From: Mitsuokella sp. oral taxon 131 str. W9106
GTDB taxonomy: Bacteria > Bacillota > Negativicutes > Selenomonadales > Selenomonadaceae
Assembly (NCBI RefSeq): GCF_000469545.1
Contig: NZ_KI273074.1
Span: forward strand, 1-64,000
Direction of reading: 5' to 3'
Length of the DNA: 64,000 nt
A program made the position numbers and the translations under genes. The notes beneath the pieces are model-generated. The model made no database searches and had not been told where the DNA came from. It saw only the letters and a list, made by a program, of their open reading frames with translations. Below are positions 1 to 64,000 of this stretch, one piece after another (position 1 is the first letter of the stretch; every line of letters starts with the position of its first letter).

Positions 1-32
1 GACGGCCCGGGAGGATAGGGAGTCGCTGATTT

Positions 33-59
33 AAAGCCTCGCATAAGCGAGGCTTTTTT
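33..59 (+). terminator. Rho-independent terminator of an upstream gene
   Basis: A perfect 9-bp stem (34-42 with 47-55) closes an ATAA loop and runs into a T tract. No gene end is visible before it, so it should end transcription of a gene lying left of the window. Confidence 0.85.
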
Positions 60-214
60 GTTTGGTTCGCCGAAATTACGACTTTGTTAAATTTTTTCCA
101 ATGACTAGAAGGGTTTTTGTTGTTTACGTGGAAATAAGAAGATGTAAGCAGTGTTATGGGACTTGTGCGATCTTGCGGATAAACCCAGAGGCAAGCATCT
201 AGGGAGGAATATAA

Positions 215-841
215 ATGGCAGCGGAAGACACGAAGCATACGGAAGAAGCAAAACGTCAGGAAGAGGCGAAACGTCAGGAAGAGGCGAAACGCCAGGAAGA
301 GGCGAAACGCCAGGAAGAAGCGAAACACCGCGCGGACATCAATGCGAGACTTACTTCCTCGATTGACGAGATTGCATCCTCGACGCAGACGGTCTATGAG
401 TCGGTTGAGCAGGTAGCAAAGAGTGCAAGCGCGCTCGCAGAGGCAGGCCGCGCATCGGTTGAACAGGCAAAGCTCCTGCAGGAAAAGAACGCCGACACGA
501 TCAAAGTCATCGAATTCATCACGAACATCGCTGGCCAGACGAATCTTCTTGGCCTCAACGCTGCGATCGAGGCAGCGCGCGCCGGTGAGCAGGGTCGCGG
601 CTTCGCCGTTGTCGCAGAGGAAGTCCGCAAGCTCGCGGAGCAGAGCCGTGAAGCGACGGAGAAAATTCAGGCAACGCTGACGGATATGAATAAGGCAGTT
701 GAGGACATCTCGAAGTCGATCGAGAACACGGGTTCGATCAGTGAGCAGCAGGCAGCGTCGACGCAGGAGATCACGGCGAACCTTTCGCGTGTGACGCATG
801 CGGCAGAAGATCTCAAGAAGTACGTCGAAGGCCTCGCCTGA
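215..841 (+). CDS. Short soluble methyl-accepting chemotaxis protein
   Basis: This 208-residue protein carries the signalling tip of bacterial chemoreceptors: the region [20 protein letters not shown] and the following [18 protein letters not shown] (about residues 105-145) form the hairpin that binds CheW and CheA. No membrane segment, HAMP domain or ligand-binding domain is visible, so it should be cytoplasmic. The N-terminus has near-identical six-residue repeats (EEAKRQ type, residues 10-38) that look like a charged coiled coil. The ATG at 215 is chosen because AGGGAGG lies 7 bases upstream. A hairpin terminator follows directly, so the gene is probably monocistronic. Length is well under half of a typical receptor. 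It could report cytoplasmic signals, or be a receptor remnant that keeps only the kinase-control module. Domain identity is secure; the signal it senses is unknown. Confidence 0.9.
242..328 (+). repeat. 18-bp tandem repeat inside the chemoreceptor gene
   Basis: Five consecutive 18-bp units (the last one partial) each encode E-E-A-K-R-Q. The second, third and fourth units differ only by a silent C/T change in the arginine codon, which points to recent unit duplication. Unit number could vary between strains without changing the reading frame. Confidence 0.85.
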
Positions 842-855
842 TCGAAGATGGGACG

Positions 856-882
856 GCAGCCGCGCGAGCGGCTGCTTCTTTC
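856..882 (+). terminator. Terminator after the chemoreceptor gene
   Basis: An 8-bp GC-rich stem (GCAGCCGC at 856-863 with GCGGCTGC at 868-875) and a 4-base loop are followed by a short T-rich run, 15 bases after the stop codon. Confidence 0.7.
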
Positions 883-900
883 ATGTGGGGGAACGTTTTC

Positions 901-929
901 TTGACTTTGCCATCGCCTTCCCGTATAAT
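901..929 (+). promoter_or_regulatory. Sigma-70 promoter of the tRNA-Asp/tRNA-Phe unit
   Basis: TTGACT at 901-906 and a perfect TATAAT at 924-929 are separated by 17 bases. The start site would fall near 936, about 35 bases before tRNA-Asp. Confidence 0.8.
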
Positions 930-970
930 ATCCCCTGTGAGCGGTGCAGAGCAAGGAGCACCGCTTTCCC

Positions 971-1047
971 GGCCCGGTAGTTTAGTTGGTTAGAATGCCG
1001 CCCTGTCACGGCGGAGATCAGGGGTTCAAGTCCCCTTCGGGTCGCCA
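971..1047 (+). tRNA. tRNA-Asp (GTC)
   Basis: The 77-base cloverleaf has a 7-bp acceptor stem (971-977 with 1037-1043, two wobble pairs), anticodon GTC at 1005-1007, a GGTTCAAGTCC T-arm, discriminator G and an encoded CCA end at 1045-1047. Confidence 0.96.
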
Positions 1048-1050
1048 TTT

Positions 1051-1126
1051 GCCTCGGTAGCTCAGTCGGTAGAGCAGGGGACTGAAAATCCCCGTGTCAG
1101 TGGTTCGATTCCGCTCTGAGGCACCA
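1051..1126 (+). tRNA. tRNA-Phe (GAA)
   Basis: The 76-base cloverleaf follows tRNA-Asp by three bases and should share its transcript. The acceptor stem pairs 1051-1057 with 1116-1122, the anticodon GAA is at 1084-1086, and CCA is encoded at 1124-1126. Confidence 0.96.
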
Positions 1127-1136
1127 TGCGAATTGC

Positions 1137-1160
1137 GCCCGTATCAAACGGGCTTTTTTT
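1137..1160 (+). terminator. Terminator of the tRNA unit
   Basis: The stem GCCCGT (1137-1142) with ACGGGC (1148-1153) has a 5-base loop and is followed by seven T residues. Confidence 0.85.
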
Positions 1161-1206
1161 CGTTTTTTACTGTATGCGATCTTGCTGTGATTTGGGAGTG
1201 CTTCCG

Positions 1207-1452
1207 TTGACCGTCTTTTTTGCGACGTTTCTCGTGATCCTTCTCGCTGAGGTCGGCGATAAGACGCAGTTTCTCGTCATGGCATTTGCGGTGCGCTATC
1301 TGTGGAGGCAGGTCTTTGCGGGCATGACGCTCGGCATCATAACGGGCAGGCTGCTGCATCGCCGGCTTCCCGCAGACAGGCTTCGCCTCGTTTCGGCAGG
1401 CTGCTTTTTCCTCTTTGGCATCATCGGTCTCGTTCACGCATTTCTCGTATGA
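1207..1452 (+). CDS. UPF0016/TMEM165 family membrane protein, single shortened repeat
   Basis: This 81-residue protein holds one copy of the E-x-G-D-K-T motif (EVGDKT, residues 15-20) that defines the UPF0016/GDT1 cation-transporter family, whose Mn2+ or Ca2+ exporters usually contain two such repeats. Only one repeat is present and no partner gene lies nearby. Compared with the human TMEM165 repeat as I remember it, the second membrane helix is about seven residues short and contains Arg and His, so an in-frame deletion is possible. The start is a TTG at 1207 with GGGAG 8 bases upstream; an in-frame GTG at 1198 is an alternative, while the ATG at 1126 lies inside tRNA-Phe and is unlikely. 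The family call rests on the single motif, and the gene may be a remnant or half of a dimeric transporter. Confidence 0.6.
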   Translation: MTVFFATFLVILLAEVGDKTQFLVMAFAVRYLWRQVFAGMTLGIITGRLLHRRLPADRLRLVSAGCFFLFGIIGLVHAFLV

Positions 1453-1503
1453 AGCAATTTGCCGTACTTGGCTTGGAGGCATTGCAGAAAGGAAGATTCT
1501 TGC

Positions 1504-2115
1504 ATGGAGCATGTTTCGGCGCTTTTCCTCGATTTCATCGCCTCGTGGGGCTACCTTGCCGTCGCTGTGCTGATGGCGGCGGAAAACGCCTGCATCCCGA
1601 TCCCGAGCGAGCTCATCCTGGGCTTCGCGGGTTACTTGATTTTTGCGGGGAAGATGTCGTTTTTCGGCGCGCTTGCGTTTGGCATGGCAGGCGGCATGGC
1701 AGGCTCGCTCTTTGCCTACGTCGTCGGCGCGCGCGGCGGGCGCTCGTTCGTCGATAGGTACGGACGCTATTTCTTCATCAAGAAGAGCCATGTCGACTTA
1801 GCGCAGGACTGGTTCGACAAGTACGGCTTCAAAGCGGTTTTCTTCAGCCGCATGCTGCCCGTCGTCCGCACATTCATCTCGCTTCCTGCCGGATTTGCGC
1901 GCGTCGACATGCGGAAGTTCCTGCTGCTGACATTTGCGGGGGCGCTGCCTTGGACGGCACTCATCCTTTTTGCGGGCATGCAGCTCGGCGAGGGGTGGAA
2001 GCTCCTGACGCAGATCGGACATGAGGCGAGCATCGTCTTCGTCATCGCTGCCATCATCGTGATCGCGGCGCTTTATATCCGCCATCGAAACGGCAAGAAA
2101 AGAAATCTTCGGTAA
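1504..2115 (+). CDS. DedA family (SNARE-associated) membrane protein
   Basis: The 203-residue protein has the DedA pattern: an N-terminal helix, the re-entrant segment AAENACIPIPSELILGFAGY (about residues 19-38), then the second signature FSRMLPVVRTFISLPAGFAR (about residues 115-134) with the conserved Arg residues, and a C-terminal membrane helix ending in a basic tail. DedA proteins act as undecaprenyl-phosphate or phospholipid flippases and support envelope integrity and the proton motive force. The ATG at 1504 is preferred over the upstream TTG at 1459 because AGAAAGGAAG lies just upstream and the family fold begins there. It follows the UPF0016-like gene by about 50 bases and may be cotranscribed with it. 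The substrate cannot be told from sequence. Confidence 0.9.
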   Translation: MEHVSALFLDFIASWGYLAVAVLMAAENACIPIPSELILGFAGYLIFAGKMSFFGALAFGMAGGMAGSLFAYVVGARGGRSFVDRYGRYFFIKKSHVDLAQDWFDKYGFKAVFFSRMLPVVRTFISLPAGFARVDMRKFLLLTFAGALPWTALILFAGMQLGEGWKLLTQIGHEASIVFVIAAIIVIAALYIRHRNGKKRNLR

Positions 2116-2165
2116 GCGCATTTTTCGTCGGAATGCCCTGCGTTTGGCAGTAGGGAGGGGAAGCT

Positions 2166-3083
2166 ATGCGAAATCTTTTGATGGGTTCCTTCTTCCTCTC
2201 GCTTGCAGGCAGTATATGGGGCGCGATGTTCATCGCCGTGCGCCTTTCGATTTTCGTCATCCCGCCGGTGCCGCTCGTATGGATGCGCTACGGAACGGCG
2301 CTTGTCGCGCTGTTTGTCCTGATGCTCGTGACGCGGCCATCCTGGTACATTGCGCCAAAGGATCGGAAATGCCTTGTCGCCGTCGCGCTCATCGGGCAGG
2401 TCGCGAGCATCGTGACGCAGGAGACGGGCACGATGCTCACCTCGGCGCAGGCAGGATCCGTCATCACGGCGGCGACGCCCGCCTTTATGGTCGTGTTCGG
2501 GTGCGTGATCCTTCATGAGCGATTCACGGTGGGGCGCGCGCTCTCCGTGCTTGCGGCGACGGTTGGCGTGCTTTTCATCGTATTCGATCCGGATCATTTC
2601 GAGGTCCATGCGCTTGGCGGAATCTTTCTCACTGTCGCCGCTGTAACGTGGGCGCTCATGTCTGTGCTCGTGAAGTTCCTCGCGCATTATTCCGTCATCA
2701 CGGTGACGTTCTACGCCGTCCTCGTCGCATTCCTCGCGCTCACGCCGTACGCTTTGCACTGGCTTCTATGCCGTGCGGATCCTGCTGCGATGACGGATCC
2801 AAGCATCTGGGGATCGGTGCTCTACCTCGGCTTTGTCTCGACGACGGCGGGCTTCTGCCTTTGGAATAAGGGACTCTCGTATATGGATGCTTCGATCGGC
2901 GGGCTCTTCCTGTTCTTTCAGCCTATCGTCGGCACAGTTCTAGGCGCGCTGTTCTTGGATGAACCCGTGACGGCGTATTTCGGCGCAGGCTTCGCGCTCA
3001 TCGGCGCAGGCGTCGTGCTCGCCATGCGCGGCGGCAATACGACGGCGGCGGAGAAGCTCGCGCGCCAAAGGAAAGGGGAATGA
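2166..3083 (+). CDS. EamA/DMT family metabolite exporter
   Basis: This 305-residue protein is a drug/metabolite transporter of the EamA type: ten hydrophobic segments in two homologous halves, with the characteristic GSIWGAMFIAVR start and the AGSVITAATPAFMVVFG stretch at the end of the first half. Members export amino acids, nucleotides or drugs by proton exchange in the cytoplasmic membrane. The ATG at 2166 has GGGAGGGG upstream. It is 50 bases after the DedA gene on the same strand, so cotranscription is possible. The C-terminus ends in a short basic tail. The transported compound is not predictable. Confidence 0.9.
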   Translation: MRNLLMGSFFLSLAGSIWGAMFIAVRLSIFVIPPVPLVWMRYGTALVALFVLMLVTRPSWYIAPKDRKCLVAVALIGQVASIVTQETGTMLTSAQAGSVITAATPAFMVVFGCVILHERFTVGRALSVLAATVGVLFIVFDPDHFEVHALGGIFLTVAAVTWALMSVLVKFLAHYSVITVTFYAVLVAFLALTPYALHWLLCRADPAAMTDPSIWGSVLYLGFVSTTAGFCLWNKGLSYMDASIGGLFLFFQPIVGTVLGALFLDEPVTAYFGAGFALIGAGVVLAMRGGNTTAAEKLARQRKGE

Positions 3084-3086
3084 AAG

Positions 3087-3128
3087 GCGGCAATCGAATC
3101 TATGATGCATTATAGATTCGATTGTGCC
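3087..3128. repeat. Long inverted repeat after the DMT gene
   Basis: Perfect 13-bp arms (CAATCGAATCTAT at 3091-3103 and its complement at 3112-3124) flank an 8-base loop, and the stem extends imperfectly outwards. There is no T tract on either strand, so a standard Rho-independent terminator is doubtful. It could be an mRNA 3' stabilising hairpin or a protein-binding dyad. Confidence 0.7.
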
Positions 3129-3142
3129 GAGCCAGTCGCTTC

Positions 3143-3172
3143 TTGAAATCCGCAGAGGAATACCTGTATTGT
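3143..3172 (+). promoter_or_regulatory. Possible promoter of the secreted-protein gene
   Basis: TTGAAA at 3143-3148 and TATTGT at 3167-3172 are 18 bases apart, about 125 bases before the downstream start codon. The match is moderate only. Confidence 0.35.
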
Positions 3173-3296
3173 AAGCCTACACTTGAGTGGATACGACGTC
3201 GTTTTTTTGAGGGGAATGGGAAAAGAAAAAGGATTCTCGGCGCAAAACGCGAATAGGCTATATAGAAATATTTTAGGAAATGATGAGGTGAAAGCC

Positions 3297-4034
3297 ATGT
3301 GGAAAATCGTAAGGCGCCTCGTTCTCGCGGCATTTCTCATGTCGGCATGGTCCGTTTCATCCGTGCAGGCAGCAGCGATGGATGAGAAAGATGCTTCTGC
3401 CGCCGAAATGGAAGCCGATGCCGCAAGTGTCGGAAAAGAGACGGAACGCACAAAGAAAGAAACGTCTGACGCAGGCGAAGCGATCGCGAAAGCCGCTCCT
3501 GCCGGGGGGGCACAGACGCCGAAAGCGGGAAAAGGAAATCCGGCGAAGAAAACAACGAAGCAGAAAGCGCCAAAAGTTCGCTATGAACAAATTCTTTCCG
3601 ATGATAATTTCACTTATTACCTCGATACCGAGAGCATGCGCTATATCCCGATGCCCCACTCCGGCACGGAAAAAATACTCGACGTTTGGATCCGCCTCGT
3701 CGATGCGGACAAAGCAGGTGCGGCGGGAAAGACGTACAGCTACCCCCAGAAGTATTACCTCGAGCATTACTACATGCGCCCCGAAAAGCGTCAGGTGCAG
3801 TTCCTTTGCGAGCTCGAAGTCACGGGCCGCCCGGAAAACACCATCCAGCAGCGTTCCTATAGCGCGCAGAACTGGGAAGACCTCGTCCCCGGCTCCATCG
3901 AGGATGACCTCTACCATGCCGTCATGGGACATATCAAAAAGGATAGAAAGGGCATGAAGGCGCTCCAAGGGCTTTTTCCGGCCGGCATGAGCGTGCGCGA
4001 TGCCCTCGAAGAGTACCTGCGCATCTCGCTGTAA
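3297..4034 (+). CDS. Secreted hypothetical protein with signal peptide
   Basis: The 245-residue protein begins with a clear signal peptide: a basic start (MWKIVRR), a hydrophobic core, and a likely cleavage site near VQAAA (about residues 22-25). A low-complexity Lys/Glu/Ala-rich linker (about residues 26-90) follows, and then a compact domain starting YEQILSDDNFTYYLDTESM, with many aromatic residues. The ATG at 3297 is chosen because GAGGTG precedes it and the signal peptide starts there. I do not recognise the C-terminal domain. The layout suggests a periplasmic or surface protein held away from the membrane by the linker. It is isolated, with a dyad upstream and the repeat-rich Fic leader downstream. 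Confidence 0.8.
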   Translation: MWKIVRRLVLAAFLMSAWSVSSVQAAAMDEKDASAAEMEADAASVGKETERTKKETSDAGEAIAKAAPAGGAQTPKAGKGNPAKKTTKQKAPKVRYEQILSDDNFTYYLDTESMRYIPMPHSGTEKILDVWIRLVDADKAGAAGKTYSYPQKYYLEHYYMRPEKRQVQFLCELEVTGRPENTIQQRSYSAQNWEDLVPGSIEDDLYHAVMGHIKKDRKGMKALQGLFPAGMSVRDALEEYLRISL

Positions 4035-4064
4035 GCCCGATCCACCCCGTTTCTTTCCTGTTCT

Positions 4065-4116
4065 AAAATTATCCACATATTTCACATACGAACCTGTGAA
4101 AACTGTGGATAATTTT
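4065..4116. repeat. Inverted pair of consensus DnaA boxes in a nested dyad
   Basis: The outer arms (4065-4077 and 4104-4116) are perfect complements, and each contains a perfect DnaA box: TTATCCACA at 4069-4077 and its complement at 4104-4112. An inner dyad, TTTCACA (4080-4086) with TGTGAAA (4095-4101), nests inside. No origin genes (dnaA, dnaN, gyrB, rpmH) are in the window, so this is not the chromosomal origin as judged by context. It may titrate DnaA, regulate the flanking genes, or simply be an AT-rich hairpin. Confidence 0.6.
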
Positions 4117-4123
4117 GATCGAA

Positions 4124-4200
4124 AAAGGAACTAGGAAAAAAATGCCGTTTTTTCCTAGTTCCTTTTCCAAGTAGGAAAAAAACGCGCTTTTTTCCTACTT
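4124..4200. promoter_or_regulatory. Tandem 40-bp dyads upstream of the Fic gene (candidate operators)
   Basis: Four half-sites of the form AA(C/G)TAGGAAAAAA occur in alternating orientation at 4129-4141, 4148-4160, 4169-4181 and 4188-4200. Each pair forms a hairpin with a 5-7 base loop, and the two hairpins repeat at exactly 40 bp, about four helical turns. The last half-site abuts the Fic ribosome binding site. The neighbouring Fic protein has a C-terminal helix-turn-helix, so autoregulation through these sites is plausible. They could instead act as RNA hairpins. Confidence 0.6.
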
Positions 4201-4214
4201 GAGGAGGGGACACG

Positions 4215-5468
4215 ATGTCTGATATCAATCTGTTGAAACGATATCGAATGGATGAACCAAAGAGCAGGGAGAAGTATGAATCAATCTATCATTCCGAATT
4301 CGCACATATTATCGGAATTCCGTTACGTCAAATGAACGCATCGCATAGCTATCCTGCCTTTTACTATTACACGGAAACCATGGTGCAGATCCTTTCTGAC
4401 ATCATGATGGAACTGCGGGATCTCTCTATTCTTGCCGACAGGCTTCCAGGTGTTGCGATCCATTCCTTTCAACGCACTTGCCTGATAGAGGAAATACAAT
4501 CGAGCAACGAAATCGAAGGCGTGCGCAGCACGCGAAAAGAGATCCAAAATGCAATGGACGAATCGCAAAACAATAGAATTCGTTTATGGAGTATGGTTCA
4601 TAAATATCAAAAGCTTCAGCAGAAAGAGGAAATTCCGTTCCGTACCAGTCGGGATTTGCGTGTCTTTTACGATGAGTTTTTGGCAGACGAAATCCGGCGG
4701 TCAGACGAAACGAATCTTCCAGACGGAAAACTGTTTCGCAAAGAAACCGTAGAAATATGGAACGGCACAAGGATCATTCATCGTGGCATATTGCCAGAAG
4801 AAAAGATCATTTCCTATATGGATACGGCTTTGGCAATTTTGCAAAACGAGCATATTCCAGGATTGATCCGCGTTTCCATATTTCATTATCTCTTCGGCTA
4901 TATCCATCCGTTTTACGATGGAAATGGCAGGACCTCGCGCTTCATCACATCGTATTATATCGCCAAATTTCTCAATCCTTTCGTCGCTATCCGTCTCTCC
5001 ATCACCATCCGAAAGTCGCTTCGCGTCTATTATAAGCTGTTCGAGGATACGAATCATCAGGGAAACTATGGGGATCTGTCGCCTTTTATTACAGGATTTT
5101 TGTGGCTGATACAGAAGAGCATCCACCGCGTCCATGATATTTTGCAGGAGAAGGGAAAGAAACTCTTTTCATTGGAAAAGGCAGTGAAGGCGAGCCCGGA
5201 TATTCCATCTCAAAAGGAACGCAAAATATACGATATTTTGCTGCAAGCTTATCTTTTTTCCGATGAAGGCGCGACCGTCGAAGAAATTGCGCATACGCTT
5301 GGACAGAGCACGCGCACCATTCGCACGCATTTAACCCGTTATCCGGCCGACCACATCGAAGTGGATCCGTCACATAAGGCACATCGCTACAAACTTTCCG
5401 AGCACTTTGTACAGAAGCTGGAGCAGCTTGCTTTACGGCAGCGAAATGCTTCGCATGGATCGCTTTGA
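4215..5468 (+). CDS. Fic family protein with N-terminal inhibitory motif and C-terminal HTH
   Basis: The 417-residue protein has the complete Fic active-site motif HPFYDGNGRTSR (residues 231-242) with catalytic His231, as expected for transfer of AMP or another nucleotide to target hydroxyls. Residues 97-102 read SNEIEG, matching the (S/T)xxxE(G/N) inhibitory helix whose Glu (here 101) blocks productive ATP binding; placed before the Fic core, this makes it a class II, self-inhibited Fic protein. The C-terminus (about 330-400) contains a winged helix-turn-helix-like segment (EEIAHTLGQSTRTIRTHL). The start ATG at 4215 has GAGGAGGGG upstream. The gene looks more AT-rich than its neighbours and stands alone between tRNA and housekeeping genes, which suggests an acquired regulatory or stress module. 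The AMPylation target is unknown. Confidence 0.93.
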   Translation: MSDINLLKRYRMDEPKSREKYESIYHSEFAHIIGIPLRQMNASHSYPAFYYYTETMVQILSDIMMELRDLSILADRLPGVAIHSFQRTCLIEEIQSSNEIEGVRSTRKEIQNAMDESQNNRIRLWSMVHKYQKLQQKEEIPFRTSRDLRVFYDEFLADEIRRSDETNLPDGKLFRKETVEIWNGTRIIHRGILPEEKIISYMDTALAILQNEHIPGLIRVSIFHYLFGYIHPFYDGNGRTSRFITSYYIAKFLNPFVAIRLSITIRKSLRVYYKLFEDTNHQGNYGDLSPFITGFLWLIQKSIHRVHDILQEKGKKLFSLEKAVKASPDIPSQKERKIYDILLQAYLFSDEGATVEEIAHTLGQSTRTIRTHLTRYPADHIEVDPSHKAHRYKLSEHFVQKLEQLALRQRNASHGSL

Positions 5469-5604
5469 CCTTTTTTATACGGCTATACGGCGCGGATCCT
5501 TCTCTGCCGTAAGCGGGGCTGGGCGCATCTTCTATCACGTCCTAGAGGAATGCGAACAGGATTGCGAAAGTCTCCGCTGCGGGCAAAAAGTTTTGCGAAA
5601 GTGG

Positions 5605-5634
5605 TTGACAGAATGGCGGTGCATGCCATATAAT
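5605..5634 (+). promoter_or_regulatory. Sigma-70 promoter of the tRNA-Val pair
   Basis: Perfect TTGACA (5605-5610) and TATAAT (5629-5634) are separated by 18 bases, about 20 bases before the first tRNA-Val. Confidence 0.85.
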
Positions 5635-5654
5635 ACATTCTGTCGTTATGACAT

Positions 5655-5731
5655 GGGGTTATAGCTCAGTTGGTTAGAGTGTCTCGTTGACATCGAGGAG
5701 GTCACAAGTTCGAATCTTGTTAACCCCACCA
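5655..5731 (+). tRNA. tRNA-Val (GAC)
   Basis: The 77-base cloverleaf pairs GGGGTTA (5655-5661) with TAACCCC (5721-5727). The anticodon loop TTGACAT places GAC at 5689-5691, and the CCA end is encoded at 5729-5731. Confidence 0.95.
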
Positions 5732-5781
5732 TTGGATCATTGCGGTTTCGTCAAGGCGGCGGAACCGTTTCTTTTTCCTCT

Positions 5782-5858
5782 GCTCGCTTAGCTCAGTTGG
5801 CTAGAGCATCTCCGTCACATGGAGGGGGTCGGGGGTTCGAATCCCTCAGCGAGCACCA
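5782..5858 (+). tRNA. tRNA-Val (CAC)
   Basis: The acceptor stem GCTCGCT (5782-5788) pairs with AGCGAGC (5848-5854), and CCA is encoded at 5856-5858. With U33 at 5815 the anticodon is CAC at 5816-5818, giving a second valine isoacceptor 50 bases after the first. Position 32 is G, which is unusual but does not disturb the fold. Confidence 0.9.
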
Positions 5859-5871
5859 TATCGGAAGGTTG

Positions 5872-5899
5872 CTCCCATGCATCTGCGTGGGAGTTTTTT
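5872..5899 (+). terminator. Terminator of the tRNA-Val pair
   Basis: CTCCCATGC at 5872-5880 pairs with GCGTGGGAG at 5885-5893 (one wobble pair), and six T residues follow. Confidence 0.85.
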
Positions 5900-5926
5900 G
5901 CGCGTGCCATGCGTGCCAAAAGAAAT

Positions 5927-5955
5927 TTGCGTCAACGTCCTGCCTATGCTATAAT
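5927..5955 (+). promoter_or_regulatory. rpmE promoter
   Basis: TTGCGT (5927-5932) and a perfect TATAAT (5950-5955) are 17 bases apart. The transcript would carry a leader of about 135 bases before rpmE. Confidence 0.75.
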
Positions 5956-5961
5956 GTCCCT

Positions 5962-6096
5962 TGTACTGGACGCGGGGCGTCTGGTTCCACGCCTAAAGGC
6001 TGGCTTTTCCCAAAAGGGGAGCCGGGTCTAAACCAATCCCGCGCAGAGTGGGCTTGTATCCATTCCCAGTTCCATGGGGGAAAGAGAGGTGTAAAG
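5962..6096 (+). promoter_or_regulatory. Structured rpmE leader, possible L31 autoregulatory RNA
   Basis: Between the promoter and the L31 start lie about 135 bases with several GC-rich complementary stretches, including GGCT...CCC paired with GGGGAGCC around 6001-6024. Known L31 leader RNAs in several bacterial groups bind the protein and repress translation. Here the location and folding potential are visible; membership in a known leader family is inference. Confidence 0.45.
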
Positions 6097-6294
6097 ATGA
6101 AGCAGGGAATCCATCCGGATTACTTTGAGGCTACGGTTACGTGCGGCTGCGGCAACACGTTCAAGACGGGTTCGACGAAGCAGGATCTGCGCGTCGATGT
6201 CTGTTCGAAGTGCCATCCGTTCTTCACTGGCCGCCAGCGCGACGTGCAGGCGGGCGGGCGCATCGAGAAATTCAACAAGCGCTACAAGAAGTAA
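6097..6294 (+). CDS. rpmE: 50S ribosomal protein L31
   Basis: The 65-residue protein is the zinc-binding (C+) form of L31: Cys16, Cys18, Cys36 and Cys39 form the metal site, and the conserved HPFFTG follows. L31 bridges the large and small subunits near the central protuberance. The ATG at 6097 is preceded by AGAGAGGTG, and the protein has normal family length from this start. It has its own promoter, a long leader and a hairpin terminator, so it forms a single-gene unit. The cysteines suggest the zinc-replete paralogue; no cysteine-free copy is in this window. Confidence 0.97.
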
Positions 6295-6311
6295 TGCCGT
6301 TACGGAATTTG

Positions 6312-6342
6312 ATGAAGCAGAGCAAAAGCTCTGCTTCATTTC
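6312..6342 (+). terminator. Terminator after rpmE
   Basis: A perfect 12-bp stem (6312-6323 with 6328-6339) with an AAAA loop ends in a short T run. Confidence 0.75.
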
Positions 6343-6367
6343 GTATACAGAAAGCATCGATACAATA

Positions 6368-6406
6368 GAAAGGACAGAAAGAACAGAGAGAATAGAAAGA
6401 GCGGAA
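6368..6406 (+). repeat. 9-bp purine-rich tandem repeat
   Basis: Four degenerate 9-bp units (GAAAGGACA, GAAAGAACA, GAGAGAATA, GAAAGAGCG) lie in the gap before the DUF1385 gene. The tract is non-coding as judged by context and may be a slippage-prone leader. Confidence 0.6.
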
Positions 6407-6444
6407 ATCCGTTCTTGCCTGACGTAGGAATAAGAGGTGTTTCC

Positions 6445-7383
6445 ATGAAAAAATGTCTGATGGTCGGCGGGCAGGCTGTCATCGAGGGCGTCATGATGCG
6501 CGGGCCGGGGCTTCGGGCGACGGCGGTGCGCGATCCACAGGGAACGATCCAGATCGAGACCGTGCCCGTGCGGTCCATAAGCGATCGGTTCCCCGTCCTC
6601 AAAAAGCCGCTTCTGCGCGGCTCGGTCGCACTCATCGAGTCGCTTGTTATGGGCATTCGCTCGCTTTCATACGCGGCGAAGATGGCAGGGGAGGAGGAAG
6701 AGCAGCTCACGGACCGCGAGATGGCAGGCACGGTCGCATTTGCCCTTGTGCTCGCGTGCGTGCTCTTCATCGCGATCCCGACGGGCGCGGCGAAACTCTT
6801 TCGCTTCATCACGGAAGACCCCGTCTTTCTGAACCTCATGGAGGGCTTTCTGCGCCTTGCCATTTTTCTTGCCTACATATGGGGCATTTCGCGCATGAAG
6901 GACATTCGGCGCGTGTTTCAGTACCATGGCGCGGAGCACAAGACGATCCACTGCTACGAGGCGGGGCTGCCGCTGACCGTGGGGAACGTCCAGCGGTTCA
7001 GCCGCCTGCATCCGCGCTGCGGTACGAATTTCCTGCTGATCGTCATGCTCGTCTCGATATTCGTATTCGCATTCCTCGGCTGGCCGAGCCTCGTTGCGCG
7101 CATTTTGAGCCGCGTCGCGCTGCTGCCCGTCGTGGCAGGCATTTCCTACGAGGTGATCCGCTTTGCGGGACGCAGCGAGAACCCCGTCGTGCAGACGGCG
7201 ATAAAGCCCGGGCTTTGGCTGCAATACCTGACGACGCGCCCGCCGGAAGACGAGATGGTCGAGGTCGCCATCGAGTCGCTGAAGGCGGTGCTGCCCGCAG
7301 AGGAAATCGCAGAGGGAAGCGGCGAGTATCGGGGCGCTGCCCATGAAACGGAAGAAAGCGGGGCGGGCGTCTATGCTGGATAA
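6445..7383 (+). CDS. DUF1385 membrane protein
   Basis: The 312-residue protein starts with the family signature [16 protein letters not shown] (residues 6-21) and contains YHGAEHK near residue 160, whose His and Glu residues suggest metal binding. At least four hydrophobic segments follow the N-terminal domain ([24 protein letters not shown] and a pair near residues 195-230). The family is widespread in Firmicutes and often lies next to prfA, as here; its function is not established. The ATG at 6445 has AAGAGGTG upstream. The stop codon overlaps the prfA start by 11 bases, so translation of the two is likely coupled. The C-terminal 30 residues look like a disordered tail. Confidence 0.92.
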
Positions 7384-8440
7384 GCTGCAGGCTGTCGAGG
7401 ACAAGTTCCGCGAGCTTGAGTCGCTCGTCAGCGATCCTGCCGTCATCGCCGACATGGAGAAGTGGCAGCGCTACGCGAAAGAGCATGCACAGCTTTTGCC
7501 CATCGTCGAGAAGTTCCGCGCCTACAAGCGCACCGTGCAGGGCATCGCCGACGCGAAGGAAATGCTCGCGGACGGCGACGCGGAGATGAAGGTCCTCGCC
7601 GAAGAAGAGCTCCATGCACTCAAGGCGGAGAAGGAGAAGCTAGGCGCCGAGCTGCCGATCCTGCTCCTGCCGAAAGATCCGAACGACGAGAAGAACGTCA
7701 TCGTCGAGATACGGGGCGGCGTCGGCGGCGACGAGGCAGCGCTCTTTGCGGGCGACCTCTTCCGCATGTACAGCCGCTACGCCGAGCGGCAGGGCTGGCG
7801 CGTTGAGCTCCTAAACGCGAATGCGACGGGCATCGGCGGATTCAAGGAAGTCACGTTCCTCGTTGCGGGCTATGGCGCTTACTCGAAGCTCAAGTACGAG
7901 AGCGGCACGCACCGCGTCCAGCGCGTCCCCGTCACGGAGTCGGGCGGGCGCATCCACACGAGCGCGGCGACGGTCGCCGTCCTGCCTGAGGCCGAGGAGG
8001 TCGACGTCGCCATCGCGCCGGGCGACCTGCGCATCGATACCTACTGCGCTTCGGGCGCGGGCGGCCAGTATGTCAACCGCACGGAGACGGCGATCCGCAT
8101 CACGCATATTCCGACGGGGATTGTCGTGCAGTGCCAGGATGAGAAGTCGCAGCTTAAAAATAAAGCAAAGGCGATGAAAGTCCTGCGCGCGCGCATACAG
8201 GACAAGGCGCGGCAGGAGCAGGAAGCCGCCGTCGCCGCCGACCGCAGGAGCCAAGTCGGCTCGGGCGACCGCAGCGAGCGCATCCGCACCTACAATTTCC
8301 CGCAGGGGCGCGTGACCGATCACCGCATCGGGCTGACCCTGCATAAGATCGACGCGATTCTAAACGGCGAGCTCGATGCGCTCTTCGCAGCGCTCATTAC
8401 GGCCGACCAGGCAGAGCGGCTAAAGCGCGTGCATTCGTGA
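7373..8440 (+). CDS. prfA: Peptide chain release factor 1
   Basis: RF1 recognises UAA and UAG stop codons and triggers peptide release in the ribosome. The 355-residue product has the codon-recognition tripeptide PVT (residues 186-188, in [14 protein letters not shown]) that separates RF1 from RF2, and the catalytic GGQ loop (residues 230-232). N-terminal coiled-coil and domain 2/4 segments are complete. The start ATG at 7373 gives the normal family length; an in-frame ATG at 7343 would add ten residues without homology. It overlaps the DUF1385 gene. The RF1 methylase gene prmC, often found after prfA, is not next: an intergenic region and metY follow. Confidence 0.97.
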
Positions 8441-8538
8441 AAACAGGGAAGATCCATCCCGCTGCAGTCCGAACCGTCATCGCGGCTCCCGGAAGCTGGA
8501 CTTGAAAGGTGACGTGGAAAATCTATCGCGAAGAGACC

Positions 8539-8567
8539 TTGACAAATGGCACAGGAGTCATTATAAT
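8539..8567 (+). promoter_or_regulatory. Consensus sigma-70 promoter of metY
   Basis: Perfect TTGACA (8539-8544) and TATAAT (8562-8567) are separated by 17 bases. Transcription should start near 8574, just before the palindrome at 8578-8593. Confidence 0.9.
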
Positions 8568-8577
8568 CGAAACATAC

Positions 8578-8593
8578 TTATCCTATAGGATAA
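8578..8593. promoter_or_regulatory. 16-bp palindromic operator at the metY start site
   Basis: The perfect palindrome TTATCCTATAGGATAA begins about four bases after the predicted transcription start, the usual place for a repressor. Its form resembles sites of Rrf2-type regulators, a family that includes the cysteine repressor CymR, so control by sulfur status is a reasonable guess. No regulator gene is adjacent. Confidence 0.7.
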
Positions 8594-8626
8594 CATGATA
8601 ATGAGATTTCGAAAGGGGAATCTGCC

Positions 8627-9922
8627 ATGAGCGAGAAGAGAACCTATCATTTTGAGACACTCCAGCTCCACGTAGGACAGGAGACCGCCGATTCTGCGAC
8701 AGACGCGCGTGCCGTCCCGATCTACCAGACGACGTCGTTTGTCTTCCACAATGCGCAGCACGCAGCAGATCGTTTCGCGCTCAAGGACGCGGGCAATGTC
8801 TACGCACGCCTGACGAACCCGACGGAGGATGTCCTGTCGAAGCGCATTGCGGCGCTTGAGGGCGGTGTCGCAGCGGTCAGCGTCGCCTCCGGCGCGGCGG
8901 CGATCACGTACGCGTTCGAGGCGCTCGTGCATGCCGGCCAGCACATCGTCGCGGCGACGACGATCTACGGCGGCACGTACAATCTCTTCGCACACACATT
9001 CCCGAACTATGGCATCGAGACGACGTTCGTCGACCCGACGAAGGGCATCTCCGCATTCGAGGACGCGATTCGGGAGAATACGCGTGCGATCCTCATCGAG
9101 TCGATCGGCAACCCGAATGCGAACCTCATCGACATCCAGGCCGTTGCGGACATCGCGCACAAGCACAGTATCCCCCTTGTCGTTGATTCGACGTTTGCGA
9201 CGCCGTACCAGATCCGCCCGTTCGAGTATGGCGCGGATATCGTCGTCCACTCGGCGACGAAGTTCATCGGCGGGCACGGCACGACACTCGGCGGCGTCAT
9301 CGTGGATAGCGGCAAGTTCGACTGGGAGAAGTCGGGCAAGTTCCCGCAGCTCGTCGAGCCGAATCCGAGCTACCACGGCGTGAGCTTTGCCAAAGACATC
9401 GGCGCGGCGGCGTACGCGACGTACATCCGCACCCTCATCCTGCGCGACGAGGGCGCGACGCTCTCGCCGTTCAATGCGTTCCTTCTGCTGCAGGGCACGG
9501 AGACGCTCTCGCTTCGCGTCGAGCGGCACGTCGAGAACGCGCTCAAGGTCGTCGACTATCTCGCGAAACATCCGAAGGTCGCGAAGGTCAACCACCCCGC
9601 GCTCGCGAGCCATCCCGATCACGCGCTCTACGAGAAGTATTTCCCGAACGGCGGCATCTCGATCTTCACGTTTGAGATCAAGGGCGGCGCGGAGGCGGCG
9701 CAGAAGTTCATCGATCACCTCGAAGTCTTCAGCCTTCTCGCGAACGTCGCCGACGTGAAGTCCCTCGTCATCCATCCGGCGTCGACGACGCACTCGCAGA
9801 TGAACGGGCAGGAGCTCGCCGCGTCCGGCATCACGCCCGCGACGATCCGCCTCTCGGTCGGCACGGAGCACATCGACGACATCCTCTACGACCTCGGACA
9901 GGCGTTCAAGGCAGTCGGCTAA
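8627..9922 (+). CDS. metY: O-acetylhomoserine aminocarboxypropyltransferase (sulfhydrylase)
   Basis: This 431-residue PLP enzyme of the Cys/Met metabolism family converts O-acetylhomoserine and sulfide to homocysteine (direct sulfhydrylation), feeding methionine synthesis in the cytoplasm. The PLP-binding lysine is Lys212 in [18 protein letters not shown], with Asp187 of VVDSTFATP contacting the pyridine nitrogen. The early [20 protein letters not shown] block and the overall length of about 430 residues are typical of MetY rather than the shorter MetB or MetC. The ATG at 8627 is preceded by GAAAGGGG. A consensus promoter with an operator lies upstream and a long hairpin downstream, so it is monocistronic and tightly regulated. 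Confidence 0.95.
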
Positions 9923-9929
9923 AAGGAGA

Positions 9930-9979
9930 AAACAGGGTCTGTGACAAAATGCTTTTGCATTTTGTCACAGACCCTGTTT
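9930..9979. terminator. 23-bp perfect hairpin between convergent metY and AGCS genes
   Basis: Arms 9930-9952 and 9957-9979 are perfect complements around a TTTT loop. The arms end in AAA and TTT, so the hairpin can terminate both converging genes. The stem is longer than usual for a terminator, and it may also be a dispersed repeat. Confidence 0.75.
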
Positions 9980-10018
9980 CATGCCCGCATGTGCTTGGAT
10001 ATTTGGCCGCCGTATCGG

Positions 10019-11371
10019 TTATTCCGTCTGGCGCTTCCTGCGGTTCAGGTAATGGTCCGTCTCTGCTGCGACGACGCCGGAGAGCGCGATGAGCGCGATG
10101 AGGTTCGGGATCGCCATGAGCCCGTTGACGATGTCGGCGAGCACCCAGATGGCTTCGAGCTTGAGGAATGCGCCCGACGCGATGAGCGCGATGAAGATAA
10201 GGCGGTAGGGGAGCACGCCCCGATTGCCGAAGAGGTAGATCGTGGCGCGCTCGCCGTAATAGTTCCAGCCGAGGATCGTCGTGAAGGCGAAGAGCACGAG
10301 CGAGACCGTGAGGAGCTGGCTTCCCGCAAAGCCGTAGACGCTCGCGAATGCTGCGCTCGTCATTGCCGCGCCTGCCGCACTCCCCTGCCATACACCTGTG
10401 AGGACGAGCGCGATGCCCGTCATCGTGCAGATGATGATCGTGTCGATGAACGTGCCCGTCATGGAGATAAGGCCCTGCTCGGCCGGCCACTTCGTCTTGG
10501 CTGCCGCCGCCGCGATCGGTGCGGAGCCGAGGCCGGACTCGTTTGAGAATACGCCGCGCGCGATGCCATTCTGCATCGCCATCATGATGGTCGAGCCAGC
10601 GAAGCCGCCTGCCGCCGCCGTGCCGGAAAACGCACTCTCGAAGATGAGCGCGAGGGCGGCGGGGATGTGGTCGAGGTTGGACACGATGAGACCGAGGCTG
10701 ATTGCGATGTAGGTGAGCGCCATGAATGGGATGATGCCCGAGGCGACCTTTGCGATGCTCTGCAGGCCGCCGATCGTGATGGCGGCGATGAAGACAGTCA
10801 GGATGACGTCCGTTGCGACCTTCGGGAAGCCAAACGCGATCTCCATGCTGTCGACGATGGCGTTGACCTGCGGGAACGTGCCGATGCCGAAGTAGGCGAC
10901 GAGGATGCAGAAGAACGCGAAGAGCGTCGCGAGCGGCTTCCACTTCTCGCCCATGCCGTGACGGATGTAGAACATCGGGCCGCCGGCGATGTCGCCCTTT
11001 TCGTCCGTCGTGCGGTACTTGACGGCGAGCAGGCCTTCCGCGTACTTCGTCGCCATGCCGAAGAATGCCGCGACCCACATCCAAAAGAGCGCGCCGGGAC
11101 CGCCGACCTTGACTGCCGTCGCGACGCCGACGATGTTGCCCGTTCCGACCGTCGCGGCGAGCGCGACGCAGAGCGCCTTGAAGCTCGAAACGTCGCCTTC
11201 GCCCTTGTTCTGCGCCTTGAAAATGAGGCGAAGCGCCTGCGGCAGGTGGCAGACCTGCAGGAGCTTGAGGCGGATCGTCAGGAAGATGCCCGTGCCGACG
11301 AGCAGGGTGATGAGCGGCGGACCCCACATGACCGAGTCAATCGCGTTTAAGATGGGAAGCAAGGATTCCAT
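10019..11371 (-). CDS. Alanine/glycine:cation symporter (AGCS family)
   Basis: The 450-residue membrane protein belongs to the AGCS family of Na+- or H+-coupled alanine/glycine transporters. Family features are GTGIFLTIRLKLLQ near the N-terminus, the long signature ALCVALAATVGTGNIVGVAT (about residues 67-86), GPGALFWMWVAAFFGMATKY, and the NESGLGSAPIAAAAA segment about two thirds along. About ten membrane helices are visible and the tail is basic. The ATG at 11371 is preceded on the minus strand by AGGAGG. The gene stands alone between metY and eno. Alanine is the likeliest substrate; glycine or serine is possible. Confidence 0.93.
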   Translation of the reverse strand: MESLLPILNAIDSVMWGPPLITLLVGTGIFLTIRLKLLQVCHLPQALRLIFKAQNKGEGDVSSFKALCVALAATVGTGNIVGVATAVKVGGPGALFWMWVAAFFGMATKYAEGLLAVKYRTTDEKGDIAGGPMFYIRHGMGEKWKPLATLFAFFCILVAYFGIGTFPQVNAIVDSMEIAFGFPKVATDVILTVFIAAITIGGLQSIAKVASGIIPFMALTYIAISLGLIVSNLDHIPAALALIFESAFSGTAAAGGFAGSTIMMAMQNGIARGVFSNESGLGSAPIAAAAAKTKWPAEQGLISMTGTFIDTIIICTMTGIALVLTGVWQGSAAGAAMTSAAFASVYGFAGSQLLTVSLVLFAFTTILGWNYYGERATIYLFGNRGVLPYRLIFIALIASGAFLKLEAIWVLADIVNGLMAIPNLIALIALSGVVAAETDHYLNRRKRQTE

Positions 11372-12984
<1,613 letters not shown>

Positions 12985-13052
12985 GGGTTCTTGTCGCGCG
13001 CTCCATTGAGCGAATAAGAGAATAAGCTGCTGCTGCAGTATTACGCTGGTTT

Positions 13053-13096
13053 ACGCGGTCTTGTTCCACAACTATTGTGGAGCAAGACCGCGTTTC
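13053..13096 (+). terminator. First terminator after eno
   Basis: A 19-bp stem (13053-13071 with 13075-13093, one G-U pair) with a 3-base loop lies about 70 bases after eno and ends in TTT. Confidence 0.75.
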
Positions 13097-13133
13097 CGCG
13101 TTTCCGTGGGGTTTTCCCTGTCACGGCGATCCA

Positions 13134-13173
13134 CTCCCGATGCAGATCGGATATCTGCATCGGGAGTTTTTTT
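13134..13173 (+). terminator. Second terminator insulating eno from the rhamnose operon
   Basis: A perfect 14-bp stem (13134-13147 with 13153-13166), 5-base loop and a T run of at least seven make a strong terminator. Confidence 0.9.
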
Positions 13174-13235
13174 ATGTAAGTTCCGGATCTATGTATCCAT
13201 CCAGCCTATTAAATAATCGAAATTGTCTTCCAATC

Positions 13236-13312
13236 AATATAAAACAACATAAAATAATGTTGACTTATATTTGATTATGATGTATTATGTGGAATATAAA
13301 ATAAAACAACAG
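13236..13312 (+). promoter_or_regulatory. Candidate DeoR-type operators flanking the rhamnose promoter
   Basis: Two related AT-rich tracts, each with AATATAAAA and an AAAACAACA core, lie at 13236-13259 and 13292-13312, on either side of the promoter at 13260-13288. Direct repeats of this kind are typical targets of DeoR-family repressors, and a DeoR gene ends this operon. The exact site borders are uncertain. Confidence 0.45.
13260..13288 (+). promoter_or_regulatory. Rhamnose operon promoter
   Basis: TTGACT (13260-13265) and TATTAT (13283-13288) are separated by 17 bases, about 60 bases before rhaB. Confidence 0.75.
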
Positions 13313-13349
13313 AAAAAAAGGAGAACAAAAATAAAAAAGGGGTATTCGT

Positions 13350-14762
13350 ATGGAGAATACATATTATTTGGCAATCGATATAGGCGCATCGAGTGGGCGG
13401 CATATTTTAGGCTGGATGGAAAATGGAAAAATCCGCATTGAAGAAATCTATCGGTTCCAAAATGGGCTTGTCAAGAAGAATGGACATCTTTGCTGGGATA
13501 TGGATCATCTCTTTTATGAGGTCGTGGAAGGGCTGAAAAAATGTGATCGGTTGCATCGTATCCCAAAAAGCGTCGGCATTGATACGTGGGCAGTCGATTT
13601 TGTCCTGCTCGATAAAAATGGCAACCTGCTCGGCAGTACAGTCGCATATCGGGACGGACGCACGAAGGGCATGGATGAAGTCGTCTACAAGAAGATCCCG
13701 GAAGCTGAGCTATATGCGCGAAATGGCATACAGAAGCAGATTTTTAATTCGATCTATCAGCTTGTCGCAATCCAACAGAATGAGCCGGCTGTATTGTCCA
13801 GCGCAAACTATTTCTTGATGGTTCCGGAATATCTGAATTATCTGCTTACCGGCGTTATGAAAAATGAGTACACGAATGCCACGACAACGCAGCTCGTCCA
13901 TGCGCAGACGCGGGATTGGGATTATGAACTCATGGATCGGCTCGCTATTCCAAAGGAAATATTCGGTGCAATTTCGATGCCGAAAAGTCCGGTCGGCGCA
14001 CTCAAGGATTCCATTGCCGCGCGAGTCGGATTTCAGACGGAAATCGTCCTTCCCGCAACGCATGATACAGGATCGGCCGTCATGGCGGTTCCGAGCACAT
14101 CGGACGACCATATTTATCTGAGTTCCGGGACGTGGTCGCTGATGGGGATTGAACGGTTGATACCGGATTGTTCTGAAGTGTCACGAAAGCATAACTTTAC
14201 GAATGAAGGAGGATATCACTACCGTTACCGCTATCTTAAAAATATCATGGGCATGTGGATGATGCAGAATCTGCGCAAGGAGTTCAAGCATGCCTACACG
14301 TTCGAGGAACTCTACCAACTGGCACATATCGGTCGGTATTTCACTTCGACGGTCAACGTCAATGACGAGAGCTTCCTTGCGCCTGAGAGCATGCGGGAAG
14401 CCTTGCAGATGTACTGCAGGCGGACGGGGCAAGCAGTTCCGGAGACGGAGTGCGAGCTGCTCTACTGCGTTTACCACAGCCTTGCAAAATGTTATGCGGA
14501 GACGGTCGCGGAGATTGAGGAGGTGACGGGAAAACGCTTTGCGCAAATTCACGTCGTTGGTGGCGGCTGCCAAGACAGTTTTCTTAATGGCTTGCTGCAG
14601 AAGCATACCGGAAAGAACGTATACGCTGGGCCAGTCGAAGCGACGGCCATTGGCAACTTGATGGCGCAGATGCTGAAAGATGATGTATTTGAAGATCTCT
14701 CCGAAGCACGACAGATGGTTGCGAAATCATTTGACGTGAAGGCGATAACGCCTGTTTTCTAG
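13350..14762 (+). CDS. rhaB: L-rhamnulokinase
   Basis: The 470-residue sugar kinase of the FGGY family phosphorylates L-rhamnulose to L-rhamnulose 1-phosphate with ATP. RhaB features are the first phosphate loop AIDIGASSGRHILGWM (residues 8-23), SVGIDTWAVDFVLLDKNG with a catalytic Asp, ATHDTGSAVMAVP, and the adenosine motif IHVVGGGCQDSFLNGLLQ. Length matches the family. The ATG at 13350 follows an AAAAAAGGGG site. It is first in a six-gene operon that also encodes aldolase, permease, mutarotase, isomerase and regulator; spacing between genes is 20 to 100 bases. Codon use is slightly more AT-rich than in the flanking housekeeping genes, as expected for a mobile catabolic module. Confidence 0.95.
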   Translation: MENTYYLAIDIGASSGRHILGWMENGKIRIEEIYRFQNGLVKKNGHLCWDMDHLFYEVVEGLKKCDRLHRIPKSVGIDTWAVDFVLLDKNGNLLGSTVAYRDGRTKGMDEVVYKKIPEAELYARNGIQKQIFNSIYQLVAIQQNEPAVLSSANYFLMVPEYLNYLLTGVMKNEYTNATTTQLVHAQTRDWDYELMDRLAIPKEIFGAISMPKSPVGALKDSIAARVGFQTEIVLPATHDTGSAVMAVPSTSDDHIYLSSGTWSLMGIERLIPDCSEVSRKHNFTNEGGYHYRYRYLKNIMGMWMMQNLRKEFKHAYTFEELYQLAHIGRYFTSTVNVNDESFLAPESMREALQMYCRRTGQAVPETECELLYCVYHSLAKCYAETVAEIEEVTGKRFAQIHVVGGGCQDSFLNGLLQKHTGKNVYAGPVEATAIGNLMAQMLKDDVFEDLSEARQMVAKSFDVKAITPVF

Positions 14763-14822
14763 ATCATGAGAACATGGTGAATCAAGTTTGCCGCATGCAG
14801 GGGAAGGAATAGGAGGAAGCAG

Positions 14823-15641
14823 ATGGATATCCAAGAAGCAATGTTTATGGAACGCTTCAAGCGCCTGACAAGCGATGCGTTTCAAAAGGGGTGGCATGAA
14901 CGAAATGGCGGTAACCTGACGTATCGCGTGCCCCCCGAAGAAGTGGATTCTGTCCGGGAATCGCTGCATGAAGCGCAGGAATGGAAGCCGATCGGCAATA
15001 CGGTCCCGGGGCTCGCGGGCGAGTATTTTCTCGTCACGGGAAGCGGCAAGTACATGCGCAATGTTTCGCTTGCGCCGGAGGAAAATGCCGCTCTCATACG
15101 GGTGGATGGGACAGGCGAGAATTATGGTATCGTTTGGGGACTCGCAAACGGCGGCCGCCCGACGAGCGAGCTGCCGACGCATCTTGCGGCACACGAGCTG
15201 AAAAAAAAGATGACCCATGGCAGGAACCGCATCATTTACCATGCGCATCCAACGAATCTCATCGCATTGACCTTCGTCCTGCCGCTTGAGGACAAGATTT
15301 TTACGCGTGAGCTTTGGGAGATGGCGACGGAAGATCCGGTCATTTTTCCTGAAGGCATCGGCGTCGTTCCGTGGATGGTTCCCGGCGGCAAGGAGATTGC
15401 TGATGCGTCGGTAAAGCTTATGGAGAAATACCGTGTGGTCGTTTGGGCGCACCATGGGCTTTTCGTCTGCGGCGATGATTTCGATGAGGCATTCGGGCTC
15501 ATGGACACGGTGGAGAAAGCATCCGAAATTTGTGTCAAGGTACGTTCGATGGGCGGAAAGAAACAGACGATTCCATGCGAAGGATTCCTTCAGCTTGCCA
15601 AGGATTTCCATATCGATTTGAACACGGATCTCTTGTCGTAA
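14823..15641 (+). CDS. rhaD: Rhamnulose-1-phosphate aldolase
   Basis: This 272-residue class II aldolase splits L-rhamnulose 1-phosphate into dihydroxyacetone phosphate and L-lactaldehyde. The zinc ligands are His140 and His142 in YHAHPTN and His210/211 in WAHHGLFVCG, and the catalytic Glu is at 116 in PTSELPTH. The early WHERNGGNLTYR block binds substrate, as in E. coli RhaD. The ATG at 14823 has AGGAGGAAG upstream, about 60 bases after rhaB. The lactaldehyde produced would be reduced or oxidised by an enzyme not encoded in this operon. Confidence 0.95.
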   Translation: MDIQEAMFMERFKRLTSDAFQKGWHERNGGNLTYRVPPEEVDSVRESLHEAQEWKPIGNTVPGLAGEYFLVTGSGKYMRNVSLAPEENAALIRVDGTGENYGIVWGLANGGRPTSELPTHLAAHELKKKMTHGRNRIIYHAHPTNLIALTFVLPLEDKIFTRELWEMATEDPVIFPEGIGVVPWMVPGGKEIADASVKLMEKYRVVVWAHHGLFVCGDDFDEAFGLMDTVEKASEICVKVRSMGGKKQTIPCEGFLQLAKDFHIDLNTDLLS

Positions 15642-15686
15642 GGATTTGTACTACTGGATTCATCATGACGGAAGGGTGGGATTTCT

Positions 15687-17015
15687 ATGTTGGGCGTAAA
15701 ACAAGACATGCACATGTCTGCATGGAAGAAGACGTTGATTGCGGGCCTCATTAGCTACATTGATGCCGGATCTATCGTCGCAGGCGCGTCGGGGCTCAGT
15801 ATGTGGGCCGATTACCTCGGCATGAGCAGCGTGCAGATGGGACTCCTCGCAGCACTCTCATCGAACACGGGCGGTGCAGCGCTCGGCGCGTTGATCGGCG
15901 GCAAAATATGCGACAAGTACGGACGTAAGTTCGTGTATAACTGGGCGCTTCTTATTTATATGATCGGCGTCGCTATTATCTGCCTTGCGACAAACTATCC
16001 GATGTTCCTGCTCGGCTATGTCATTGTCGGACTCATGGTCGGTGCGGATGTCGTGGCATCTTGGACCTTTATTGCGGAAGAAGCGCCGTCGAAGGATCGC
16101 GCGAAGCATTGTGGTTCGGCACAGATTGCGTGGATGCTCGGCCCCGTTGTCGTGTTTGCTGCCTCGATTCCGATGAATGCAATGTTCGGACTCTTGGGCA
16201 ATCGGCTCATTTTTGCCCATCTCATCGTAGTTGCGGCTTGGATTTGGTATCAGCGCCTTCGCATGCCGGAGTCGGTCGAATGGAAAGCGGCAAAGGATCG
16301 CGAGGAAGCGCTTGCTGCGCAGGGGATCGTGCAGAAGAAAGCGACGTATGCGGATATCCTTCGCGGAACCTCCCTCAAAACAGTCATTATGTGTTGCGGC
16401 GTATACACGATGTGGAATCTCGCGGCGAGCACGAATGGCTTTTTCATGCCGTATGTCTATGAGCATGTCGGCAATCTCAGCAATGCGATGGGACTCTTCC
16501 TCACGTGTCTGAATTTCGCTGTTTGCATCCTGACGACTGTCATCTTCATGTACACGGCAGACCGCTACAATCGCCGCAAGGTTTTCAGCATTTTCTCCGG
16601 GCTCGGCGTCGTTAGCTGGCTCGTTTGGGTACTTCCGCCCGATATGCTGCAGACGTGGATGTTGTTCTTCTTCACGATCGTATGGGGCTTTTCGATGCAG
16701 CAGCAGTTCTACCAGCTTTGGAGCTCTGAGCTGTTCCCCGTCCGCTACCGTGCGACGGCGCAGGGCTTCACGTTCTTTGTCACGCGATTTGCCGCCGCGA
16801 TTTGGGGGTTTGCCGTTCCGATCATCATGGAGGTTTTAGGATTCCAGACCGCAGCCGTTCTCATGGTCGGGTTCTGCATCATCAGCTGGGCAGCGGGCAC
16901 GTTCTTTGGTGCGGATGACCGTGGCAAGACACTGGATGAGATTACGGCTGAGCGCTATGGCGCGGAAGTGGATGAAAACGGCTGGTTCACGCATGATGCG
17001 GAACGTATGCGCTGA
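15687..17015 (+). CDS. MFS permease of the rhamnose operon
   Basis: The 442-residue protein is a major facilitator with about 12 membrane helices. It carries the typical cytoplasmic loop motifs, GGKICDKYGRKF between helices 2 and 3 and TADRYNRRK between helices 8 and 9, resembling sugar porters. Position between rhaD and rhaM makes L-rhamnose uptake by proton symport the likely role. It is not related in sequence to the classical RhaT (a DMT-type carrier), so this would be an alternative rhamnose permease. The ATG at 15687 follows AAGGGTGGG. The C-terminal tail is acidic and soluble. The substrate is inferred from context only. Confidence 0.88.
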   Translation: MLGVKQDMHMSAWKKTLIAGLISYIDAGSIVAGASGLSMWADYLGMSSVQMGLLAALSSNTGGAALGALIGGKICDKYGRKFVYNWALLIYMIGVAIICLATNYPMFLLGYVIVGLMVGADVVASWTFIAEEAPSKDRAKHCGSAQIAWMLGPVVVFAASIPMNAMFGLLGNRLIFAHLIVVAAWIWYQRLRMPESVEWKAAKDREEALAAQGIVQKKATYADILRGTSLKTVIMCCGVYTMWNLAASTNGFFMPYVYEHVGNLSNAMGLFLTCLNFAVCILTTVIFMYTADRYNRRKVFSIFSGLGVVSWLVWVLPPDMLQTWMLFFFTIVWGFSMQQQFYQLWSSELFPVRYRATAQGFTFFVTRFAAAIWGFAVPIIMEVLGFQTAAVLMVGFCIISWAAGTFFGADDRGKTLDEITAERYGAEVDENGWFTHDAERMR

Positions 17016-17036
17016 GCACATGAGGAGGCGAATGGC

Positions 17037-17354
17037 ATGGAGCGATTTGCGTGGAAGGCAATGGTCAAGGAAGGCATGCTCGCCGAGTACAAGAAGCGGC
17101 ATGATGCGATATGGCCGGAGCTGAAGCAGGTACTCAAAGAGGCAGGCATTGCCAATTATACGATTTGGAATACGGGAAACGAGCTGTTTGGTTATTTCGA
17201 GTGCGAGAAGGGCGTTGCTTATGCGGAGGCGTATCAAGCGAAGAGCGCCGTCGTTGATCGGTGGAATGCGTTTATGAAAGACGTCATGGTGATGGAACTG
17301 GATCCTGAGACGGGAGCACAGCCAAAAATGAAGCAGGTATTTTTCTTGGCGTGA
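17037..17354 (+). CDS. rhaM: L-rhamnose mutarotase
   Basis: The 105-residue protein interconverts the alpha and beta anomers of L-rhamnose, supplying the form used by the isomerase. It shows the RhaM pattern: catalytic His22 in EYKKRHDAIWPEL, NYTIW with the conserved aromatic pair, and a C-terminal block with W (VVDRWNAFMKDVM). Length equals the E. coli enzyme within a residue or two. The ATG at 17037 has GAGGAGG upstream and starts 22 bases after the permease stop. Its presence confirms rhamnose rather than fucose as the substrate of the operon. Confidence 0.94.
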   Translation: MERFAWKAMVKEGMLAEYKKRHDAIWPELKQVLKEAGIANYTIWNTGNELFGYFECEKGVAYAEAYQAKSAVVDRWNAFMKDVMVMELDPETGAQPKMKQVFFLA

Positions 17355-17392
17355 AGGAAATCTTCACGCAGCAGCAAAAGGAGGACAAGCGT

Positions 17393-18817
17393 ATGCTCGT
17401 CAATACAAAGGCAAAGGTCGGAGTCTTCTCGATTGCACTCGGTGCGTATCTGCCGCAGTTCCCGCAGCTCGTCCCGGAATTCAAAGGGCAGTATGAAGCG
17501 TTTCAGAAAGCGCTTCCGAATACGGTCGAGATCGTCGATGGCGGCTTCGTTACGACGAAGGAGGAATCGCAGGCAGCAGGAGAGAAGTTCCGCGCGGCAG
17601 ATGTGGATCTGGTCATTCTCCAACTTTTGACGTATGCGACTTCATACAATATGCTGCCTGCTGTAAAGGATCTGGATGTGCCGGTGCTTTTGGTCAACGT
17701 GCAAAAAAAGCGCGTGCCGGATTATCAGAATACCGATATTCCGACGTGGCTCGGCACGTTGTACGCCTGTGGCGCAGTCGGAGAGATGGCAGCTGACCTC
17801 AATCGCTACGGCAAACGCCATGCCGTCATCACGGGCGTTGCGGAAGGCGGCGATCCCGAGGCCTTGCAAGAGATCGCGGATTGGTGCCGCGCTGCGCAGG
17901 TGCGCCGTCGTTTCCGCAGTACGAATATCGCGCAGGTCGGTCGCCCCTATCCCGGCATGATGGATCTCTATATCGATGAGTCGAATCTTTATCGCCGCCT
18001 CGGGCTTTACACGAAGCAGTTTGACTGGGAGAAGATGTGGGCGATTGCGGATGATATTGCGGACGAAGCCGGCATTCGCGCTAAGGCACAGGAGATTCTC
18101 GATACGTTTGATATCGAGGGCGGTGCGACGGTCGAAACGGTTTGGGATATGGCGAAGTATGTCATCGCATTCGAGCAATGGGTGAAGGAAGAGCAGATTG
18201 GACTCGTTGCGTCGCACTATGATGGATACGCGCAAGGCAAAGCGGGCAAGCTCGACAGCATGCTTATACCGGCCTTTTCCATGCTCATCAAGCAGGGGAC
18301 GGCGTGTGCCGTCGAGGGTGATATGAAGGTCGCTATGGCGATGAGCATCATGAAGACAATCAGTGGGACAGGGCAGCTTTCTGAGATGTACTCTATTGAC
18401 TTTGACAAGGATATCTGTATCATAGGACATAGTGGCTCTGGCGATGCGGATATTTCGCAGGCGAAGAAGCCCACGATGAAGATGGTCCCGGTATTTCATG
18501 GGAAGACGGGCGGTGGTTACTTGACCCAGTTCTATCCGCCAACGGATGTGCCGATCACGTACCTTGCCATCACGCAGGATGGCGATGGTCATTTTAAGTT
18601 CGTCGTTGCGGAAGGTGTGAACGAGTCGGGTGAGATTTTCACCTTTGGCGATACGAATATGCGCATGCGCTTTACTTGCGGGGCGCGGGCGTTTTGCAAT
18701 CGTTGGAGTGAAGCCGGTCCGACGCATCATATGGCAGCGGGCGTTGGCAGACATATCGACACCATTTTGAAAGTGGCAAAGATTCTCGATGTTCCCGTGG
18801 AAATTGTAACCCGATAA
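17393..18817 (+). CDS. L-fucose/L-arabinose isomerase-like protein, probable L-rhamnose isomerase
   Basis: This 474-residue protein belongs to the fucose/arabinose isomerase superfamily and not to the TIM-barrel RhaA or RhaI families. The start VGVFSIALGAYLPQFP resembles other members. Likely metal-binding and catalytic residues are Glu309 in CAVEGDMKVAM, Asp337 and His346 in the IDFDKDICIIGHSG stretch, and His445/446 in GPTHHMAAGVGRH. In a rhamnose operon with kinase, aldolase and mutarotase but no rhaA, it most likely converts L-rhamnose to L-rhamnulose. That substrate is inference; L-fucose is the main alternative, but rhaM and the rhaB/rhaD types argue against it. The ATG at 17393 has AAAAGGAGG upstream; an earlier GTG at 17351 lacks a binding site. 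Confidence 0.85.
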   Translation: MLVNTKAKVGVFSIALGAYLPQFPQLVPEFKGQYEAFQKALPNTVEIVDGGFVTTKEESQAAGEKFRAADVDLVILQLLTYATSYNMLPAVKDLDVPVLLVNVQKKRVPDYQNTDIPTWLGTLYACGAVGEMAADLNRYGKRHAVITGVAEGGDPEALQEIADWCRAAQVRRRFRSTNIAQVGRPYPGMMDLYIDESNLYRRLGLYTKQFDWEKMWAIADDIADEAGIRAKAQEILDTFDIEGGATVETVWDMAKYVIAFEQWVKEEQIGLVASHYDGYAQGKAGKLDSMLIPAFSMLIKQGTACAVEGDMKVAMAMSIMKTISGTGQLSEMYSIDFDKDICIIGHSGSGDADISQAKKPTMKMVPVFHGKTGGGYLTQFYPPTDVPITYLAITQDGDGHFKFVVAEGVNESGEIFTFGDTNMRMRFTCGARAFCNRWSEAGPTHHMAAGVGRHIDTILKVAKILDVPVEIVTR

Positions 18818-18846
18818 GGCAAATTGAAAACCGCCGATGACAGCAA

Positions 18847-18890
18847 AAAATGCCGGTTCTCTTCATGCAGGAAAAGGATCGGTATTTTTG
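18847..18890 (+). terminator. Weak hairpin between isomerase and DeoR genes
   Basis: AAAATGCCG near 18847 pairs with CGGTATTTT near 18880 (one wobble pair), with partial pairing inside and a short T run. It may attenuate rather than stop transcription into the regulator gene. Confidence 0.4.
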
Positions 18891-18914
18891 TTTGCGCAGA
18901 ATAGGAGATGGACC

Positions 18915-19673
18915 ATGCTGGGAGCAGAACGTCGGCAACGGATCATGGATATCTTAGGAGAGGACGGCAAGGTGTATGTCGCCAAGCTCGCGACGGAATT
19001 TCAGGTGACGGAGGAAACCGTTCGCCGCGATCTCGAAAAATTGGAACGTCAGAACCTGCTGCAACGGAGTTATGGGGGTGCAGTCCCGACCGAGGCAACG
19101 AGTGCGGACGTTTCGTTTGCACGGCGCAGATCGCAGAACCAGACGAGCAAACTGCAAATCGCCGAAGCCGCGCATTCCTTGATTCACGACGGCGATACCA
19201 TCATGGTGGATTCAAGCACGACCTGTCAAATGCTGTTGAATCGGCTGGCAAAGAAGCAGGGGATTACGGTGATTACGAATTCGATCCGCCTCATGTACGA
19301 TTTTCGCGCAAGTGCCTTTCGCATGGTCTGTACAGGCGGCAATTTTCGCGCAAGTTCATGCTCGCTTACAGGGCCTGTCGCGACACGCATGCTCGCGGGC
19401 TACCATGCGGACGATACGATCATCAGCTGCAAGGCGATCGATTTGGCGGGTGGCTTGATGGAGTCCAACGACAGTGAAAGTGAGGTAAAGGAGATCATGA
19501 TGCAGCAGGCACGACGGGTCATTTTGCTCGTCGACCATAGCAAGTTCGACAAAACGGCGCTTGTTCGCTTCGGGGATATCGGATCCCTTTCCTATCTCAT
19601 TACCGACCGAGAGCCACATGAGGAATGGAAGAAATTCTTGGCAGAGACAAAGGTGAAGCTGCTCGTTTGCTGA
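18915..19673 (+). CDS. DeoR family transcriptional regulator of rhamnose use
   Basis: The 252-residue protein has the DeoR N-terminal winged helix (RRQRIMDILGEDGKVYVAKL, then VTEETVRRDLEKLERQNLLQRSYGGA, residues 7-60) and the C-terminal sugar-phosphate sensor domain with DGDTIMVDSSTTCQML, ITVITNSIRL and ILLVDHSKFDKTAL. Such proteins repress sugar operons until a phosphorylated sugar binds; in B. subtilis a DeoR protein controls the rhamnose operon. As last gene of this operon it should repress its own promoter at 13260-13288, with rhamnulose 1-phosphate as a likely inducer. The ATG at 18915 is preceded by ATAGGAGAT, and an upstream in-frame ATG at 18837 has no binding site. Confidence 0.9.
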   Translation: MLGAERRQRIMDILGEDGKVYVAKLATEFQVTEETVRRDLEKLERQNLLQRSYGGAVPTEATSADVSFARRRSQNQTSKLQIAEAAHSLIHDGDTIMVDSSTTCQMLLNRLAKKQGITVITNSIRLMYDFRASAFRMVCTGGNFRASSCSLTGPVATRMLAGYHADDTIISCKAIDLAGGLMESNDSESEVKEIMMQQARRVILLVDHSKFDKTALVRFGDIGSLSYLITDREPHEEWKKFLAETKVKLLVC

Positions 19674-19721
19674 TTGAGAGATCGCTGGGGCGTGAGCGCT
19701 GTACCTCCATAAAACAGGATA

Positions 19722-19761
19722 TGCAAAATTCTCCATGCCACATCGATTGCAGCATGGAGAA
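19722..19761 (-). terminator. Terminator of the acid-sugar operon
   Basis: TTCTCCATGC (19729-19738) pairs with GCATGGAGAA (19752-19761). On the minus strand the stem runs into a T-rich sequence just after the GntP stop codon. On the plus strand there is no T tract, so the hairpin mainly serves the minus-strand genes. Confidence 0.7.
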
Positions 19762-19784
19762 CTTCGATGAAAACCACAGGAACA

Positions 19785-21149
19785 TCAACCGAACATTGCG
19801 TTGAGAATCAGGAGCACGATGATGCCTGTCGCCCAGGCGATCGTACTGGCAACGGAGTAGAGACGCAGCTGCTCTTTGCCCTCGGTGATCCCGATGGAGC
19901 GGTTGACGACCCAGAAGAAACTGTCGTTGAAATACGAGTAGAACAGTGACCCCACGCAGGCGGCAAGCGCTGCGAAGACGGGGTTCACCGAAAGATTCGC
20001 AATGATCGGCGCCGTGATCGATGCCGCTGTGATCATCGCCACGGTGCCGCTGCCTTGGATGAAGCGCACGATTGTCGCAATGAAGAACGGCAGCAAGATA
20101 GCGGGAATGCTCGTCTGCAGCATGGTCTCAGCCAAAACCGTGCCGACGCCGCTGTCGCGGATCAGCATGCCGAAAGCGCCGCCGCCGCCCGTGATGAGGA
20201 TGATGATGCCCGCGGATTTGATGCCCGTCTCCATTTCCTCCAGCACGCGCTTTCGGTCGAGATTTCCCGTCAAGCCGTAGATTGTCAGGAGGAGTCCGAT
20301 GCCGACGGCGATGACTGGTGTTCCGAAGAACTGAATGGCATCGGCAGCCTGCCCTTTCATGCCCATGGCAGATGCCACCGTACCGATCAGGATCAAAAGG
20401 ATCGGAACAACGATCGGCGCGAACGAGATGAAGGCCGAAGGCAGATGCGCATCATCGTAAATGCTGCTTCCCTGATTCGATGCCGTATACGATCGGTCCC
20501 GTGTCCAGCCGCCATCCGCCGTCGGAATCTGCCAAATCCTTTCGCCCGCCCACTTCGCAAAGAGCAAAGGTCCGATGAGCATCGGCACGGAGAGCACAAG
20601 TCCCCAGAGGATCAAGGAGCCGACACTCACCTCAAAAATGCCTGCGACGCCAACAGGCCCCGGTGTAGGCGGCACCATCGTATGCGTGATCACGAGGCCG
20701 GTGGCGAGCGCGATGCCGATGGATACGATCGACTTGCGCGCTTCTGTAGAAATCGCCTTGGCGAGAGGCGTCAGGATGACGAAGCCCGAATCACAGAAAA
20801 TCGGGATGGAAACGAGGAAACCCGTCAGCGCCATGGCGATTTCCTCCCGTCCCTTGCCAAAGAGTTTCAGGAAGCACAGGGCCATGCGCTTCGCCGCGCC
20901 CGATACTTCGAAGAGCTGGCCCATCATGACGCCGAAGCCGATGATGATGCCGATGCTTCCGAGCGTGCCGCCGAATCCTTTTGTGATGCTTGCGACAATC
21001 TGCTTGAACTCAATGCCGCCGATCACACCGACGAGGACGGTTGCCAAGATCAGTGCCAAGAACGTATGGATCTTGGTCTTCATGATCATGAAAATCAGAC
21101 AGGCAATGCCGACGCCAAGACCTATGAGAATTTGCGTTTCTGCAGCCAA
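19785..21149 (-). CDS. GntP family sugar-acid:H+ symporter
   Basis: The 454-residue permease belongs to the gluconate:H+ symporter family. Recognisable blocks include GIIIGFGVMMGQLFEVSGAAKRMA, the SIPIFCDSGFVILTPLAKAI loop, HTMVPPTPGPVGVAGIF in the middle, and the C-terminal QGSGTVAMITAASITAPI. About twelve hydrophobic segments are visible. As the last gene of an operon with a DUF1537 kinase and PdxA2, it should import the four-carbon acid that these enzymes degrade, most likely threonate. The ATG at 21149 is preceded by AAGGAGATGAAT on the minus strand. A terminator follows. Confidence 0.92.
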   Translation of the reverse strand: MAAETQILIGLGVGIACLIFMIMKTKIHTFLALILATVLVGVIGGIEFKQIVASITKGFGGTLGSIGIIIGFGVMMGQLFEVSGAAKRMALCFLKLFGKGREEIAMALTGFLVSIPIFCDSGFVILTPLAKAISTEARKSIVSIGIALATGLVITHTMVPPTPGPVGVAGIFEVSVGSLILWGLVLSVPMLIGPLLFAKWAGERIWQIPTADGGWTRDRSYTASNQGSSIYDDAHLPSAFISFAPIVVPILLILIGTVASAMGMKGQAADAIQFFGTPVIAVGIGLLLTIYGLTGNLDRKRVLEEMETGIKSAGIIILITGGGGAFGMLIRDSGVGTVLAETMLQTSIPAILLPFFIATIVRFIQGSGTVAMITAASITAPIIANLSVNPVFAALAACVGSLFYSYFNDSFFWVVNRSIGITEGKEQLRLYSVASTIAWATGIIVLLILNAMFG

Positions 21150-21201
21150 TAGGATTCATCTCCTTGTTCAAAACATAGACCGTTCTGCGGAACTGCCCCG
21201 T

Positions 21202-22215
21202 TTACTCGTGCTTGAAATGGGGGGCATATTTTGCCGCAAGGCGGATCGCCTCCACCATGCTCACGGCGCTTACGACGCCCTTGCCCGCAATGTCGAAGGC
21301 CGTGCCATGGTCGACCGACGTACGAAGGAACGGCATGTCGAGTGTGACGGCGATCGTGCGCTCAAAATCGTACGTCTTCGTCGCGATATGCCCTTGATCG
21401 TGATAGAGGGAAAGAACCGCCTGATAGCGTCCCTGCAGTGCTTGGTGGAAGACGGAATCCGGCCCGATCGGCCCCACGACATCGTAGCCTTTCCGCTGCG
21501 CCTCTTCTACAGCGGGGGCAATCTCCCGGACTTCCTCCCAACCGAAGAGCCCATGCTCTCCCGAATGCGGATTGAGTCCGGCGACCGCCATCTTTCCCGC
21601 AACGCCGAGCTGCTTCAAAGCTTTCGTGCAGCGGCAGATGTACTCCAGCACGCGCTCTTTCGTAACAGCGTCGCAGGCATCGCGCAGCGACATGTGCCGC
21701 GTGAGGAAGAATACGCGCATCCCGTCGACCTCGAACATGGTCAGCGGATCACGCGAGTTCGACAGGCCGCCGAGAATCTCCGTATGTCCGATGTAGCGGA
21801 TCCCCGCCGCGCGCAGCGATTCCTTGTTGATCGGTGTCGTGGCAATCGCATCGATCTTGTGCGCCATTGCCAGCTCCACGCACTTCTTGATGTAATCGAA
21901 TGCCGCCTGTCCGCACATCGCCTGGACTTTGCCCATCTTCAGCTTCGTCATGTCGACATTGTTGAGATCCATGAGATTGATGACGCCTTCATCGTCGACG
22001 GCAGATGCAGGATCCTCCACCGTATGGATGCGCGCCTTTGCCTTGCAGACGCGGATCGCCTGCTCCATCATGCCCTTCGCGCCGACGACGATGACCCTGG
22101 CGACATCCGTCACCTTCTTGTCGAGCAGGGCCTTGACGGTGATCTCCGCGCCGACTCCGGCCGGATCCCCCATAGGCACGCCGATCAGCGGCTTTTCCAT
22201 CCCATTCTTTTCCAT
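21202..22215 (-). CDS. pdxA2: Four-carbon acid sugar phosphate dehydrogenase (PdxA2 type)
   Basis: This 337-residue NAD-dependent dehydrogenase resembles 4-hydroxythreonine-4-phosphate dehydrogenase. It starts with [22 protein letters not shown] and keeps the metal and phosphate residues of the family: IGHTEIL with a metal His, [22 protein letters not shown] and [16 protein letters not shown]. Beside a DUF1537 kinase it is expected to oxidise D-threonate 4-phosphate, which decarboxylates to dihydroxyacetone phosphate, rather than to serve vitamin B6 synthesis. The start is taken at 22215 because GGAG lies 8-9 bases upstream and family homology begins there; a longer frame reaching 22299 overlaps the kinase gene and is unlikely. 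Confidence 0.93.
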
Positions 22216-22246
22216 ATGCACAACTCCTTTTCTCGTTCCAGCATCA

Positions 22247-23524
22247 TCAAAGGGCAATATCCTTGGCGATTTTTTCCAAGCAAAGCCCGATCGCATCATC
22301 GCTGCCGATCATCCCCCCTTTTGTCACAATGCGCAGCTTCGGCAAGCGACCGCCGAGGATGCGCCCGTAGACCGCAAGCGGCAAGACCTCGTCACGCACC
22401 GCAATGCCATCGGCATCCAGTCTCTCCAAAAGTGCAATCGTGATGTCGCCGCCTGAACAATAGACGCCTTCGAGCTTGCCGTTTTGCTCCAGGATCTCGC
22501 CCGCCGCCTCAGCCAACGTGGCAGAAAGGACGCAGGATACATGCTCCGGCGTAACGCCGAGTTCCCTCGCCGTCGCTTGGAGATCGAGCGGCTTCTCATC
22601 CGAAAGCGGCGTCGTCGTCAGCAGGAGGACATCCTCATCGTCCACGGCGGAACCGATCTTATCGATGACACGCCGGATCTCCGCAGCACGCCGCTCCCTC
22701 TCGAAAAACTCCCCCACATGCATGTCGACGAAGAATACGCGCCTCTTTTGCAGCAGATCGGCAATCTGCCGCTTCGTCGTCGCCGTCACGCTGCCGATGA
22801 CGAGCAAGACCTTCTGTTCGCGCTTTTCCTTGACTTGCATCTCGTACACGAACTGCATGGTCAAGGGTCCGGGATCCACCGTCAGCACATGGCATCCACT
22901 CTGCAGTGTCGCCTTGGCGATCTTCTGCACATCTTCGTTGCGCACGGCATCAAAGATGAGGACGCGGGCCTCCTTCGCCGCATCCCGGACGGCTGCCGCG
23001 AGCGAACCCATGTCCTGCGCCAAATCCTTCAGCGAAACGTATCGCACCGCGTGGCGCGTTTGCTGCGCGATCAGAGCCACGACATCATCCGATGCAACAG
23101 GCATCTTCGGATCACGCCCCGCATCCGACTCGGTCAGAAGCATGCCGTTCACGAGCATCGTTCGGTTTGCGACGATGCGTCCAGAATCTGGATAAGCGGG
23201 TACGACGATTGCCGTAAATTCGTCACCCAAAGCGGCGAGTGCCCCGTCGATCTCTGCTCCGATATTGCCGCGCAGCGTCGAATCAATGCGCTTGTTGAAG
23301 AACACACCCCCTTCTTTCAACTGCAAAAAAGCATCTCTGACCCGTCGAAAAGCCTCCTCTGGGGGCAATCCGCGGCTCGCCGTCGAGTAGGCCAGCACAT
23401 CGGATTGGTGCGCTGTCGCTCCGGCCAGACGAAAGAGACTGCACACACTAAGACCGATTTTCTTGAGGAGCACACCCGAAGCATTCGCCCCGGTCAGATC
23501 ATCCGCAACAATAACGCCTCGCAT
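22247..23524 (-). CDS. dtnK: Four-carbon acid sugar kinase (DUF1537), probable D-threonate kinase
   Basis: The 425-residue protein has the DUF1537 kinase architecture. The N-terminal substrate domain starts [20 protein letters not shown], followed by [19 protein letters not shown] and [20 protein letters not shown]. The C-terminal nucleotide-binding domain contains [16 protein letters not shown] and [14 protein letters not shown]. Members phosphorylate D-threonate, L-threonate or D-erythronate with ATP. Pairing with a PdxA2 and a GntP permease, without epimerase, isomerase or extra dehydrogenase genes, fits the two-enzyme D-threonate route to dihydroxyacetone phosphate. The start at 23524 is set by AAAGGAGAAG on the minus strand. 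The order is regulator, kinase, dehydrogenase, permease, all closely spaced. Confidence 0.92.
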
Positions 23525-23568
23525 CGTATCTTCTCCTTTCTGGCAGATCCAATCGCAGATCCAATCTA

Positions 23569-24333
23569 TCAGATCGCGATGATTTCTCCGCGCGGCATCG
23601 CCTTCTTCGCCTCTGCCTTCGTAAACGGATAGTCCGTGATGACGCGATCCATTTCGCTCATATGCGCCGCCTTGTAGAGCTTTTTCTTGCGGAACTTTGA
23701 TCGGTCGGCGACCAGGATCGAAACCTCGCTCATCGCAAGGAGTTTCCGTTTGAACACGCACTTGCTCTCCGTCGGCACGACGAGGAAAAAATCCTCCGTG
23801 ATAGCAGCCGTCCCGATAAAGGCGAGATCGATGCCGTAACGCGCAAGCTGCTCCGTCGCCATGGAGCCCGCAACCGCCCCGGTTTCCGGCAGGACGACGC
23901 CGCCTAGGAGGATGGTGCGAATCTCCGGTTGGGAATACAGGTGCACGCCTATATGCAAATCGTTCGTCACGACCGTGATATTGGCGGGAGCCGCCTTCTT
24001 CAACCGATCCGCGATCTCGAACGTCGTCGTGCCCGCGTCGAAGAAGACCGTCATGCCCGCACGGATTTGCTGCAGCGCCGCGCCCGCGATGCGCCGCTTC
24101 ACTTCGGTATCGCGCACCTTCTTCTTCGCATACGAAGTCTCCGCCACGATGTAGTTCGGCAGCATAGCCCCGCCGTGCGTGCGCACGAGCAGCCCATTTT
24201 CTTCCAGCTGCTTGAGATCCCGACTGACCGTCATCGCCGTGACATGGAGCGCCTGCACCAGGGCACTGGTCGTGACCGTTTCATTCTGCTGCAGGCAGTC
24301 AAGAATAAATTTTTTTCTGTCGACCGAAATCAT
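23569..24333 (-). CDS. DeoR family regulator of the acid-sugar operon
   Basis: The 254-residue protein shows the DeoR helix-turn-helix (RKKFILDCLQQNETVTTSAL, then VTAMTVSRDLKQLEENGLLVRTHGGA) and the sensor domain with AGMTVFFDAGTTTFEIADRL, ITVVTNDLHIG and SILVADRSKFRKKKL. It is the first gene of a four-gene minus-strand operon and lies directly after a consensus promoter flanked by repeated AT-rich sites, so it probably represses itself and the catabolic genes until a phosphorylated acid sugar appears. It shares the fold but little direct sequence with the rhamnose DeoR regulator that converges on this operon. Confidence 0.9.
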   Translation of the reverse strand: MISVDRKKFILDCLQQNETVTTSALVQALHVTAMTVSRDLKQLEENGLLVRTHGGAMLPNYIVAETSYAKKKVRDTEVKRRIAGAALQQIRAGMTVFFDAGTTTFEIADRLKKAAPANITVVTNDLHIGVHLYSQPEIRTILLGGVVLPETGAVAGSMATEQLARYGIDLAFIGTAAITEDFFLVVPTESKCVFKRKLLAMSEVSILVADRSKFRKKKLYKAAHMSEMDRVITDYPFTKAEAKKAMPRGEIIAI

Positions 24334-24385
24334 ATGCGCCTCGAAATGTTAATTTAGTTTATCTTCTGTTATCTTTTGTTGCTTT

Positions 24386-24414
24386 ATTATAAAGCGGACG
24401 GTTTCTTCTGTCAA
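24386..24414 (-). promoter_or_regulatory. Consensus promoter of the acid-sugar operon
   Basis: Read on the minus strand, TTGACA (24414-24409) and TATAAT (24391-24386) are perfect and 17 bases apart. The start codon of the DeoR gene lies about 50 bases downstream. Confidence 0.88.
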
Positions 24415-24415
24415 T

Positions 24416-24445
24416 ATAGAAAATAAAATCAGGATAGAAAATAAA
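24416..24445. promoter_or_regulatory. Direct 12-bp repeats upstream of the -35 (candidate DeoR sites)
   Basis: ATAGAAAATAAA occurs exactly twice, at 24416-24427 and 24434-24445, with an 18-bp period, immediately upstream of the promoter -35 box. A looser related pair (GATAACA and GATAAAC on the minus strand) lies downstream of the -10. The arrangement suits a DeoR repressor binding on both sides of the promoter. Confidence 0.55.
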
Positions 24446-24464
24446 GGGATTGCCTTCATGCCGC

Positions 24465-24501
24465 AAAAAAGAGGCTCCGGCCATAGTGACCGGAGCCTTT
24501 T
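24465..24501 (-). terminator. Terminator of the MutS-like gene
   Basis: GGCTCCGG (24473-24480) pairs with CCGGAGCC (24490-24497) around a 9-base loop. On the minus strand the stem is followed by CTCTTTTTT. The plus strand also has TTTT. Confidence 0.85.
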
Positions 24502-24561
24502 CCCTGTCCGCATGTCGAGATGCCGCCCCATGCGCCGCCGGGGCGACGTTCGCCGTTCCGG

Positions 24562-26487
24562 CTATAAGATTCCTGCCATTTTGAGCAGGTACTTTGCGTT
24601 CGTCGTATGGCAGCGGCCTTCTTTCAGCTTGAAGTCGAAGCGGATCTTGTCCGCTTCGTAATGCTCCTCGAAGTGGTAGTTTTGGATGGGAAGGCCGCTC
24701 CCGGACGTGAGATCGCAGAGTTCGAAATCATGCGTGGTGACGAGGGTGATGTTCGTCTCCTGCGTGAGCCGGCGGATGGTCGCTTTTGCGCCGGTGATGC
24801 GGTCGGCGGAGTTCGTGCCCTTGAAGATCTCGTCGATGGCAAGGAGGAGCGGCGTGCCCTCCTGCGTCGCCTCGACCATCTGCTTGATGCGCAGGAGCTC
24901 GGCGTAGAAGGTCGAGATGCCGCGCGAGAGGTCGTCGTTTGCCTGGATGGAGGTCAGCACGGTCATGGGCGTGAGCGCGAAAGACGCTGCGCAGACGGGG
25001 GCGCCTGCGTAGGCGAGGACGGCAGAGGCGGCGAGCGTGCGCAGGTATGTCGTCTTGCCGCTCATGTTCGAGCCCGTGATGATCGCCGTGCCGGCGGAAA
25101 AGTCGGCGTCATTCGGCACGGCGGCGGATTCTGCGATGAGCGGCGTCGTGACGCCCTTTGCCATGAGGCGCGGCGCGCCGTCCAAAAGCACGGGGAAGGT
25201 GGAGGCTTCGCGCGTCTGTCCGATGGTCGCGAGCGAGAGCAGGACTTCTGTCTCTGCCCATGCGCCGAGCCACGCCGCAAGGCGCGTGCCGTGCTTTGTG
25301 CGCCAGCGCAGGAAGCGGGCGGCGCATTGAAAGTCCCAGAGGAAGAGCGTGTTGGCGATGAGGAAGAAGAAGAGGTTGGCGCGCTGCCCGGCGCAGGCGG
25401 CAATCGTGGCGAGACGGCGCAGGCTGTGGGCGGCACCGTCTTTTTTGAGTGCGGCCTGCATGGCCTGCATCGTGCTGCCTGCAAAGGACGCGCTTTCGAT
25501 GGCGGCGAAGAGGGCTTCGTACCGGGCGAGTGCACGGCTCGCGCCTCTGAGCGGGGCAAAAAGCGCGCTGTTTTGATGGAGGAAGGCGAGTGCGAGCGTG
25601 AGCTGCAAGGAAAAGAGAAGGCCGGGAACGACGATGTCGATCGGCCCGATGGCGGCGAGGACGAGGGCGGAAAACGACAGGATCGGAAGGAGGATTCGCC
25701 CGAAGGAAAGCATGGCGCCGGCCGTCCTTGCGGGAGGGGTTTTGTTGCGGGCTGCGTCGTCGCTTCGGATGTGGCTGGTGTCCTGTGCGGCGGGTTTGCC
25801 GCAGGGGCTCTCCGCATCGCTTGCGAGCGCACGCACGATCGGTGCGGTATCGTGCCCGTCTGGGAGCAGGCGCGCGAGCGTGAGGAGGCCGAGCGCGAGG
25901 GCGGGGGCGTCGATGAATTCGCGTGCGCCGTTTTGGCGTGCGCGGATCGTCTCTTTGGCGGGCGGCACGGGCGAGAGGGCGGCGGCAAGGCGCTCCCGCC
26001 CCGCCTTCGTGCGCGCGCACGAGAGGAACTGATAGAGCGATGCTGCGCCGAAGAGGTGCAGGTCGGTGTCCTGCGGGCGTGCTTTTTTGCGGTACGCCGT
26101 GCCGTCGTCTAAAAAGCGCTTCCAGTCTAGCGGCTCCGTCTCGTCCGCCATGGCGGCGGCAGCCGCTTCTGTTGCGCCGGGCTCCTGCATCGTCCGTGCC
26201 GGCGCGAACCGCGCGAGGCAGTCGGCGATCACGGCGAGGCGGGCGGCTTCCCTTGCCTGCGCGCGCCGCGCGCGCTGATGGCGGCGGACGAGCAGGACGA
26301 AGAGGGCGAGCAGCAGGATGCCGAGGATCGTTCCTGCCGCATGTCCGTCCCGGCTCGCCGCGAACGCGAAGACGGCGGCGATGAATGCGAGCGAGCGCAG
26401 CAGCACGATACGTCCCGCGCATTTTTTCATCGCGGCGAGCCGGGCGAGGCTCGCCTCCCGTTCCCGTTTATAAAAATCGCATTTCAT
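24562..26487 (-). CDS. Membrane-anchored MutS-family ATPase
   Basis: The 641-residue protein ends in a MutS-type ATPase domain: Walker A GSNMSGKTT (residues 472-480), Walker B LLLAIDEIF (about 548-556), the dimer/signature region NDDLSRGISTFYAELLRI, and TTHDFELCDL. The centre resembles the MutS core and clamp helices, but the mismatch-recognition domain I with its Phe-x-Glu motif is missing. Instead the N-terminus has hydrophobic segments around residues 28-66, and another pair lies near residues 265-300, so it is probably membrane bound. Such MutS-like proteins are common in Firmicutes and Bacteroidetes and have no firmly established role; classical mismatch repair is unlikely. The gene stands alone with its own terminator. 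Confidence 0.88.
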   Translation of the reverse strand: MKCDFYKREREASLARLAAMKKCAGRIVLLRSLAFIAAVFAFAASRDGHAAGTILGILLLALFVLLVRRHQRARRAQAREAARLAVIADCLARFAPARTMQEPGATEAAAAAMADETEPLDWKRFLDDGTAYRKKARPQDTDLHLFGAASLYQFLSCARTKAGRERLAAALSPVPPAKETIRARQNGAREFIDAPALALGLLTLARLLPDGHDTAPIVRALASDAESPCGKPAAQDTSHIRSDDAARNKTPPARTAGAMLSFGRILLPILSFSALVLAAIGPIDIVVPGLLFSLQLTLALAFLHQNSALFAPLRGASRALARYEALFAAIESASFAGSTMQAMQAALKKDGAAHSLRRLATIAACAGQRANLFFFLIANTLFLWDFQCAARFLRWRTKHGTRLAAWLGAWAETEVLLSLATIGQTREASTFPVLLDGAPRLMAKGVTTPLIAESAAVPNDADFSAGTAIITGSNMSGKTTYLRTLAASAVLAYAGAPVCAASFALTPMTVLTSIQANDDLSRGISTFYAELLRIKQMVEATQEGTPLLLAIDEIFKGTNSADRITGAKATIRRLTQETNITLVTTHDFELCDLTSGSGLPIQNYHFEEHYEADKIRFDFKLKEGRCHTTNAKYLLKMAGIL

Positions 26488-26805
26488 GATGTCGCTCCTT
26501 TGGTCGTTTCGTGCGGCTGCGTCGGTCTTCGCGTACGATTGCCGCGTTTGCCGTTTTTCTTTTTGGGATGGATATTTTTAGGACGGATAGCCGTTCTCTT
26601 TCATTGTATCGTGCGAATCGTCATTTGGCAACGCAAGGCCGCTTGCCGGGCGAAGCGTTCGCGTATGGCGGCCATGCCTGCGGCATTTGGCGCAGATCCC
26701 CGTTTTCCTGCGGGCAAGAGACCGTTCTTTTATCTGCGCCTCTCTTGTGCTATAATAGCCCTGTTGTAATGATCCTATCGATCCTAGAAAGACAGGTGTT
26801 ATTTC
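26488..26805. other. Divergent intergenic region between the MutS-like and OPT genes
   Basis: This 318-base region holds the start signals of both genes. A TATAAT at 26751-26756, preceded at -35 by only a poor match, is the likely -10 of the OPT gene. Small GC-rich dyads such as GCATGCC..GGCAT-like pairings occur near 26680-26700. I see no gene or RNA in it. Confidence 0.5.
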
Positions 26806-28833
26806 ATGAAAGAGGAAGAGAATGAGTTCATGCGGCACGAGCTTCGGCTGCCGGAACTCACGGCTCGCGGCATGCTGCTCGGCGCGGTCCTGACGATCAT
26901 CTTCACCGCGTCGAACGTATACCTCGGGCTAAAGGTCGGGCTGACGTTCTCGTCCGCCATTCCTGCCGCCGTCATTTCGATGGCCGTGCTGAAGATGGCG
27001 AAGGATGCGAATATCCTGGAGAACAACATGGTGCAGACGCAGGCATCTGCGGCAGGCACATTGTCGGCCATCATTTTCATCATTCCCGGCATGCTCATGA
27101 TCGGCTACTGGCAGGGCTTCGAGTTCTGGCAGACGCTTGTGGTCTCGGCGTGCGGCGGCTGCCTCGGCGTGCTTTTTACGATCCCGCTGCGCCGCGCGAT
27201 GGTCGTGCACAGCGATCTCGCGTATCCGGAGGGCGTCGCGGCAGCAGAGATCCTAAAAGTCGGCAGCCATGAAAAGGCAAAGAGCGGGCATACAGGCATT
27301 CGCAAGATCCTCGCGGGCAGCGGTGTTGCGGGCTTCATCGCGTTTTTGACGAACGGCCTGCACGTGCTCGGCGACAGCCTTTCCGCTTGGTTTGCGGTCG
27401 GGCGCGGCATGACGCAGATCCCGCTCGGCTATTCGACGGCGCTGCTCGGCGCAGGCTACCTCATCGGCATCGCGAGCGGCATCGCGATGCTCATCGGGAT
27501 TTTCATCGCGTGGCTTGGTTTCGTGCCGTACTTCACGATTACGGGCACGCCTCCGGACGGCATGACGATGCAGAAGTTCGCGGGCGCCGTCTATCAGCAG
27601 AAGGTCCGCCTCATCGGCGTGGGCGCGATGGGCGTCGCGGCAATCTGGACGCTCCTCATGCTCGCCCGGCCCGTCATCGACGGCGTGCGCGAGTCGATTG
27701 CCGCTGTGCGCCAGCCTGCGGTGTACAAGGACAAGCACCGCATGGACATCGATATGTCGATAAAGAGTGTCGGCACGGTCTTTGCCGTGACAGTCATCGG
27801 TCTTCTCGCCATCTTCTACGCGTTTGTCCGCCCGGAGCATCTGCCCGTCGGGCAGACGCTCACATTCGTCATCGTCGGCGTCGGCGTCGCGGTGCTCATG
27901 GGCTTTTTCGTCGCCGCTGCCTGTGCCTACATGGCAGGCCTCGTCGGCACGTCGTCGAGCCCGATTTCGGGCATCGGCATCCTCGGCATTATCGTCGCAT
28001 CGCTCGTCATGTACGCGCTCTGCTCTTCGTTCGGCATTTTCGCGCTGGAGGGAGGCGAGCGGTTCGCGACGGCGACGGCGATTTTCACGACGTCGATTAT
28101 CCTCGCGATCGCCTGCATTTCGAACGATAATATGCAGGATCTCAAGACGGGCTACCTCGTCGGCGCGACGCCGTGGCGCCAGCAGGTCGCGCTGCTCATC
28201 GGCTGCGTCGTCGGCGCGCTCGTCATCGCGCCGGTGCTGAACCTCCTCTACGAGGCGTACGGCTTCCCCGGCGCCATGCCGCGTCCCGACATGGATCCCG
28301 CACAGGCGCTCGCCGCACCGCAGGCAGCGCTCATGACGACGATCGCACAGGGCATTTTCCAAAGCCATCTCGCATGGGAGTACATCTATATCGGCATTGG
28401 CGTCGGCATCGTGCTCGTCGTCGCCGATCGGCTTTTAAAGCGCAATACGCGCAGGCTCTGCCTGCCGCCGCTCGCGGTCGGCATGGGCATCTACCTGCCG
28501 CCTTCCGTGCTGACGCCGCTCATCGTCGGCGCCGTGCTCGGCTATTTCATCCATCGCTATGTGAAAAACAAGGGCGGGGAAAAGGCGGTAAAGGCATCGG
28601 TGCGCCGCGGCACGCTCATCGCGTCGGGCTTCATCGTCGGCGAGTCGATCGTCGGCGTCATCCTCGCAGGCGTCATCGTCGTCTCGGTATCGGGCGGCGG
28701 CAGCGACAGCCCGCTCTCTGTCGTGTCGAAGGACTTTGCCGATACGGCGGAGATGCTCGGGCTTCTCGTGTTCCTCGCGGTCGTCGCGCTTTTCACGAAG
28801 ACCGTCGTAGGAAGTGCAAAATCGGAGGAATAA
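26806..28833 (+). CDS. OPT family oligopeptide transporter
   Basis: The 675-residue membrane protein belongs to the oligopeptide transporter (OPT) superfamily, bacterial branch. Characteristic regions are LPELTARGMLLGAVLTIIFT and ASNVYLGLKVGLTFSSAIPA at the N-terminus, NNMVQTQASAAGTLSA, LAYPEGVAAAEILK, and the later YMAGLVGTSSSPISGIGILG and NDNMQDLKTGYLVGATPWRQQ blocks. About 15 membrane segments are present. Members import peptides or metal chelates by proton coupling. The ATG at 26806 has AAAGACAGG-like purines upstream; the next in-frame ATG near 26830 is possible but would cut a conserved charged start. The transported solute is not predictable. A bidirectional hairpin follows. Confidence 0.94.
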   Translation: MKEEENEFMRHELRLPELTARGMLLGAVLTIIFTASNVYLGLKVGLTFSSAIPAAVISMAVLKMAKDANILENNMVQTQASAAGTLSAIIFIIPGMLMIGYWQGFEFWQTLVVSACGGCLGVLFTIPLRRAMVVHSDLAYPEGVAAAEILKVGSHEKAKSGHTGIRKILAGSGVAGFIAFLTNGLHVLGDSLSAWFAVGRGMTQIPLGYSTALLGAGYLIGIASGIAMLIGIFIAWLGFVPYFTITGTPPDGMTMQKFAGAVYQQKVRLIGVGAMGVAAIWTLLMLARPVIDGVRESIAAVRQPAVYKDKHRMDIDMSIKSVGTVFAVTVIGLLAIFYAFVRPEHLPVGQTLTFVIVGVGVAVLMGFFVAAACAYMAGLVGTSSSPISGIGILGIIVASLVMYALCSSFGIFALEGGERFATATAIFTTSIILAIACISNDNMQDLKTGYLVGATPWRQQVALLIGCVVGALVIAPVLNLLYEAYGFPGAMPRPDMDPAQALAAPQAALMTTIAQGIFQSHLAWEYIYIGIGVGIVLVVADRLLKRNTRRLCLPPLAVGMGIYLPPSVLTPLIVGAVLGYFIHRYVKNKGGEKAVKASVRRGTLIASGFIVGESIVGVILAGVIVVSVSGGGSDSPLSVVSKDFADTAEMLGLLVFLAVVALFTKTVVGSAKSEE

Positions 28834-28845
28834 CGCACCGCATGG

Positions 28846-28883
28846 AAAAAGCCCGCTTCCCTTTCCAAGGAGGCGGGCTTTTT
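28846..28883. terminator. Bidirectional terminator between OPT and PEtN-transferase genes
   Basis: GCCCGC (28851-28856) pairs with GCGGGC (28873-28878), with further pairing inside. AAAAA precedes and TTTTT follows, so it can serve both converging genes. Confidence 0.85.
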
Positions 28884-28962
28884 CCGTGCTTGTTGCAGGC
28901 CCGAGAAAACGGCAGGCGGAGGCCCAGGCTCCCGATAGGGGGCGATGCGCCGCAGCGCCAGG

Positions 28963-30789
28963 CTACTCTTCCGCACCGCCGTCCGGGTCGCTCGTGAGCG
29001 GACGCGAGCCGAGCATGGTGTAGAGCGTCTCGCGCGTGAAGCGGTAGGTGCTGCTCGCAAAATCCTGCCCCGGATCGTAGCGCTCGGACGGTGCGTTTAG
29101 GAGGCCGCACATCGTGTCGTAGAGCATGTCGTTCGTAAAGTAGCGGCTCGCATGCTGGCGCAGCGCGCGCGTATGGCCGGGCATCGCGTGCTGGTAGGCG
29201 TCCGACAGGTAGATCCACATCGGGATGCGCACCATATCGAAGCGGAAGACGTCCGGGTTGTGCGAGATCTCGATGTCCTCGCCGTGGTCGGAGAAGTAGA
29301 CCATTGCGGTGAGGTTGAGATTCTTGCGTGCGTAGTCGTAGACCTGCGAGAGGATCGCATCCGTGTAGAGGATGCTGTTCGCGTACGACGCCATCGAGAC
29401 CATGCTCGACGAGCCGTCCTCCGAGGAAAAGCGGTTGAACGACTCAGGGTAACGGTTGTTGTAGTAGATATGGCTGCCCATGATGTGCAGCACGATGAAG
29501 TTGTTCTTCGCGGGGTCTATCTGCGTGAGGTAGGGGAGGAGGGCCTCGTCGTACTTGTCCGTGAAATTGTAGGAGTCGTCCGTCCACTGCGCGTGGTCGG
29601 CCGTCTTTGCGACGAGCGTGATGGCGCTGTCGTACTGCCCGTATCGGCCTTGGTTGCTGAACCACCACGTCTCGTAGCCTGCCTTCTTCGCGACGTCGAT
29701 GAGCGATGCCGAGTCGAAGAATTCCTTGCCGTTGTACTGGCTCTGCTCCGTGAGCGCGCGCTGGAGAACGGGGACGGTCTGCGTCCAGCAAGAATAGACA
29801 TTCTCAAAGAAGAGGAAATGGTCGTCTGCGCGCATGGCGCTCTGCCAAGGCGTGTCGTCGTAGGAGTAGGCCGGCGTGTACACCTTCATATAGTTGCGCG
29901 ACGAGGATTCGCCGATGATGAAGATGACGGTGCCGGGCGCTTTTGCTGCGAGCGCTTCGTGCTGGTCGATCGCGAGGCTCGCGAGGCGGTCGTCGTGCCC
30001 TAGGCTGTACACCTGCGTCTGCTTGACGTAGCTGTCGACGTCGCCCCAAAGGGCCGCGATCGACGTCTGCGGCAGGTAGATGACGAGCGTCGCAGACGCC
30101 GCACAGACGAGCGCGGCGAGTGCGCCCATGCGGGGCGCGGTCGTCTCATCCTCCATGCGGCGGGAAAACGCGAGGTGCGCGCGCGCGAAGAGGAACCAAA
30201 GCGCGGCGAGCGCGGCGAGGATGAGGAGCGCCCGCCCGGTGCCGACGTTCGACTCGACGAAGTCGATGCTCTCGCGCCAATTCGTGAGGTAGAGCGCCAT
30301 GAGCGAGGCGGGCGTGAGGCAGTGCCACACGATGCAGTAGTAGGCGATCTGCGCGAGCGGGATCAAGAGGGCGGCGATGTTGAGCAGCCCCATGAATCCC
30401 GCGACGATGCGTGCGTGGCCGATGCGGAAAAGTGCGGCGGCAAGCGTGGGAAGCAGGACGATTTCTGCCGTGCCGACGAGGAAGTCGTAGCAAATTTTCG
30501 ATCTGTACCAGTCCTGTGCGTACGTCCACGTGTAGAGCAGCGGGAACGTCACGCACCACGCGATCCCCGCGATGAGATTCGGCGCCATGGGGAGGGAGAA
30601 GAGCGGCACGCGCGTCGCGTACGGCAGCAGCGTGAGCGCCGCGACGACGGGCACGAGCGCCGTCATGAAGTAGCCTGCGCCCATGTCCTGCCCGATATTG
30701 ATATAGAAGGCGATGAGACAGATGAAGTAAATGCCTGCCGCCGTCAGCCAGCGAATGATATTGTCCTGGCTCGTAGTGGAAATCGTCAT
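28963..30789 (-). CDS. Phosphoethanolamine transferase-like sulfatase-fold membrane enzyme
   Basis: The 608-residue protein has about five N-terminal membrane helices (residues 10-220) and a periplasmic alkaline-phosphatase-type domain. The nucleophile region is VIFIIGESSSRNYMKVYTP (about residue 285), followed by the substrate-pocket YDDTPWQSAM. VYFSDHGEDIE and HIMGSH supply metal ligands. This is the layout of EptA/CptA-type enzymes that move phosphoethanolamine from phosphatidylethanolamine to lipid A or core sugars in the outer leaflet. Serine replaces the usual threonine at the nucleophile position in a GESSS sequence, as in some CptA relatives. It is monocistronic on the minus strand with a good promoter at 30825-30853. 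The exact acceptor is unknown. Confidence 0.88.
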   Translation of the reverse strand: MTISTTSQDNIIRWLTAAGIYFICLIAFYINIGQDMGAGYFMTALVPVVAALTLLPYATRVPLFSLPMAPNLIAGIAWCVTFPLLYTWTYAQDWYRSKICYDFLVGTAEIVLLPTLAAALFRIGHARIVAGFMGLLNIAALLIPLAQIAYYCIVWHCLTPASLMALYLTNWRESIDFVESNVGTGRALLILAALAALWFLFARAHLAFSRRMEDETTAPRMGALAALVCAASATLVIYLPQTSIAALWGDVDSYVKQTQVYSLGHDDRLASLAIDQHEALAAKAPGTVIFIIGESSSRNYMKVYTPAYSYDDTPWQSAMRADDHFLFFENVYSCWTQTVPVLQRALTEQSQYNGKEFFDSASLIDVAKKAGYETWWFSNQGRYGQYDSAITLVAKTADHAQWTDDSYNFTDKYDEALLPYLTQIDPAKNNFIVLHIMGSHIYYNNRYPESFNRFSSEDGSSSMVSMASYANSILYTDAILSQVYDYARKNLNLTAMVYFSDHGEDIEISHNPDVFRFDMVRIPMWIYLSDAYQHAMPGHTRALRQHASRYFTNDMLYDTMCGLLNAPSERYDPGQDFASSTYRFTRETLYTMLGSRPLTSDPDGGAEE

Positions 30790-30824
30790 GTGATCCCTCG
30801 GTTCTTTCCTAGTTGACAGAGTAG

Positions 30825-30853
30825 AGTTTACAGGAAAAAGGGGGGTTCGTCAA
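30825..30853 (-). promoter_or_regulatory. Promoter of the PEtN-transferase gene
   Basis: On the minus strand TTGACG (30853-30848) and TAAACT (30830-30825) are 17 bases apart, about 35 bases before the start codon. Confidence 0.7.
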
Positions 30854-30882
30854 CAAAGTCGCGTATTTCGTAAGGGTTCCCC

Positions 30883-30911
30883 TTGACTTCCCGCGCATTT
30901 CTCCCTACAAT
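30883..30911 (+). promoter_or_regulatory. Promoter of the LacI-family gene
   Basis: TTGACT (30883-30888) and TACAAT (30906-30911) are 17 bases apart. It is divergent from the PEtN-transferase promoter, with 30 bases between the two -35 elements. Confidence 0.8.
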
Positions 30912-30961
30912 CAATACGGTATGCAGGTCGGCACACACTGGATCCTTAGGGAGGACAGACC

Positions 30962-31996
30962 TTGGAGCAGAATGTTACCATACTGGATGTAGCAAGACTT
31001 GCGGGCGTGTCGAAGAGCACGGTCTCGCGCTATCTGAACGGCGGTTACGTGAGCGTCGAAAAGGCGGAGCAGGTCCGTCGGGCAATCGATGAGACCGGTT
31101 TCCGGTCAAACTTCTTTGCACGGCGGCTCAAGACCAAGACGAGCCAGCTTATCGGCATCGTCCTGCCGCGCATGGACTCCGTCTCGGTAGGACGGCTGCT
31201 GGCGGGCGTGGGCAGCGTGCTCGACCCGGCGGGCTATCAGGGCATCCTGCTCGTGAGCCAGCTCGATCCGCAGAAGGAAATCGAGCATATCGAGAGCCTC
31301 TGCCAGCAGGGCGTCGACGGCATCCTCGTCGACAGCGTCGCGATCACCGACGCGCACGTCGCGCTCGCCCAGAACGCGCGGATCCCGATCCTCTTTACGG
31401 GGCAGAGCCGCGCGGAAGTCCATTGCCTCAAGATCGATGATGCGGCGGCAGGATACATGATGGGAACCTACCTGCGCCAGATGGGGCATCGGCGCGCCGT
31501 CTTCGTAGGCGTGACGGACGCCGACCACGCCGTCGGCGTCGAGCGCAGGCAGGGATTCGAGAACGGGTTTTGCACCGAGCGCAGGTCGCACGTCGATTTC
31601 GTCGAGACGGGGTTTGACTTTCTTTCCGCCTATCAGAGCGCGGGAAAAGCATGCGCCTTCCATCCGACTGTCCTCGTCTGCGCGACGGACGGCATCGCGC
31701 TCGGCGTCCTGCGCTACCTGCACGAGTGCGCGATCCGCGTGCCGGAGGAAATATCCGTCGTGGGATTCGGCGGCTATGACGTCGGCGCCGTCGTCTATCC
31801 CGCGCTCACGACGATCGCGTTTGACTACGAGCGGCTCGGCAAAGAGGCGGCAGAGGAGCTCCTTGCACGCATCGCGCATCGCGCGCCGGCGTTTGCATGG
31901 GATCCGTTTGATACAGGCCGATCCATGCGTTTTGTCGAGCGCGAGAGCGTCCGCGCGCTCGGGACGGGCGGCAGGCATCTGCGCCGCCTGCGTTAA
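30962..31996 (+). CDS. LacI family transcriptional regulator
   Basis: The 344-residue protein starts with the LacI helix-turn-helix VTILDVARLAGVSKSTVSRYLN (residues 5-26) and hinge helix region, followed by a periplasmic-binding-protein-like sensor domain with IGIVLPRMDS, GVDGILVDSVAI, IPILFTGQSR and VLVCATDGIALGVLRYL. It begins with TTG at 30962, supported by AGGGAGGAC upstream, so translation may be modest. No sugar transport or metabolic genes accompany it; the divergent gene is an envelope enzyme and the next gene is the SLH porin. It may act on distant sugar genes or on its divergent neighbour. It most resembles sucrose/ribose-type regulators, but the ligand is unknown. Confidence 0.92.
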   Translation: MEQNVTILDVARLAGVSKSTVSRYLNGGYVSVEKAEQVRRAIDETGFRSNFFARRLKTKTSQLIGIVLPRMDSVSVGRLLAGVGSVLDPAGYQGILLVSQLDPQKEIEHIESLCQQGVDGILVDSVAITDAHVALAQNARIPILFTGQSRAEVHCLKIDDAAAGYMMGTYLRQMGHRRAVFVGVTDADHAVGVERRQGFENGFCTERRSHVDFVETGFDFLSAYQSAGKACAFHPTVLVCATDGIALGVLRYLHECAIRVPEEISVVGFGGYDVGAVVYPALTTIAFDYERLGKEAAEELLARIAHRAPAFAWDPFDTGRSMRFVERESVRALGTGGRHLRRLR

Positions 31997-32027
31997 GGGA
32001 CATTCTGACGATTTAATTGCATTTTTA

Positions 32028-32056
32028 TTGTATTTTTACTAAACATGTGTTACAGT
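32028..32056 (+). promoter_or_regulatory. Porin promoter
   Basis: TTGTAT (32028-32033) and TACAGT (32051-32056) are 17 bases apart, leaving an untranslated leader of about 105 bases before the porin start, as often seen for abundant outer-membrane proteins. Confidence 0.55.
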
Positions 32057-32167
32057 ATCCATAAGTCTGCGGGCTGCGCACAGGAAGCGATGAGGAAACA
32101 TGGAAACTCACATTCCTTCGCAGAGGCAGATGAAGTTCATTGCTTTTTTGGCAAGGAGGAATGTCTT

Positions 32168-33397
32168 ATGAAGAAGACTCTCGTATCGGCACTGACGACG
32201 GCTCTCGTCGTCGGCGCAGCATCCACGACGTTTGCAGCATCGAATCCGTTTGCAGACGTACCCGCTGACCACTGGGCTTACGATGCCGTTTCGCAGCTCG
32301 CTGCGGACGGCGTCATCGAAGGCTACGGCGACGGCACGTACCGGGGCGACAACGAGATCACGCGTTATGAGATGGCGCAGATGGTCGCAAAGGCCATGGC
32401 GAAGTCGGGCGTCAGCGACGCAGACAAGGCCCTGATCGAGAAGCTCTCCGCTGAATTCGCGGATGAGCTAAACAACCTCGGCGTCCGCGTCGCAAGCCTC
32501 GAGCGCAATGCGGACATGGTCAAGTGGAACGGGCAGGCTCGTTACACGATGGCACGCCACGTCGATAAGGACGCTACCGCAACGGACAGTCACACGGATG
32601 AGTTCCTCTTCCGTCTCGAGCCGTCGGCTGAGGTCAACAGCAACTGGCACGTCAATGCGCGTCTCGACGCAAAGATCAACGCGGCAAAGGACGAGGGCAA
32701 TGACGGCAACGTTTCGCTCAAGCGTATTTGGGCGCAGGGCAACTACGACAATTTCGCCGTCAAGCTTGGCCGTTTCGGCTCGCTCGACAACGATTCCGTT
32801 TTCGATACGCAGATCGCGGGTGCGGAAGTCGCATTCGGCAACAAGGCGCAGGCCATCCTCGGCGCCGGCCGCCAAAGCTTCAGCGGAAACGGTGGCAGTG
32901 GCTCGCTGCAGGGCGAAGATGCTGCAAACCATTACTATGCAGGCGTTTCCTACAAGGACGGCAAGGCCATGGCGGGGATTTCCTATCACACGCTGAACCT
33001 GCGCAATTCCTCGGAGAAGAACTTCCGTGAAGGCATCGCAAAGGCCGGCTACCGCTTCGACAAGAGCACGGCGCTGAACGGCTTCTATGCGAAGTCCAGG
33101 AAGTACACGGACAGCAAGGCCGCAGAGGCTTATAGCGTGGAGTTCGACTACAAGGGCGCGGATCAGATGAACGCCGGCACGTGGGGCGCATGGCTCGCAT
33201 ATCGCCACCTCGGCCAGGATGCGACGCAGTTCAGCACGTATGATGCGATCAAGACGAACGAAAAGGGCTGGGAGATCGGCGGCAACTACACGTTTGCCAA
33301 GAACATCGTCGGCACGCTGCGCTATGGCAATGCGAAGCAGATCAATGGCGACGGCAAGGCGCATACGTACTTCGGCCGTGTCCAGTTCTTCTTCTGA
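32168..33397 (+). CDS. Outer-membrane porin with SLH domain (Mep45/OmpM type)
   Basis: The 409-residue protein has a signal peptide (cleavage after TTFAA, about residue 24), one S-layer homology domain (NPFADVPADHWAYDAVSQLA to RYEMAQMVAKAMAK, residues 26-79), a short coiled-coil linker, and a long amphipathic beta-strand region ending in the aromatic outer-membrane signal YFGRVQFFF. In Negativicutes such proteins pass through the outer membrane and fix it to the cell wall; in Selenomonas ruminantium the SLH domain of Mep45 binds cadaverine-modified peptidoglycan. Start 32168 has AAGGAGGAA upstream. It is a single gene with a long leader and a strong UUCG-loop terminator, consistent with high expression. 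Pore specificity is not known. Confidence 0.95.
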   Translation: MKKTLVSALTTALVVGAASTTFAASNPFADVPADHWAYDAVSQLAADGVIEGYGDGTYRGDNEITRYEMAQMVAKAMAKSGVSDADKALIEKLSAEFADELNNLGVRVASLERNADMVKWNGQARYTMARHVDKDATATDSHTDEFLFRLEPSAEVNSNWHVNARLDAKINAAKDEGNDGNVSLKRIWAQGNYDNFAVKLGRFGSLDNDSVFDTQIAGAEVAFGNKAQAILGAGRQSFSGNGGSGSLQGEDAANHYYAGVSYKDGKAMAGISYHTLNLRNSSEKNFREGIAKAGYRFDKSTALNGFYAKSRKYTDSKAAEAYSVEFDYKGADQMNAGTWGAWLAYRHLGQDATQFSTYDAIKTNEKGWEIGGNYTFAKNIVGTLRYGNAKQINGDGKAHTYFGRVQFFF

Positions 33398-33434
33398 TCA
33401 CGGATCACGAAGAGAACGAAGGACGCCAGTTTTC

Positions 33435-33464
33435 AAGGCTCTCGCTTCGGCGAGAGCCTTTTTG
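33435..33464 (+). terminator. Porin terminator with UUCG tetraloop
   Basis: A perfect 11-bp stem (33435-33445 with 33450-33460) closes a TTCG tetraloop and is followed by T residues. This is a very stable form. Confidence 0.92.
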
Positions 33465-33550
33465 CGTGCCGTTTTCGGTGTTACGAGGCTTTGATTTGCC
33501 CGAAGAGGCAAGATGCGATAGAATGAAACAGGAAGGAAGGTGGGAACGTC

Positions 33551-35554
33551 GTGTTCTCGTTGTTTTGGAGCGGGATCCAGCAGGATGTGAAGCTCGCCCT
33601 TGTCGCGCCCGTTCTCTGCGCCGTTTTCCGGCTGGCGTTTATCCTCGTCTATCGCCCCAAGAAGACGCCGTTCGGCGAATGGAAGAAATGGTACCATTGT
33701 TTCCGCTACGGGTTTTGGTGGGGCATGGACTTCCATGCTTACGTTTACTTATTCTCGCTCGTATTGGTCACGCTGCCCGGTACCTTCATTCCTGCGTACT
33801 ACGCCGTAGGAGACACGGTGCGTCTTGTCGGCATCTGCTGTTATGCCGCTGTGCTCTATACGGCGTTTATGGGAAGGATGGTTTTCTACCGCCATTTCCA
33901 CGATGTCTACAATCACTTGCTCTTTTTGGGACGCCATGCAGATCAAGATAATTTGCGCGACATCTTTTTCAACCAAGATCATGGCACATGGATTTTATGG
34001 AGCTACATTCCATTTCTCGCTGCCTGCATTGGCGCCGCGTCCTGGCTCCTCGGCCTGCCAACGGTTTCCTTTCCTGTGCCGGAATCGGCCGCGCTTCGGT
34101 ACGCGCTCCATGCGGCAGTAGGTATCGCGGCGATCGCACTCTTTTATTGGGCGCGCTATGGCGGGACGTTTCGTCATCGGAAGAAACCGGAATGGGATGA
34201 AGTGCCGGCCGTTGTCAAAGCGGATATTTTTATGGGCAAAGCGGTACGCGACGATCTCCTTGTCCTGGAGCATTTATTTCATCAAAAGCGCGATGCGTCG
34301 CTTTCGCATAGCGATGCAGAAGCGATTTCCATCATGGAGCCGATTCTTCCCCGCGCCTTCTCGAAATCGCCGTTGGATGCGTTTTGCCATGTGGCAGCAG
34401 GAGCGCGCATTCGACCGCCTCGCCATATTTTCCTGCTCTTTTTGGAGAGCCATTCGCAGAGCCTCTTGGATCCGCTGTACGGGTCGCTCCGCCTTATGGA
34501 GGCGAGCAAGAAGTGGCGCAGGGAAGCAAACGCCGTATCGTTTGCCAATTTCCTGCCGGGCGGGATGGTCTCGCAGCCGTCTATCGTCAGCTTGATGACC
34601 GGCGTGTTCGACTGCGACATGGAACTCAATGAAAATCCTTCCTTTTGGCAGGGCGCACCGCAGACGGCGCTTGCGCCTCAGCTCCAGAGGCTCGGCTATC
34701 GCACATCGTTTTGGTATGGCGGAAACCTGACGTGGAGCAGCCTCGATCATTTCGTTCCCGCCATGGGATTCGACCGCGCATTCGGAGGGCCGGATATCTG
34801 CGGGAAACATGCACCGCGCACATGGCTCGGCGTATACGATCATATTTTTTTGGAGGAAGTCGCGCGGCGCATTGAGGCGGATACGGGCGCAGCAGGCGAG
34901 TTCCACTTCGTTTATACGACTTCCAATCACGGACCGTATCGCATTCCGTTTGAGCAGTATGGTTTTGATGCCGAAACGGTCATGCCGGACGCGCCGGCAG
35001 CGCTCAAACGCGATGCGGCGACACGCCGAAGCCTTGCCAGTGCTTGGTATGCGGATCAATCTGCCGTGCGGTTCATCGAAAGGATGCGCGAAATGGATCC
35101 CGACAGTCTTTTCATTGTGACGGGGGACCATGCGACGGATATCCTGCCGCTCGCGTACGATATTGTGCCGCGCAGGGAAATGAATCTGCGGGAGCATCTT
35201 CTGACCTCGTTTGCAATGGCACATCCGTCGCTGGATCCCGCCATGCTGGCGGAACGGACGATTGGAAGTCATATGCATATCGCACCGACGCTATTTGAGA
35301 TGATCGCGCCGAGCGGCTTTCCGTACCGTGCGATTGTCCCTTCGTTTTTCGAGCCGATCGATCACGTCGTCACGCCGTACGCTTGGATGACAAAGGATGC
35401 GATCGGCAGCTACGTGGATGAAACAGAGCAGCCGCTTGCCGTATCGGCAAGGCTTCTTTCTGTCAGGCAAGAGGTTCGTCGCTTTGACGCGGAGCAAAAG
35501 GCGCTTTGCGAGCTTTCGGGCTGGCTGGTACGCCATCCGGAATGCTTGGTGTGA
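33551..35554 (+). CDS. LTA-synthase-like sulfatase-family membrane protein
   Basis: The 667-residue protein has five or so N-terminal membrane helices (to about residue 210) followed by a large alkaline-phosphatase-superfamily domain. The nucleophile area reads FLLFLESHSQSLLDP (near residue 297), metal-binding residues lie in FVYTTSNHGPY and in FIVTGDHATD (near residue 526), and SQPSIVSLMTG matches the LtaS/OpgB group. Such enzymes transfer glycerol phosphate or phosphoethanolamine to envelope glycans. The GTG at 33551 is used, with GGAAGGAAGGTGGG upstream. It stands just before the LPS-type cluster and may modify that glycan. The donor and acceptor are not predictable, and it is clearly distinct from the 28963-30789 enzyme. 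Confidence 0.85.
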   Translation: MFSLFWSGIQQDVKLALVAPVLCAVFRLAFILVYRPKKTPFGEWKKWYHCFRYGFWWGMDFHAYVYLFSLVLVTLPGTFIPAYYAVGDTVRLVGICCYAAVLYTAFMGRMVFYRHFHDVYNHLLFLGRHADQDNLRDIFFNQDHGTWILWSYIPFLAACIGAASWLLGLPTVSFPVPESAALRYALHAAVGIAAIALFYWARYGGTFRHRKKPEWDEVPAVVKADIFMGKAVRDDLLVLEHLFHQKRDASLSHSDAEAISIMEPILPRAFSKSPLDAFCHVAAGARIRPPRHIFLLFLESHSQSLLDPLYGSLRLMEASKKWRREANAVSFANFLPGGMVSQPSIVSLMTGVFDCDMELNENPSFWQGAPQTALAPQLQRLGYRTSFWYGGNLTWSSLDHFVPAMGFDRAFGGPDICGKHAPRTWLGVYDHIFLEEVARRIEADTGAAGEFHFVYTTSNHGPYRIPFEQYGFDAETVMPDAPAALKRDAATRRSLASAWYADQSAVRFIERMREMDPDSLFIVTGDHATDILPLAYDIVPRREMNLREHLLTSFAMAHPSLDPAMLAERTIGSHMHIAPTLFEMIAPSGFPYRAIVPSFFEPIDHVVTPYAWMTKDAIGSYVDETEQPLAVSARLLSVRQEVRRFDAEQKALCELSGWLVRHPECLV

Positions 35555-35577
35555 TGGTGTTCTTATCTTGCGCGCCA

Positions 35578-35586
35578 TGCTATAAT
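35578..35586 (+). promoter_or_regulatory. Extended -10 promoter of the LPS-type cluster
   Basis: TGC directly precedes TATAAT (35581-35586), an extended -10 element. No good -35 is seen. It lies 40 bases before the first glycosyltransferase. Confidence 0.6.
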
Positions 35587-35625
35587 TTGGAGGATGCGAT
35601 CGGAAGAAATCAAAGGAGTGTGCAC

Positions 35626-36393
35626 ATGCGTCTTGCCGTTATCATTTTGACGAAGAATGAGGAGCATAATATCGAGGGCGCGGTAAAGAGCGCTTCGTTT
35701 GCCGACGAGGTGGTCGTCCTCGATTCCGGCAGCACGGACCGCACGCGGGAGTTCGCCGAAAGGCTCGGCGCACGTTTTGTTGTCCATCTCATGGGCGAGG
35801 ACGGTTTTGCAGGGCAGCGCAATGCGGCGCTCGATGAGACGGACGCGGACTGGGTCTTTTATTTGGATGCGGACGAGCGCATCACGGACGAGGCGGCGAA
35901 AGAAATGATGCGGTGCGTCAAGGCGAACGAATGGTTTGCCTATCGGATCAAGCGCATGAATATTTTATTTGGACAAGTGATGCGGCACGGTTCTCATGCG
36001 CCGGATTACGTTATGCGACTCTTTCCTCGTACGATGGTCCGCTGGAAAGGCGTCGTTCATGAATCGGCGATTACCGAATTGCCGGTCCGCGCGCTGAAAG
36101 GAGTGCTTTGCCACTATACCTATACGGATTGGGATCGCTACTTCGTAAAGTTCAACCAGTATACGACCTTGATGGCTAAGAAAATGGAGGAAGGCGGGAA
36201 ACGCGCTTCTTTTTTGGATATTCTTTTGCATCCTTCCTTTGCTTTTTTTCAATCCTATATTTTGAAACTAGGATTTCTCGATGGAAAGCAGGGATTTATC
36301 TTTGCACTCAACCATTTCTTTTATACCATGATAAAATATGTGAAACTTTATTATGCGACGACCCGCGTGAGAGAGGATAGAAAAGGATGCTAG
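35626..36393 (+). CDS. Family 2 glycosyltransferase, LPS core type
   Basis: The 255-residue enzyme has a GT-A fold of family 2: LAVIILTKNEEHNIEGAVKS at the start, VVVLDSGSTDRTREF for nucleotide binding, and YLDADERITDE as the metal-binding DxD region. The C-terminal half with VVHESAI and the long amphipathic end resembles WaaE/KdtX-type transferases that add glucose or heptose to the inner core. Start 35626 is chosen because CAAAGGAG lies upstream; the frame extends further back without support. It begins a three-gene run with another glycosyltransferase (14 bases later) and DUF535. Confidence 0.9.
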   Translation: MRLAVIILTKNEEHNIEGAVKSASFADEVVVLDSGSTDRTREFAERLGARFVVHLMGEDGFAGQRNAALDETDADWVFYLDADERITDEAAKEMMRCVKANEWFAYRIKRMNILFGQVMRHGSHAPDYVMRLFPRTMVRWKGVVHESAITELPVRALKGVLCHYTYTDWDRYFVKFNQYTTLMAKKMEEGGKRASFLDILLHPSFAFFQSYILKLGFLDGKQGFIFALNHFFYTMIKYVKLYYATTRVREDRKGC

Positions 36394-36406
36394 GAGGCGA
36401 TGACTG

Positions 36407-37561
36407 ATGCGTTTTGCAATTATGGAAAGCGTTGTCACTCCGGGAGGACACGAGATTGATTTTGATCGTATCTTGGTGGAAGAGCTTTCATCGCTTCGGC
36501 ATACGGTGGAGTTCTACGTGCCGGAGCGACACAGGTTTAAGTGGGATTATGGCGTACCCGTCCATACGCTTCAGGGAAAAGGCATTTCGTATCAAGGCGC
36601 CAGAGGGATGAAAAAGTTCGTTTTGTCCGCTAAGCGAGAACTGCATCGACAGTATTGGTATCGCGACATGTATCATTACGCATGCGCGGGGAAGTTTGAC
36701 GCGATCATTTTTCCGTCTGCGACGTATCGGTATTTGCGCGCCTTGAAGATAAGCCCATTAAAGCATAGTCCTGTCCCGGTTCTCTTTCTGATTCACGGGC
36801 TGACACCTGATGAAGCGAAGCGTTTGGATAAGGCGGCTGAGCCGTTTGCAAAGTTGCCGAATATCCGCATTGGCGTACAGACTTTCGCACGGAATAAACT
36901 GCATCTCGCGGCGGATCATTTGCGCATTTACAGCCCGCCGAACTATATTCCGCGTGACATTCATCCAAGTGATTTTTCGCCAAAAGGAGATACCATCATA
37001 CTGGGCTTTTTTGGACAGTATCGACGTGAAAAGAATTTGAAATTCCTTCTCGATGCGTTCTTAGCAGGCTCCTATACGCGCCCCGTTTGCTTGTTCGTCC
37101 AAGGTGCGACGCAGACCAAGGCGGATCGTGAAGATTTTGATCGTTTGATCCGTGCATACGAGAAGGAGAAAACGATTCAATTCCTGCATGAGCCGCTTAT
37201 CGGCATGGCATGGCAGAAAGCACTGGCAAGCGTTTCGGCAATCGTCATACCGTACGGAAATGAGCGCTACCGGTATCACACGTCTGCTATGATCAGCAAC
37301 GCGATTGGATACAAAAAGCCGGTTTTAGCCGCAGACAATGTCAATCCCGAAGTATTGGCTGCACATGCGATTGGCGTTTCCTTTCCCAATGGGGACAGCA
37401 GGGCTTTGACGCAGGCGCTGGAGAAGTTCGTCAACACTTACGAAGAAGAAAAGAATAAGTATGCGAGCGCGTTGGATCAAGCCTATACGGAGTATGCTCC
37501 CAGCCGCTTGGCAGAGAATATCGTTGCACTCGCAAGTGACGAAGGAAGAGATATATGCTGA
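36407..37561 (+). CDS. Glycosyltransferase (GT-B fold, family 4-like)
   Basis: The 384-residue protein has a two-domain GT-B layout. The C-terminal domain contains ILGFFGQYRREKNLKFLLDA (about residue 200), VCLFVQGAT, and a donor-binding stretch ASVSAIVIPYGNERYRYHTS, in place of the usual EGFG motif. The N-terminal half begins MRFAIMESVVTPGGHEIDFD and is only weakly conserved. It probably acts on the same core or surface glycan as the preceding transferase. The ATG at 36407 has AGGAGGCGATGA upstream. Its end overlaps the next gene by 7 bases. The family-level assignment is moderate; the sugar is unknown. Confidence 0.82.
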   Translation: MRFAIMESVVTPGGHEIDFDRILVEELSSLRHTVEFYVPERHRFKWDYGVPVHTLQGKGISYQGARGMKKFVLSAKRELHRQYWYRDMYHYACAGKFDAIIFPSATYRYLRALKISPLKHSPVPVLFLIHGLTPDEAKRLDKAAEPFAKLPNIRIGVQTFARNKLHLAADHLRIYSPPNYIPRDIHPSDFSPKGDTIILGFFGQYRREKNLKFLLDAFLAGSYTRPVCLFVQGATQTKADREDFDRLIRAYEKEKTIQFLHEPLIGMAWQKALASVSAIVIPYGNERYRYHTSAMISNAIGYKKPVLAADNVNPEVLAAHAIGVSFPNGDSRALTQALEKFVNTYEEEKNKYASALDQAYTEYAPSRLAENIVALASDEGRDIC

Positions 37562-38478
37562 ACTTTATCGCCGTTGCGAAACGGATTTATCGGCTTGATT
37601 ACTGGCGCGAGGCGCATCGCGCCGTGGTCTTCGTGGTACGTGCCTATCTTCATTATCCTACGATGGCAGGGTTTTGGCGTTTTTTTCAAGAGGATGTTGA
37701 TCGTCGCGCGATATTGGAGCGGAATGCGTTCCCCATCGAGCAGGCAACGCGTGCCTTTTTCTTCAAAGGAGCAACGCTTTCGGAGCGTATTCGGCTCATA
37801 GAAGAACATTTCCTGTATTTGCAGAGGCAACTGCGCGCGCCATTCGTACATGGATTATATGCGGATGCGCCTATTTTGCTTTGGCGGGCGCAGGATGGGG
37901 AAGGGGACTGGCATGTCGAACTGGCAAGCGAGGCGGGGCAGAGAAAGGAAGGCATGCTTTCTCTTATTATGAAATGCGGCGATGCCTACATCTATCAAGC
38001 CATGTTTTGGATTGCACGCGATAAAGAAGGGGCGTACAGCCTGTTCATCGGCGCGTTGCAAGGACCGAATATGGAACATGCGCGCGAAGTAGTCAAAGCG
38101 CTGACGAAGCGGGCCCATCGCTATCGAACCAAGAATTTGATGCTCTATATGGTACGGGCAACGGCACGTGCGCTTTCGTTGCAACATATATACGCCGTAT
38201 CAAATGAAGGATATTATGCCAATAACCACATTCGCCGCGACCGCAAGCTCAAGACGGACTTCGGCGCGTTCTGGGAGGAGGCGGGCGGACACGTGACGGA
38301 CGATCCGCGCTTTTATGAACTGCCGCTTACGGAAGCGCGGAAAACAGAGGCGGAGATCCCGACGCGAAAGCGCGCGAACTACCGCAGGCGGTATGCCATG
38401 CTTGACGCGATAGATGCATCGGTCGCATCCAGCATGGATGCGATAAAGAAGGCATCCGGGACGGATCGGAAGGACTGA
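37555..38478 (+). CDS. DUF535 (VirK/YbjX) family protein
   Basis: The 307-residue protein matches the VirK/YbjX family: an N-terminal alpha-helical part with AHRAVVFVVRAYLHYPTMAG, then APFVHGLYADAPILLWRAQD, and the signature MLYMVRATARALSLQHIYAVSNEGYYANNHIRRDRKLKTDFGAFW (read here as consecutive blocks), and a C-terminal FYELPLTEARKT. In enteric bacteria relatives affect LPS remodelling and peptide resistance, but no activity is established. The start at 37555 overlaps the previous stop by 7 bases, indicating translational coupling with the glycosyltransferase. This supports a role in handling the surface glycan made by this cluster. Confidence 0.9.
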   Translation: MLNFIAVAKRIYRLDYWREAHRAVVFVVRAYLHYPTMAGFWRFFQEDVDRRAILERNAFPIEQATRAFFFKGATLSERIRLIEEHFLYLQRQLRAPFVHGLYADAPILLWRAQDGEGDWHVELASEAGQRKEGMLSLIMKCGDAYIYQAMFWIARDKEGAYSLFIGALQGPNMEHAREVVKALTKRAHRYRTKNLMLYMVRATARALSLQHIYAVSNEGYYANNHIRRDRKLKTDFGAFWEEAGGHVTDDPRFYELPLTEARKTEAEIPTRKRANYRRRYAMLDAIDASVASSMDAIKKASGTDRKD

Positions 38479-38560
38479 AGCGGAATATGTGGATTTAAGA
38501 GGGCATACGGGAGGGATCTGCAAGAAGACGAGGAATTTTTCAAGGCACTGCAAAATCTAA

Positions 38561-38854
38561 GGAAGTGCTGCTGCAATGAAGCTCTTTGGATCGAGAGCAC
38601 GCGGCGACCATCGGGCGGCTTCGGATATCGATCTTGCCGTTGCGGGCAAGGGCGGGATCCGAGAACGATTGGCTCTTGCATTCGACGAGAGCGCGCTTCC
38701 GTACACGTTTGACATTGTGGATTATGAAAACCTATCGAGTGCGCGTTTGCGTCATGCCGTGGACACAGACGGCGTGCTCTTATGGAAAAAAGAAGACGGA
38801 GCGGCATGGAATGAAAAAGGTCGTTCTGTTCGGCAGCCGTGTACGTGGCGATAG
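38561..38854 (+). pseudogene. N-terminally truncated MNT nucleotidyltransferase
   Basis: The reading frame holds the minimal nucleotidyltransferase motif FGSRARGDHRAASDIDLAV and the third acidic residue in YTFDIVDYE, and it ends normally with DGVLLWKK. What precedes FGSRARG is only a short stretch after a stop codon at 38558, so the first helix of the domain is lost or out of frame: a different frame just upstream reads KEVLL. The first ATG is at 38576. No HEPN partner is intact. It is a likely remnant of a MNT/HEPN toxin-antitoxin or related pair. Confidence 0.6.
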
Positions 38855-38961
38855 CAGGGAGCGAAGCGATATTGACCTTGCCGTAATCGGCGGCGATGTC
38901 GTCCCTGTTTGAAGCCTTGCAGTCGGATTGGGCTCTTTATGGGGAAGAACCAAAAGCGTGA
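38811..38961 (+). pseudogene. C-terminally broken second MNT nucleotidyltransferase
   Basis: An ATG at 38811 inside the end of the preceding frame starts MKKVVLFGSRVRGDSRERSD and continues IDLAVIGG before a stop at 38910-38912, so only the first 33 residues remain. A different frame (38896-38961) continues with 21 codons of unrelated-looking sequence. Both MNT copies lie in a 620-base stretch between the DUF535 gene and the O-antigen ligase that has no intact gene. The rest of the stretch (38962-39100) shows only a short direct repeat of GTACGGTAGGG around 39057. Confidence 0.55.
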
Positions 38962-39100
38962 GCAACGTGAAATCCTACAAGAATATCCTTGCCAATGCGC
39001 TCGTCCATTGGCGATGCCCTCTGACGACAAGCGCGATTGCCTTGCTGTAGGAGGCGTACGGTAGGGTACGGTAGGGGAAAGGTTAGGAAGGAAGGGAACT

Positions 39101-40303
39101 ATGGGCTTCGTGGCGTCTATCGAACAGCGTATCTACTGCTGCCTCGTCGGCGCGGCATGCATGAGCAGTCTCTCCATAGCGGGGACGAATATCTTCTTGG
39201 CGTTGGGCGCGATCGGATTTCTGCATCGCGCATGGCGAAAGCATGACGATTTGCCGGGGCGCCTTTCGGGGATCAGCCGCTTCCTGTGGGTGCCGTACCT
39301 CCTGCTCGCTCTCGCGGCGCTGCTGTCGATTGCGGGGGCGCCGCATCCGCTTGCAGATCTTTTGGATTTCGGCAATTCGTATCTGCTTCGTCCGCTTCCG
39401 TTCCTGCTCGTCGTGCTCTTTGTGCGCGAGGGGAAAAAGGCGCGCGGTCTCGCACTTGCCATGGCGGCATCGGTCGGGCTCAATGCGCTCCTTGCGATCG
39501 GGCAGTGGCTCATGCACGATATGGCGTATGGCGCGCGATGGTCGGGCGGGATCTTTTACATGGCGCAGGGGACGATACTCGCTGCTGCCCTGCCGATTGC
39601 CTTGCTCCTTATCATGCGCGAGAAGAAATATCGCGCATGCTGCACGCTGCTCTTCCTGCTGCTTGCGGCAGCGTTCCTGCTCAATGGCACGCGCGGCGCG
39701 TGGGTCGCTTCGCTCGCGGTCATGTCCGTCATTGCATTTGTCGGACTCAAATGGAAATCGTTTCTCGCCGGCACTGTCGCGATGGTGCTCCTTGTTGGGG
39801 CTGGCTTTACGCTCATTCCGCCGATTCATGACCGCATGGAGACGATCCTTCACTATCAGAAGGAGCACTCCTACTCGGAACGGGCACTGCTTTGGAAAAG
39901 CTCTGCTGCCATGCTCATGGATCATCCGCTGACGGGTGTCGGGCAGGGCGAGTTCCGCGATGCCTATCAGACGAAGTACATCCGCCCGGAGGCGAAAGAA
40001 CCGTGGCTCGGCCATGCACACGACAATGTCGTGCACGCCTTCGCCGAGACGGGCATCTTGGGCGGGATGGCGTTCCTCGCGTTTTGGGTTTCGACGGTTT
40101 ATTGCGCCATTCGTTCGTGGCGCAGGCATCATGATACGGCGAGCCTCGCCATGGCTGCCCTCATCATGGCATTCATGCTGCATGGGCTTACGGAGTATAC
40201 GTGGGGCGGCGCGACGCAGAGCAAGTTCCTCTTCCTTGCGCTTGGGATCTGCGTGGCGTTTCAGAACATAAGATCTGCAGGCGGGTCTGATTTTCATTCC
40301 TAG
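39101..40303 (+). CDS. O-antigen ligase/polymerase family protein (WaaL/Wzy-like)
   Basis: The 400-residue membrane protein has about ten to twelve hydrophobic segments and the Wzy_C core of the O-antigen ligase family: AAFLLNGTRGAWVASLAVM, a periplasmic loop with ERALLWKSSAAMLMDHPLTG and GVGQGEFRDAY, then HAHDNVVHAFAETGILGGMAF with the conserved His. This family joins undecaprenyl-linked polymers to lipid A core (WaaL) or polymerises repeat units (Wzy). Because it lies in the LPS-type cluster and a second such gene sits in the capsule locus, ligation is the more likely role here. The ATG at 39101 is preceded by GGAAGGGA. Confidence 0.88.
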   Translation: MGFVASIEQRIYCCLVGAACMSSLSIAGTNIFLALGAIGFLHRAWRKHDDLPGRLSGISRFLWVPYLLLALAALLSIAGAPHPLADLLDFGNSYLLRPLPFLLVVLFVREGKKARGLALAMAASVGLNALLAIGQWLMHDMAYGARWSGGIFYMAQGTILAAALPIALLLIMREKKYRACCTLLFLLLAAAFLLNGTRGAWVASLAVMSVIAFVGLKWKSFLAGTVAMVLLVGAGFTLIPPIHDRMETILHYQKEHSYSERALLWKSSAAMLMDHPLTGVGQGEFRDAYQTKYIRPEAKEPWLGHAHDNVVHAFAETGILGGMAFLAFWVSTVYCAIRSWRRHHDTASLAMAALIMAFMLHGLTEYTWGGATQSKFLFLALGICVAFQNIRSAGGSDFHS

Positions 40304-40337
40304 CCGATACTTCGGGTGCCGATTATGTTATAGATTA

Positions 40338-40346
40338 TGCTATAAT
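40338..40346 (+). promoter_or_regulatory. Extended -10 promoter of the exonuclease gene
   Basis: TGC precedes TATAAT at 40341-40346 in the AT-rich gap after the ligase gene. No strong -35 is visible. Confidence 0.6.
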
Positions 40347-40399
40347 AGAAGGATAGAAGGGATTGGCGCGTGAGGAAGAAGAAAGTGCAGGAAAGTCGG

Positions 40400-41062
40400 A
40401 TGAAGCATATCGTCGTGGATCTGGAGATGAACCCGGTAGATCGTACGCTGCGCGAAGTACGGAAAAAACTCAACGAGGAGATCATTGAGATCGGTGCCGT
40501 GCGCCTTGGCGCGGACTTCCGGCAGGAGGACACGTTCCAGTGCTACGTGCGCCCGCAGTACGGCTCGATCAAGGCGCATATCGCGCAGCTCACGGGCATC
40601 ACGGAGGAAAAGGTCGCAGGGCAGCCGCACTATGCGGAGCGTTTTGCCCGCTTCGTGGACTGGATCGGCGAGGAGGAGACGCGCATCTACTCGTGGAGCC
40701 TCTCGGACATCAAGCAGCTTCGCAGTGAGTGCCGCTACAAGCTGCCCGGCTTCGATGTGAAATGGCTCGATACGCGCTGGGTCGACCTCCAGCAGCAGTT
40801 CGATGACCGCCTCGGCCTGCACCATAGCCTTGCGCTCAAGCACGCACTCGGCGCGATGAACCGTTCCTTTGAGGGGACGCAGCACACGGCGCTCGCGGAC
40901 GCGATCAACACGAGCGCGATCCTTGCCCTCATGCAGGATGAGAAGAAGTTCAAAAAGACGATGCAGCCCGTACTCGACCTGCTGCAGCCGAAGGAAGTGC
41001 TCGCAAGCTCGATCGGCGACCTTTGCCCCGAGCTTTTGGAGCTCAGGAAGAACCTTTCTTGA
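40400..41062 (+). CDS. DEDDh-type 3'-5' exonuclease
   Basis: From the ATG at 40400 the product has 220 residues with the DnaQ-like exonuclease fold: IVVDLEMNP (first Asp-x-Glu motif), a second acidic motif in the IYSWSLSDIKQL stretch, and HTALADAIN as the final His/Asp motif of the DEDDh subclass. Similar small proteins include KapD/Eri1-like exonucleases acting on RNA ends. An alternative GTG start at 40370 would add ten residues; the ATG is preferred because CAGGAAA precedes it and the fold starts at the next residues. The gene has its own extended -10 promoter and is followed by pheA on the same strand. The natural substrate is unknown. Confidence 0.85.
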   Translation: MKHIVVDLEMNPVDRTLREVRKKLNEEIIEIGAVRLGADFRQEDTFQCYVRPQYGSIKAHIAQLTGITEEKVAGQPHYAERFARFVDWIGEEETRIYSWSLSDIKQLRSECRYKLPGFDVKWLDTRWVDLQQQFDDRLGLHHSLALKHALGAMNRSFEGTQHTALADAINTSAILALMQDEKKFKKTMQPVLDLLQPKEVLASSIGDLCPELLELRKNLS

Positions 41063-41087
41063 CCGGTAGGTTTCGATATGATACGAT
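41059..41087 (+). promoter_or_regulatory. Possible promoter of the pheA-darTG-aroF run
   Basis: TTGACC (41059-41064) and TACGAT (41082-41087) are 17 bases apart, about 55 bases before pheA. Confidence 0.5.
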
Positions 41088-41141
41088 GAAAATGATTCTC
41101 TTCGCTGAAAGGCGCGGGGATCCGGCGAGGGAGGACGCAGC

Positions 41142-41987
41142 ATGGGAAAAATGGGCGTTTTGGGACCGCTTGGCACGCACAGCGAGGCGGCGGCGCGCTA
41201 CCTCGCAGGGCTCTTGCCGGATGCGCAGGAGCTCAGCGTTTATCCCGACATCTTTGCCGTCATGCAGGCCGTCGAGGACTGCGAAGTGGAGACGGCGCTC
41301 GTGCCCGTCGAGAACTCGCTCGAAGGAGCGGTCAGCATCACGCTCGATACGCTCGCGCGAAGCGATGCGCTCGAAGTCGTGCGCGAGCTCGTATGGCCCG
41401 TGCACAATCAGCTCATGGCGCGGTGCGGCGCGCGGGATGTGCGCCGCATTTGCTCGCATCCGCAGCCCATCTCGCAGTGCCGCGCATTCCTGCAGCAGCA
41501 CTATCCGAAGGCAGAGCTCGTCAAGGTCGCGAGCACGGCGCGTGCGGCCGAGATGGTCGGGGGCGAGGACCCGGCGAGCGGCTGGGCGGCGATCTGCACG
41601 AAACGGGCGGGCGAGCTCTACGGCCTGCACGCGCTTCACACGGAGATCCAGGACAACATGGCGAACGCGACGCGCTTCTTCGAGATCGCGCGGCGCGGCG
41701 GCAAGCGTGCGGCGGATGCAGCGAAGATGCTCGTGATCTGCCAGATCGACGGCAAGAAGGCGGGCGCCCTCTACGACGTGCTCAGGGAGTTCGCGGAGCG
41801 CGGCATCAACATGACGCGCATCGAGTCGCGCCCCGCGCGCACCGAGCTTGGCGCCTATATCTTCTTCTTCGACCTCGAGCTTGGCACGGACGCCGCGGCG
41901 CTTGCGGATTCCCTCGAAGCCGTGCGCCAAAAGAGCATTTGGCTCAAAGACCTCGGCAGATTTCCCGTCTTGACGGCAAACCCGTAA
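41142..41987 (+). CDS. pheA: Prephenate dehydratase
   Basis: The 281-residue monofunctional enzyme converts prephenate to phenylpyruvate in phenylalanine synthesis. It begins GVLGPLGTHSEAAARYL, contains the VPVENSLEGAVSITLD signature, and has the catalytic TRF motif (residues 177-179, in NATRFFEI). The C-terminal ACT domain carries ESRP (228-231), which binds phenylalanine for feedback inhibition. No chorismate mutase domain is fused. The ATG at 41142 is preceded by GGGAGGACG. The DarT/DarG pair separates it from aroF, the DAHP synthase gene of the same pathway. Confidence 0.95.
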   Translation: MGKMGVLGPLGTHSEAAARYLAGLLPDAQELSVYPDIFAVMQAVEDCEVETALVPVENSLEGAVSITLDTLARSDALEVVRELVWPVHNQLMARCGARDVRRICSHPQPISQCRAFLQQHYPKAELVKVASTARAAEMVGGEDPASGWAAICTKRAGELYGLHALHTEIQDNMANATRFFEIARRGGKRAADAAKMLVICQIDGKKAGALYDVLREFAERGINMTRIESRPARTELGAYIFFFDLELGTDAAALADSLEAVRQKSIWLKDLGRFPVLTANP

Positions 41988-42033
41988 GCTTATGGCAATC
42001 ATCGTAAAAGGAGAATGGCGAGGAGACGTTGGC

Positions 42034-42624
42034 ATGGGGCGCAAACCGATTGAAGAAGGCAAGCTGATTTATCATCTGACCCGGATCGAGAACCTGACGT
42101 CGATTATGGAAAATGGGATATTGCCTCGCAATATGCTCAGGGGAAATCACTTTTTTGACGTAGCGGATCCGAATATTATCAAAAAGCGTCATAACAGAGG
42201 ACTGGGAGATTATGTTCCGTTTCACTTTCATCCCTATAGTGCGTTTGATTATGTGATCAAACGCGATCAGAAGATGGAGAACTTGGTATACCTGTGTGTC
42301 CTGAGAAGCTATGCGCGGGAGCGCGGCTTTGTCATATTGCCGGAGCATCCGCTTTCTGGGTGCATCGGGGAAGGCTGCTTGCTGCCGTACGACGAGGGAG
42401 TCGTGCGGATGGATTGGGAATCCATGAATCAGTCCGATGTGGCGGATGCCCACGCAAAGTCTGTTCGCATGGCGGAGTGCTTGAAAAAAGGGCCTGTCTT
42501 GTTTTCGGAACTCTATTGCATCTACGTCATGGATCCGGCTAGGCTGGAGCAGATCGAAACCATGGTACGGACGCATGCGAAGGTGCGCTGGCCGTACGTC
42601 TTTGATGGATCGCGCCTTGTTTGA
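42034..42624 (+). CDS. darT: DarT-type ADP-ribosyltransferase toxin
   Basis: The 196-residue protein (from ATG 42034) matches DarT (DUF4433), which ADP-ribosylates thymidine bases in single-stranded DNA using NAD+. Landmarks are LIYHLTRIENLTSIMENGIL at the N-terminus (NAD-binding His13), GLGDYVPFHFHPYSAFDYVI in the DarT-specific loop, and SELYCIYVMD with Glu159, aligning to the catalytic Glu (E160 in the Thermus enzyme). The ATG at 42034 has AGGAG 9 bases upstream; an in-frame ATG at 41992 lies four bases after pheA with no binding site. The downstream darG starts 14 bases later. Both genes look more AT-rich than pheA and aroF, which suggests later insertion. Confidence 0.9.
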   Translation: MGRKPIEEGKLIYHLTRIENLTSIMENGILPRNMLRGNHFFDVADPNIIKKRHNRGLGDYVPFHFHPYSAFDYVIKRDQKMENLVYLCVLRSYARERGFVILPEHPLSGCIGEGCLLPYDEGVVRMDWESMNQSDVADAHAKSVRMAECLKKGPVLFSELYCIYVMDPARLEQIETMVRTHAKVRWPYVFDGSRLV

Positions 42625-42638
42625 GGAGGAGAACCGAT

Positions 42639-43691
42639 ATGATTCGCTATGTGGAGGGGAACCTTTTTGATTCACGCGCGGATTGCTTGGTCAATGCAGT
42701 AAACTGCGAAGGCGTCATGGGGAAAGGAATCGCCTATCAGTTCAAGAAGAAGTTCCCACGCAATACGAGGGATTATGCAGAAAAGTGCAGGACGGGCGCG
42801 TTGCGGATTGGAACGATCCATACCTATCAGGACGGGCAGACTTGGCTGGTTAATTTCCCGACGAAGGATCGTTGGAGGGAGCCGTCACAGCTTTCCTATA
42901 TAGATATCGGATTGGATCGGCTGGTCGAGTTCCTGAATCGAACCGACATCAAGCGCGTGGCCTTGCCAGCATTGGGATGTGGAAATGGCGGATTGCCTTG
43001 GGCAGAGGTGCGAAATCTCATCGATGCGAAGCTGTCGCGTGTTGCGACGGGATGCGAGATTTTGGTGTATGCACCTGCTTCGGGCAAACGAAGCTTGGAT
43101 CCAGCATTTGATTTCCGCGAGCTGGTCCTGCTCAAAATGAAGCAAGGCCTTAAAACGTTTGACGTGGGACATATGCAGCGCGGTTTATTTTTGTTAAACC
43201 GTGCTGCGCAAATGCGGCTGTTTCGGTTTGACACATGGCAGAATGGTCCATATTCATCGGATGCAATGCGTCATATGATGCGGATCCGGCGCTACCAAGA
43301 CGCGTTTGGACAATCGGATCCGCAAATGGTATATGAAAGCGTTTACCGAAGTATTGTGACGCGAAGCTTAGAAAAGAAAATGCAGGATCTGATACCACTT
43401 GTGGAAGCAGTGACACGGTATATCAATGACCGCCGTATTACCGATAAGCGATTGGAGGGTATGACGGGACTATTGTATATCATGGAACAATATACGGAAG
43501 GATTGAAACTGGTCGATTGGATCAAGCTGTTTCGCGCCGCATATTCAAGCCAAACCGAACGCCATCGCTTTCGAAAACAGGATTTGATATGCTGCATTGA
43601 CTTTTTGATGCGCATGGAAGCAGTGGAAAAGAATGTGTTTCAAATCTATGTGCCGTCGATGCGACGCAAATTGAATCTATGTCTCGACTAG
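42639..43691 (+). CDS. darG: DarG-type macrodomain antitoxin
   Basis: The 350-residue protein has an N-terminal macrodomain (residues 1-150) with VNAVNCEGVMGKGIAYQFKK and ALPALGCGNGGLPWAEV, the ADP-ribose-binding loops of DarG, which removes the thymidine ADP-ribose mark. The C-terminal half (about 170-350) is a helical domain typical of full-length DarG that sequesters DarT. In known systems the pair acts as a toxin-antitoxin and blocks phage DNA replication. The ATG at 42639 follows TGAGGAGGA, stronger than the darT site, which would favour antitoxin excess. Both active parts appear intact. Confidence 0.92.
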   Translation: MIRYVEGNLFDSRADCLVNAVNCEGVMGKGIAYQFKKKFPRNTRDYAEKCRTGALRIGTIHTYQDGQTWLVNFPTKDRWREPSQLSYIDIGLDRLVEFLNRTDIKRVALPALGCGNGGLPWAEVRNLIDAKLSRVATGCEILVYAPASGKRSLDPAFDFRELVLLKMKQGLKTFDVGHMQRGLFLLNRAAQMRLFRFDTWQNGPYSSDAMRHMMRIRRYQDAFGQSDPQMVYESVYRSIVTRSLEKKMQDLIPLVEAVTRYINDRRITDKRLEGMTGLLYIMEQYTEGLKLVDWIKLFRAAYSSQTERHRFRKQDLICCIDFLMRMEAVEKNVFQIYVPSMRRKLNLCLD

Positions 43692-43721
43692 ATGGATGGA
43701 ACGGTTGAAAAGGAGAACAAA

Positions 43722-44753
43722 ATGGTCATTATCATGAATCCCGACGCAACGGCAGAGAACATCAAGGGCGTCATCCGCGCCGTCGAGGGCACCGGCCTCA
43801 TGGCGAAGGTCATGGAAGGCTCGCAGCAAAAGATCGTCGGCGTCATCGGCGACAAGACGCGCCTCGCGTCCGTCGCCATCGATGCGCTGCCGGGCGTCGA
43901 GCAGAGCGTCGCGATCTCGAAGAGCTACAAGCTCGCGAGCCGGGAGTTCCACCCGCAGCCCAGCGTCATCGACGTTGCGGGCGTCAAGATTGGCGCGGGC
44001 ACGCCCGTCATCATGGCAGGACCGTGCGCCGTCGAGTCGAAGGAGCAGCTCTTTGAGGCGGCGGACATCGTCAAGGCGGGCGGCGCGCAGTTTTTGCGCG
44101 GCGGCGCGTACAAGCCGCGCACGAGCCCGTACTCGTTCCAGGGCCTCGAAGAAGAAGGGCTGAAGTACCTCGCCGAGGCGCGCGAGCGCACGGGGCTTCG
44201 CGTCGTCACCGAAGTCACGACCGTCGAGGCGATCGATCGCGTCGCGCACTACGCGGACATGCTGCAGGTCGGCGCGCGCAACATGCAGAACTTCGGCCTT
44301 CTGAAGGAAGTCGGCAAGTGCGGCAAGCCCGTCCTCCTAAAGCGCGGCCTTGCCGCGACGCTCGACGAGTGGTTAAACGCCGCCGAGTACATCATGAACG
44401 CGGGTAACCCGAACGTTGTCTTCTGCGAGCGCGGCATCCGCACCTATGAGACGTACACGCGCAACACGCTCGACCTTTCCGCCGTCGCTGCCATAAAGCA
44501 CCTCTCGCACCTGCCCATCATCGTCGATCCGAGCCACGGCACGGGCAAGTGGCGCATGGTGAAGCCCATGGCGCTCGCCGCCATCGCCGCAGGCGCGGAC
44601 GGGCTCATGATGGAGGTCCACCCGAACCCCGCCAAGGCGCTCTCCGACGGGCCGCAGTCACTGACGCCGGAAAACTACCGCGAGGTCATGGAATGCGTCC
44701 ATAAGATCGCCGCGTTCATGAAGGAGGAGCACATCGAGCCGATGCGCGTATAA
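43722..44753 (+). CDS. aroF: 3-deoxy-7-phosphoheptulonate synthase (type I beta)
   Basis: The 343-residue enzyme joins phosphoenolpyruvate and erythrose 4-phosphate in the first step of the shikimate pathway. Residues 1-70 form a ferredoxin-like regulatory domain, as in the Thermotoga type, and the catalytic barrel contains [42 protein letters not shown], and [15 protein letters not shown], then [19 protein letters not shown]. The start is set at 43722 because AAAAGGAGAAC precedes it and homology begins there; an in-frame ATG at 43692 is unsupported. It follows darG by 30 bases and ends with a strong hairpin. Feedback by an aromatic product through the N-terminal domain is expected. Confidence 0.96.
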
Positions 44754-44772
44754 CGGATCAAGATGCAGCATG

Positions 44773-44821
44773 CACCGAGCAGGGGGAAGGATTCGTCCTC
44801 CATGCTCGGTGTTGTTCTTTT
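44773..44821 (+). terminator. Terminator after aroF
   Basis: CACCGAGCA (44773-44781) pairs with TGCTCGGTG (44803-44811), the inner parts pair further, and a T-rich run follows. Confidence 0.8.
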
Positions 44822-44848
44822 GACACCTTCATGCGATTGTGTTATATT
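44820..44848 (+). promoter_or_regulatory. Promoter of the capsule/exopolysaccharide locus
   Basis: Perfect TTGACA (44820-44825) and TATATT (44843-44848) are 17 bases apart, about 40 bases before the export-protein gene. It overlaps the T run of the preceding terminator. Confidence 0.85.
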
Positions 44849-44888
44849 TAACTCAAAATCGAAGGCAATGATAAAGGAGAGTCACGGT

Positions 44889-45743
44889 ATGAAAGGACGC
44901 AGATTGGCTTTGCTCGCGACGGTGTTTTTGCTCGGCGCAGGGCAGGCATCGGCCTCGCAGGCCGTCGCCGTCGCACAGGATACAGCGCGCGATGCCAAAC
45001 CCGCACCGCATCCTGCCGCAGTGCGCGATGCAGCACCTGCGAAGAATATGGAAAAGCCGATCCTCGTTGAGTCGGATGCCATCTTCCAAACGGCGCAGCT
45101 TGGCATGGGCAGCGTTCCGGATTCATACCGCCTCACAAAATACGATGTCATCCGTGTCGATGTCATTGGCTTCCCCGAAGGACTGGGCTATGGCTCTACG
45201 GCTTCTGTCAAGACGGGAATCTCGAGCGAACAGAGCCTCGGAAAGAACGATATGATCATCGGCCCGGACGGCAAGGCGAGCATCCCGTACGTCGGCAATG
45301 TCTCACTCGCTGGCATGACGCTCGACGAGGCGTCGCAGATGCTGCAGGATCGCCTGTCCGAGTATCTGAACGATCCGAAGGTCAACGTTTCCCTTCGTAG
45401 TTTCGGTGCGCGCAAGGTCTACGTGATGGGTGAGGTGGTGAAGCCTGGCATACAGGAGCTTCAGGTTGACAGCATGAACGCCTATGCCGCCATCACGAGC
45501 GCGGGCGGCTATACGAAGCGCGGGCGCAGCACGCGCGTGCAGGTCGTCCGCATCAAGGACGGCGTCATGTACTACAAGCAGCTCAATATGAAGACCTACA
45601 TGACGCGCCACGATATACGGCAGAATGTCGCCTTAGAGGACGGCGACATCGTCTACGTCCCGCGCTCCAATGCGATCATCTGGAACGAGGATATCCTGCC
45701 ATACCTCAACGGAATTGCGATGTACAAGGCGCTGACCAATTGA
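44889..45743 (+). CDS. Wza-type polysaccharide export protein
   Basis: The 284-residue protein has a signal peptide (MKGRRLALLATVFLLGAGQA, cleavage near ASA). The Poly_export domain follows (YRLTKYDVIRVDVIGFPEGL, then IIGPDGKASIPYVGNVSLAG and LDEASQMLQDRLSEYL), and then two SLBB-like segments (RKVYVMGEVVKPGIQELQVD and the following VRIKDG to GDIVYVPRS region). Such proteins form the outer-membrane channel for capsular or exopolysaccharide. No lipobox Cys is seen, unlike E. coli Wza, so membrane insertion may differ. It is the first gene of the locus behind a strong promoter. The ATG at 44889 follows AAAGGAGAG; a longer upstream frame lacks a start signal. Confidence 0.92.
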   Translation: MKGRRLALLATVFLLGAGQASASQAVAVAQDTARDAKPAPHPAAVRDAAPAKNMEKPILVESDAIFQTAQLGMGSVPDSYRLTKYDVIRVDVIGFPEGLGYGSTASVKTGISSEQSLGKNDMIIGPDGKASIPYVGNVSLAGMTLDEASQMLQDRLSEYLNDPKVNVSLRSFGARKVYVMGEVVKPGIQELQVDSMNAYAAITSAGGYTKRGRSTRVQVVRIKDGVMYYKQLNMKTYMTRHDIRQNVALEDGDIVYVPRSNAIIWNEDILPYLNGIAMYKALTN

Positions 45744-45774
45744 CGAAAGCTCCGTTTTACGCGGAGAAAAGACG

Positions 45775-47214
45775 ATGGGGGAGGAGATTGTCACGGAAGC
45801 AACCGCACGGGATGCGCTAAGAAGCAATCTCAGCTATTATGTGACTCCTTTTCTTTTGGCAGGAACGGATTTCTTTGTCTTTTTTGTCGCGATGCAGATT
45901 GTGTTTGCAATAGCGACAGCGTCTCTAGGAAGCGCGGTTTCCGTTCAGTTGCAGTGGTTCGTGCTTTTGCCCGCTTTGCAAGTGTGCTGCATGTTTATTT
46001 TGGATTTATATCGCACGCGTCGCGTGTTCCACGAGTGTGCGAAACGCATCGTGAAAGCCGCTACGTTTGCTACTGTCCTTTCCATTCTCGTCGACTACAC
46101 GCTGCATCCTTCCGGCGGAATGCTCCCCCCTAGCGTCTTTTTGGGGTACTGGACGCTGAGTTTCGTGCTCGACTGGATTGCGCGGTATGCCCTGCGCAGT
46201 ATCTTGCGCAAGGCTGGGATTTGGCAGAGTTCGGTCATCATCGTTGGTGCGGGAAAAACAGCGGAACGGTTTGTCAAGGCGTTCCATGTCAATTACCATA
46301 TTTTGGGATTCATAGAAGACAATGCGACACGGCCGCTTTTGCAGCGGTACGCACATTTGGGCGGGTTCGAGGAGCTTGAGACAATCATTCAACGATATCG
46401 GACGCCTGAGGTCGTCCTCGCGATTCCGGGGCTATCGCGACGGGAGCAGGTGGAGCTGTTCTACCGAGCGCAGCCATTTGTACGGAAAGTCTCCCTGATA
46501 CCGGATCTTTTCGATGTGCCGATTGGAACGGTACAGATTGAAAACAGCATAGATGATCGATTGCTCGTGCTAAAGACGACAAACAATCTGACCAGTCACC
46601 TCAATCGTTTTGTAAAACGCGCGTTCGATATCGTGATGGGGAGCGTCATCGCCATTCTAATTGCCCCGGTCCTGCTTCTTCTTGCGATTTGGATTCGCAT
46701 GGATTCCGATGGCTCTGCATGTTACAATGCGGAGCGCATTGGGAAGGGAGGAAGGTCGTTCCGTTGCTACAAGTTTCGCTCCATGTATCCAGATGCAGAC
46801 CGTATCCTGATGGACTTTTTGGCGCGGCACCCGGAAGCGGCTGAGGAGTGGCGCGTGTTCCAAAAGCTGCGCGGGGAGGATCCCCGTGTTACACGAGCAG
46901 GAAAAATCATTCGCAAGTATAGCTTGGACGAGCTGCCGCAAATCTTTAATGTCATCAAAGGGGATATGAGCCTTGTTGGACCTCGTCCGTATCTGCCCCG
47001 TGAGAAAGCTGCGATCGGGGAATACCTGCCGGTCATATGCATGACGCGGCCGGGCATCACGGGGCTTTGGCAGGTCAGCGGACGCAATGACATTGAGTTC
47101 GACGGACGGCTGAGGCTGGACGCATGGTATGTGCGGAATTGGAATTTGTGGCAGGACATCGTCTTGCTGTTTAAGACGGTTGGCGTTGTGTTTTGGAAAA
47201 AGGGTGCGTATTGA
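45775..47214 (+). CDS. Polyprenyl glycosylphosphotransferase (initiating sugar transferase)
   Basis: The 479-residue membrane enzyme has four or five N-terminal helices, a central CoA-binding-like domain with VIIVGAGKTAERFVKAF, and a C-terminal bacterial sugar transferase domain. That domain shows KRAFDIVMGSVIAILIAPVL (re-entrant helix), YKFRSMYPDADRI, DELPQIFNVIKGDMSLVGPR with the catalytic Asp-Glu, and RPGITGLWQVSGRNDIEFDG. It transfers a hexose 1-phosphate (galactose or glucose in WbaP-type enzymes) to undecaprenyl phosphate, starting each repeat unit. The ATG at 45775 is preceded by GCGGAGAAAAG, about 30 bases after the export gene. The identity of the first sugar is not certain. Confidence 0.93.
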   Translation: MGEEIVTEATARDALRSNLSYYVTPFLLAGTDFFVFFVAMQIVFAIATASLGSAVSVQLQWFVLLPALQVCCMFILDLYRTRRVFHECAKRIVKAATFATVLSILVDYTLHPSGGMLPPSVFLGYWTLSFVLDWIARYALRSILRKAGIWQSSVIIVGAGKTAERFVKAFHVNYHILGFIEDNATRPLLQRYAHLGGFEELETIIQRYRTPEVVLAIPGLSRREQVELFYRAQPFVRKVSLIPDLFDVPIGTVQIENSIDDRLLVLKTTNNLTSHLNRFVKRAFDIVMGSVIAILIAPVLLLLAIWIRMDSDGSACYNAERIGKGGRSFRCYKFRSMYPDADRILMDFLARHPEAAEEWRVFQKLRGEDPRVTRAGKIIRKYSLDELPQIFNVIKGDMSLVGPRPYLPREKAAIGEYLPVICMTRPGITGLWQVSGRNDIEFDGRLRLDAWYVRNWNLWQDIVLLFKTVGVVFWKKGAY

Positions 47215-47257
47215 CCAGGTGTATGGCAGGACGTGATCCCGGATTGGAGTGAATATC

Positions 47258-48625
47258 TTGGCGCAGGAGAAAGAAGAGAGCATTGACCTTGGACGGTTTT
47301 TACGGATCTTGTGGGATCGCAGAATCGTTGTGGGCGGTATCGTCCTCCTTTGCACCATCATAGCCACCATCGTGGCATTCGTCTTGCCAAAGCAGTATGC
47401 CTCGACGACGCTCGTCCAGATGCGCAGCACGGGTTCCGGTATGGGCACGCACGGCAACGCTGCGGCGCTTGCGTCGATGGCAGGGATCGACTTAGGCGGT
47501 AGCAGTGGCTCCGCGTCGCCGACCAACTACATCGAGCTCATGAAGTCGCGTCGCGTCTTAGAACCCATCATTGATGCAATGGACTGGCCCAGTGACAAGA
47601 AAAAACCGACGGCGGCTGACTTCGCGAAGTCCAACCTCGACATCAAGAACACGAAACAGACGAACCTCATCAGCGTCACGGCGAAGGGACGCACGCCAGA
47701 AGAAGCGCAGATGATCTCACAGGGCGTCGTCGATAACTTCCTCGCCATGCAGACGGACATGAACCAGCAGACGCAGAGCCTCTTGGTGCAGTTCCTCGAC
47801 GACCGCATCAAAAAGGCGAAGGACGACAGCGAGAAAGCGGATGCGGCGCTTGCGAAGTACAGCCGCGAGAACAAGATCTACAGTCCGGAAGAGCAGATCA
47901 AGGCGGCCGTCCAGCTCCTTGGAACTTACGACGAGGAATTCTCCAAGCAGGAGGTGGACTATCAGTCCGCCGACGCGGAACTCGCCAGCTTGAAGGAAAA
48001 GATCGGCGAACAGGAGCAGGGCGCACTCGCCTACAATATCAACGACAACGACGTCGTCACGAAAATCCGTAATGAAATTGTGACGAAGGAAGTCGCTCTC
48101 GTCGAGCTTCGGCAGAAGTATACCGACAAGCACCCCGAGGTCATCGCCGCAAAGGAGAGCCTTGCGAAACTGCGCCAGAGCCTGCAGGACGAAGTGGGTG
48201 CCATCGTCGCCAGCAAGGCGGCGACCCTCAACCCCACACAGGCCGAGCTCATGACGAAGGCGGCGCAGGCAAGCGCGAAACGCGCGGTCGCTGCTGCGGC
48301 AAAGAGTGCGGTCGAAAAAGAGCGCAGCAAGCAGGATGCAAAGATGGAAAACGTGCCGGATTCGGTCATGACCTACCTGCAGCTCAAGAGCGATGCCAAG
48401 ATCAAGGGAGAAGTGTATACGAACCTCGTCCAGCAGCGCGAGAACAAAAGCATACAGGAAGCGATGGAGTCGATGGACATACAAGTCGTGGATGAGGCGG
48501 ATTTGCCGGATGCCGATAAGCCGACAGCACCGCACAAAAAGCTTATCATTGTACTAGGCTTCGTCTTCGGATGCTTTTTGACGTTTACTTATGGGATTCT
48601 GTGCTATCGCAGGTTTGAAAACTAA
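47258..48625 (+). CDS. Wzz/chain-length determinant family protein
   Basis: The 455-residue protein is a polysaccharide co-polymerase. A short N-terminus (ESIDLGRFLRILWDRR) leads into the first membrane helix (VGGIVLLCTIIATIVAFVLP). A large coiled-coil periplasmic region of about 360 residues follows, and then a second helix (LIIVLGFVFGCFLTFTYGIL) near the end with a Pro-rich start (DADKPTAPHKK). No cytoplasmic tyrosine-kinase domain is fused, so it is the membrane part only. It controls chain length and export with Wza and Wzy. The start is taken as TTG at 47258 with GGAG 8 bases upstream; a GTG at 47249 overlapping that site is an alternative. Confidence 0.92.
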   Translation: MAQEKEESIDLGRFLRILWDRRIVVGGIVLLCTIIATIVAFVLPKQYASTTLVQMRSTGSGMGTHGNAAALASMAGIDLGGSSGSASPTNYIELMKSRRVLEPIIDAMDWPSDKKKPTAADFAKSNLDIKNTKQTNLISVTAKGRTPEEAQMISQGVVDNFLAMQTDMNQQTQSLLVQFLDDRIKKAKDDSEKADAALAKYSRENKIYSPEEQIKAAVQLLGTYDEEFSKQEVDYQSADAELASLKEKIGEQEQGALAYNINDNDVVTKIRNEIVTKEVALVELRQKYTDKHPEVIAAKESLAKLRQSLQDEVGAIVASKAATLNPTQAELMTKAAQASAKRAVAAAAKSAVEKERSKQDAKMENVPDSVMTYLQLKSDAKIKGEVYTNLVQQRENKSIQEAMESMDIQVVDEADLPDADKPTAPHKKLIIVLGFVFGCFLTFTYGILCYRRFEN

Positions 48626-48696
48626 TGAGATTGCATTTTCTCCTGTTTTATCTCGCATCGATGACTTGATTCGTCTAGATATCAATGGCCTCTGTA

Positions 48697-48705
48697 TGGT
48701 ATAAT
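48697..48705 (+). promoter_or_regulatory. Possible extended -10 promoter before the broken glycosyltransferase
   Basis: TATAAT at 48700-48705 is preceded by TGG, an extended -10 pattern. No matching -35 at normal distance is seen. Confidence 0.4.
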
Positions 48706-48775
48706 GCTCTGCGCGCAACGAAAGTTGGCAAGTTTAAAAATTTCGCGAAGAATTCTTCATGAGAGTGGGGATTGA

Positions 48776-49367
48776 ATGGCATGGAACGTATATTGAAACA
48801 TAATTCAACAGCGATATGGAAAGCGATATTTCCCAAGGGCAATCGAATCTGTGCTACAGCAGACGTTTACAGATTTTGAGTTGATTCTCATAGAGGATCA
48901 TTCGACCGATGAAAGTTTTTCCGTATGTCAGTGCTATGCTGCAGCGAATAAGAGAATTCGACTTGAGCGAACAGAAAAGAATCACGGCGTTTCTATGGCA
49001 CGCACGAAGGCTGTATCTTTGGTTCGTGGCATGTATTGCACATTCGTGGATTCGGATGATTGGATCGGGAAAGATCTGCTTGCGGAAGTATATCGGTTAT
49101 TTTTTCATCAAGGCGGATTACCACACGTTGTGCCGTGCACTGTCTGATGCCAAATGGGAAGAGGCAAGATGCATGTTGCGTAACATTCGGATGACCGAAG
49201 ACTGGCAAGTGTTCTTCGCGGGTAAGATGGGTCAGCCGACTGTCAAAAGAAAGATACTTCGGTTTTGTACCTTGCATGGGAGTGACACGATTTTGCTCAT
49301 ACTGGCATGGTGCATGAAAACGATTATAGAGTATTTTCGTGTACCTTTTTCCTATATAAAAGCTTGA
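48776..49367 (+). pseudogene. Frameshifted family 2 glycosyltransferase
   Basis: Pieces of one GT2 enzyme lie in different frames. The middle piece reads FPRAIESVLQQTFTDFELIL and later MARTKAVSLVRGMYCTFVDSDDW (nucleotide and metal-binding motifs). It is preceded by a stop codon at 48794-48796, and the usual N-terminal beta strand (VSVIIPxYN) is absent. A second break follows near the T-rich tract at 49097-49105, after which the frame ending at 49367 gives the normal basic C-terminal tail. The gene therefore has at least one N-terminal deletion and one frameshift and should be inactive. Confidence 0.75.
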
Positions 49368-49383
49368 TAGAGGGAGAAGCCAA

Positions 49384-50760
49384 ATGGAAATATTGAGAAA
49401 ACTGCACCTGCTTTTATTGGGGCTGTCCATTCTTTTTAGTCCATTCATTTCCTCTCTTGGCGTTCACCGCTTCGGTCCCCTTGGGATGGAGGGAAGTTTT
49501 TATCCGGCGGCACTTGGACTGCTGGTCTGGCTTGTGGAAACACTTTTTTTTCAAAAAAAGATATATATTCCAAAGGCAATTTATATTTTTTACGCATTCC
49601 TCACCGTTATGTTCGTTTCCGGAGCAGTTCATTTTTTGGATATTACAGAATTACAATCCAAAGGCGTGAATGGAACAAGTCGATTTCTTATACAAATCGG
49701 TGCGATGGTATTTTACTACTTGGTTCTTCTCTATGTATATAATATCATTCGAGAGGAACAAAACAGCCCTGTGCTGTTTTTCCAGCGTTGGATTTGTCTT
49801 TCGTTTGCATTGGCTGGAACGTACTCGTTGTTTGAGTTGGGAAAGATAAGCGGCAATGCCTTTTCGGCAGATGTCATGACGGCGGTTGATAGTTTATTTC
49901 GTAGCACAACCGTTACAGGAGACATAGAAAGGTATTTCAGAATTCGCTCGCTCGCAGGGGAAGCTTCTTACTTCGGTATGTATATTGCGGTATTGCTCCC
50001 GTGGATATTAGGAAAATGTTTTCTTGGAAGGAGCAAATACCCGGGCTTTTTTTTCTTCGTATTCGGCTATGTTATCGTATTAGTGTTGTTTTCTCAATCG
50101 CGTACTGCTTATATGGTTATGGCGATTGAGACGGTTGCATTCTTTATTTTATTTTGGCGTAGGGTTTGGGCAGAGCGTTTGCGGTTCGGGGCATTTGTAT
50201 TTCTTTTTTTTATCGTTGCGATGATTTCGTTTGACTATGTTTCCGATTCGTTGCCTGAGGTTGATGTCAGTGCCGTTTATGAAAGCCTTTTGTCGAATGA
50301 CAATCTATCAAATGTAGCACGGTATGGATCGCAGAGGGCGGGGTGGAATATGTTCATGGATCACCCTCTTTTGGGAGTTGGATTTGGAATGTATGGATTC
50401 TACGCATCGCAGTACTATCCGGCAGAAGCTTGGAGGAGTCTTGAGATTGTGATGTGGGGGCAGGATGGAACGGGATGGCCGTGGCCACCCGTACACAGTC
50501 TGTATGCGAGAATTTTGGCTGAACTGGGGGTCGTGGGACTGATAGTTTATCTAGTCTTATTACTGTCTTTGTTTTCTGGCCTATGGCGTGTTTGTGTAGC
50601 AGAGGATGCAGAACAAAGGACGGAAGCTCGAATTTTGATGCTGGCACTGTTGGGGATTGTTTTGCAGGGATTTAATATAGACACCTTTCGGAATATTCCT
50701 ATGTGGATTGTCTTTGCGTTGGTGCTGGGCGTGACAATGAAAGGACGAGAAAAGACGTGA
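49384..50760 (+). CDS. O-antigen polymerase-like membrane protein (Wzy)
   Basis: The 458-residue protein has about twelve membrane helices and the O-antigen ligase/polymerase core: RIRSLAGEASYFGMYIAVLL, LVLFSQSRTAYMVMAIE, a periplasmic loop with ARYGSQRAGWNMFMDHPLLG and VGFGMYGFYASQYY, and PVHSLYARILAELGVVGLIV. In a Wza/Wzz/Wzx locus it is the likely repeat-unit polymerase. It is rich in Phe and Leu and more AT-rich than the upstream genes. The ATG at 49384 follows GAGGGAGAAG. Its last base pairs overlap the start of a glycosyltransferase remnant. Confidence 0.88.
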   Translation: MEILRKLHLLLLGLSILFSPFISSLGVHRFGPLGMEGSFYPAALGLLVWLVETLFFQKKIYIPKAIYIFYAFLTVMFVSGAVHFLDITELQSKGVNGTSRFLIQIGAMVFYYLVLLYVYNIIREEQNSPVLFFQRWICLSFALAGTYSLFELGKISGNAFSADVMTAVDSLFRSTTVTGDIERYFRIRSLAGEASYFGMYIAVLLPWILGKCFLGRSKYPGFFFFVFGYVIVLVLFSQSRTAYMVMAIETVAFFILFWRRVWAERLRFGAFVFLFFIVAMISFDYVSDSLPEVDVSAVYESLLSNDNLSNVARYGSQRAGWNMFMDHPLLGVGFGMYGFYASQYYPAEAWRSLEIVMWGQDGTGWPWPPVHSLYARILAELGVVGLIVYLVLLLSLFSGLWRVCVAEDAEQRTEARILMLALLGIVLQGFNIDTFRNIPMWIVFALVLGVTMKGREKT

Positions 50761-50935
50761 AAATTTTAGTCTTGAACTGCAACAGCGAGGGCATGAGGTG
50801 GACGCGTTTGTTCCAGAGGATGCGATTGTAGATGTTTCGGACAAGCATCGTAGGGTTATAAAGGGGGTGCATCGCTTTTTGGTTTACTGGCTGATGTTGG
50901 GACTCTATTGGGCTAGCAAGGAGGGTGTGTGTTGA
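50758..50935 (+). pseudogene. Remnant of a family 4 glycosyltransferase N-terminus
   Basis: A GTG at 50758 opens MKILVLNCNSEG, the usual first strand of a GT4 enzyme. The continuation LQQRGHEVDAFVPEDAIVDV, which is the matching next part of such enzymes, is in another frame and ends in a stop at 50933-50935. The Gly-rich acceptor loop between them is missing and the rest of the gene is gone. An internal deletion with frameshift explains the pattern. Confidence 0.65.
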
Positions 50936-52164
50936 ACGTCGTTCTTGTCAATGATACTGCTTTCGTGAATGGCGGGGCTGCTCAGATTGCGATTGCTACG
51001 GCACGGCTTCTCGCACGACATGGGCATACGGTCGTTTTTTTTGCTGCGGTCGGTCCAATCGCAAGGGAGCTCGAAGGAATGGCGAATCTCTCTGTTGTCT
51101 GCCTGAACCAATACGATATTTTGCGTGACCCGAATCGTCTGCGCGCTATGGTGCAGGGAATTTGGAATCGCCGTGCTGCTCATGCGTTCGCGCATGTCTT
51201 GGAGTCGTTTTCCTCGCAGGACACGATTGTCCATGTTCATGCGCTTTCCAAGAGCATTTCGTCGAGCATCGTGCCGGTCGCGAAGCGGCGAAATTTTCGG
51301 ATTGTATTTCATCTTCACGACTATGGAATCGCTTGTCCGAACCTTGGATTTTATGACTACCCTAAAAAAGTGATTTGCCACAGGAAAGCGATGGGGATCG
51401 AGTGCTTGTTTCGCAACTGCGATAGCCGCTCGGTGCTGCATAAGGGCTGGCGGGTCGTGCGGCAGTTCGTGCAACGCTTGTTTGGTCGGTTGCCGAATGC
51501 CGTGGATACCATGATTTATATTTCGGAATTTAGCCGTCGCGTGTTGATGCCGTATTTTCCTAAAGGGCAGCGTATGGCGTATCTGCCGAATTGGATCGAC
51601 GTGAGGAAAACGGAGCGAGTGAAAGCGGAGAAAAATACAGCGTTCCTCTTTGTAGGAAGGCTTGCGTCAGAGAAAGCGCCCATTCTTCTTGCGCGGGCGG
51701 CAGCCACACTTTCCGTTCCGGCGATTTTCATTGGTACGGGAGAGTGCGAGGCGCAGCTGCGTGCTGCTTGTCCCCATGCAGAGTTCCCCGGATGGTTGAC
51801 GCATGAAGAGATGGAATCGTATTTTAGACGTGCGCGAGCGTTGGTCTTTCCATCACAGTGGTATGAAACGATGGGGCTTTCGGTTGCTGAAGCACTGGCA
51901 AGAGGGATTCCTTCCATCGTAGCGGATACGTGCGCCGCCAGCGATATGATTATAGACGGAGAGACGGGGGAACTTTTTACAGGTGGCAGTCTTGAAGCAC
52001 TTTGCGGCAAAATGCAGACTTTGTCGGATGTTGGCATGGTCAAGCGTCTTAGCGAAGCAGCATATCAGCACTTTTGGGCAGAGGACAGGAGCGAGGAGGC
52101 CTATGCAGGAAAGCTTCTTGCGATTTATCAGGATACGCTGCACGGCGTTGTACGGGATGCATAG
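50932..52164 (+). CDS. Family 4 glycosyltransferase
   Basis: The product of about 410 residues is a GT-B glycosyltransferase of family 4. The N-terminal domain has VVLVNDTAFVNGGAAQIAIA and VHVHALSKSISSSIVPVA. The C-terminal donor domain has AFLFVGRLASEKAPILLARA, AIFIGTGECEAQLRAA, FPGWLTHEEMESYFRRARAL and PSQWYETMGLSVAEALARGI, the E-x7-E donor motif. A central stretch with HDYGIACPNLGFYDY and several cysteines matches a subgroup acting in capsule synthesis. TTG at 50932 is preferred (AAGGAGG 7 bases upstream); GTG at 50929 is possible. It partly overlaps the remnant of another transferase. The added sugar is unknown. Confidence 0.9.
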   Translation: MNVVLVNDTAFVNGGAAQIAIATARLLARHGHTVVFFAAVGPIARELEGMANLSVVCLNQYDILRDPNRLRAMVQGIWNRRAAHAFAHVLESFSSQDTIVHVHALSKSISSSIVPVAKRRNFRIVFHLHDYGIACPNLGFYDYPKKVICHRKAMGIECLFRNCDSRSVLHKGWRVVRQFVQRLFGRLPNAVDTMIYISEFSRRVLMPYFPKGQRMAYLPNWIDVRKTERVKAEKNTAFLFVGRLASEKAPILLARAAATLSVPAIFIGTGECEAQLRAACPHAEFPGWLTHEEMESYFRRARALVFPSQWYETMGLSVAEALARGIPSIVADTCAASDMIIDGETGELFTGGSLEALCGKMQTLSDVGMVKRLSEAAYQHFWAEDRSEEAYAGKLLAIYQDTLHGVVRDA

Positions 52165-52222
52165 GTAAGAATCGAGTAGATTTTGACCATAAGATTTGAC
52201 CATAAGAAAGGAAGCGAATGAT

Positions 52223-53329
52223 TTGCGGTGGCTGGTTTTGGCCGGATGGTATGCACCAGAGAAGAACCCACGTGCATTTCGTGCTACGGAACTCGTGCGG
52301 GAATTGAAACGAAACGGGGACTTGGTGGATGTGTTTGCGCCTGATGACGCAAAGGAAGCGAGCGACGCTCGCGGCGTGACGTACAAGGTAAGAGCGATTC
52401 ATCCGAAGCAGGGTGGGAGTGCAGCACAAGAACGAGAAGCAGGTTACGCAAAAAAAACCATACGATTTTTGTTCTATTTTTTTTTCGGGGATGGACCGCG
52501 CAATGTTCTATACGGTTGGAATCTCTTTTGGGCCTTGTTCAAGCACCGAAAGCATATAGGGAGCTACGACACTGCGCTCGCTATCAGCTATCCATTTTTC
52601 GTCCTCTTGGCATTTCGGATATTTGGGCTGCTTCATCGGGTTCCCGTTGTACGAATGGCAGACTGCGGGGATCCGCTATATCATAATCCTGCTTTTCCGA
52701 AGGCATTCTATTTGAAGTATGTTGAAGAATGGGTTTTGAATTGGTATAATTATATCATCGTTCCAATGACGGAAGCGAAAGGGGCTTACCCAGGTCTTTT
52801 TCGAAAGGGAAAGCTAAGGGTCATACCACAGGGGGTTCGTTTGATACCCATTGACGAAAGCCTGTATAAGCCATGTGCGATACCTACGTTTTGCTATGCC
52901 GGCATATTCTATCAATCCATCCGAAACCCGGACTATTTTTTTGATTTTTTGGCAAAGCAAACAGAAGCATTTCGATTTATCGTTTATGCACTTCCCGATC
53001 CATTCACACGGAAGCTATTGGCACGGTATCAATCCGTTTTAGGTGATCGACTTGAAGTAAGAGCACCGTTGGAGCGCGAGGAGCTGATAGCGGTTTTGGC
53101 TCGCATGGATTTCGTTGTCAATTTCAATAACGATAATTCGACGCAGCGTCCTAGCAAGCTGATTGATTATGCGATGAGTAAGAGACCAATTCTTAGTTTC
53201 AATCGAAAAACGTTTTCAGAGAAGAATTTTATGGATTTTCTTCATGGTCATTATCAAGCGGGAGAACATATTGATCCTGCTATTTATGATATAAGGCATA
53301 TTGCAAGACAGTTTAAGGAGATGCGGTAA
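52223..53329 (+). CDS. Glycosyltransferase (GT-B fold)
   Basis: The product of about 368 residues has a GT-B layout. The N-terminal domain starts WLVLAGWYAPEKNPRAFRAT and includes VVRMADCGDPLYHNPAFPKA; the C-terminal domain has TFCYAGIFYQSIRNPDYFFD and later RPSKLIDYAMSKRPILSF, equivalent to the donor-binding region. The start is TTG at 52223 because AAAGGAAG lies upstream; an earlier TTG at 52196 has no binding site, and the ATG at 52218 is out of frame. It resembles family 4 transferases weakly, so the assignment is to the fold. It follows the previous transferase and precedes wecC in the capsule locus. Confidence 0.82.
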   Translation: MRWLVLAGWYAPEKNPRAFRATELVRELKRNGDLVDVFAPDDAKEASDARGVTYKVRAIHPKQGGSAAQEREAGYAKKTIRFLFYFFFGDGPRNVLYGWNLFWALFKHRKHIGSYDTALAISYPFFVLLAFRIFGLLHRVPVVRMADCGDPLYHNPAFPKAFYLKYVEEWVLNWYNYIIVPMTEAKGAYPGLFRKGKLRVIPQGVRLIPIDESLYKPCAIPTFCYAGIFYQSIRNPDYFFDFLAKQTEAFRFIVYALPDPFTRKLLARYQSVLGDRLEVRAPLEREELIAVLARMDFVVNFNNDNSTQRPSKLIDYAMSKRPILSFNRKTFSEKNFMDFLHGHYQAGEHIDPAIYDIRHIARQFKEMR

Positions 53330-53374
53330 TGGAATAGACAGCAGCTTCTTATTGTACGTTGGAGGTTGTGTTTT

Positions 53375-54592
53375 ATGAAAAACGTTAGTGTCATTGGTAT
53401 GGGATATATCGGCTTGCCTACAGCGACGTTGATTGCCAACCATGGCTTTAAAGTCTTTGGCATGGACAAGGTGGAACGTGTTGTTGCAACAATCAATCGC
53501 GGAGAAATCCACATCGTTGAGCCAGGGCTTGCGGCGTATGTCAAGAAGGCGGTTACGTCTGGGAATCTCCATGCAGATACAAAGCCACACGAAGCGGATG
53601 TATTCATTCTTGCGGTACCGACACCGTTCAAGGGGGATAAAGAACCCGACTTGTCGTATGTTGAGGCAGCAACGCGAGAAGTTGCCCCCTACGTCAAAGA
53701 AGGCAATCTTATTGTTCTCGAATCGACAAGCCCCGTTGGAACGACGGAGAAGGTGCAGAATTGGCTGCTTGAGGAGCGCGCTGACCTCGTCGGAAAGAAA
53801 CTTTATTTTGCACATTGCCCGGAACGTGTTTTGCCGGGCAAAATTGTTGAAGAACTGCCGCATAATGACCGAATCATTGGTGGCGTGGATAAAGAGTCGA
53901 CGGATAAGACGATTGCGTTTTACGGCCATTTCGTGACAGGTGCGCTCCTCGCGACGGACGCACGAACGGCAGAGCTTTCCAAGCTGACGGAGAATTCATT
54001 CCGCGATGTCAATATTGCATTTGCCAACGAGCTTTCCGTGATCTGCGAAAAACTCGGAGTGGACGTGTGGGAGTTGATCCGCCTTGCGAATCGGCATCCG
54101 CGCGTCAATATTCTCCAGCCTGGGCCCGGTGTCGGCGGGCATTGCATCGCGGTTGATCCGTGGTTCATCGTGGACTCTGCGCCGAAGGAAGCGCGCCTGA
54201 TTCGTGTTGCGCGCGAGGTCAATGACAGCAAGCCGCATATTGTGCTGGAGAAGGTTTATGCTGCGGCACGAAAAATGGATGCGCCGAAGATCGCCTGCCT
54301 TGGCCTTGCATTCAAGCCGGACATAGACGATTTGCGTGAAAGTCCTTCACTGAAGATCGCCGAAATTCTTGCAGACAGCAATCCAGGCGAACTGCTTGCC
54401 GTTGAGCCGAACATTCATGAGCTTCCGGCAGGCTTGGCAAATAAAATGGGCGTCAAGCTTGTCTCACTCGATGAAGCGATGCAGCAGGCGAATATTGTGC
54501 TTCTTCTTGTCGACCACAAAGAATTCAAACAGATGGATCGGAAGCTTTTGGAAGGCAAGACGGTCATTGATACGCGAGGAATTTTTGCATGA
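53375..54592 (+). CDS. wecC: UDP-N-acetyl-D-mannosamine dehydrogenase-type enzyme
   Basis: The 405-residue NAD-dependent nucleotide-sugar dehydrogenase has the Rossmann start SVIGMGYIGLPTATLIANHG, VPTPFKGDKEPDLSYVEAAT, the ESTSPVGTTEKV block, and the catalytic Cys257 in PGVGGHCIAVDPWF. The C-terminal domain has LGLAFKPDIDDLRESPSLKI. WecC oxidises UDP-ManNAc to UDP-N-acetylmannosaminuronic acid; closely related enzymes oxidise UDP-GlcNAc or UDP-Glc, but the motif pattern fits the ManNAc/GlcNAc group. The epimerase WecB that would supply UDP-ManNAc is not in the window. The ATG at 53375 has TGGAGG upstream. The stop overlaps the next start (ATGA). Confidence 0.88.
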   Translation: MKNVSVIGMGYIGLPTATLIANHGFKVFGMDKVERVVATINRGEIHIVEPGLAAYVKKAVTSGNLHADTKPHEADVFILAVPTPFKGDKEPDLSYVEAATREVAPYVKEGNLIVLESTSPVGTTEKVQNWLLEERADLVGKKLYFAHCPERVLPGKIVEELPHNDRIIGGVDKESTDKTIAFYGHFVTGALLATDARTAELSKLTENSFRDVNIAFANELSVICEKLGVDVWELIRLANRHPRVNILQPGPGVGGHCIAVDPWFIVDSAPKEARLIRVAREVNDSKPHIVLEKVYAAARKMDAPKIACLGLAFKPDIDDLRESPSLKIAEILADSNPGELLAVEPNIHELPAGLANKMGVKLVSLDEAMQQANIVLLLVDHKEFKQMDRKLLEGKTVIDTRGIFA

Positions 54593-56715
54593 AGCAGGTA
54601 CGAATCAAAAAAGGGCATGCTGTTACGGATGTGGTTCCGTCTCCACGGGTAGAGGCGGGGAAGATCTTGGTGCAGGTTGTCAATTCCTGCATTTCGATTG
54701 GCACGGAGCTAAGCGGCGTTCGACGTAGTGCAGTGCCGCTTTGGAAGCGTGCGGTCGAAGAGCCTGAAAATGTAAAAAAGGTGTTCCATATAGTAAAAGA
54801 AAAGGGGATTTCGTATACCAAAGAGATAGTTAAGGAGAAATTAGATACTGGGCTATTAGCAGGCTATTCGGCAGCAGGCATCGTTGTCGGAGTGGGAGCG
54901 GGAGTTCGGGATGTGAAGGTCGGCGAAAGAGTGGCATGCGCCGGCGCGCAGTGCGCCTATCACGCTGAGGTCATCAATGTGCCGCGAAACCTTCTAGTCA
55001 AGATCCCAGATCCTGTTTCCTTTGAGGAAGCAAGCACGGTTACGCTTGGTTCGATCGCTATGCAGGGTGTGCGTCGTGCGCACACGACACTTGGCGAATG
55101 CTTCGTCGTCATTGGACTTGGTGTTATTGGGCAGTTTGCTGTACAGATGCTCAAAGCGAGTGGCTGCAAGGTCATTGTGAGCGACCTGGACCCGCAGCGA
55201 ATTGCCATCGCAAAAGCCCATGGGGCAGACTATGCTATTGCACCAGATGGCGGTTTGGACGTCGAACAGGTAGCGCATCTCACGGATGGAATCGGTGCAG
55301 ATGGCGTGATTATCACGGCAGCAGCAAAGACGGATGCCATCGTGTCGACTGCATTTAAGATGAGCCGCCGCAAGGGGCGCGTCGTCTTGGTCGGCGACGT
55401 AGGGTTGAACTTGAATCGTGCCGATTTTTATGAGAAAGAAATTGATTTCTTTATCTCTACGTCGTATGGCCCGGGGCGTTACGATTCGGCGTATGAGGAA
55501 AAGGGACTCGAATATCCGGTCAGCTATGTTCGTTGGACGGAAAACCGCAATCTGCAGGAGGTACTAAACCTTATCGCAGCGAAAAAGCTGCGTGTCATGG
55601 ATATGGTGTCGAAAGTCTATCCGATAGACGAGGCAGATAGGGCGTACGAAGAATTGAAGACGGCTTCTCCAAGACCCTTGATGGTGCTGCTCGCGTATCC
55701 GCAGAACGAGCGTCTGCCGGATGATACGTTCGTTCAAGTCGGCACGCATCCTGTCGCAGATGGAAAGGTTAAGGTTGCGATCATCGGTGCAGGCGGCTTT
55801 GCGAAGAGCATGCACTTGCCAAACCTCAAAAAATTGGATCGTCTCTATCAGATCCGTGCGATTATGAGCCGTACAGGGACGAATGCGGAGGCGGTCGCAA
55901 GACAGTTTGGCGCAGCGTATGCGACGACGAGTTATGAAAAGGTACTGTCAGATGCTCAGATCGATATGGTGCTGATTGCAACGCGCCATAATCTCCATGC
56001 GCAGATGGTGCTTGCGGCGCTTCGCGCGGGCAAGCATGTTCTCGTGGAAAAACCGCTTGCAATTTCCGAAGAAGAGCTTGAAGAAATGGAACAGTTCTGC
56101 CGTGAAAATCCGAATGCACCGCTCGTCCTTACCGGATTCAATCGAAGGCATTCGCGTTATATGCAGGAAATTGCCAAGCATACGGCGAAGCGGCAGAATC
56201 CGCTCGTGATCCATTACACGATGAATGCCGGTTATATCCCCCTTGACCATTGGGTTCATACCGAGGAAGGTGGAGGACGCAACATAGGGGAAGCTTGTCA
56301 TATTTATGACGTATTCAACTTCTTGACGGGGGCAAAGGCTATCCGTGTCAATGCAGAATCCATACAGCCAGGAAATGGCTATTACAGCGCGAAAGATAAC
56401 TTCGTTGCTACCGTGACGTATGAGGATGGATCCGTTGCCAATTTGATTTACGTTGCAAATGGCAGCAAAGATTATCCGAAAGAAACGATGCAGGTTTTTT
56501 TTGACGGCAAGACGATTACGATGAATGACTACAAATCGATGAAAGGATACGGCGTTTCGCTTGCCCAGATTGAGACCAAGGGAAGCGAAAAGGGGCAGCT
56601 CGAAGAAATCGAAGCCTTTGGGACGGCAATCCAGAAGGGCGATGAAGCGCCGATACCACTTTGGCAGCAGCTTCAGGCCATGCGTATTGCCTATGCGGTG
56701 GAAGCACAAATCTGA
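54589..56715 (+). CDS. Bi-domain oxidoreductase: zinc-type alcohol dehydrogenase fused to Gfo/Idh/MocA
   Basis: The 708-residue protein joins two enzymes. Residues 1-385 form a medium-chain dehydrogenase with GLLAGYSAAGIVVGVGAGVR, the cofactor motif FVVIGLGVIGQFAVQMLKAS and GADGVIITAAAKTDAIV; the usual structural zinc cysteines are mostly absent. Residues from about 394 form a Gfo/Idh/MocA dehydrogenase with VAIIGAGGFAKSMHLPNL and HVLVEKPLAIS. Fused proteins of this kind occur in capsule and exopolysaccharide loci next to heparinase-like and CapK genes. The reaction is unknown; oxidation and reduction of a nucleotide sugar through a keto intermediate is plausible. It overlaps wecC by 4 bases, so the two are translationally coupled and may act in sequence on a uronic acid sugar. 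Confidence 0.9.
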   Translation: MKQVRIKKGHAVTDVVPSPRVEAGKILVQVVNSCISIGTELSGVRRSAVPLWKRAVEEPENVKKVFHIVKEKGISYTKEIVKEKLDTGLLAGYSAAGIVVGVGAGVRDVKVGERVACAGAQCAYHAEVINVPRNLLVKIPDPVSFEEASTVTLGSIAMQGVRRAHTTLGECFVVIGLGVIGQFAVQMLKASGCKVIVSDLDPQRIAIAKAHGADYAIAPDGGLDVEQVAHLTDGIGADGVIITAAAKTDAIVSTAFKMSRRKGRVVLVGDVGLNLNRADFYEKEIDFFISTSYGPGRYDSAYEEKGLEYPVSYVRWTENRNLQEVLNLIAAKKLRVMDMVSKVYPIDEADRAYEELKTASPRPLMVLLAYPQNERLPDDTFVQVGTHPVADGKVKVAIIGAGGFAKSMHLPNLKKLDRLYQIRAIMSRTGTNAEAVARQFGAAYATTSYEKVLSDAQIDMVLIATRHNLHAQMVLAALRAGKHVLVEKPLAISEEELEEMEQFCRENPNAPLVLTGFNRRHSRYMQEIAKHTAKRQNPLVIHYTMNAGYIPLDHWVHTEEGGGRNIGEACHIYDVFNFLTGAKAIRVNAESIQPGNGYYSAKDNFVATVTYEDGSVANLIYVANGSKDYPKETMQVFFDGKTITMNDYKSMKGYGVSLAQIETKGSEKGQLEEIEAFGTAIQKGDEAPIPLWQQLQAMRIAYAVEAQI

Positions 56716-56726
56716 AAGGATCCGCC

Positions 56727-58076
56727 ATGTTGCTAAAAGATACACTTCGTGAGGTTTATCATATATTGCCACAGAGTTGGCGTATGGGACGAGCGTTTCA
56801 TGTCCTTTATCGTGAATATGAGAAACGAATGTTTCAGACTTACGAAAAGCGACGGGAATATCAGATGGATCAGCTCCAGCGTATGATTTCCTATGCTTAT
56901 GCACATACGCGATATTATCGCAATTTGCTTGATGAACGTGGAATTTCGCCGAAGAGCATACAGGATTTTTCGGACATCAAAAAAATTCCTATTTTGACAA
57001 AGGATATCGTGCAGAATCATTTAGCGGAGATGGTTTCGGATGCGATTCCTAGGCAGCAGTTGCAATACGTTACGACAGGCGGTTCGACGGGAAAACCGTT
57101 GGGACTCTATATCACAGCGACAGTAGAGCGGAAACGCTTGGCCTTTACATGGCTGAATTGGAGCTTAATGGGATATCGTATGGGCGATGCTTGTGCCGTC
57201 CTCCGTGGAACCGTCGTAAAGGACGGTTTTTGGTCGTATGACCGAGGAGAAAACTATCTGATTCTTTCCACGTACGATCTGAGAGAGACGAATATTTCGG
57301 AGTATCTTGCGCGTATAAAAGATTTTTCTCCCAAGTTTTTGCGAGCATATCCTTCGGTATTAGATATTCTTGCACGATATATACAAAAACATGGTAAAAT
57401 GCTTTCATGTCTTTCAAGCGTAAAAGGGATTGCTACTTCTTCAGAAGTCTTAACTCCAGAACAAAAAGTTTGGCTGGAGGATATATTTCAGATTCCTATT
57501 TTCGATCAGTATGGCAATTGTGAGCAGGTCGGTTTTTTGGGAATGTGTCCTCATGGCCATTATTATGAGGCAATGGAACATTCGTATTTGGAATATTTGA
57601 CGGAGAATGGAAATGATGCTGTTGGCGGTGAAGTAGGAGAAATTATCGGGACAAGCTTTATCAACGATGCCGTTCCGTTTATTCGATACAAAACGGGAGA
57701 TGAAGTCCTGTTATCGCGTCATCCGCTACAATGCGATTGTGGGATTCATACGCGTTCCATACAACGCATCGAAGGACGAATGGGAGAATCCCTGCAGACG
57801 CACTATGGAAACCTGATTTCGATTACAGCGCTTAATTCGCATAGTGATATTTTCGATCATACGGCACGCATACAGTATTATCAAGATACGCCGGGCATTG
57901 TTGTCTTGAAAATTGTCCGCCGACCGGAATATACCGATCAGGATACAGAAAAGATATATGCTGAATTGAATCAGAAGTTCAAGCAGCAGGTGGACTTGCG
58001 CATCGAGTTCGTGGAGGAAATACCGCTGACTTCTCGCGGCAAATACAAGTATCTTGATCAACGGCTGAAATGGTAA
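56727..58076 (+). CDS. CapK-like phenylacetate-CoA ligase family protein
   Basis: The 449-residue protein has the adenylate-forming fold of the PaaK/CapK group: YVTTGGSTGKPLGLYI (about residues 114-129) as phosphate-binding loop, IATSSEVLTPEQKVWLEDIF, YGNCEQVGFLGMCPHGHYY, RYKTGDEVLL and a C-terminal domain ending LTSRGKYKYLDQ with the conserved Lys. Members in surface-polysaccharide loci are thought to activate a carboxylic acid that is then linked to a sugar, for example an amide on a uronic acid. The ATG at 56727 has GAAAGGA upstream, 11 bases after the preceding stop. The acid it activates is unknown. Confidence 0.88.
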   Translation: MLLKDTLREVYHILPQSWRMGRAFHVLYREYEKRMFQTYEKRREYQMDQLQRMISYAYAHTRYYRNLLDERGISPKSIQDFSDIKKIPILTKDIVQNHLAEMVSDAIPRQQLQYVTTGGSTGKPLGLYITATVERKRLAFTWLNWSLMGYRMGDACAVLRGTVVKDGFWSYDRGENYLILSTYDLRETNISEYLARIKDFSPKFLRAYPSVLDILARYIQKHGKMLSCLSSVKGIATSSEVLTPEQKVWLEDIFQIPIFDQYGNCEQVGFLGMCPHGHYYEAMEHSYLEYLTENGNDAVGGEVGEIIGTSFINDAVPFIRYKTGDEVLLSRHPLQCDCGIHTRSIQRIEGRMGESLQTHYGNLISITALNSHSDIFDHTARIQYYQDTPGIVVLKIVRRPEYTDQDTEKIYAELNQKFKQQVDLRIEFVEEIPLTSRGKYKYLDQRLKW

Positions 58077-58118
58077 TAAAGTAGTACCGTTATTTACCAT
58101 GAGGAAGGAGCTGCTCAT

Positions 58119-58478
58119 ATGTTTTATATCGCTATTGAAGACGTTGCGGCAAATGCTTTGATCCAAGCATTGAGCAAGAATGAAAAAAAGAGATTTTTAA
58201 CGTATATGACAATCGAAGCATATGGGAATCGTGTGGTTGAGAAATTGAACGAAGAGAATAAGAAAGCGATTCTTATCTTCTCGCGTAATCGTACTGCAGC
58301 GTTGTATCGAAATTATTCGCATTTTTTTGAGCCATATGAAGAAAATGGACAACGTGGGATTCGATTAAGAGAGGGAATTACCTTAGAGAATTTAATCATT
58401 GCGTTTCAAGGATATTTGGCATTGGATTTACTGAAGGCGTTCATGGATGTTTCAGTAGAGGATAGCGAAGTGGCGTGA
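58119..58478 (+). CDS. Unrecognised 119-residue protein coupled to the HD hydrolase
   Basis: I do not recognise this family. The protein is soluble, mixed helix and strand, rich in Lys, Glu and Asn, with no Cys or His cluster; it contains His once (YSHFF). The sequence begins MFYIAIEDVAANALIQALSK and ends in an acidic tail. AGGAAGGAG precedes the ATG at 58119. The stop overlaps the GTG of the next gene (GTGA), so the two are translationally coupled and probably form a complex or regulator/effector pair. The pair is more AT-rich than the capsule genes on both sides and has no relation to glycan synthesis, which suggests a separately acquired cassette. Confidence 0.85.
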   Translation: MFYIAIEDVAANALIQALSKNEKKRFLTYMTIEAYGNRVVEKLNEENKKAILIFSRNRTAALYRNYSHFFEPYEENGQRGIRLREGITLENLIIAFQGYLALDLLKAFMDVSVEDSEVA

Positions 58479-60148
58479 AAATGGCGGAGAAACGTTTCAA
58501 GGATCCCGTATACGGATATATTTCTGTGGATTTAAACTTTATGGAAATTGTGGATACGTCGGAATTTCAGCGTCTACGTCGTATCATTCAAACGAGCTAT
58601 TCCCCTCTATATTCGTCTGCTATGCATAACCGTTTTGTCCATTCTTTGGGGGTATTTCACTTAGGGAAGATTGCCAGTGAGCAATTGAAGAAGGAGAATC
58701 AAAGCAAGAGTTTCGTAGCATCTGAAGAGATGGAACGAAATGGATATCTGTTTCAATTGGCTTGTTTATTGCATGATGTTGGACATGCCCCCTTTTCGCA
58801 TACAGGTGAGGAGTTTTTTTTGGGCGCGAAAGGGGAATATGAAGACCTTCATAATAGTGTGTCAGATTTAGTTGGGGATGAAATATTTAAAAAGGATATT
58901 CCAACAGATGAGTCAGATGCAGCAGCTCCGCATGAACTGATGAGTGCAATTGTTGCTCTTCGGAATTTTAGTGCATGTTTTGCGACTTCGGAAGAGCGCT
59001 CTTTTTTTGCACGTTGCATTATCGGCTATTGTTATAATGATGATAATGATATTGGTGCACAAATGAAGAATATCTTTATCAATATGTTGAATTCTAAGAT
59101 TATAGATGTTGATAAATTAGATTATTTGATCCGAGATGCGTTTGTTACTGGATTCGATACAATCCATATTGATTATATGAGATTGTTGTCTTCGTTGACT
59201 TTGTATCGAGAGGAGATGACGGAAAAGATTTGTTTGGCGTATGGTAAGTCTGCACTTAGTGTTTTGGAAAATGTCGTATACGCACATGATGCGGAACGCA
59301 AGTGGATTCAATCGCATCCTGTAGTTTTATATGATGGTTATTTGCTTCATGAAATGATTCGATTTTTGAACCAGAAGATTAGTTCGAATACAAAAAAGTT
59401 ATTTTCAGAGAAAACATTGAGTGCAGTGGGAGAGGATTTTGGAGATAGAGGCAGAATTCGCCTGATGAGTGATGATGATATCATATATTTATCCAAAAAT
59501 ATTTATTGGGAAGAATTGGGAGATTTGGGAAAAGAATACTATGCACGAACGGAGCGGAAACATCCTGCATGGAAATCTGAAGCAGAATATAATGCATTGT
59601 TGGCGGATGCCGGCTCAGAACGAGGAAAAACCTTAAATAGCATTCAAACGACAATGGAACATTTGATGTCCTATACAATGGATGCAGAAGCTTTCGGCGG
59701 AAGTTGTTCTATAAACAAGAAGGTTCTTCAACGGCTTAATGAGGAAGTAGATCAAATCGAAAAATTAAAACAGACGGAATCGGTTGATGACAGAACTTAT
59801 AGGGCGCAAAAGAAAAGTAAGTCTGCTATGCGCAAGGTGGTAGAAGTGCTAGCGAACTTTGCAGAACAAAATCGAATTGAGTTTGATTTTGTTATTTTAA
59901 CATCTAAGCAATTTAATAGCGGCTTTGCAAAACATGATTTTGCTGAATTAAGAGTGGCGTTTCCAGCGAAAGAGGAGCCACGGGTCTTTCCGTTTAAGAA
60001 GTTGGAGGTTACATTGGAACCAACGGAGGCAGGACAAGATAGGGCATTTTATTTGTTTTATAAAAGAGGCAAGGGAGGCTTAAAGGATCTAGATACAGCG
60101 GATTTGATACGCAGATTGATTTCTGAGTTCACTCTGTATAGATTATAG
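58475..60148 (+). CDS. SAMHD1-like HD domain hydrolase
   Basis: The 557-residue protein has the HD phosphohydrolase core of the dNTPase/SAMHD1 group: SEFQRLRRIIQTSYSPLYSS, NRFVHSLGV (His56), CLLHDVGHAPFSHTGEE (His100, Asp101), and IIDVDKLDYLIRDAF with the fourth metal Asp near residue 213. These residues are all present, so it should bind a metal and cleave phosphate esters, likely of nucleotides. Residues beyond about 330 include a helical stretch and an unfamiliar C-terminal domain of about 200 residues. The start is GTG 58475, overlapping the preceding stop; ATG 58481 is an alternative. Bacterial dNTPases can act in phage defence by draining nucleotides; whether this pair does so is inference. 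A role in the capsule is unlikely. Confidence 0.88.
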   Translation: MKMAEKRFKDPVYGYISVDLNFMEIVDTSEFQRLRRIIQTSYSPLYSSAMHNRFVHSLGVFHLGKIASEQLKKENQSKSFVASEEMERNGYLFQLACLLHDVGHAPFSHTGEEFFLGAKGEYEDLHNSVSDLVGDEIFKKDIPTDESDAAAPHELMSAIVALRNFSACFATSEERSFFARCIIGYCYNDDNDIGAQMKNIFINMLNSKIIDVDKLDYLIRDAFVTGFDTIHIDYMRLLSSLTLYREEMTEKICLAYGKSALSVLENVVYAHDAERKWIQSHPVVLYDGYLLHEMIRFLNQKISSNTKKLFSEKTLSAVGEDFGDRGRIRLMSDDDIIYLSKNIYWEELGDLGKEYYARTERKHPAWKSEAEYNALLADAGSERGKTLNSIQTTMEHLMSYTMDAEAFGGSCSINKKVLQRLNEEVDQIEKLKQTESVDDRTYRAQKKSKSAMRKVVEVLANFAEQNRIEFDFVILTSKQFNSGFAKHDFAELRVAFPAKEEPRVFPFKKLEVTLEPTEAGQDRAFYLFYKRGKGGLKDLDTADLIRRLISEFTLYRL

Positions 60149-60174
60149 GATGCGTTTCGAGGGAGGGCAGGACT

Positions 60175-61638
60175 ATGCTGCATGATGTATCAGTCAATAT
60201 CAAAAAAGGAATAGAATATCCTCATACAGCACCGTTTCATCCATCGGAAACGTACCCCGAGTGGGGGGGCAAGATGCCTCTTGCACGTGAGGCAAATCCT
60301 GTGTATGGCTTGGTGCGTGACTGCATCCGGCATTTAGGGCTTGATGCGGAACATCAGGAGACGGCAGAGTGGAATCCTTTTGGGGAATTCATCACGCCCG
60401 GTGACCGTGTGCTCATTAAGCCAAATCTAGTGCTTCATTTCAATGGAAGCGGAGCGGATGTGCGTGCCGTTACGACACATGGCTCCGTGATTCGCCCCGT
60501 ACTGGATTATGTCGTTTTGGCGCTCAAGGGAAAGGGGCATATCATCGTAGGCGATGCGCCGCAGGCAAATGGGCATTTTGATGAGATCGTCTCACAGAAT
60601 GGGCTGCGTGAGGTCGTGACGTGGTATCAGGTGCAGGGGATTTCCATAGAGTTGCTAGATTTTCGGAAGAACTGTTATCCCGATGGAACGCGTGGTGGCA
60701 TACGAAAGGATCTGCAGGGGGATCCCAATGGCTATGTGCTCGTCGATTTGGGAGAGCGCAGCTTTTTTGCACAGGAAGCACATTTGGATCGATTGTATGG
60801 CTCGGATTTTGACCGCAGCTTTATCGTCGACAAGCATAAGGAGGGGCATCGTTATCTTTTGTCTGGGGCTGTCCTGCAAGCGGATGTCATCATCAGCATG
60901 CCAAAGCTGAAAACACATCGAAAGACGGGTGTTACCATCAACTGCAAGAATATGGTCGGGGCAAATGGCGACAAGAACTACTTGCCGCATTACCGCGTGG
61001 GCAATGCATCGCAAGGCGGTGATGAATATCCGCCGACGCTTCCCATGATTGTCAAGTTATGCTACCGATGGGATCGGTTTTCAAGAGATTATATTTTGAT
61101 CCGCAATACCGTATCGAGCAGATTGCTGTACCGCATGCTGAACAAGCCGTTTGCTCTTATGCAGAAATTGTATCGGAAATGGACAGGGGCAGAGCTCATG
61201 GCGGGGCATGGTGACTGGTACGGCAATGACACGACATGGCGCATGTGCCTGGATCTCAATCAGATTGTGCTCTTTGCGGATCGGGATGGATGTTTGCACG
61301 ATATACCGCAGCGCAAGTATTTTTGCCTCGTAGATGGAGTCATGGCAGGAGAAGCAGACGGTCCGCTTTCGCCAACGCCGAAGAATGTCGGCTATGCGTC
61401 CTGTGGTGCAGGAAAACCATTTGCCGTGGATTTCGTGGCCATGTATCAAATGGGCTTTGACCCGGCGAAGTTAAAGGTCAATGCGGAAGCGGAGAAGTAT
61501 AGCCTATTTGATTTTCATTCGGATTCTCTGTCGGTGGCCTGCGTAGTGGATGGTGTCCCAACCGATTACGGGCAGGTCAATTTAGGCTTTCGTCCGCAGC
61601 GAAATTGGATTGGGCATATTGAGCGGCAAGAATCGTAA
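60175..61638 (+). CDS. DUF362 domain protein
   Basis: The 487-residue protein belongs to DUF362: DRVLIKPNLVLHFNGSGADV, IVGDAPQANGHFDEIV, VIISMPKLKTHRKTGVTINC with the conserved KNMVGANGDK, and CLVDGVMAGEADGPLSPTP toward the C-terminus. No ferredoxin-type Fe-S cysteines or Tat signal are visible, unlike some relatives. DUF362 genes occur repeatedly in surface-polysaccharide loci beside CapK-like and bi-domain oxidoreductase genes, but their reaction is not known. The ATG at 60175 has GAGGGAGGG upstream. It returns to the higher-GC composition of the glycan genes after the AT-rich pair. Confidence 0.88.
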   Translation: MLHDVSVNIKKGIEYPHTAPFHPSETYPEWGGKMPLAREANPVYGLVRDCIRHLGLDAEHQETAEWNPFGEFITPGDRVLIKPNLVLHFNGSGADVRAVTTHGSVIRPVLDYVVLALKGKGHIIVGDAPQANGHFDEIVSQNGLREVVTWYQVQGISIELLDFRKNCYPDGTRGGIRKDLQGDPNGYVLVDLGERSFFAQEAHLDRLYGSDFDRSFIVDKHKEGHRYLLSGAVLQADVIISMPKLKTHRKTGVTINCKNMVGANGDKNYLPHYRVGNASQGGDEYPPTLPMIVKLCYRWDRFSRDYILIRNTVSSRLLYRMLNKPFALMQKLYRKWTGAELMAGHGDWYGNDTTWRMCLDLNQIVLFADRDGCLHDIPQRKYFCLVDGVMAGEADGPLSPTPKNVGYASCGAGKPFAVDFVAMYQMGFDPAKLKVNAEAEKYSLFDFHSDSLSVACVVDGVPTDYGQVNLGFRPQRNWIGHIERQES

Positions 61639-61653
61639 GATAGGAGTATCTTC

Positions 61654-62910
61654 ATGCGTGTTTTAGAAAGGATGAGGGCACGAGTACCTGCTATTTTGAA
61701 AAGTCGTCTTGCCCAGCAGACCGGTGTTTACTCCTTGATGCAGATTTTCTCCTTGGGGTTCGGTTTTTTGAGTAATGTCTTTCTTGCGAAAGAAATGGGG
61801 GCAGAGCGTTTCGGAATCTATAGCTTTGCTGTTGCAGTGATGGCGTTTGTCAGCATTTTTTTTGAGTTTGGCCTGTTTTCGACAGCATCGAAGATTTTGG
61901 CGGATAATCTGGATAAAGAAAAGGAACGGCAATGGCTCGGTGTGTTTGGGATTCTCTTTCTTGCCATTAGTGCCCTGATGTCTGGATTTATCTTCCTGAT
62001 TGGTTTGTTCATTGATGATTTTTTTGCAGATAAGATTGGCGGCTTGCTCCGAATCGTATCCTTGCTAAGCTTTATGTACTTGCTTCCCAATTTTATGGAG
62101 CTGGTCCTGCAGGGAATCAATAAAATCCATCTGCTTTCTGGATACAATGTGATTCAGAAAACGATTTTTTTTGTTGGCATTTTATGCCTATGGATGTGGG
62201 ATGCGCTTTCGCCGTTATATTTGTTTTATGCACTAGGGATCGCATCCATACTTTCTTTCGGTTGGACGTATTTATCCTTGCATCCGAAACTAGATGACTT
62301 TTGGAAAAATCTCTCTCATTGCATGAAATATAATGCCGGATATGGATGGTATATTTATTGGGGGCGAATTGCGGATACTGGGGCTGGCAATTTGGACAAG
62401 ATTTTGGTTCCGTATTTCACAGATGCACGCACGATGGGATTTTATTCGTTGGCGACGGCGTTTGCAACGCCGGTTCAGACGATCGCAACCTCCGTGCGGA
62501 TGGCTACCTTTCGGGACTTTGCATCCAGTGGGAAAATACCTCAGAAATTAATTCGGCTGGTTTTTTTCGCCACGATTGCCTCGATTGGGATTGTCCTTCT
62601 GATGGGCTATTTGGTGTTATGTGTATATTTGCCGAGCGACTATAGAAGTGCGTTCTTCTATTTGGGCATTTTGGCAATCGCCATAGGTCTGCAAAGCATG
62701 TATCAGCTGTATAATTCCTATTTGGCGGCTGCGGGATATGCGACTACGATGCGCGTTGTTGCATGGAAAACGGCTTGCTTGGATGTTGTTACGAACAGTA
62801 CATTGATTCCGTTGTTGGGGGCATATGGAGCTTGTATCGCTACGTTTTTAGAAAAAGGTTTTTTTTATTTTGCCGTATATCGGGCGTATCGCAAAAAGGT
62901 CATTTGCTAA
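61654..62910 (+). CDS. Polysaccharide flippase (Wzx/MOP family)
   Basis: The 418-residue membrane protein has about twelve helices and the MOP flippase start TGVYSLMQIFSLGFGFLSNV followed by FLAKEMGAERFGIYSFAVAV. The middle region LDKILVPYFTDARTMGFYSL and the last third ending LGAYGACIATFLEKGFFYF complete the fold. It should move undecaprenyl-linked repeat units across the inner membrane, completing the Wzx/Wzy set with the polymerase at 49384. It begins 15 bases after the DUF362 gene, with a TAGGAG site upstream of the ATG at 61654. Confidence 0.9.
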   Translation: MRVLERMRARVPAILKSRLAQQTGVYSLMQIFSLGFGFLSNVFLAKEMGAERFGIYSFAVAVMAFVSIFFEFGLFSTASKILADNLDKEKERQWLGVFGILFLAISALMSGFIFLIGLFIDDFFADKIGGLLRIVSLLSFMYLLPNFMELVLQGINKIHLLSGYNVIQKTIFFVGILCLWMWDALSPLYLFYALGIASILSFGWTYLSLHPKLDDFWKNLSHCMKYNAGYGWYIYWGRIADTGAGNLDKILVPYFTDARTMGFYSLATAFATPVQTIATSVRMATFRDFASSGKIPQKLIRLVFFATIASIGIVLLMGYLVLCVYLPSDYRSAFFYLGILAIAIGLQSMYQLYNSYLAAAGYATTMRVVAWKTACLDVVTNSTLIPLLGAYGACIATFLEKGFFYFAVYRAYRKKVIC

Positions 62911-62981
62911 GGCGTTATGGTTTCATTGATCGGCCATGTATAGCAGATCCGTTATGATTTGGGGCAGGAGGGGAACAACGA

Positions 62982-63935
62982 ATGAAGCAAGTCTTGATTA
63001 CGTGCGATACGGAAGTCGGCGAGCTGGCGCGTGACATGGACAAGGCGTTCGATGTGTTCGTGCAGGGAGCTGTTGCAGGTGAACGGGTAGGCGTTCCACT
63101 CATCAATCGGGTGGCAAGCCAGTACGGGGGAGTGGTAACGCATTTCGTGGATGTCTATCATCCACATTACGAACGGGAATTTTCCAAACTCTGCGAGACG
63201 ATCTTGGCCGATGGGCATCAAATTGGGCTTCATACGCATCCCAGAAGCAGGTTCGGCAAACGCTATATGTTTGAATACGATGCGGATAAGCAGCGGGAGA
63301 TTATCGCATGGGGAAAGGAGTGGCTGCTTCGTCATGTGGGGCTGGATGTGATGGTGCATCGAGCCGGCGGATACGGTGCGAATGACGCAATTTATCCTGC
63401 GCTGCGCGCAAGTGGGATTCGGATGGACAGCTCGTTCTTCTTTCGTGCCTCTGCATGTCACATGGGCTATCCGTATATCAATCGGATCGCTTCCTGCGAG
63501 GACATTGTGGAGTTTCCTGTCACCGTGTATCGAGAGAAGAGAACGCTTTTCGGTTTCAAGCGGAAAGACCTATATCGGAAACTGGATTTTCGATATGGTT
63601 CTGATGTGCCCACGATCTTGGACGTGATTCGGGAGGCACCAGATAAGACCATTTTCATCCTGTTCCTGCATAGCTTTAATTTTCTGCGTGGCTGCTATGA
63701 TGTGCGGAAGGAGAAGTTTACGGGGCTTTCCGTGCATCGCCCCTTGATTGACGCGTATCATGCACTTTTGGATGGTATCTCACAGTTGGAAGAGGTGTGC
63801 TTCACGGACTTTGCCCACGTACAAGTGCCGAAGACTTGCACGGAGTATTTGGCAGAGAAGGAGACCACCGTTTCGGTGCAGGAGGCCATCACACAGCGAA
63901 TCAGGCAAAGGATTTGGAAAAAGATTCCGTTTTGA
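62982..63935 (+). CDS. Polysaccharide deacetylase family protein
   Basis: The 317-residue protein resembles NodB-type deacetylases: LITCDTEVGE with the catalytic Asp9, GHQIGLHTHPRSRFG with metal ligands His84 and His86, HRAGGYGANDAIYPALRASG with the conserved Arg, and LHSFNF near the end. There is no signal peptide, so it would act in the cytoplasm, perhaps on the lipid-linked or nucleotide sugar, as seen for some capsule enzymes. Start 62982 is preceded by CAGGAGGGG. An intervening stretch of about 70 bases after the flippase holds no gene. The sugar substrate is unknown. Confidence 0.87.
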   Translation: MKQVLITCDTEVGELARDMDKAFDVFVQGAVAGERVGVPLINRVASQYGGVVTHFVDVYHPHYEREFSKLCETILADGHQIGLHTHPRSRFGKRYMFEYDADKQREIIAWGKEWLLRHVGLDVMVHRAGGYGANDAIYPALRASGIRMDSSFFFRASACHMGYPYINRIASCEDIVEFPVTVYREKRTLFGFKRKDLYRKLDFRYGSDVPTILDVIREAPDKTIFILFLHSFNFLRGCYDVRKEKFTGLSVHRPLIDAYHALLDGISQLEEVCFTDFAHVQVPKTCTEYLAEKETTVSVQEAITQRIRQRIWKKIPF

Positions 63936-63945
63936 GGAGGACAGG

Positions 63946-64000
63946 ATGTATTTTCTTTATTTGCGGACGATGTATGCGATTGGCCTGAAAGCAGGTGGAT
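63946..64000 (+). CDS. Start of a further gene, possibly heparinase/alginate-lyase-like (partial)
   Basis: An ATG at 63946 with GAGGAGGAC upstream opens a frame that runs off the window; the visible residues are MYFLYLRTMYAIGLKAGG. Heparinase II/III-like proteins of capsule loci often start with a similar Leu-Tyr-Arg-Thr segment and accompany the bi-domain oxidoreductase. Eighteen residues are too few for a firm call. Confidence 0.45.
   Translation, partial: MYFLYLRTMYAIGLKAGG

Follow-up and report, generated by a model that had tools for sequence, protein, structure and literature searches.

SAMHD1-type enzymes restrict animal viruses by draining dNTPs, and other immune systems also act by nucleotide depletion. 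To our knowledge, few regulated nucleotide-draining systems are understood in bacteria. A type II toxin-antitoxin system has a small gene upstream of a larger one, in close linkage; antitoxin genes often come first and overlap the partner gene. The sections of the SAMHD1 study cited here (PMC7311409) give the roles of the metal ligands and catalytic residues, attribute the exclusion of ribonucleotides to steric hindrance by Leu150 and Tyr374, and place Arg366 among the residues holding the dNTP phosphates. The role of the guanine regulatory site, AL1, is described in the cited sections for D137 of SAMHD1 and for D34, Q39 and R42 of a fungal relative (PMC7311409, PMC12042053). According to the cited part of the Clover study (PMC12265719), the dGTPase CloA has an HE dyad and is toxic when CloB, its partner, does not restrain it, and CloB is a nucleotidyltransferase of the Pol-beta superfamily that makes p3diT.

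Here we describe a pair of genes, S and HD, found in the window, the whole 64,000-nucleotide stretch of Mitsuokella sp. oral taxon 131 str. W9106 that was analysed. No description of this pair was found in the open-licence literature. From what the cited part of its paper describes, Clover is the nearest functional analogue, having two genes that encode an HD-superfamily hydrolase and a regulating partner, a role shown in Clover and one that we infer for S. The Clover partner is a nucleotidyltransferase, whereas S has a winged-helix-like model and no match to any nucleotidyltransferase family, and CloA is of the dGTPase type, whereas the best sequence and fold relatives of HD are SAMHD1 and EF1143. 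With SAMHD1 and the EF1143-type Enterococcus dNTPase (2o6i/3irh/4lrl), HD shares the full-length fold, the metal site, the catalytic histidines and the guanine-site residues; it differs from them in that the equivalents of L150, R366 and Y374 have become T, H and Q, in its small partner gene, and in forming its own long-stem clade. Because both gate residues, L150 and Y374, and also R366 are changed, HD is regarded as a homologue within the SAMHD1/EF1143 family and is not filed as a canonical dNTPase. The anti-phage dGTPases (NF041026/NF003701) share the HD superfamily with HD, whose scores of 36.2 and 35.8 bits, over residues 47-113 and 25-113, fall far short of the respective cut-offs, 400 and 383. 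PADLOC matches to HD were likewise partial (dGTPase, 44.4 bits over residues 25-114; Cas3 and PDC-S68, at most 16 bits), S matched 0 models, and the pair was not matched to a known PADLOC system. Two-gene nucleotide hydrolases and the SAMHD1 fold are already known; the S-type partner and the altered pocket appear to be new.

The gene pair in the window

Both genes lie on the forward strand. S occupies 58119..58478 (119 aa, ATG start, from the ORF list) and HD, a SAMHD1-type HD hydrolase matching PF01966, occupies 58475..60148 (557 aa, GTG start). In the sequence, the S stop and the HD start share the 4 bases GTGA at 58475..58478 (+), an overlap that holds if HD starts at GTG 58475; with the alternative ATG at 58481 the gap would be +2. 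The two genes are likely to be translationally coupled across this overlap. The first-pass annotation had called the pair an AT-rich two-gene cassette, and this was borne out, as both ORFs are present at these coordinates with a GC content of 0.378 for S and 0.385 for HD, compared to 0.544 for the window.

The pair is preceded by a PaaK/adenylate-forming-like gene (56661..58076, +) and followed by a DUF362 gene (60175..61638, +), both recognised from family matches and both outside the unit, and the preceding gene ends just 42 nt before the pair. The flanking genes are of glycan type or accessory; besides DUF362, a flippase and a deacetylase match below threshold come after the pair, and the earlier view of the pair as cargo inside a capsule locus is supported. 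S and HD were both missing from the 2 other genomes of the genus that were searched. HD matches at E 1e-3 were obtained in 7 of 189 genomes of the window's family, and HD was full length in the window only.

In two related genomes (loci L161 and L162) a PaaK-like gene (30% identity) directly adjoins a DUF362 gene (52-53%), the aligned parts lying 7 bases apart. In the 14 kb surrounding the neighbouring PaaK-like and DUF362 genes in genomes G158 and G144, none of the other window capsule genes tried gave a match, which leaves these two genes as the only shared ones. Because of this, and because the PaaK-like genes are distant, the comparison shows how the genes are ordered when the pair is missing but does not define an exact empty site. 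By this comparison, the pair in the window appears as an AT-rich insertion separating two gene types that the two related genomes carry side by side.

Conservation and spread of the pair

Genome contigs were scanned with an HD segment specific to the group, which gave 76 HD loci; in 70 of them S lay upstream of HD and on its strand. The set was drawn from two peptide patterns and misses members that have neither. L091 and L016 are apparently one contig, which means that the L016 locus is among the 76. The six loci that carried no upstream S are cut by contig ends (L051, L058, L086 and L092) or decayed (L084 and L088), and in both decayed copies a short stretch resembling the C-terminus of the L016 S protein is still readable. 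The HD start could be placed in 62 loci, being broken or unclear in the remaining 8 of the 70, and the S-HD gap in these ranged from -20 to +39 nt, with 27 overlapping, 34 at 0-30 nt and 1 above 30 nt. The GTGA overlap noted at first is present in the window if the GTG start is used, and an overlap occurs in 27/62 loci. Since the overlap itself is variable and it is the tight linkage that is conserved, the claim that it implies fixed stoichiometry is not supported. In L073 (7333-10864), about 1.9 kb separates S from the surviving HD frame, possibly through an insertion into the HD gene.

An orthologous pair was found in another class within the phylum (genome G552, locus L016), where the genes have the same order, overlap, and are 38% (S) and 40% (HD) identical to those of the window. 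Searches beyond this genome yielded no added member, either in its class, where G552 itself was the 1 positive among 15 genomes, or in the family of G285 (0/18 genomes). An S-first search of the family of [Clostridium] clostridioforme recovered S at E 1e-6 in 10 of 397 genomes, 6 of them already known from the HD-first loci, and HD adjoined S in 9. The 4 further genomes were G811 and G860, which carry the pair, G884, in which the pair is split across contigs, and G952, with an orphan S. The L058 contig apparently recurs in G884, where S is split over two contigs. The orphan S of G952 is divergent (L180, 5492-5869), the genome has no HD of the paired type, and the product of the gene after it, 156 aa long, has a hydrophobic N-terminus and matches no Pfam family.

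The S profile matched 5 of 398 genomes of the phylum at E 0.01. Two of these are pair carriers, at E 1e-41 or better; the other 3 matches (E 0.007-0.01) lie inside longer frames and look like chance. Exactly one S per genome was present in 27 carrier genomes searched whole. Single-protein scans of genome contigs and of viral contigs found no relative, and in the plasmid and phage collections S gave no match and HD gave distant relatives only.

Over 42 pairs, the distances among S proteins and among HD proteins were correlated with r = 0.88, a value reached in 0 of 2000 permutations. The common descent of linked genes alone yields such a correlation, so it shows joint inheritance and not contact. 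By these genome comparisons S and HD are confirmed as a real, conserved two-gene unit, beyond chance. The first-pass annotation had raised two possible refutations, a partner that never occurs next to the HD gene and an HD protein that is a housekeeping dGTPase; the first fails with S adjoining HD in 70/76 loci, and a housekeeping gene is likewise contradicted by the full-length HD in 1/189 family genomes and by the good S matches in 2/398 phylum genomes.

The pair loci belong mainly to Bacillota (63/76) and, by record titles, 45 belong to Lachnospiraceae; many titles name animal-gut samples. Phylum labels cover Bacillota and seven others, and two loci are unlabelled. In the HD tree a Bacteroidota row lies beside a Lachnospiraceae row with support 100. 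Most hosts are, by title, MAGs or isolates, and some of the cross-phylum placements may be binning errors. The patchy, cross-phylum distribution suggests that the pair has spread horizontally between lineages.

Fold and catalytic centre of the HD protein

The AlphaFold2 model of HD (pLDDT 91) was built on a 51-sequence alignment made up of 49 of 61 complete proteins together with those of the window and of L047. Compared by VIA with human SAMHD1, the model gave Z 31.5 and an rmsd of 3.9 with 397 residues aligned, over the range 3-549. By sequence, the best-scoring solved relatives were the Enterococcus HD protein 2o6i, 2q14, 2hek, and fungal and human SAMHD1.

The catalytic centre is conserved throughout the paired proteins. 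The metal ligand H56 (58640..58642, +; SAMHD1 H167), the HD motif H100-D101 (58772..58777, +; H206-D207) and the metal ligand D213 (59111..59113, +; D311) are each present in 51/51. Of the catalytic histidines spanning H104 to H109 (58784..58801, +; SAMHD1 H210 and H215), H104 is kept in 50/51, the L076 protein having P at the H210 position, and H109 in 51/51. H153 (58931..58933, +; 51/51) is the proposed equivalent of H233 at the second metal, an equivalence drawn from a conserved HE rather than from direct alignment. The AL1 guanine-site residues are also retained, D137 in 49/51 and Q142 and R145 each in 48/51.

The assignment of HD to the SAMHD1-type hydrolase class is well supported by the predicted fold and by these residues. 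It agrees with the first reading of the protein as a SAMHD1-like HD hydrolase, whose metal residues are indeed complete (H167, H206, D207 and D311 equivalents). The C-terminal 200 residues, which had been thought unfamiliar, proved to be part of the SAMHD1-type fold, the model aligning to SAMHD1 between residues 3 and 549.

Substrate pocket and unpaired relatives

Three pocket positions separate the paired proteins from their unpaired relatives. T40 (58592..58594, +) takes the place of SAMHD1 L150, which makes up one half of the 2'-OH steric gate, and this position is T in 50/51 paired proteins compared to L in 19/22 unpaired ones. H271 (59285..59287, +), at the inferred position of the triphosphate contact R366, is H in 46/51 and R in 5/51 paired proteins and R in 22/22 unpaired. 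Q279 (59309..59311, +), at the inferred position of Y374, the other half of the gate, is Q in 50/51 paired and Y in 21/22 unpaired. The L150 position comes from direct profile alignment to human SAMHD1; those of R366 and Y374 were reached via 2o6i and 2q14, in which R and Y lie eight apart, as in SAMHD1 numbering. The unpaired set comprises the 22 of 36 candidate loci that passed a motif and length filter; L011 and L017 were dropped there and are included in the tree. Read by eye, both keep R and Y, with L at the L150 place in L011 and T in L017; unpaired L018, which also keeps R and Y, has an S residue there. Since L017 already has T and L018 has S, the L150 change may predate pairing. Two of the changed positions form the SAMHD1 gate against ribonucleotides, and for that reason the substrate of HD may be other than an ordinary dNTP.

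In the tree, a single branch (support 100, stem 1.43) separates all 51 paired HD proteins from 24 unpaired relatives; this is a quick tree in which long branches are flagged. On this sampling, pairing appears to have arisen once, with the R366 and Y374 changes marking the same clade. The nearest unpaired rows are Fusobacterium vincentii (L011), G285 (L017) and G284 (L018), and no S homologue was found at these three loci. Small ORFs overlap the 5' end of the unpaired HD genes in L017 (1059-2838, 147 aa) and L018 (1086-2808, 155 aa), and a SIR2_2 gene lies just upstream in L017. The two small ORFs are similar neither to S, nor to each other, nor to any Pfam family. These loci are perhaps other small-partner-plus-HD arrangements. 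A 510-aa SAMHD1-like HD gene is apparent cargo in Klebsiella phage Kp4861-1 (L012, 3977-5509), an unannotated record in which the neighbours read by eye as tail fibre and tail genes, and a close relative of it lies on a Klebsiella plasmid (L013, 4965-6497).

The S protein

The AlphaFold2 model of S has a pLDDT of 93, and the predicted elements are a strand at residues 2-5, helices at 6-20, 29-45 and 56-65, a hairpin at 70-83, and helices at 89-96 and 102-110. S is predicted to be a winged-helix-like protein, a call that rests on a best VIA Z of 8.0, to an ORC winged-helix region, and on many winged-helix rows, and that can reflect a common arrangement; ORC/Cdc6 winged-helix regions lead the list, together with forkhead and bacterial regulator domains. 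Foldseek searches of the S model against the PDB gave no match below E 0.001, and the S sequence had no significant match among solved structures. No Pfam or NCBIfam family scored above its cut-off, in keeping with the description of the partner as having no recognised family. Scores for TCTP (13.8 bits) and phrog_12284 (15.4 bits) were set aside as below cut-off or likely chance. A protein of Myoviridae sp. ctqfO1 in BFVD (A0A8S5T2I4, 120 aa) shares the fold of S (E 3e-7, TM 0.74, 25% identity), a hint that phages may carry further S proteins.

The alignment of S comprises 47 sequences. S proteins are mostly acidic, with a median pI of 4.8 (range 4.4-8.5; window S, 5.48). An operator search of 47 upstream regions revealed no shared palindrome and no clearly enriched 7-mer. 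Strong inverted repeats occurred in 6/47 regions, all six different (mean z 0.8), and the commonest 7-mer was present in 17 regions compared to 15 in one shuffled set. The acidity of S and the absence of a common operator in these regions are weak grounds for preferring a role in protein binding or sensing to one in repressing the operon.

Defence context

S is present on two viral contigs, L046 and L047. L047 carries the whole pair, with IetA and IetS beside it (E 2.5e-141 and 4.7e-258) and, by eye, a tRNA-like 3' end about 200 nt behind HD where ARAGORN reports none. In L046, a contig that by eye looks like phage, S follows a DUF2971/PDC-S31 gene and lies right at the contig end. Among the 132 genes nearest the genome pair loci there was one IetS. 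PADLOC models at E 1e-8 were not enriched in these 132 genes (33) compared to 132 control genes (39) from 5 kb or more away (the first gene past 5 kb in 101 cases and the second in 31), a local control that defence islands could reach. Distinct system names among the 25 commonest models numbered 14 near the pair and 12 in the control. The commonest Pfam neighbours were ordinary cell genes, including five EF-Tu. Any tRNA gene was found in 4 of 38 loci scanned, and within 500 nt of the pair in L114 only, so these loci do not mark a tRNA hot spot. The check for homologous pairs beside defence genes, proposed in the first-pass annotation, thus turned up single cases (L047, L046 and the IetS near genome loci), and enrichment was not found. 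An anti-phage function of the pair is plausible; we put a defence or conflict role at close to even odds. Patchy spread across phyla and the occurrence of decayed copies are in keeping with an accessory module for conflict or defence.

Discussion

We interpret the pair as a horizontally spread two-component nucleotide-hydrolase module in which S would bind and control HD and nucleotide depletion would serve defence, and we give this reading a probability of about 0.5, with S-HD contact, regulation, output and purpose as its conjectural parts. HD would act as a SAMHD1-type metal-dependent phosphohydrolase, its catalytic centre and guanine regulatory-site residues kept and its sugar/triphosphate pocket remodelled. 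S would bind HD and set when it is active, as a restraint in the uninfected cell, as a trigger, or as both. Active HD would then drain a nucleotide pool, and replication of the invader or of the cell would stop. Regulation of HD by S is likely but conjectural. The one orphan S, in a genome without a paired-type HD, is a counterpoint to this module reading. The remodelled pocket leaves the HD substrate uncertain. A more specific form, an immune module in which a SAMHD1-fold hydrolase that has lost its 2'-OH gate cleaves ribonucleotides or a nucleotide signal and, unlike Clover, is restrained or triggered by a winged-helix partner, is put forward tentatively and is itself unlikely.

That HD is instead a canonical dNTP triphosphohydrolase, the three pocket changes being neutral, is possible, at somewhat less than even odds. 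Its catalytic and guanine-site residues match SAMHD1, K276, R358 and K367 are invariant in the paired alignment and could stand in for R366, and the unpaired L018 (S) and L017 (T, by eye) differ at the L150 place yet keep R and Y. Against neutrality, the three switched positions are held in 46-50 of 51 paired proteins, whereas 19-22 of 22 unpaired ones have the SAMHD1 letters. A chance meeting of a housekeeping dGTPase and an unrelated ORF is hardly credible, as it is refuted by the upstream-S count, with co-occurrence in 70/76 loci of one search and 9/10 genomes of the other, and HD falls far below the dGTPase family cut-offs.

The remaining alternatives concern what the pair does. We consider it rather doubtful that the pair is a metabolic or stress regulator of nucleotide pools without an immune role. 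The prevalence of ordinary cell genes among its neighbours, the lack of local defence enrichment (33 compared to 39 PADLOC models) and the retained guanine-type allosteric site all fit such a regulator, but the distribution fits it poorly: S is very patchy, in 2/398 genomes of the phylum and 10/397 of one family, rows from different phyla are neighbours in the HD tree, decayed copies occur, and one pair and one further S lie on viral contigs. It is quite improbable that S is chiefly a DNA-binding autorepressor of its operon, in the style of a toxin-antitoxin system, with HD as an effector and no control by contact. A winged-helix-like prediction for S would suit this role, as would the position of its gene, which, like the small gene of a type II toxin-antitoxin system, comes first in tight linkage with the larger one, and overlaps HD in 27/62 loci. 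The upstream regions argue otherwise, their 6/47 inverted repeats being all different and their commonest 7-mer close to the shuffled count, as do the acidity of S (median pI 4.8) and the space of only 42 nt between the pair and the preceding gene in the window.

The regulated module that we favour would tie the SAMHD1 fold, in a widely transferred pair, to a dedicated partner gene, with the residues that select deoxyribonucleotides switched. The pair makes two questions testable, namely what keeps enzymes of this kind safe and if the SAMHD1 fold is able to target other nucleotides. The target nucleotide of HD and any antiviral role are now directly testable on two genes.
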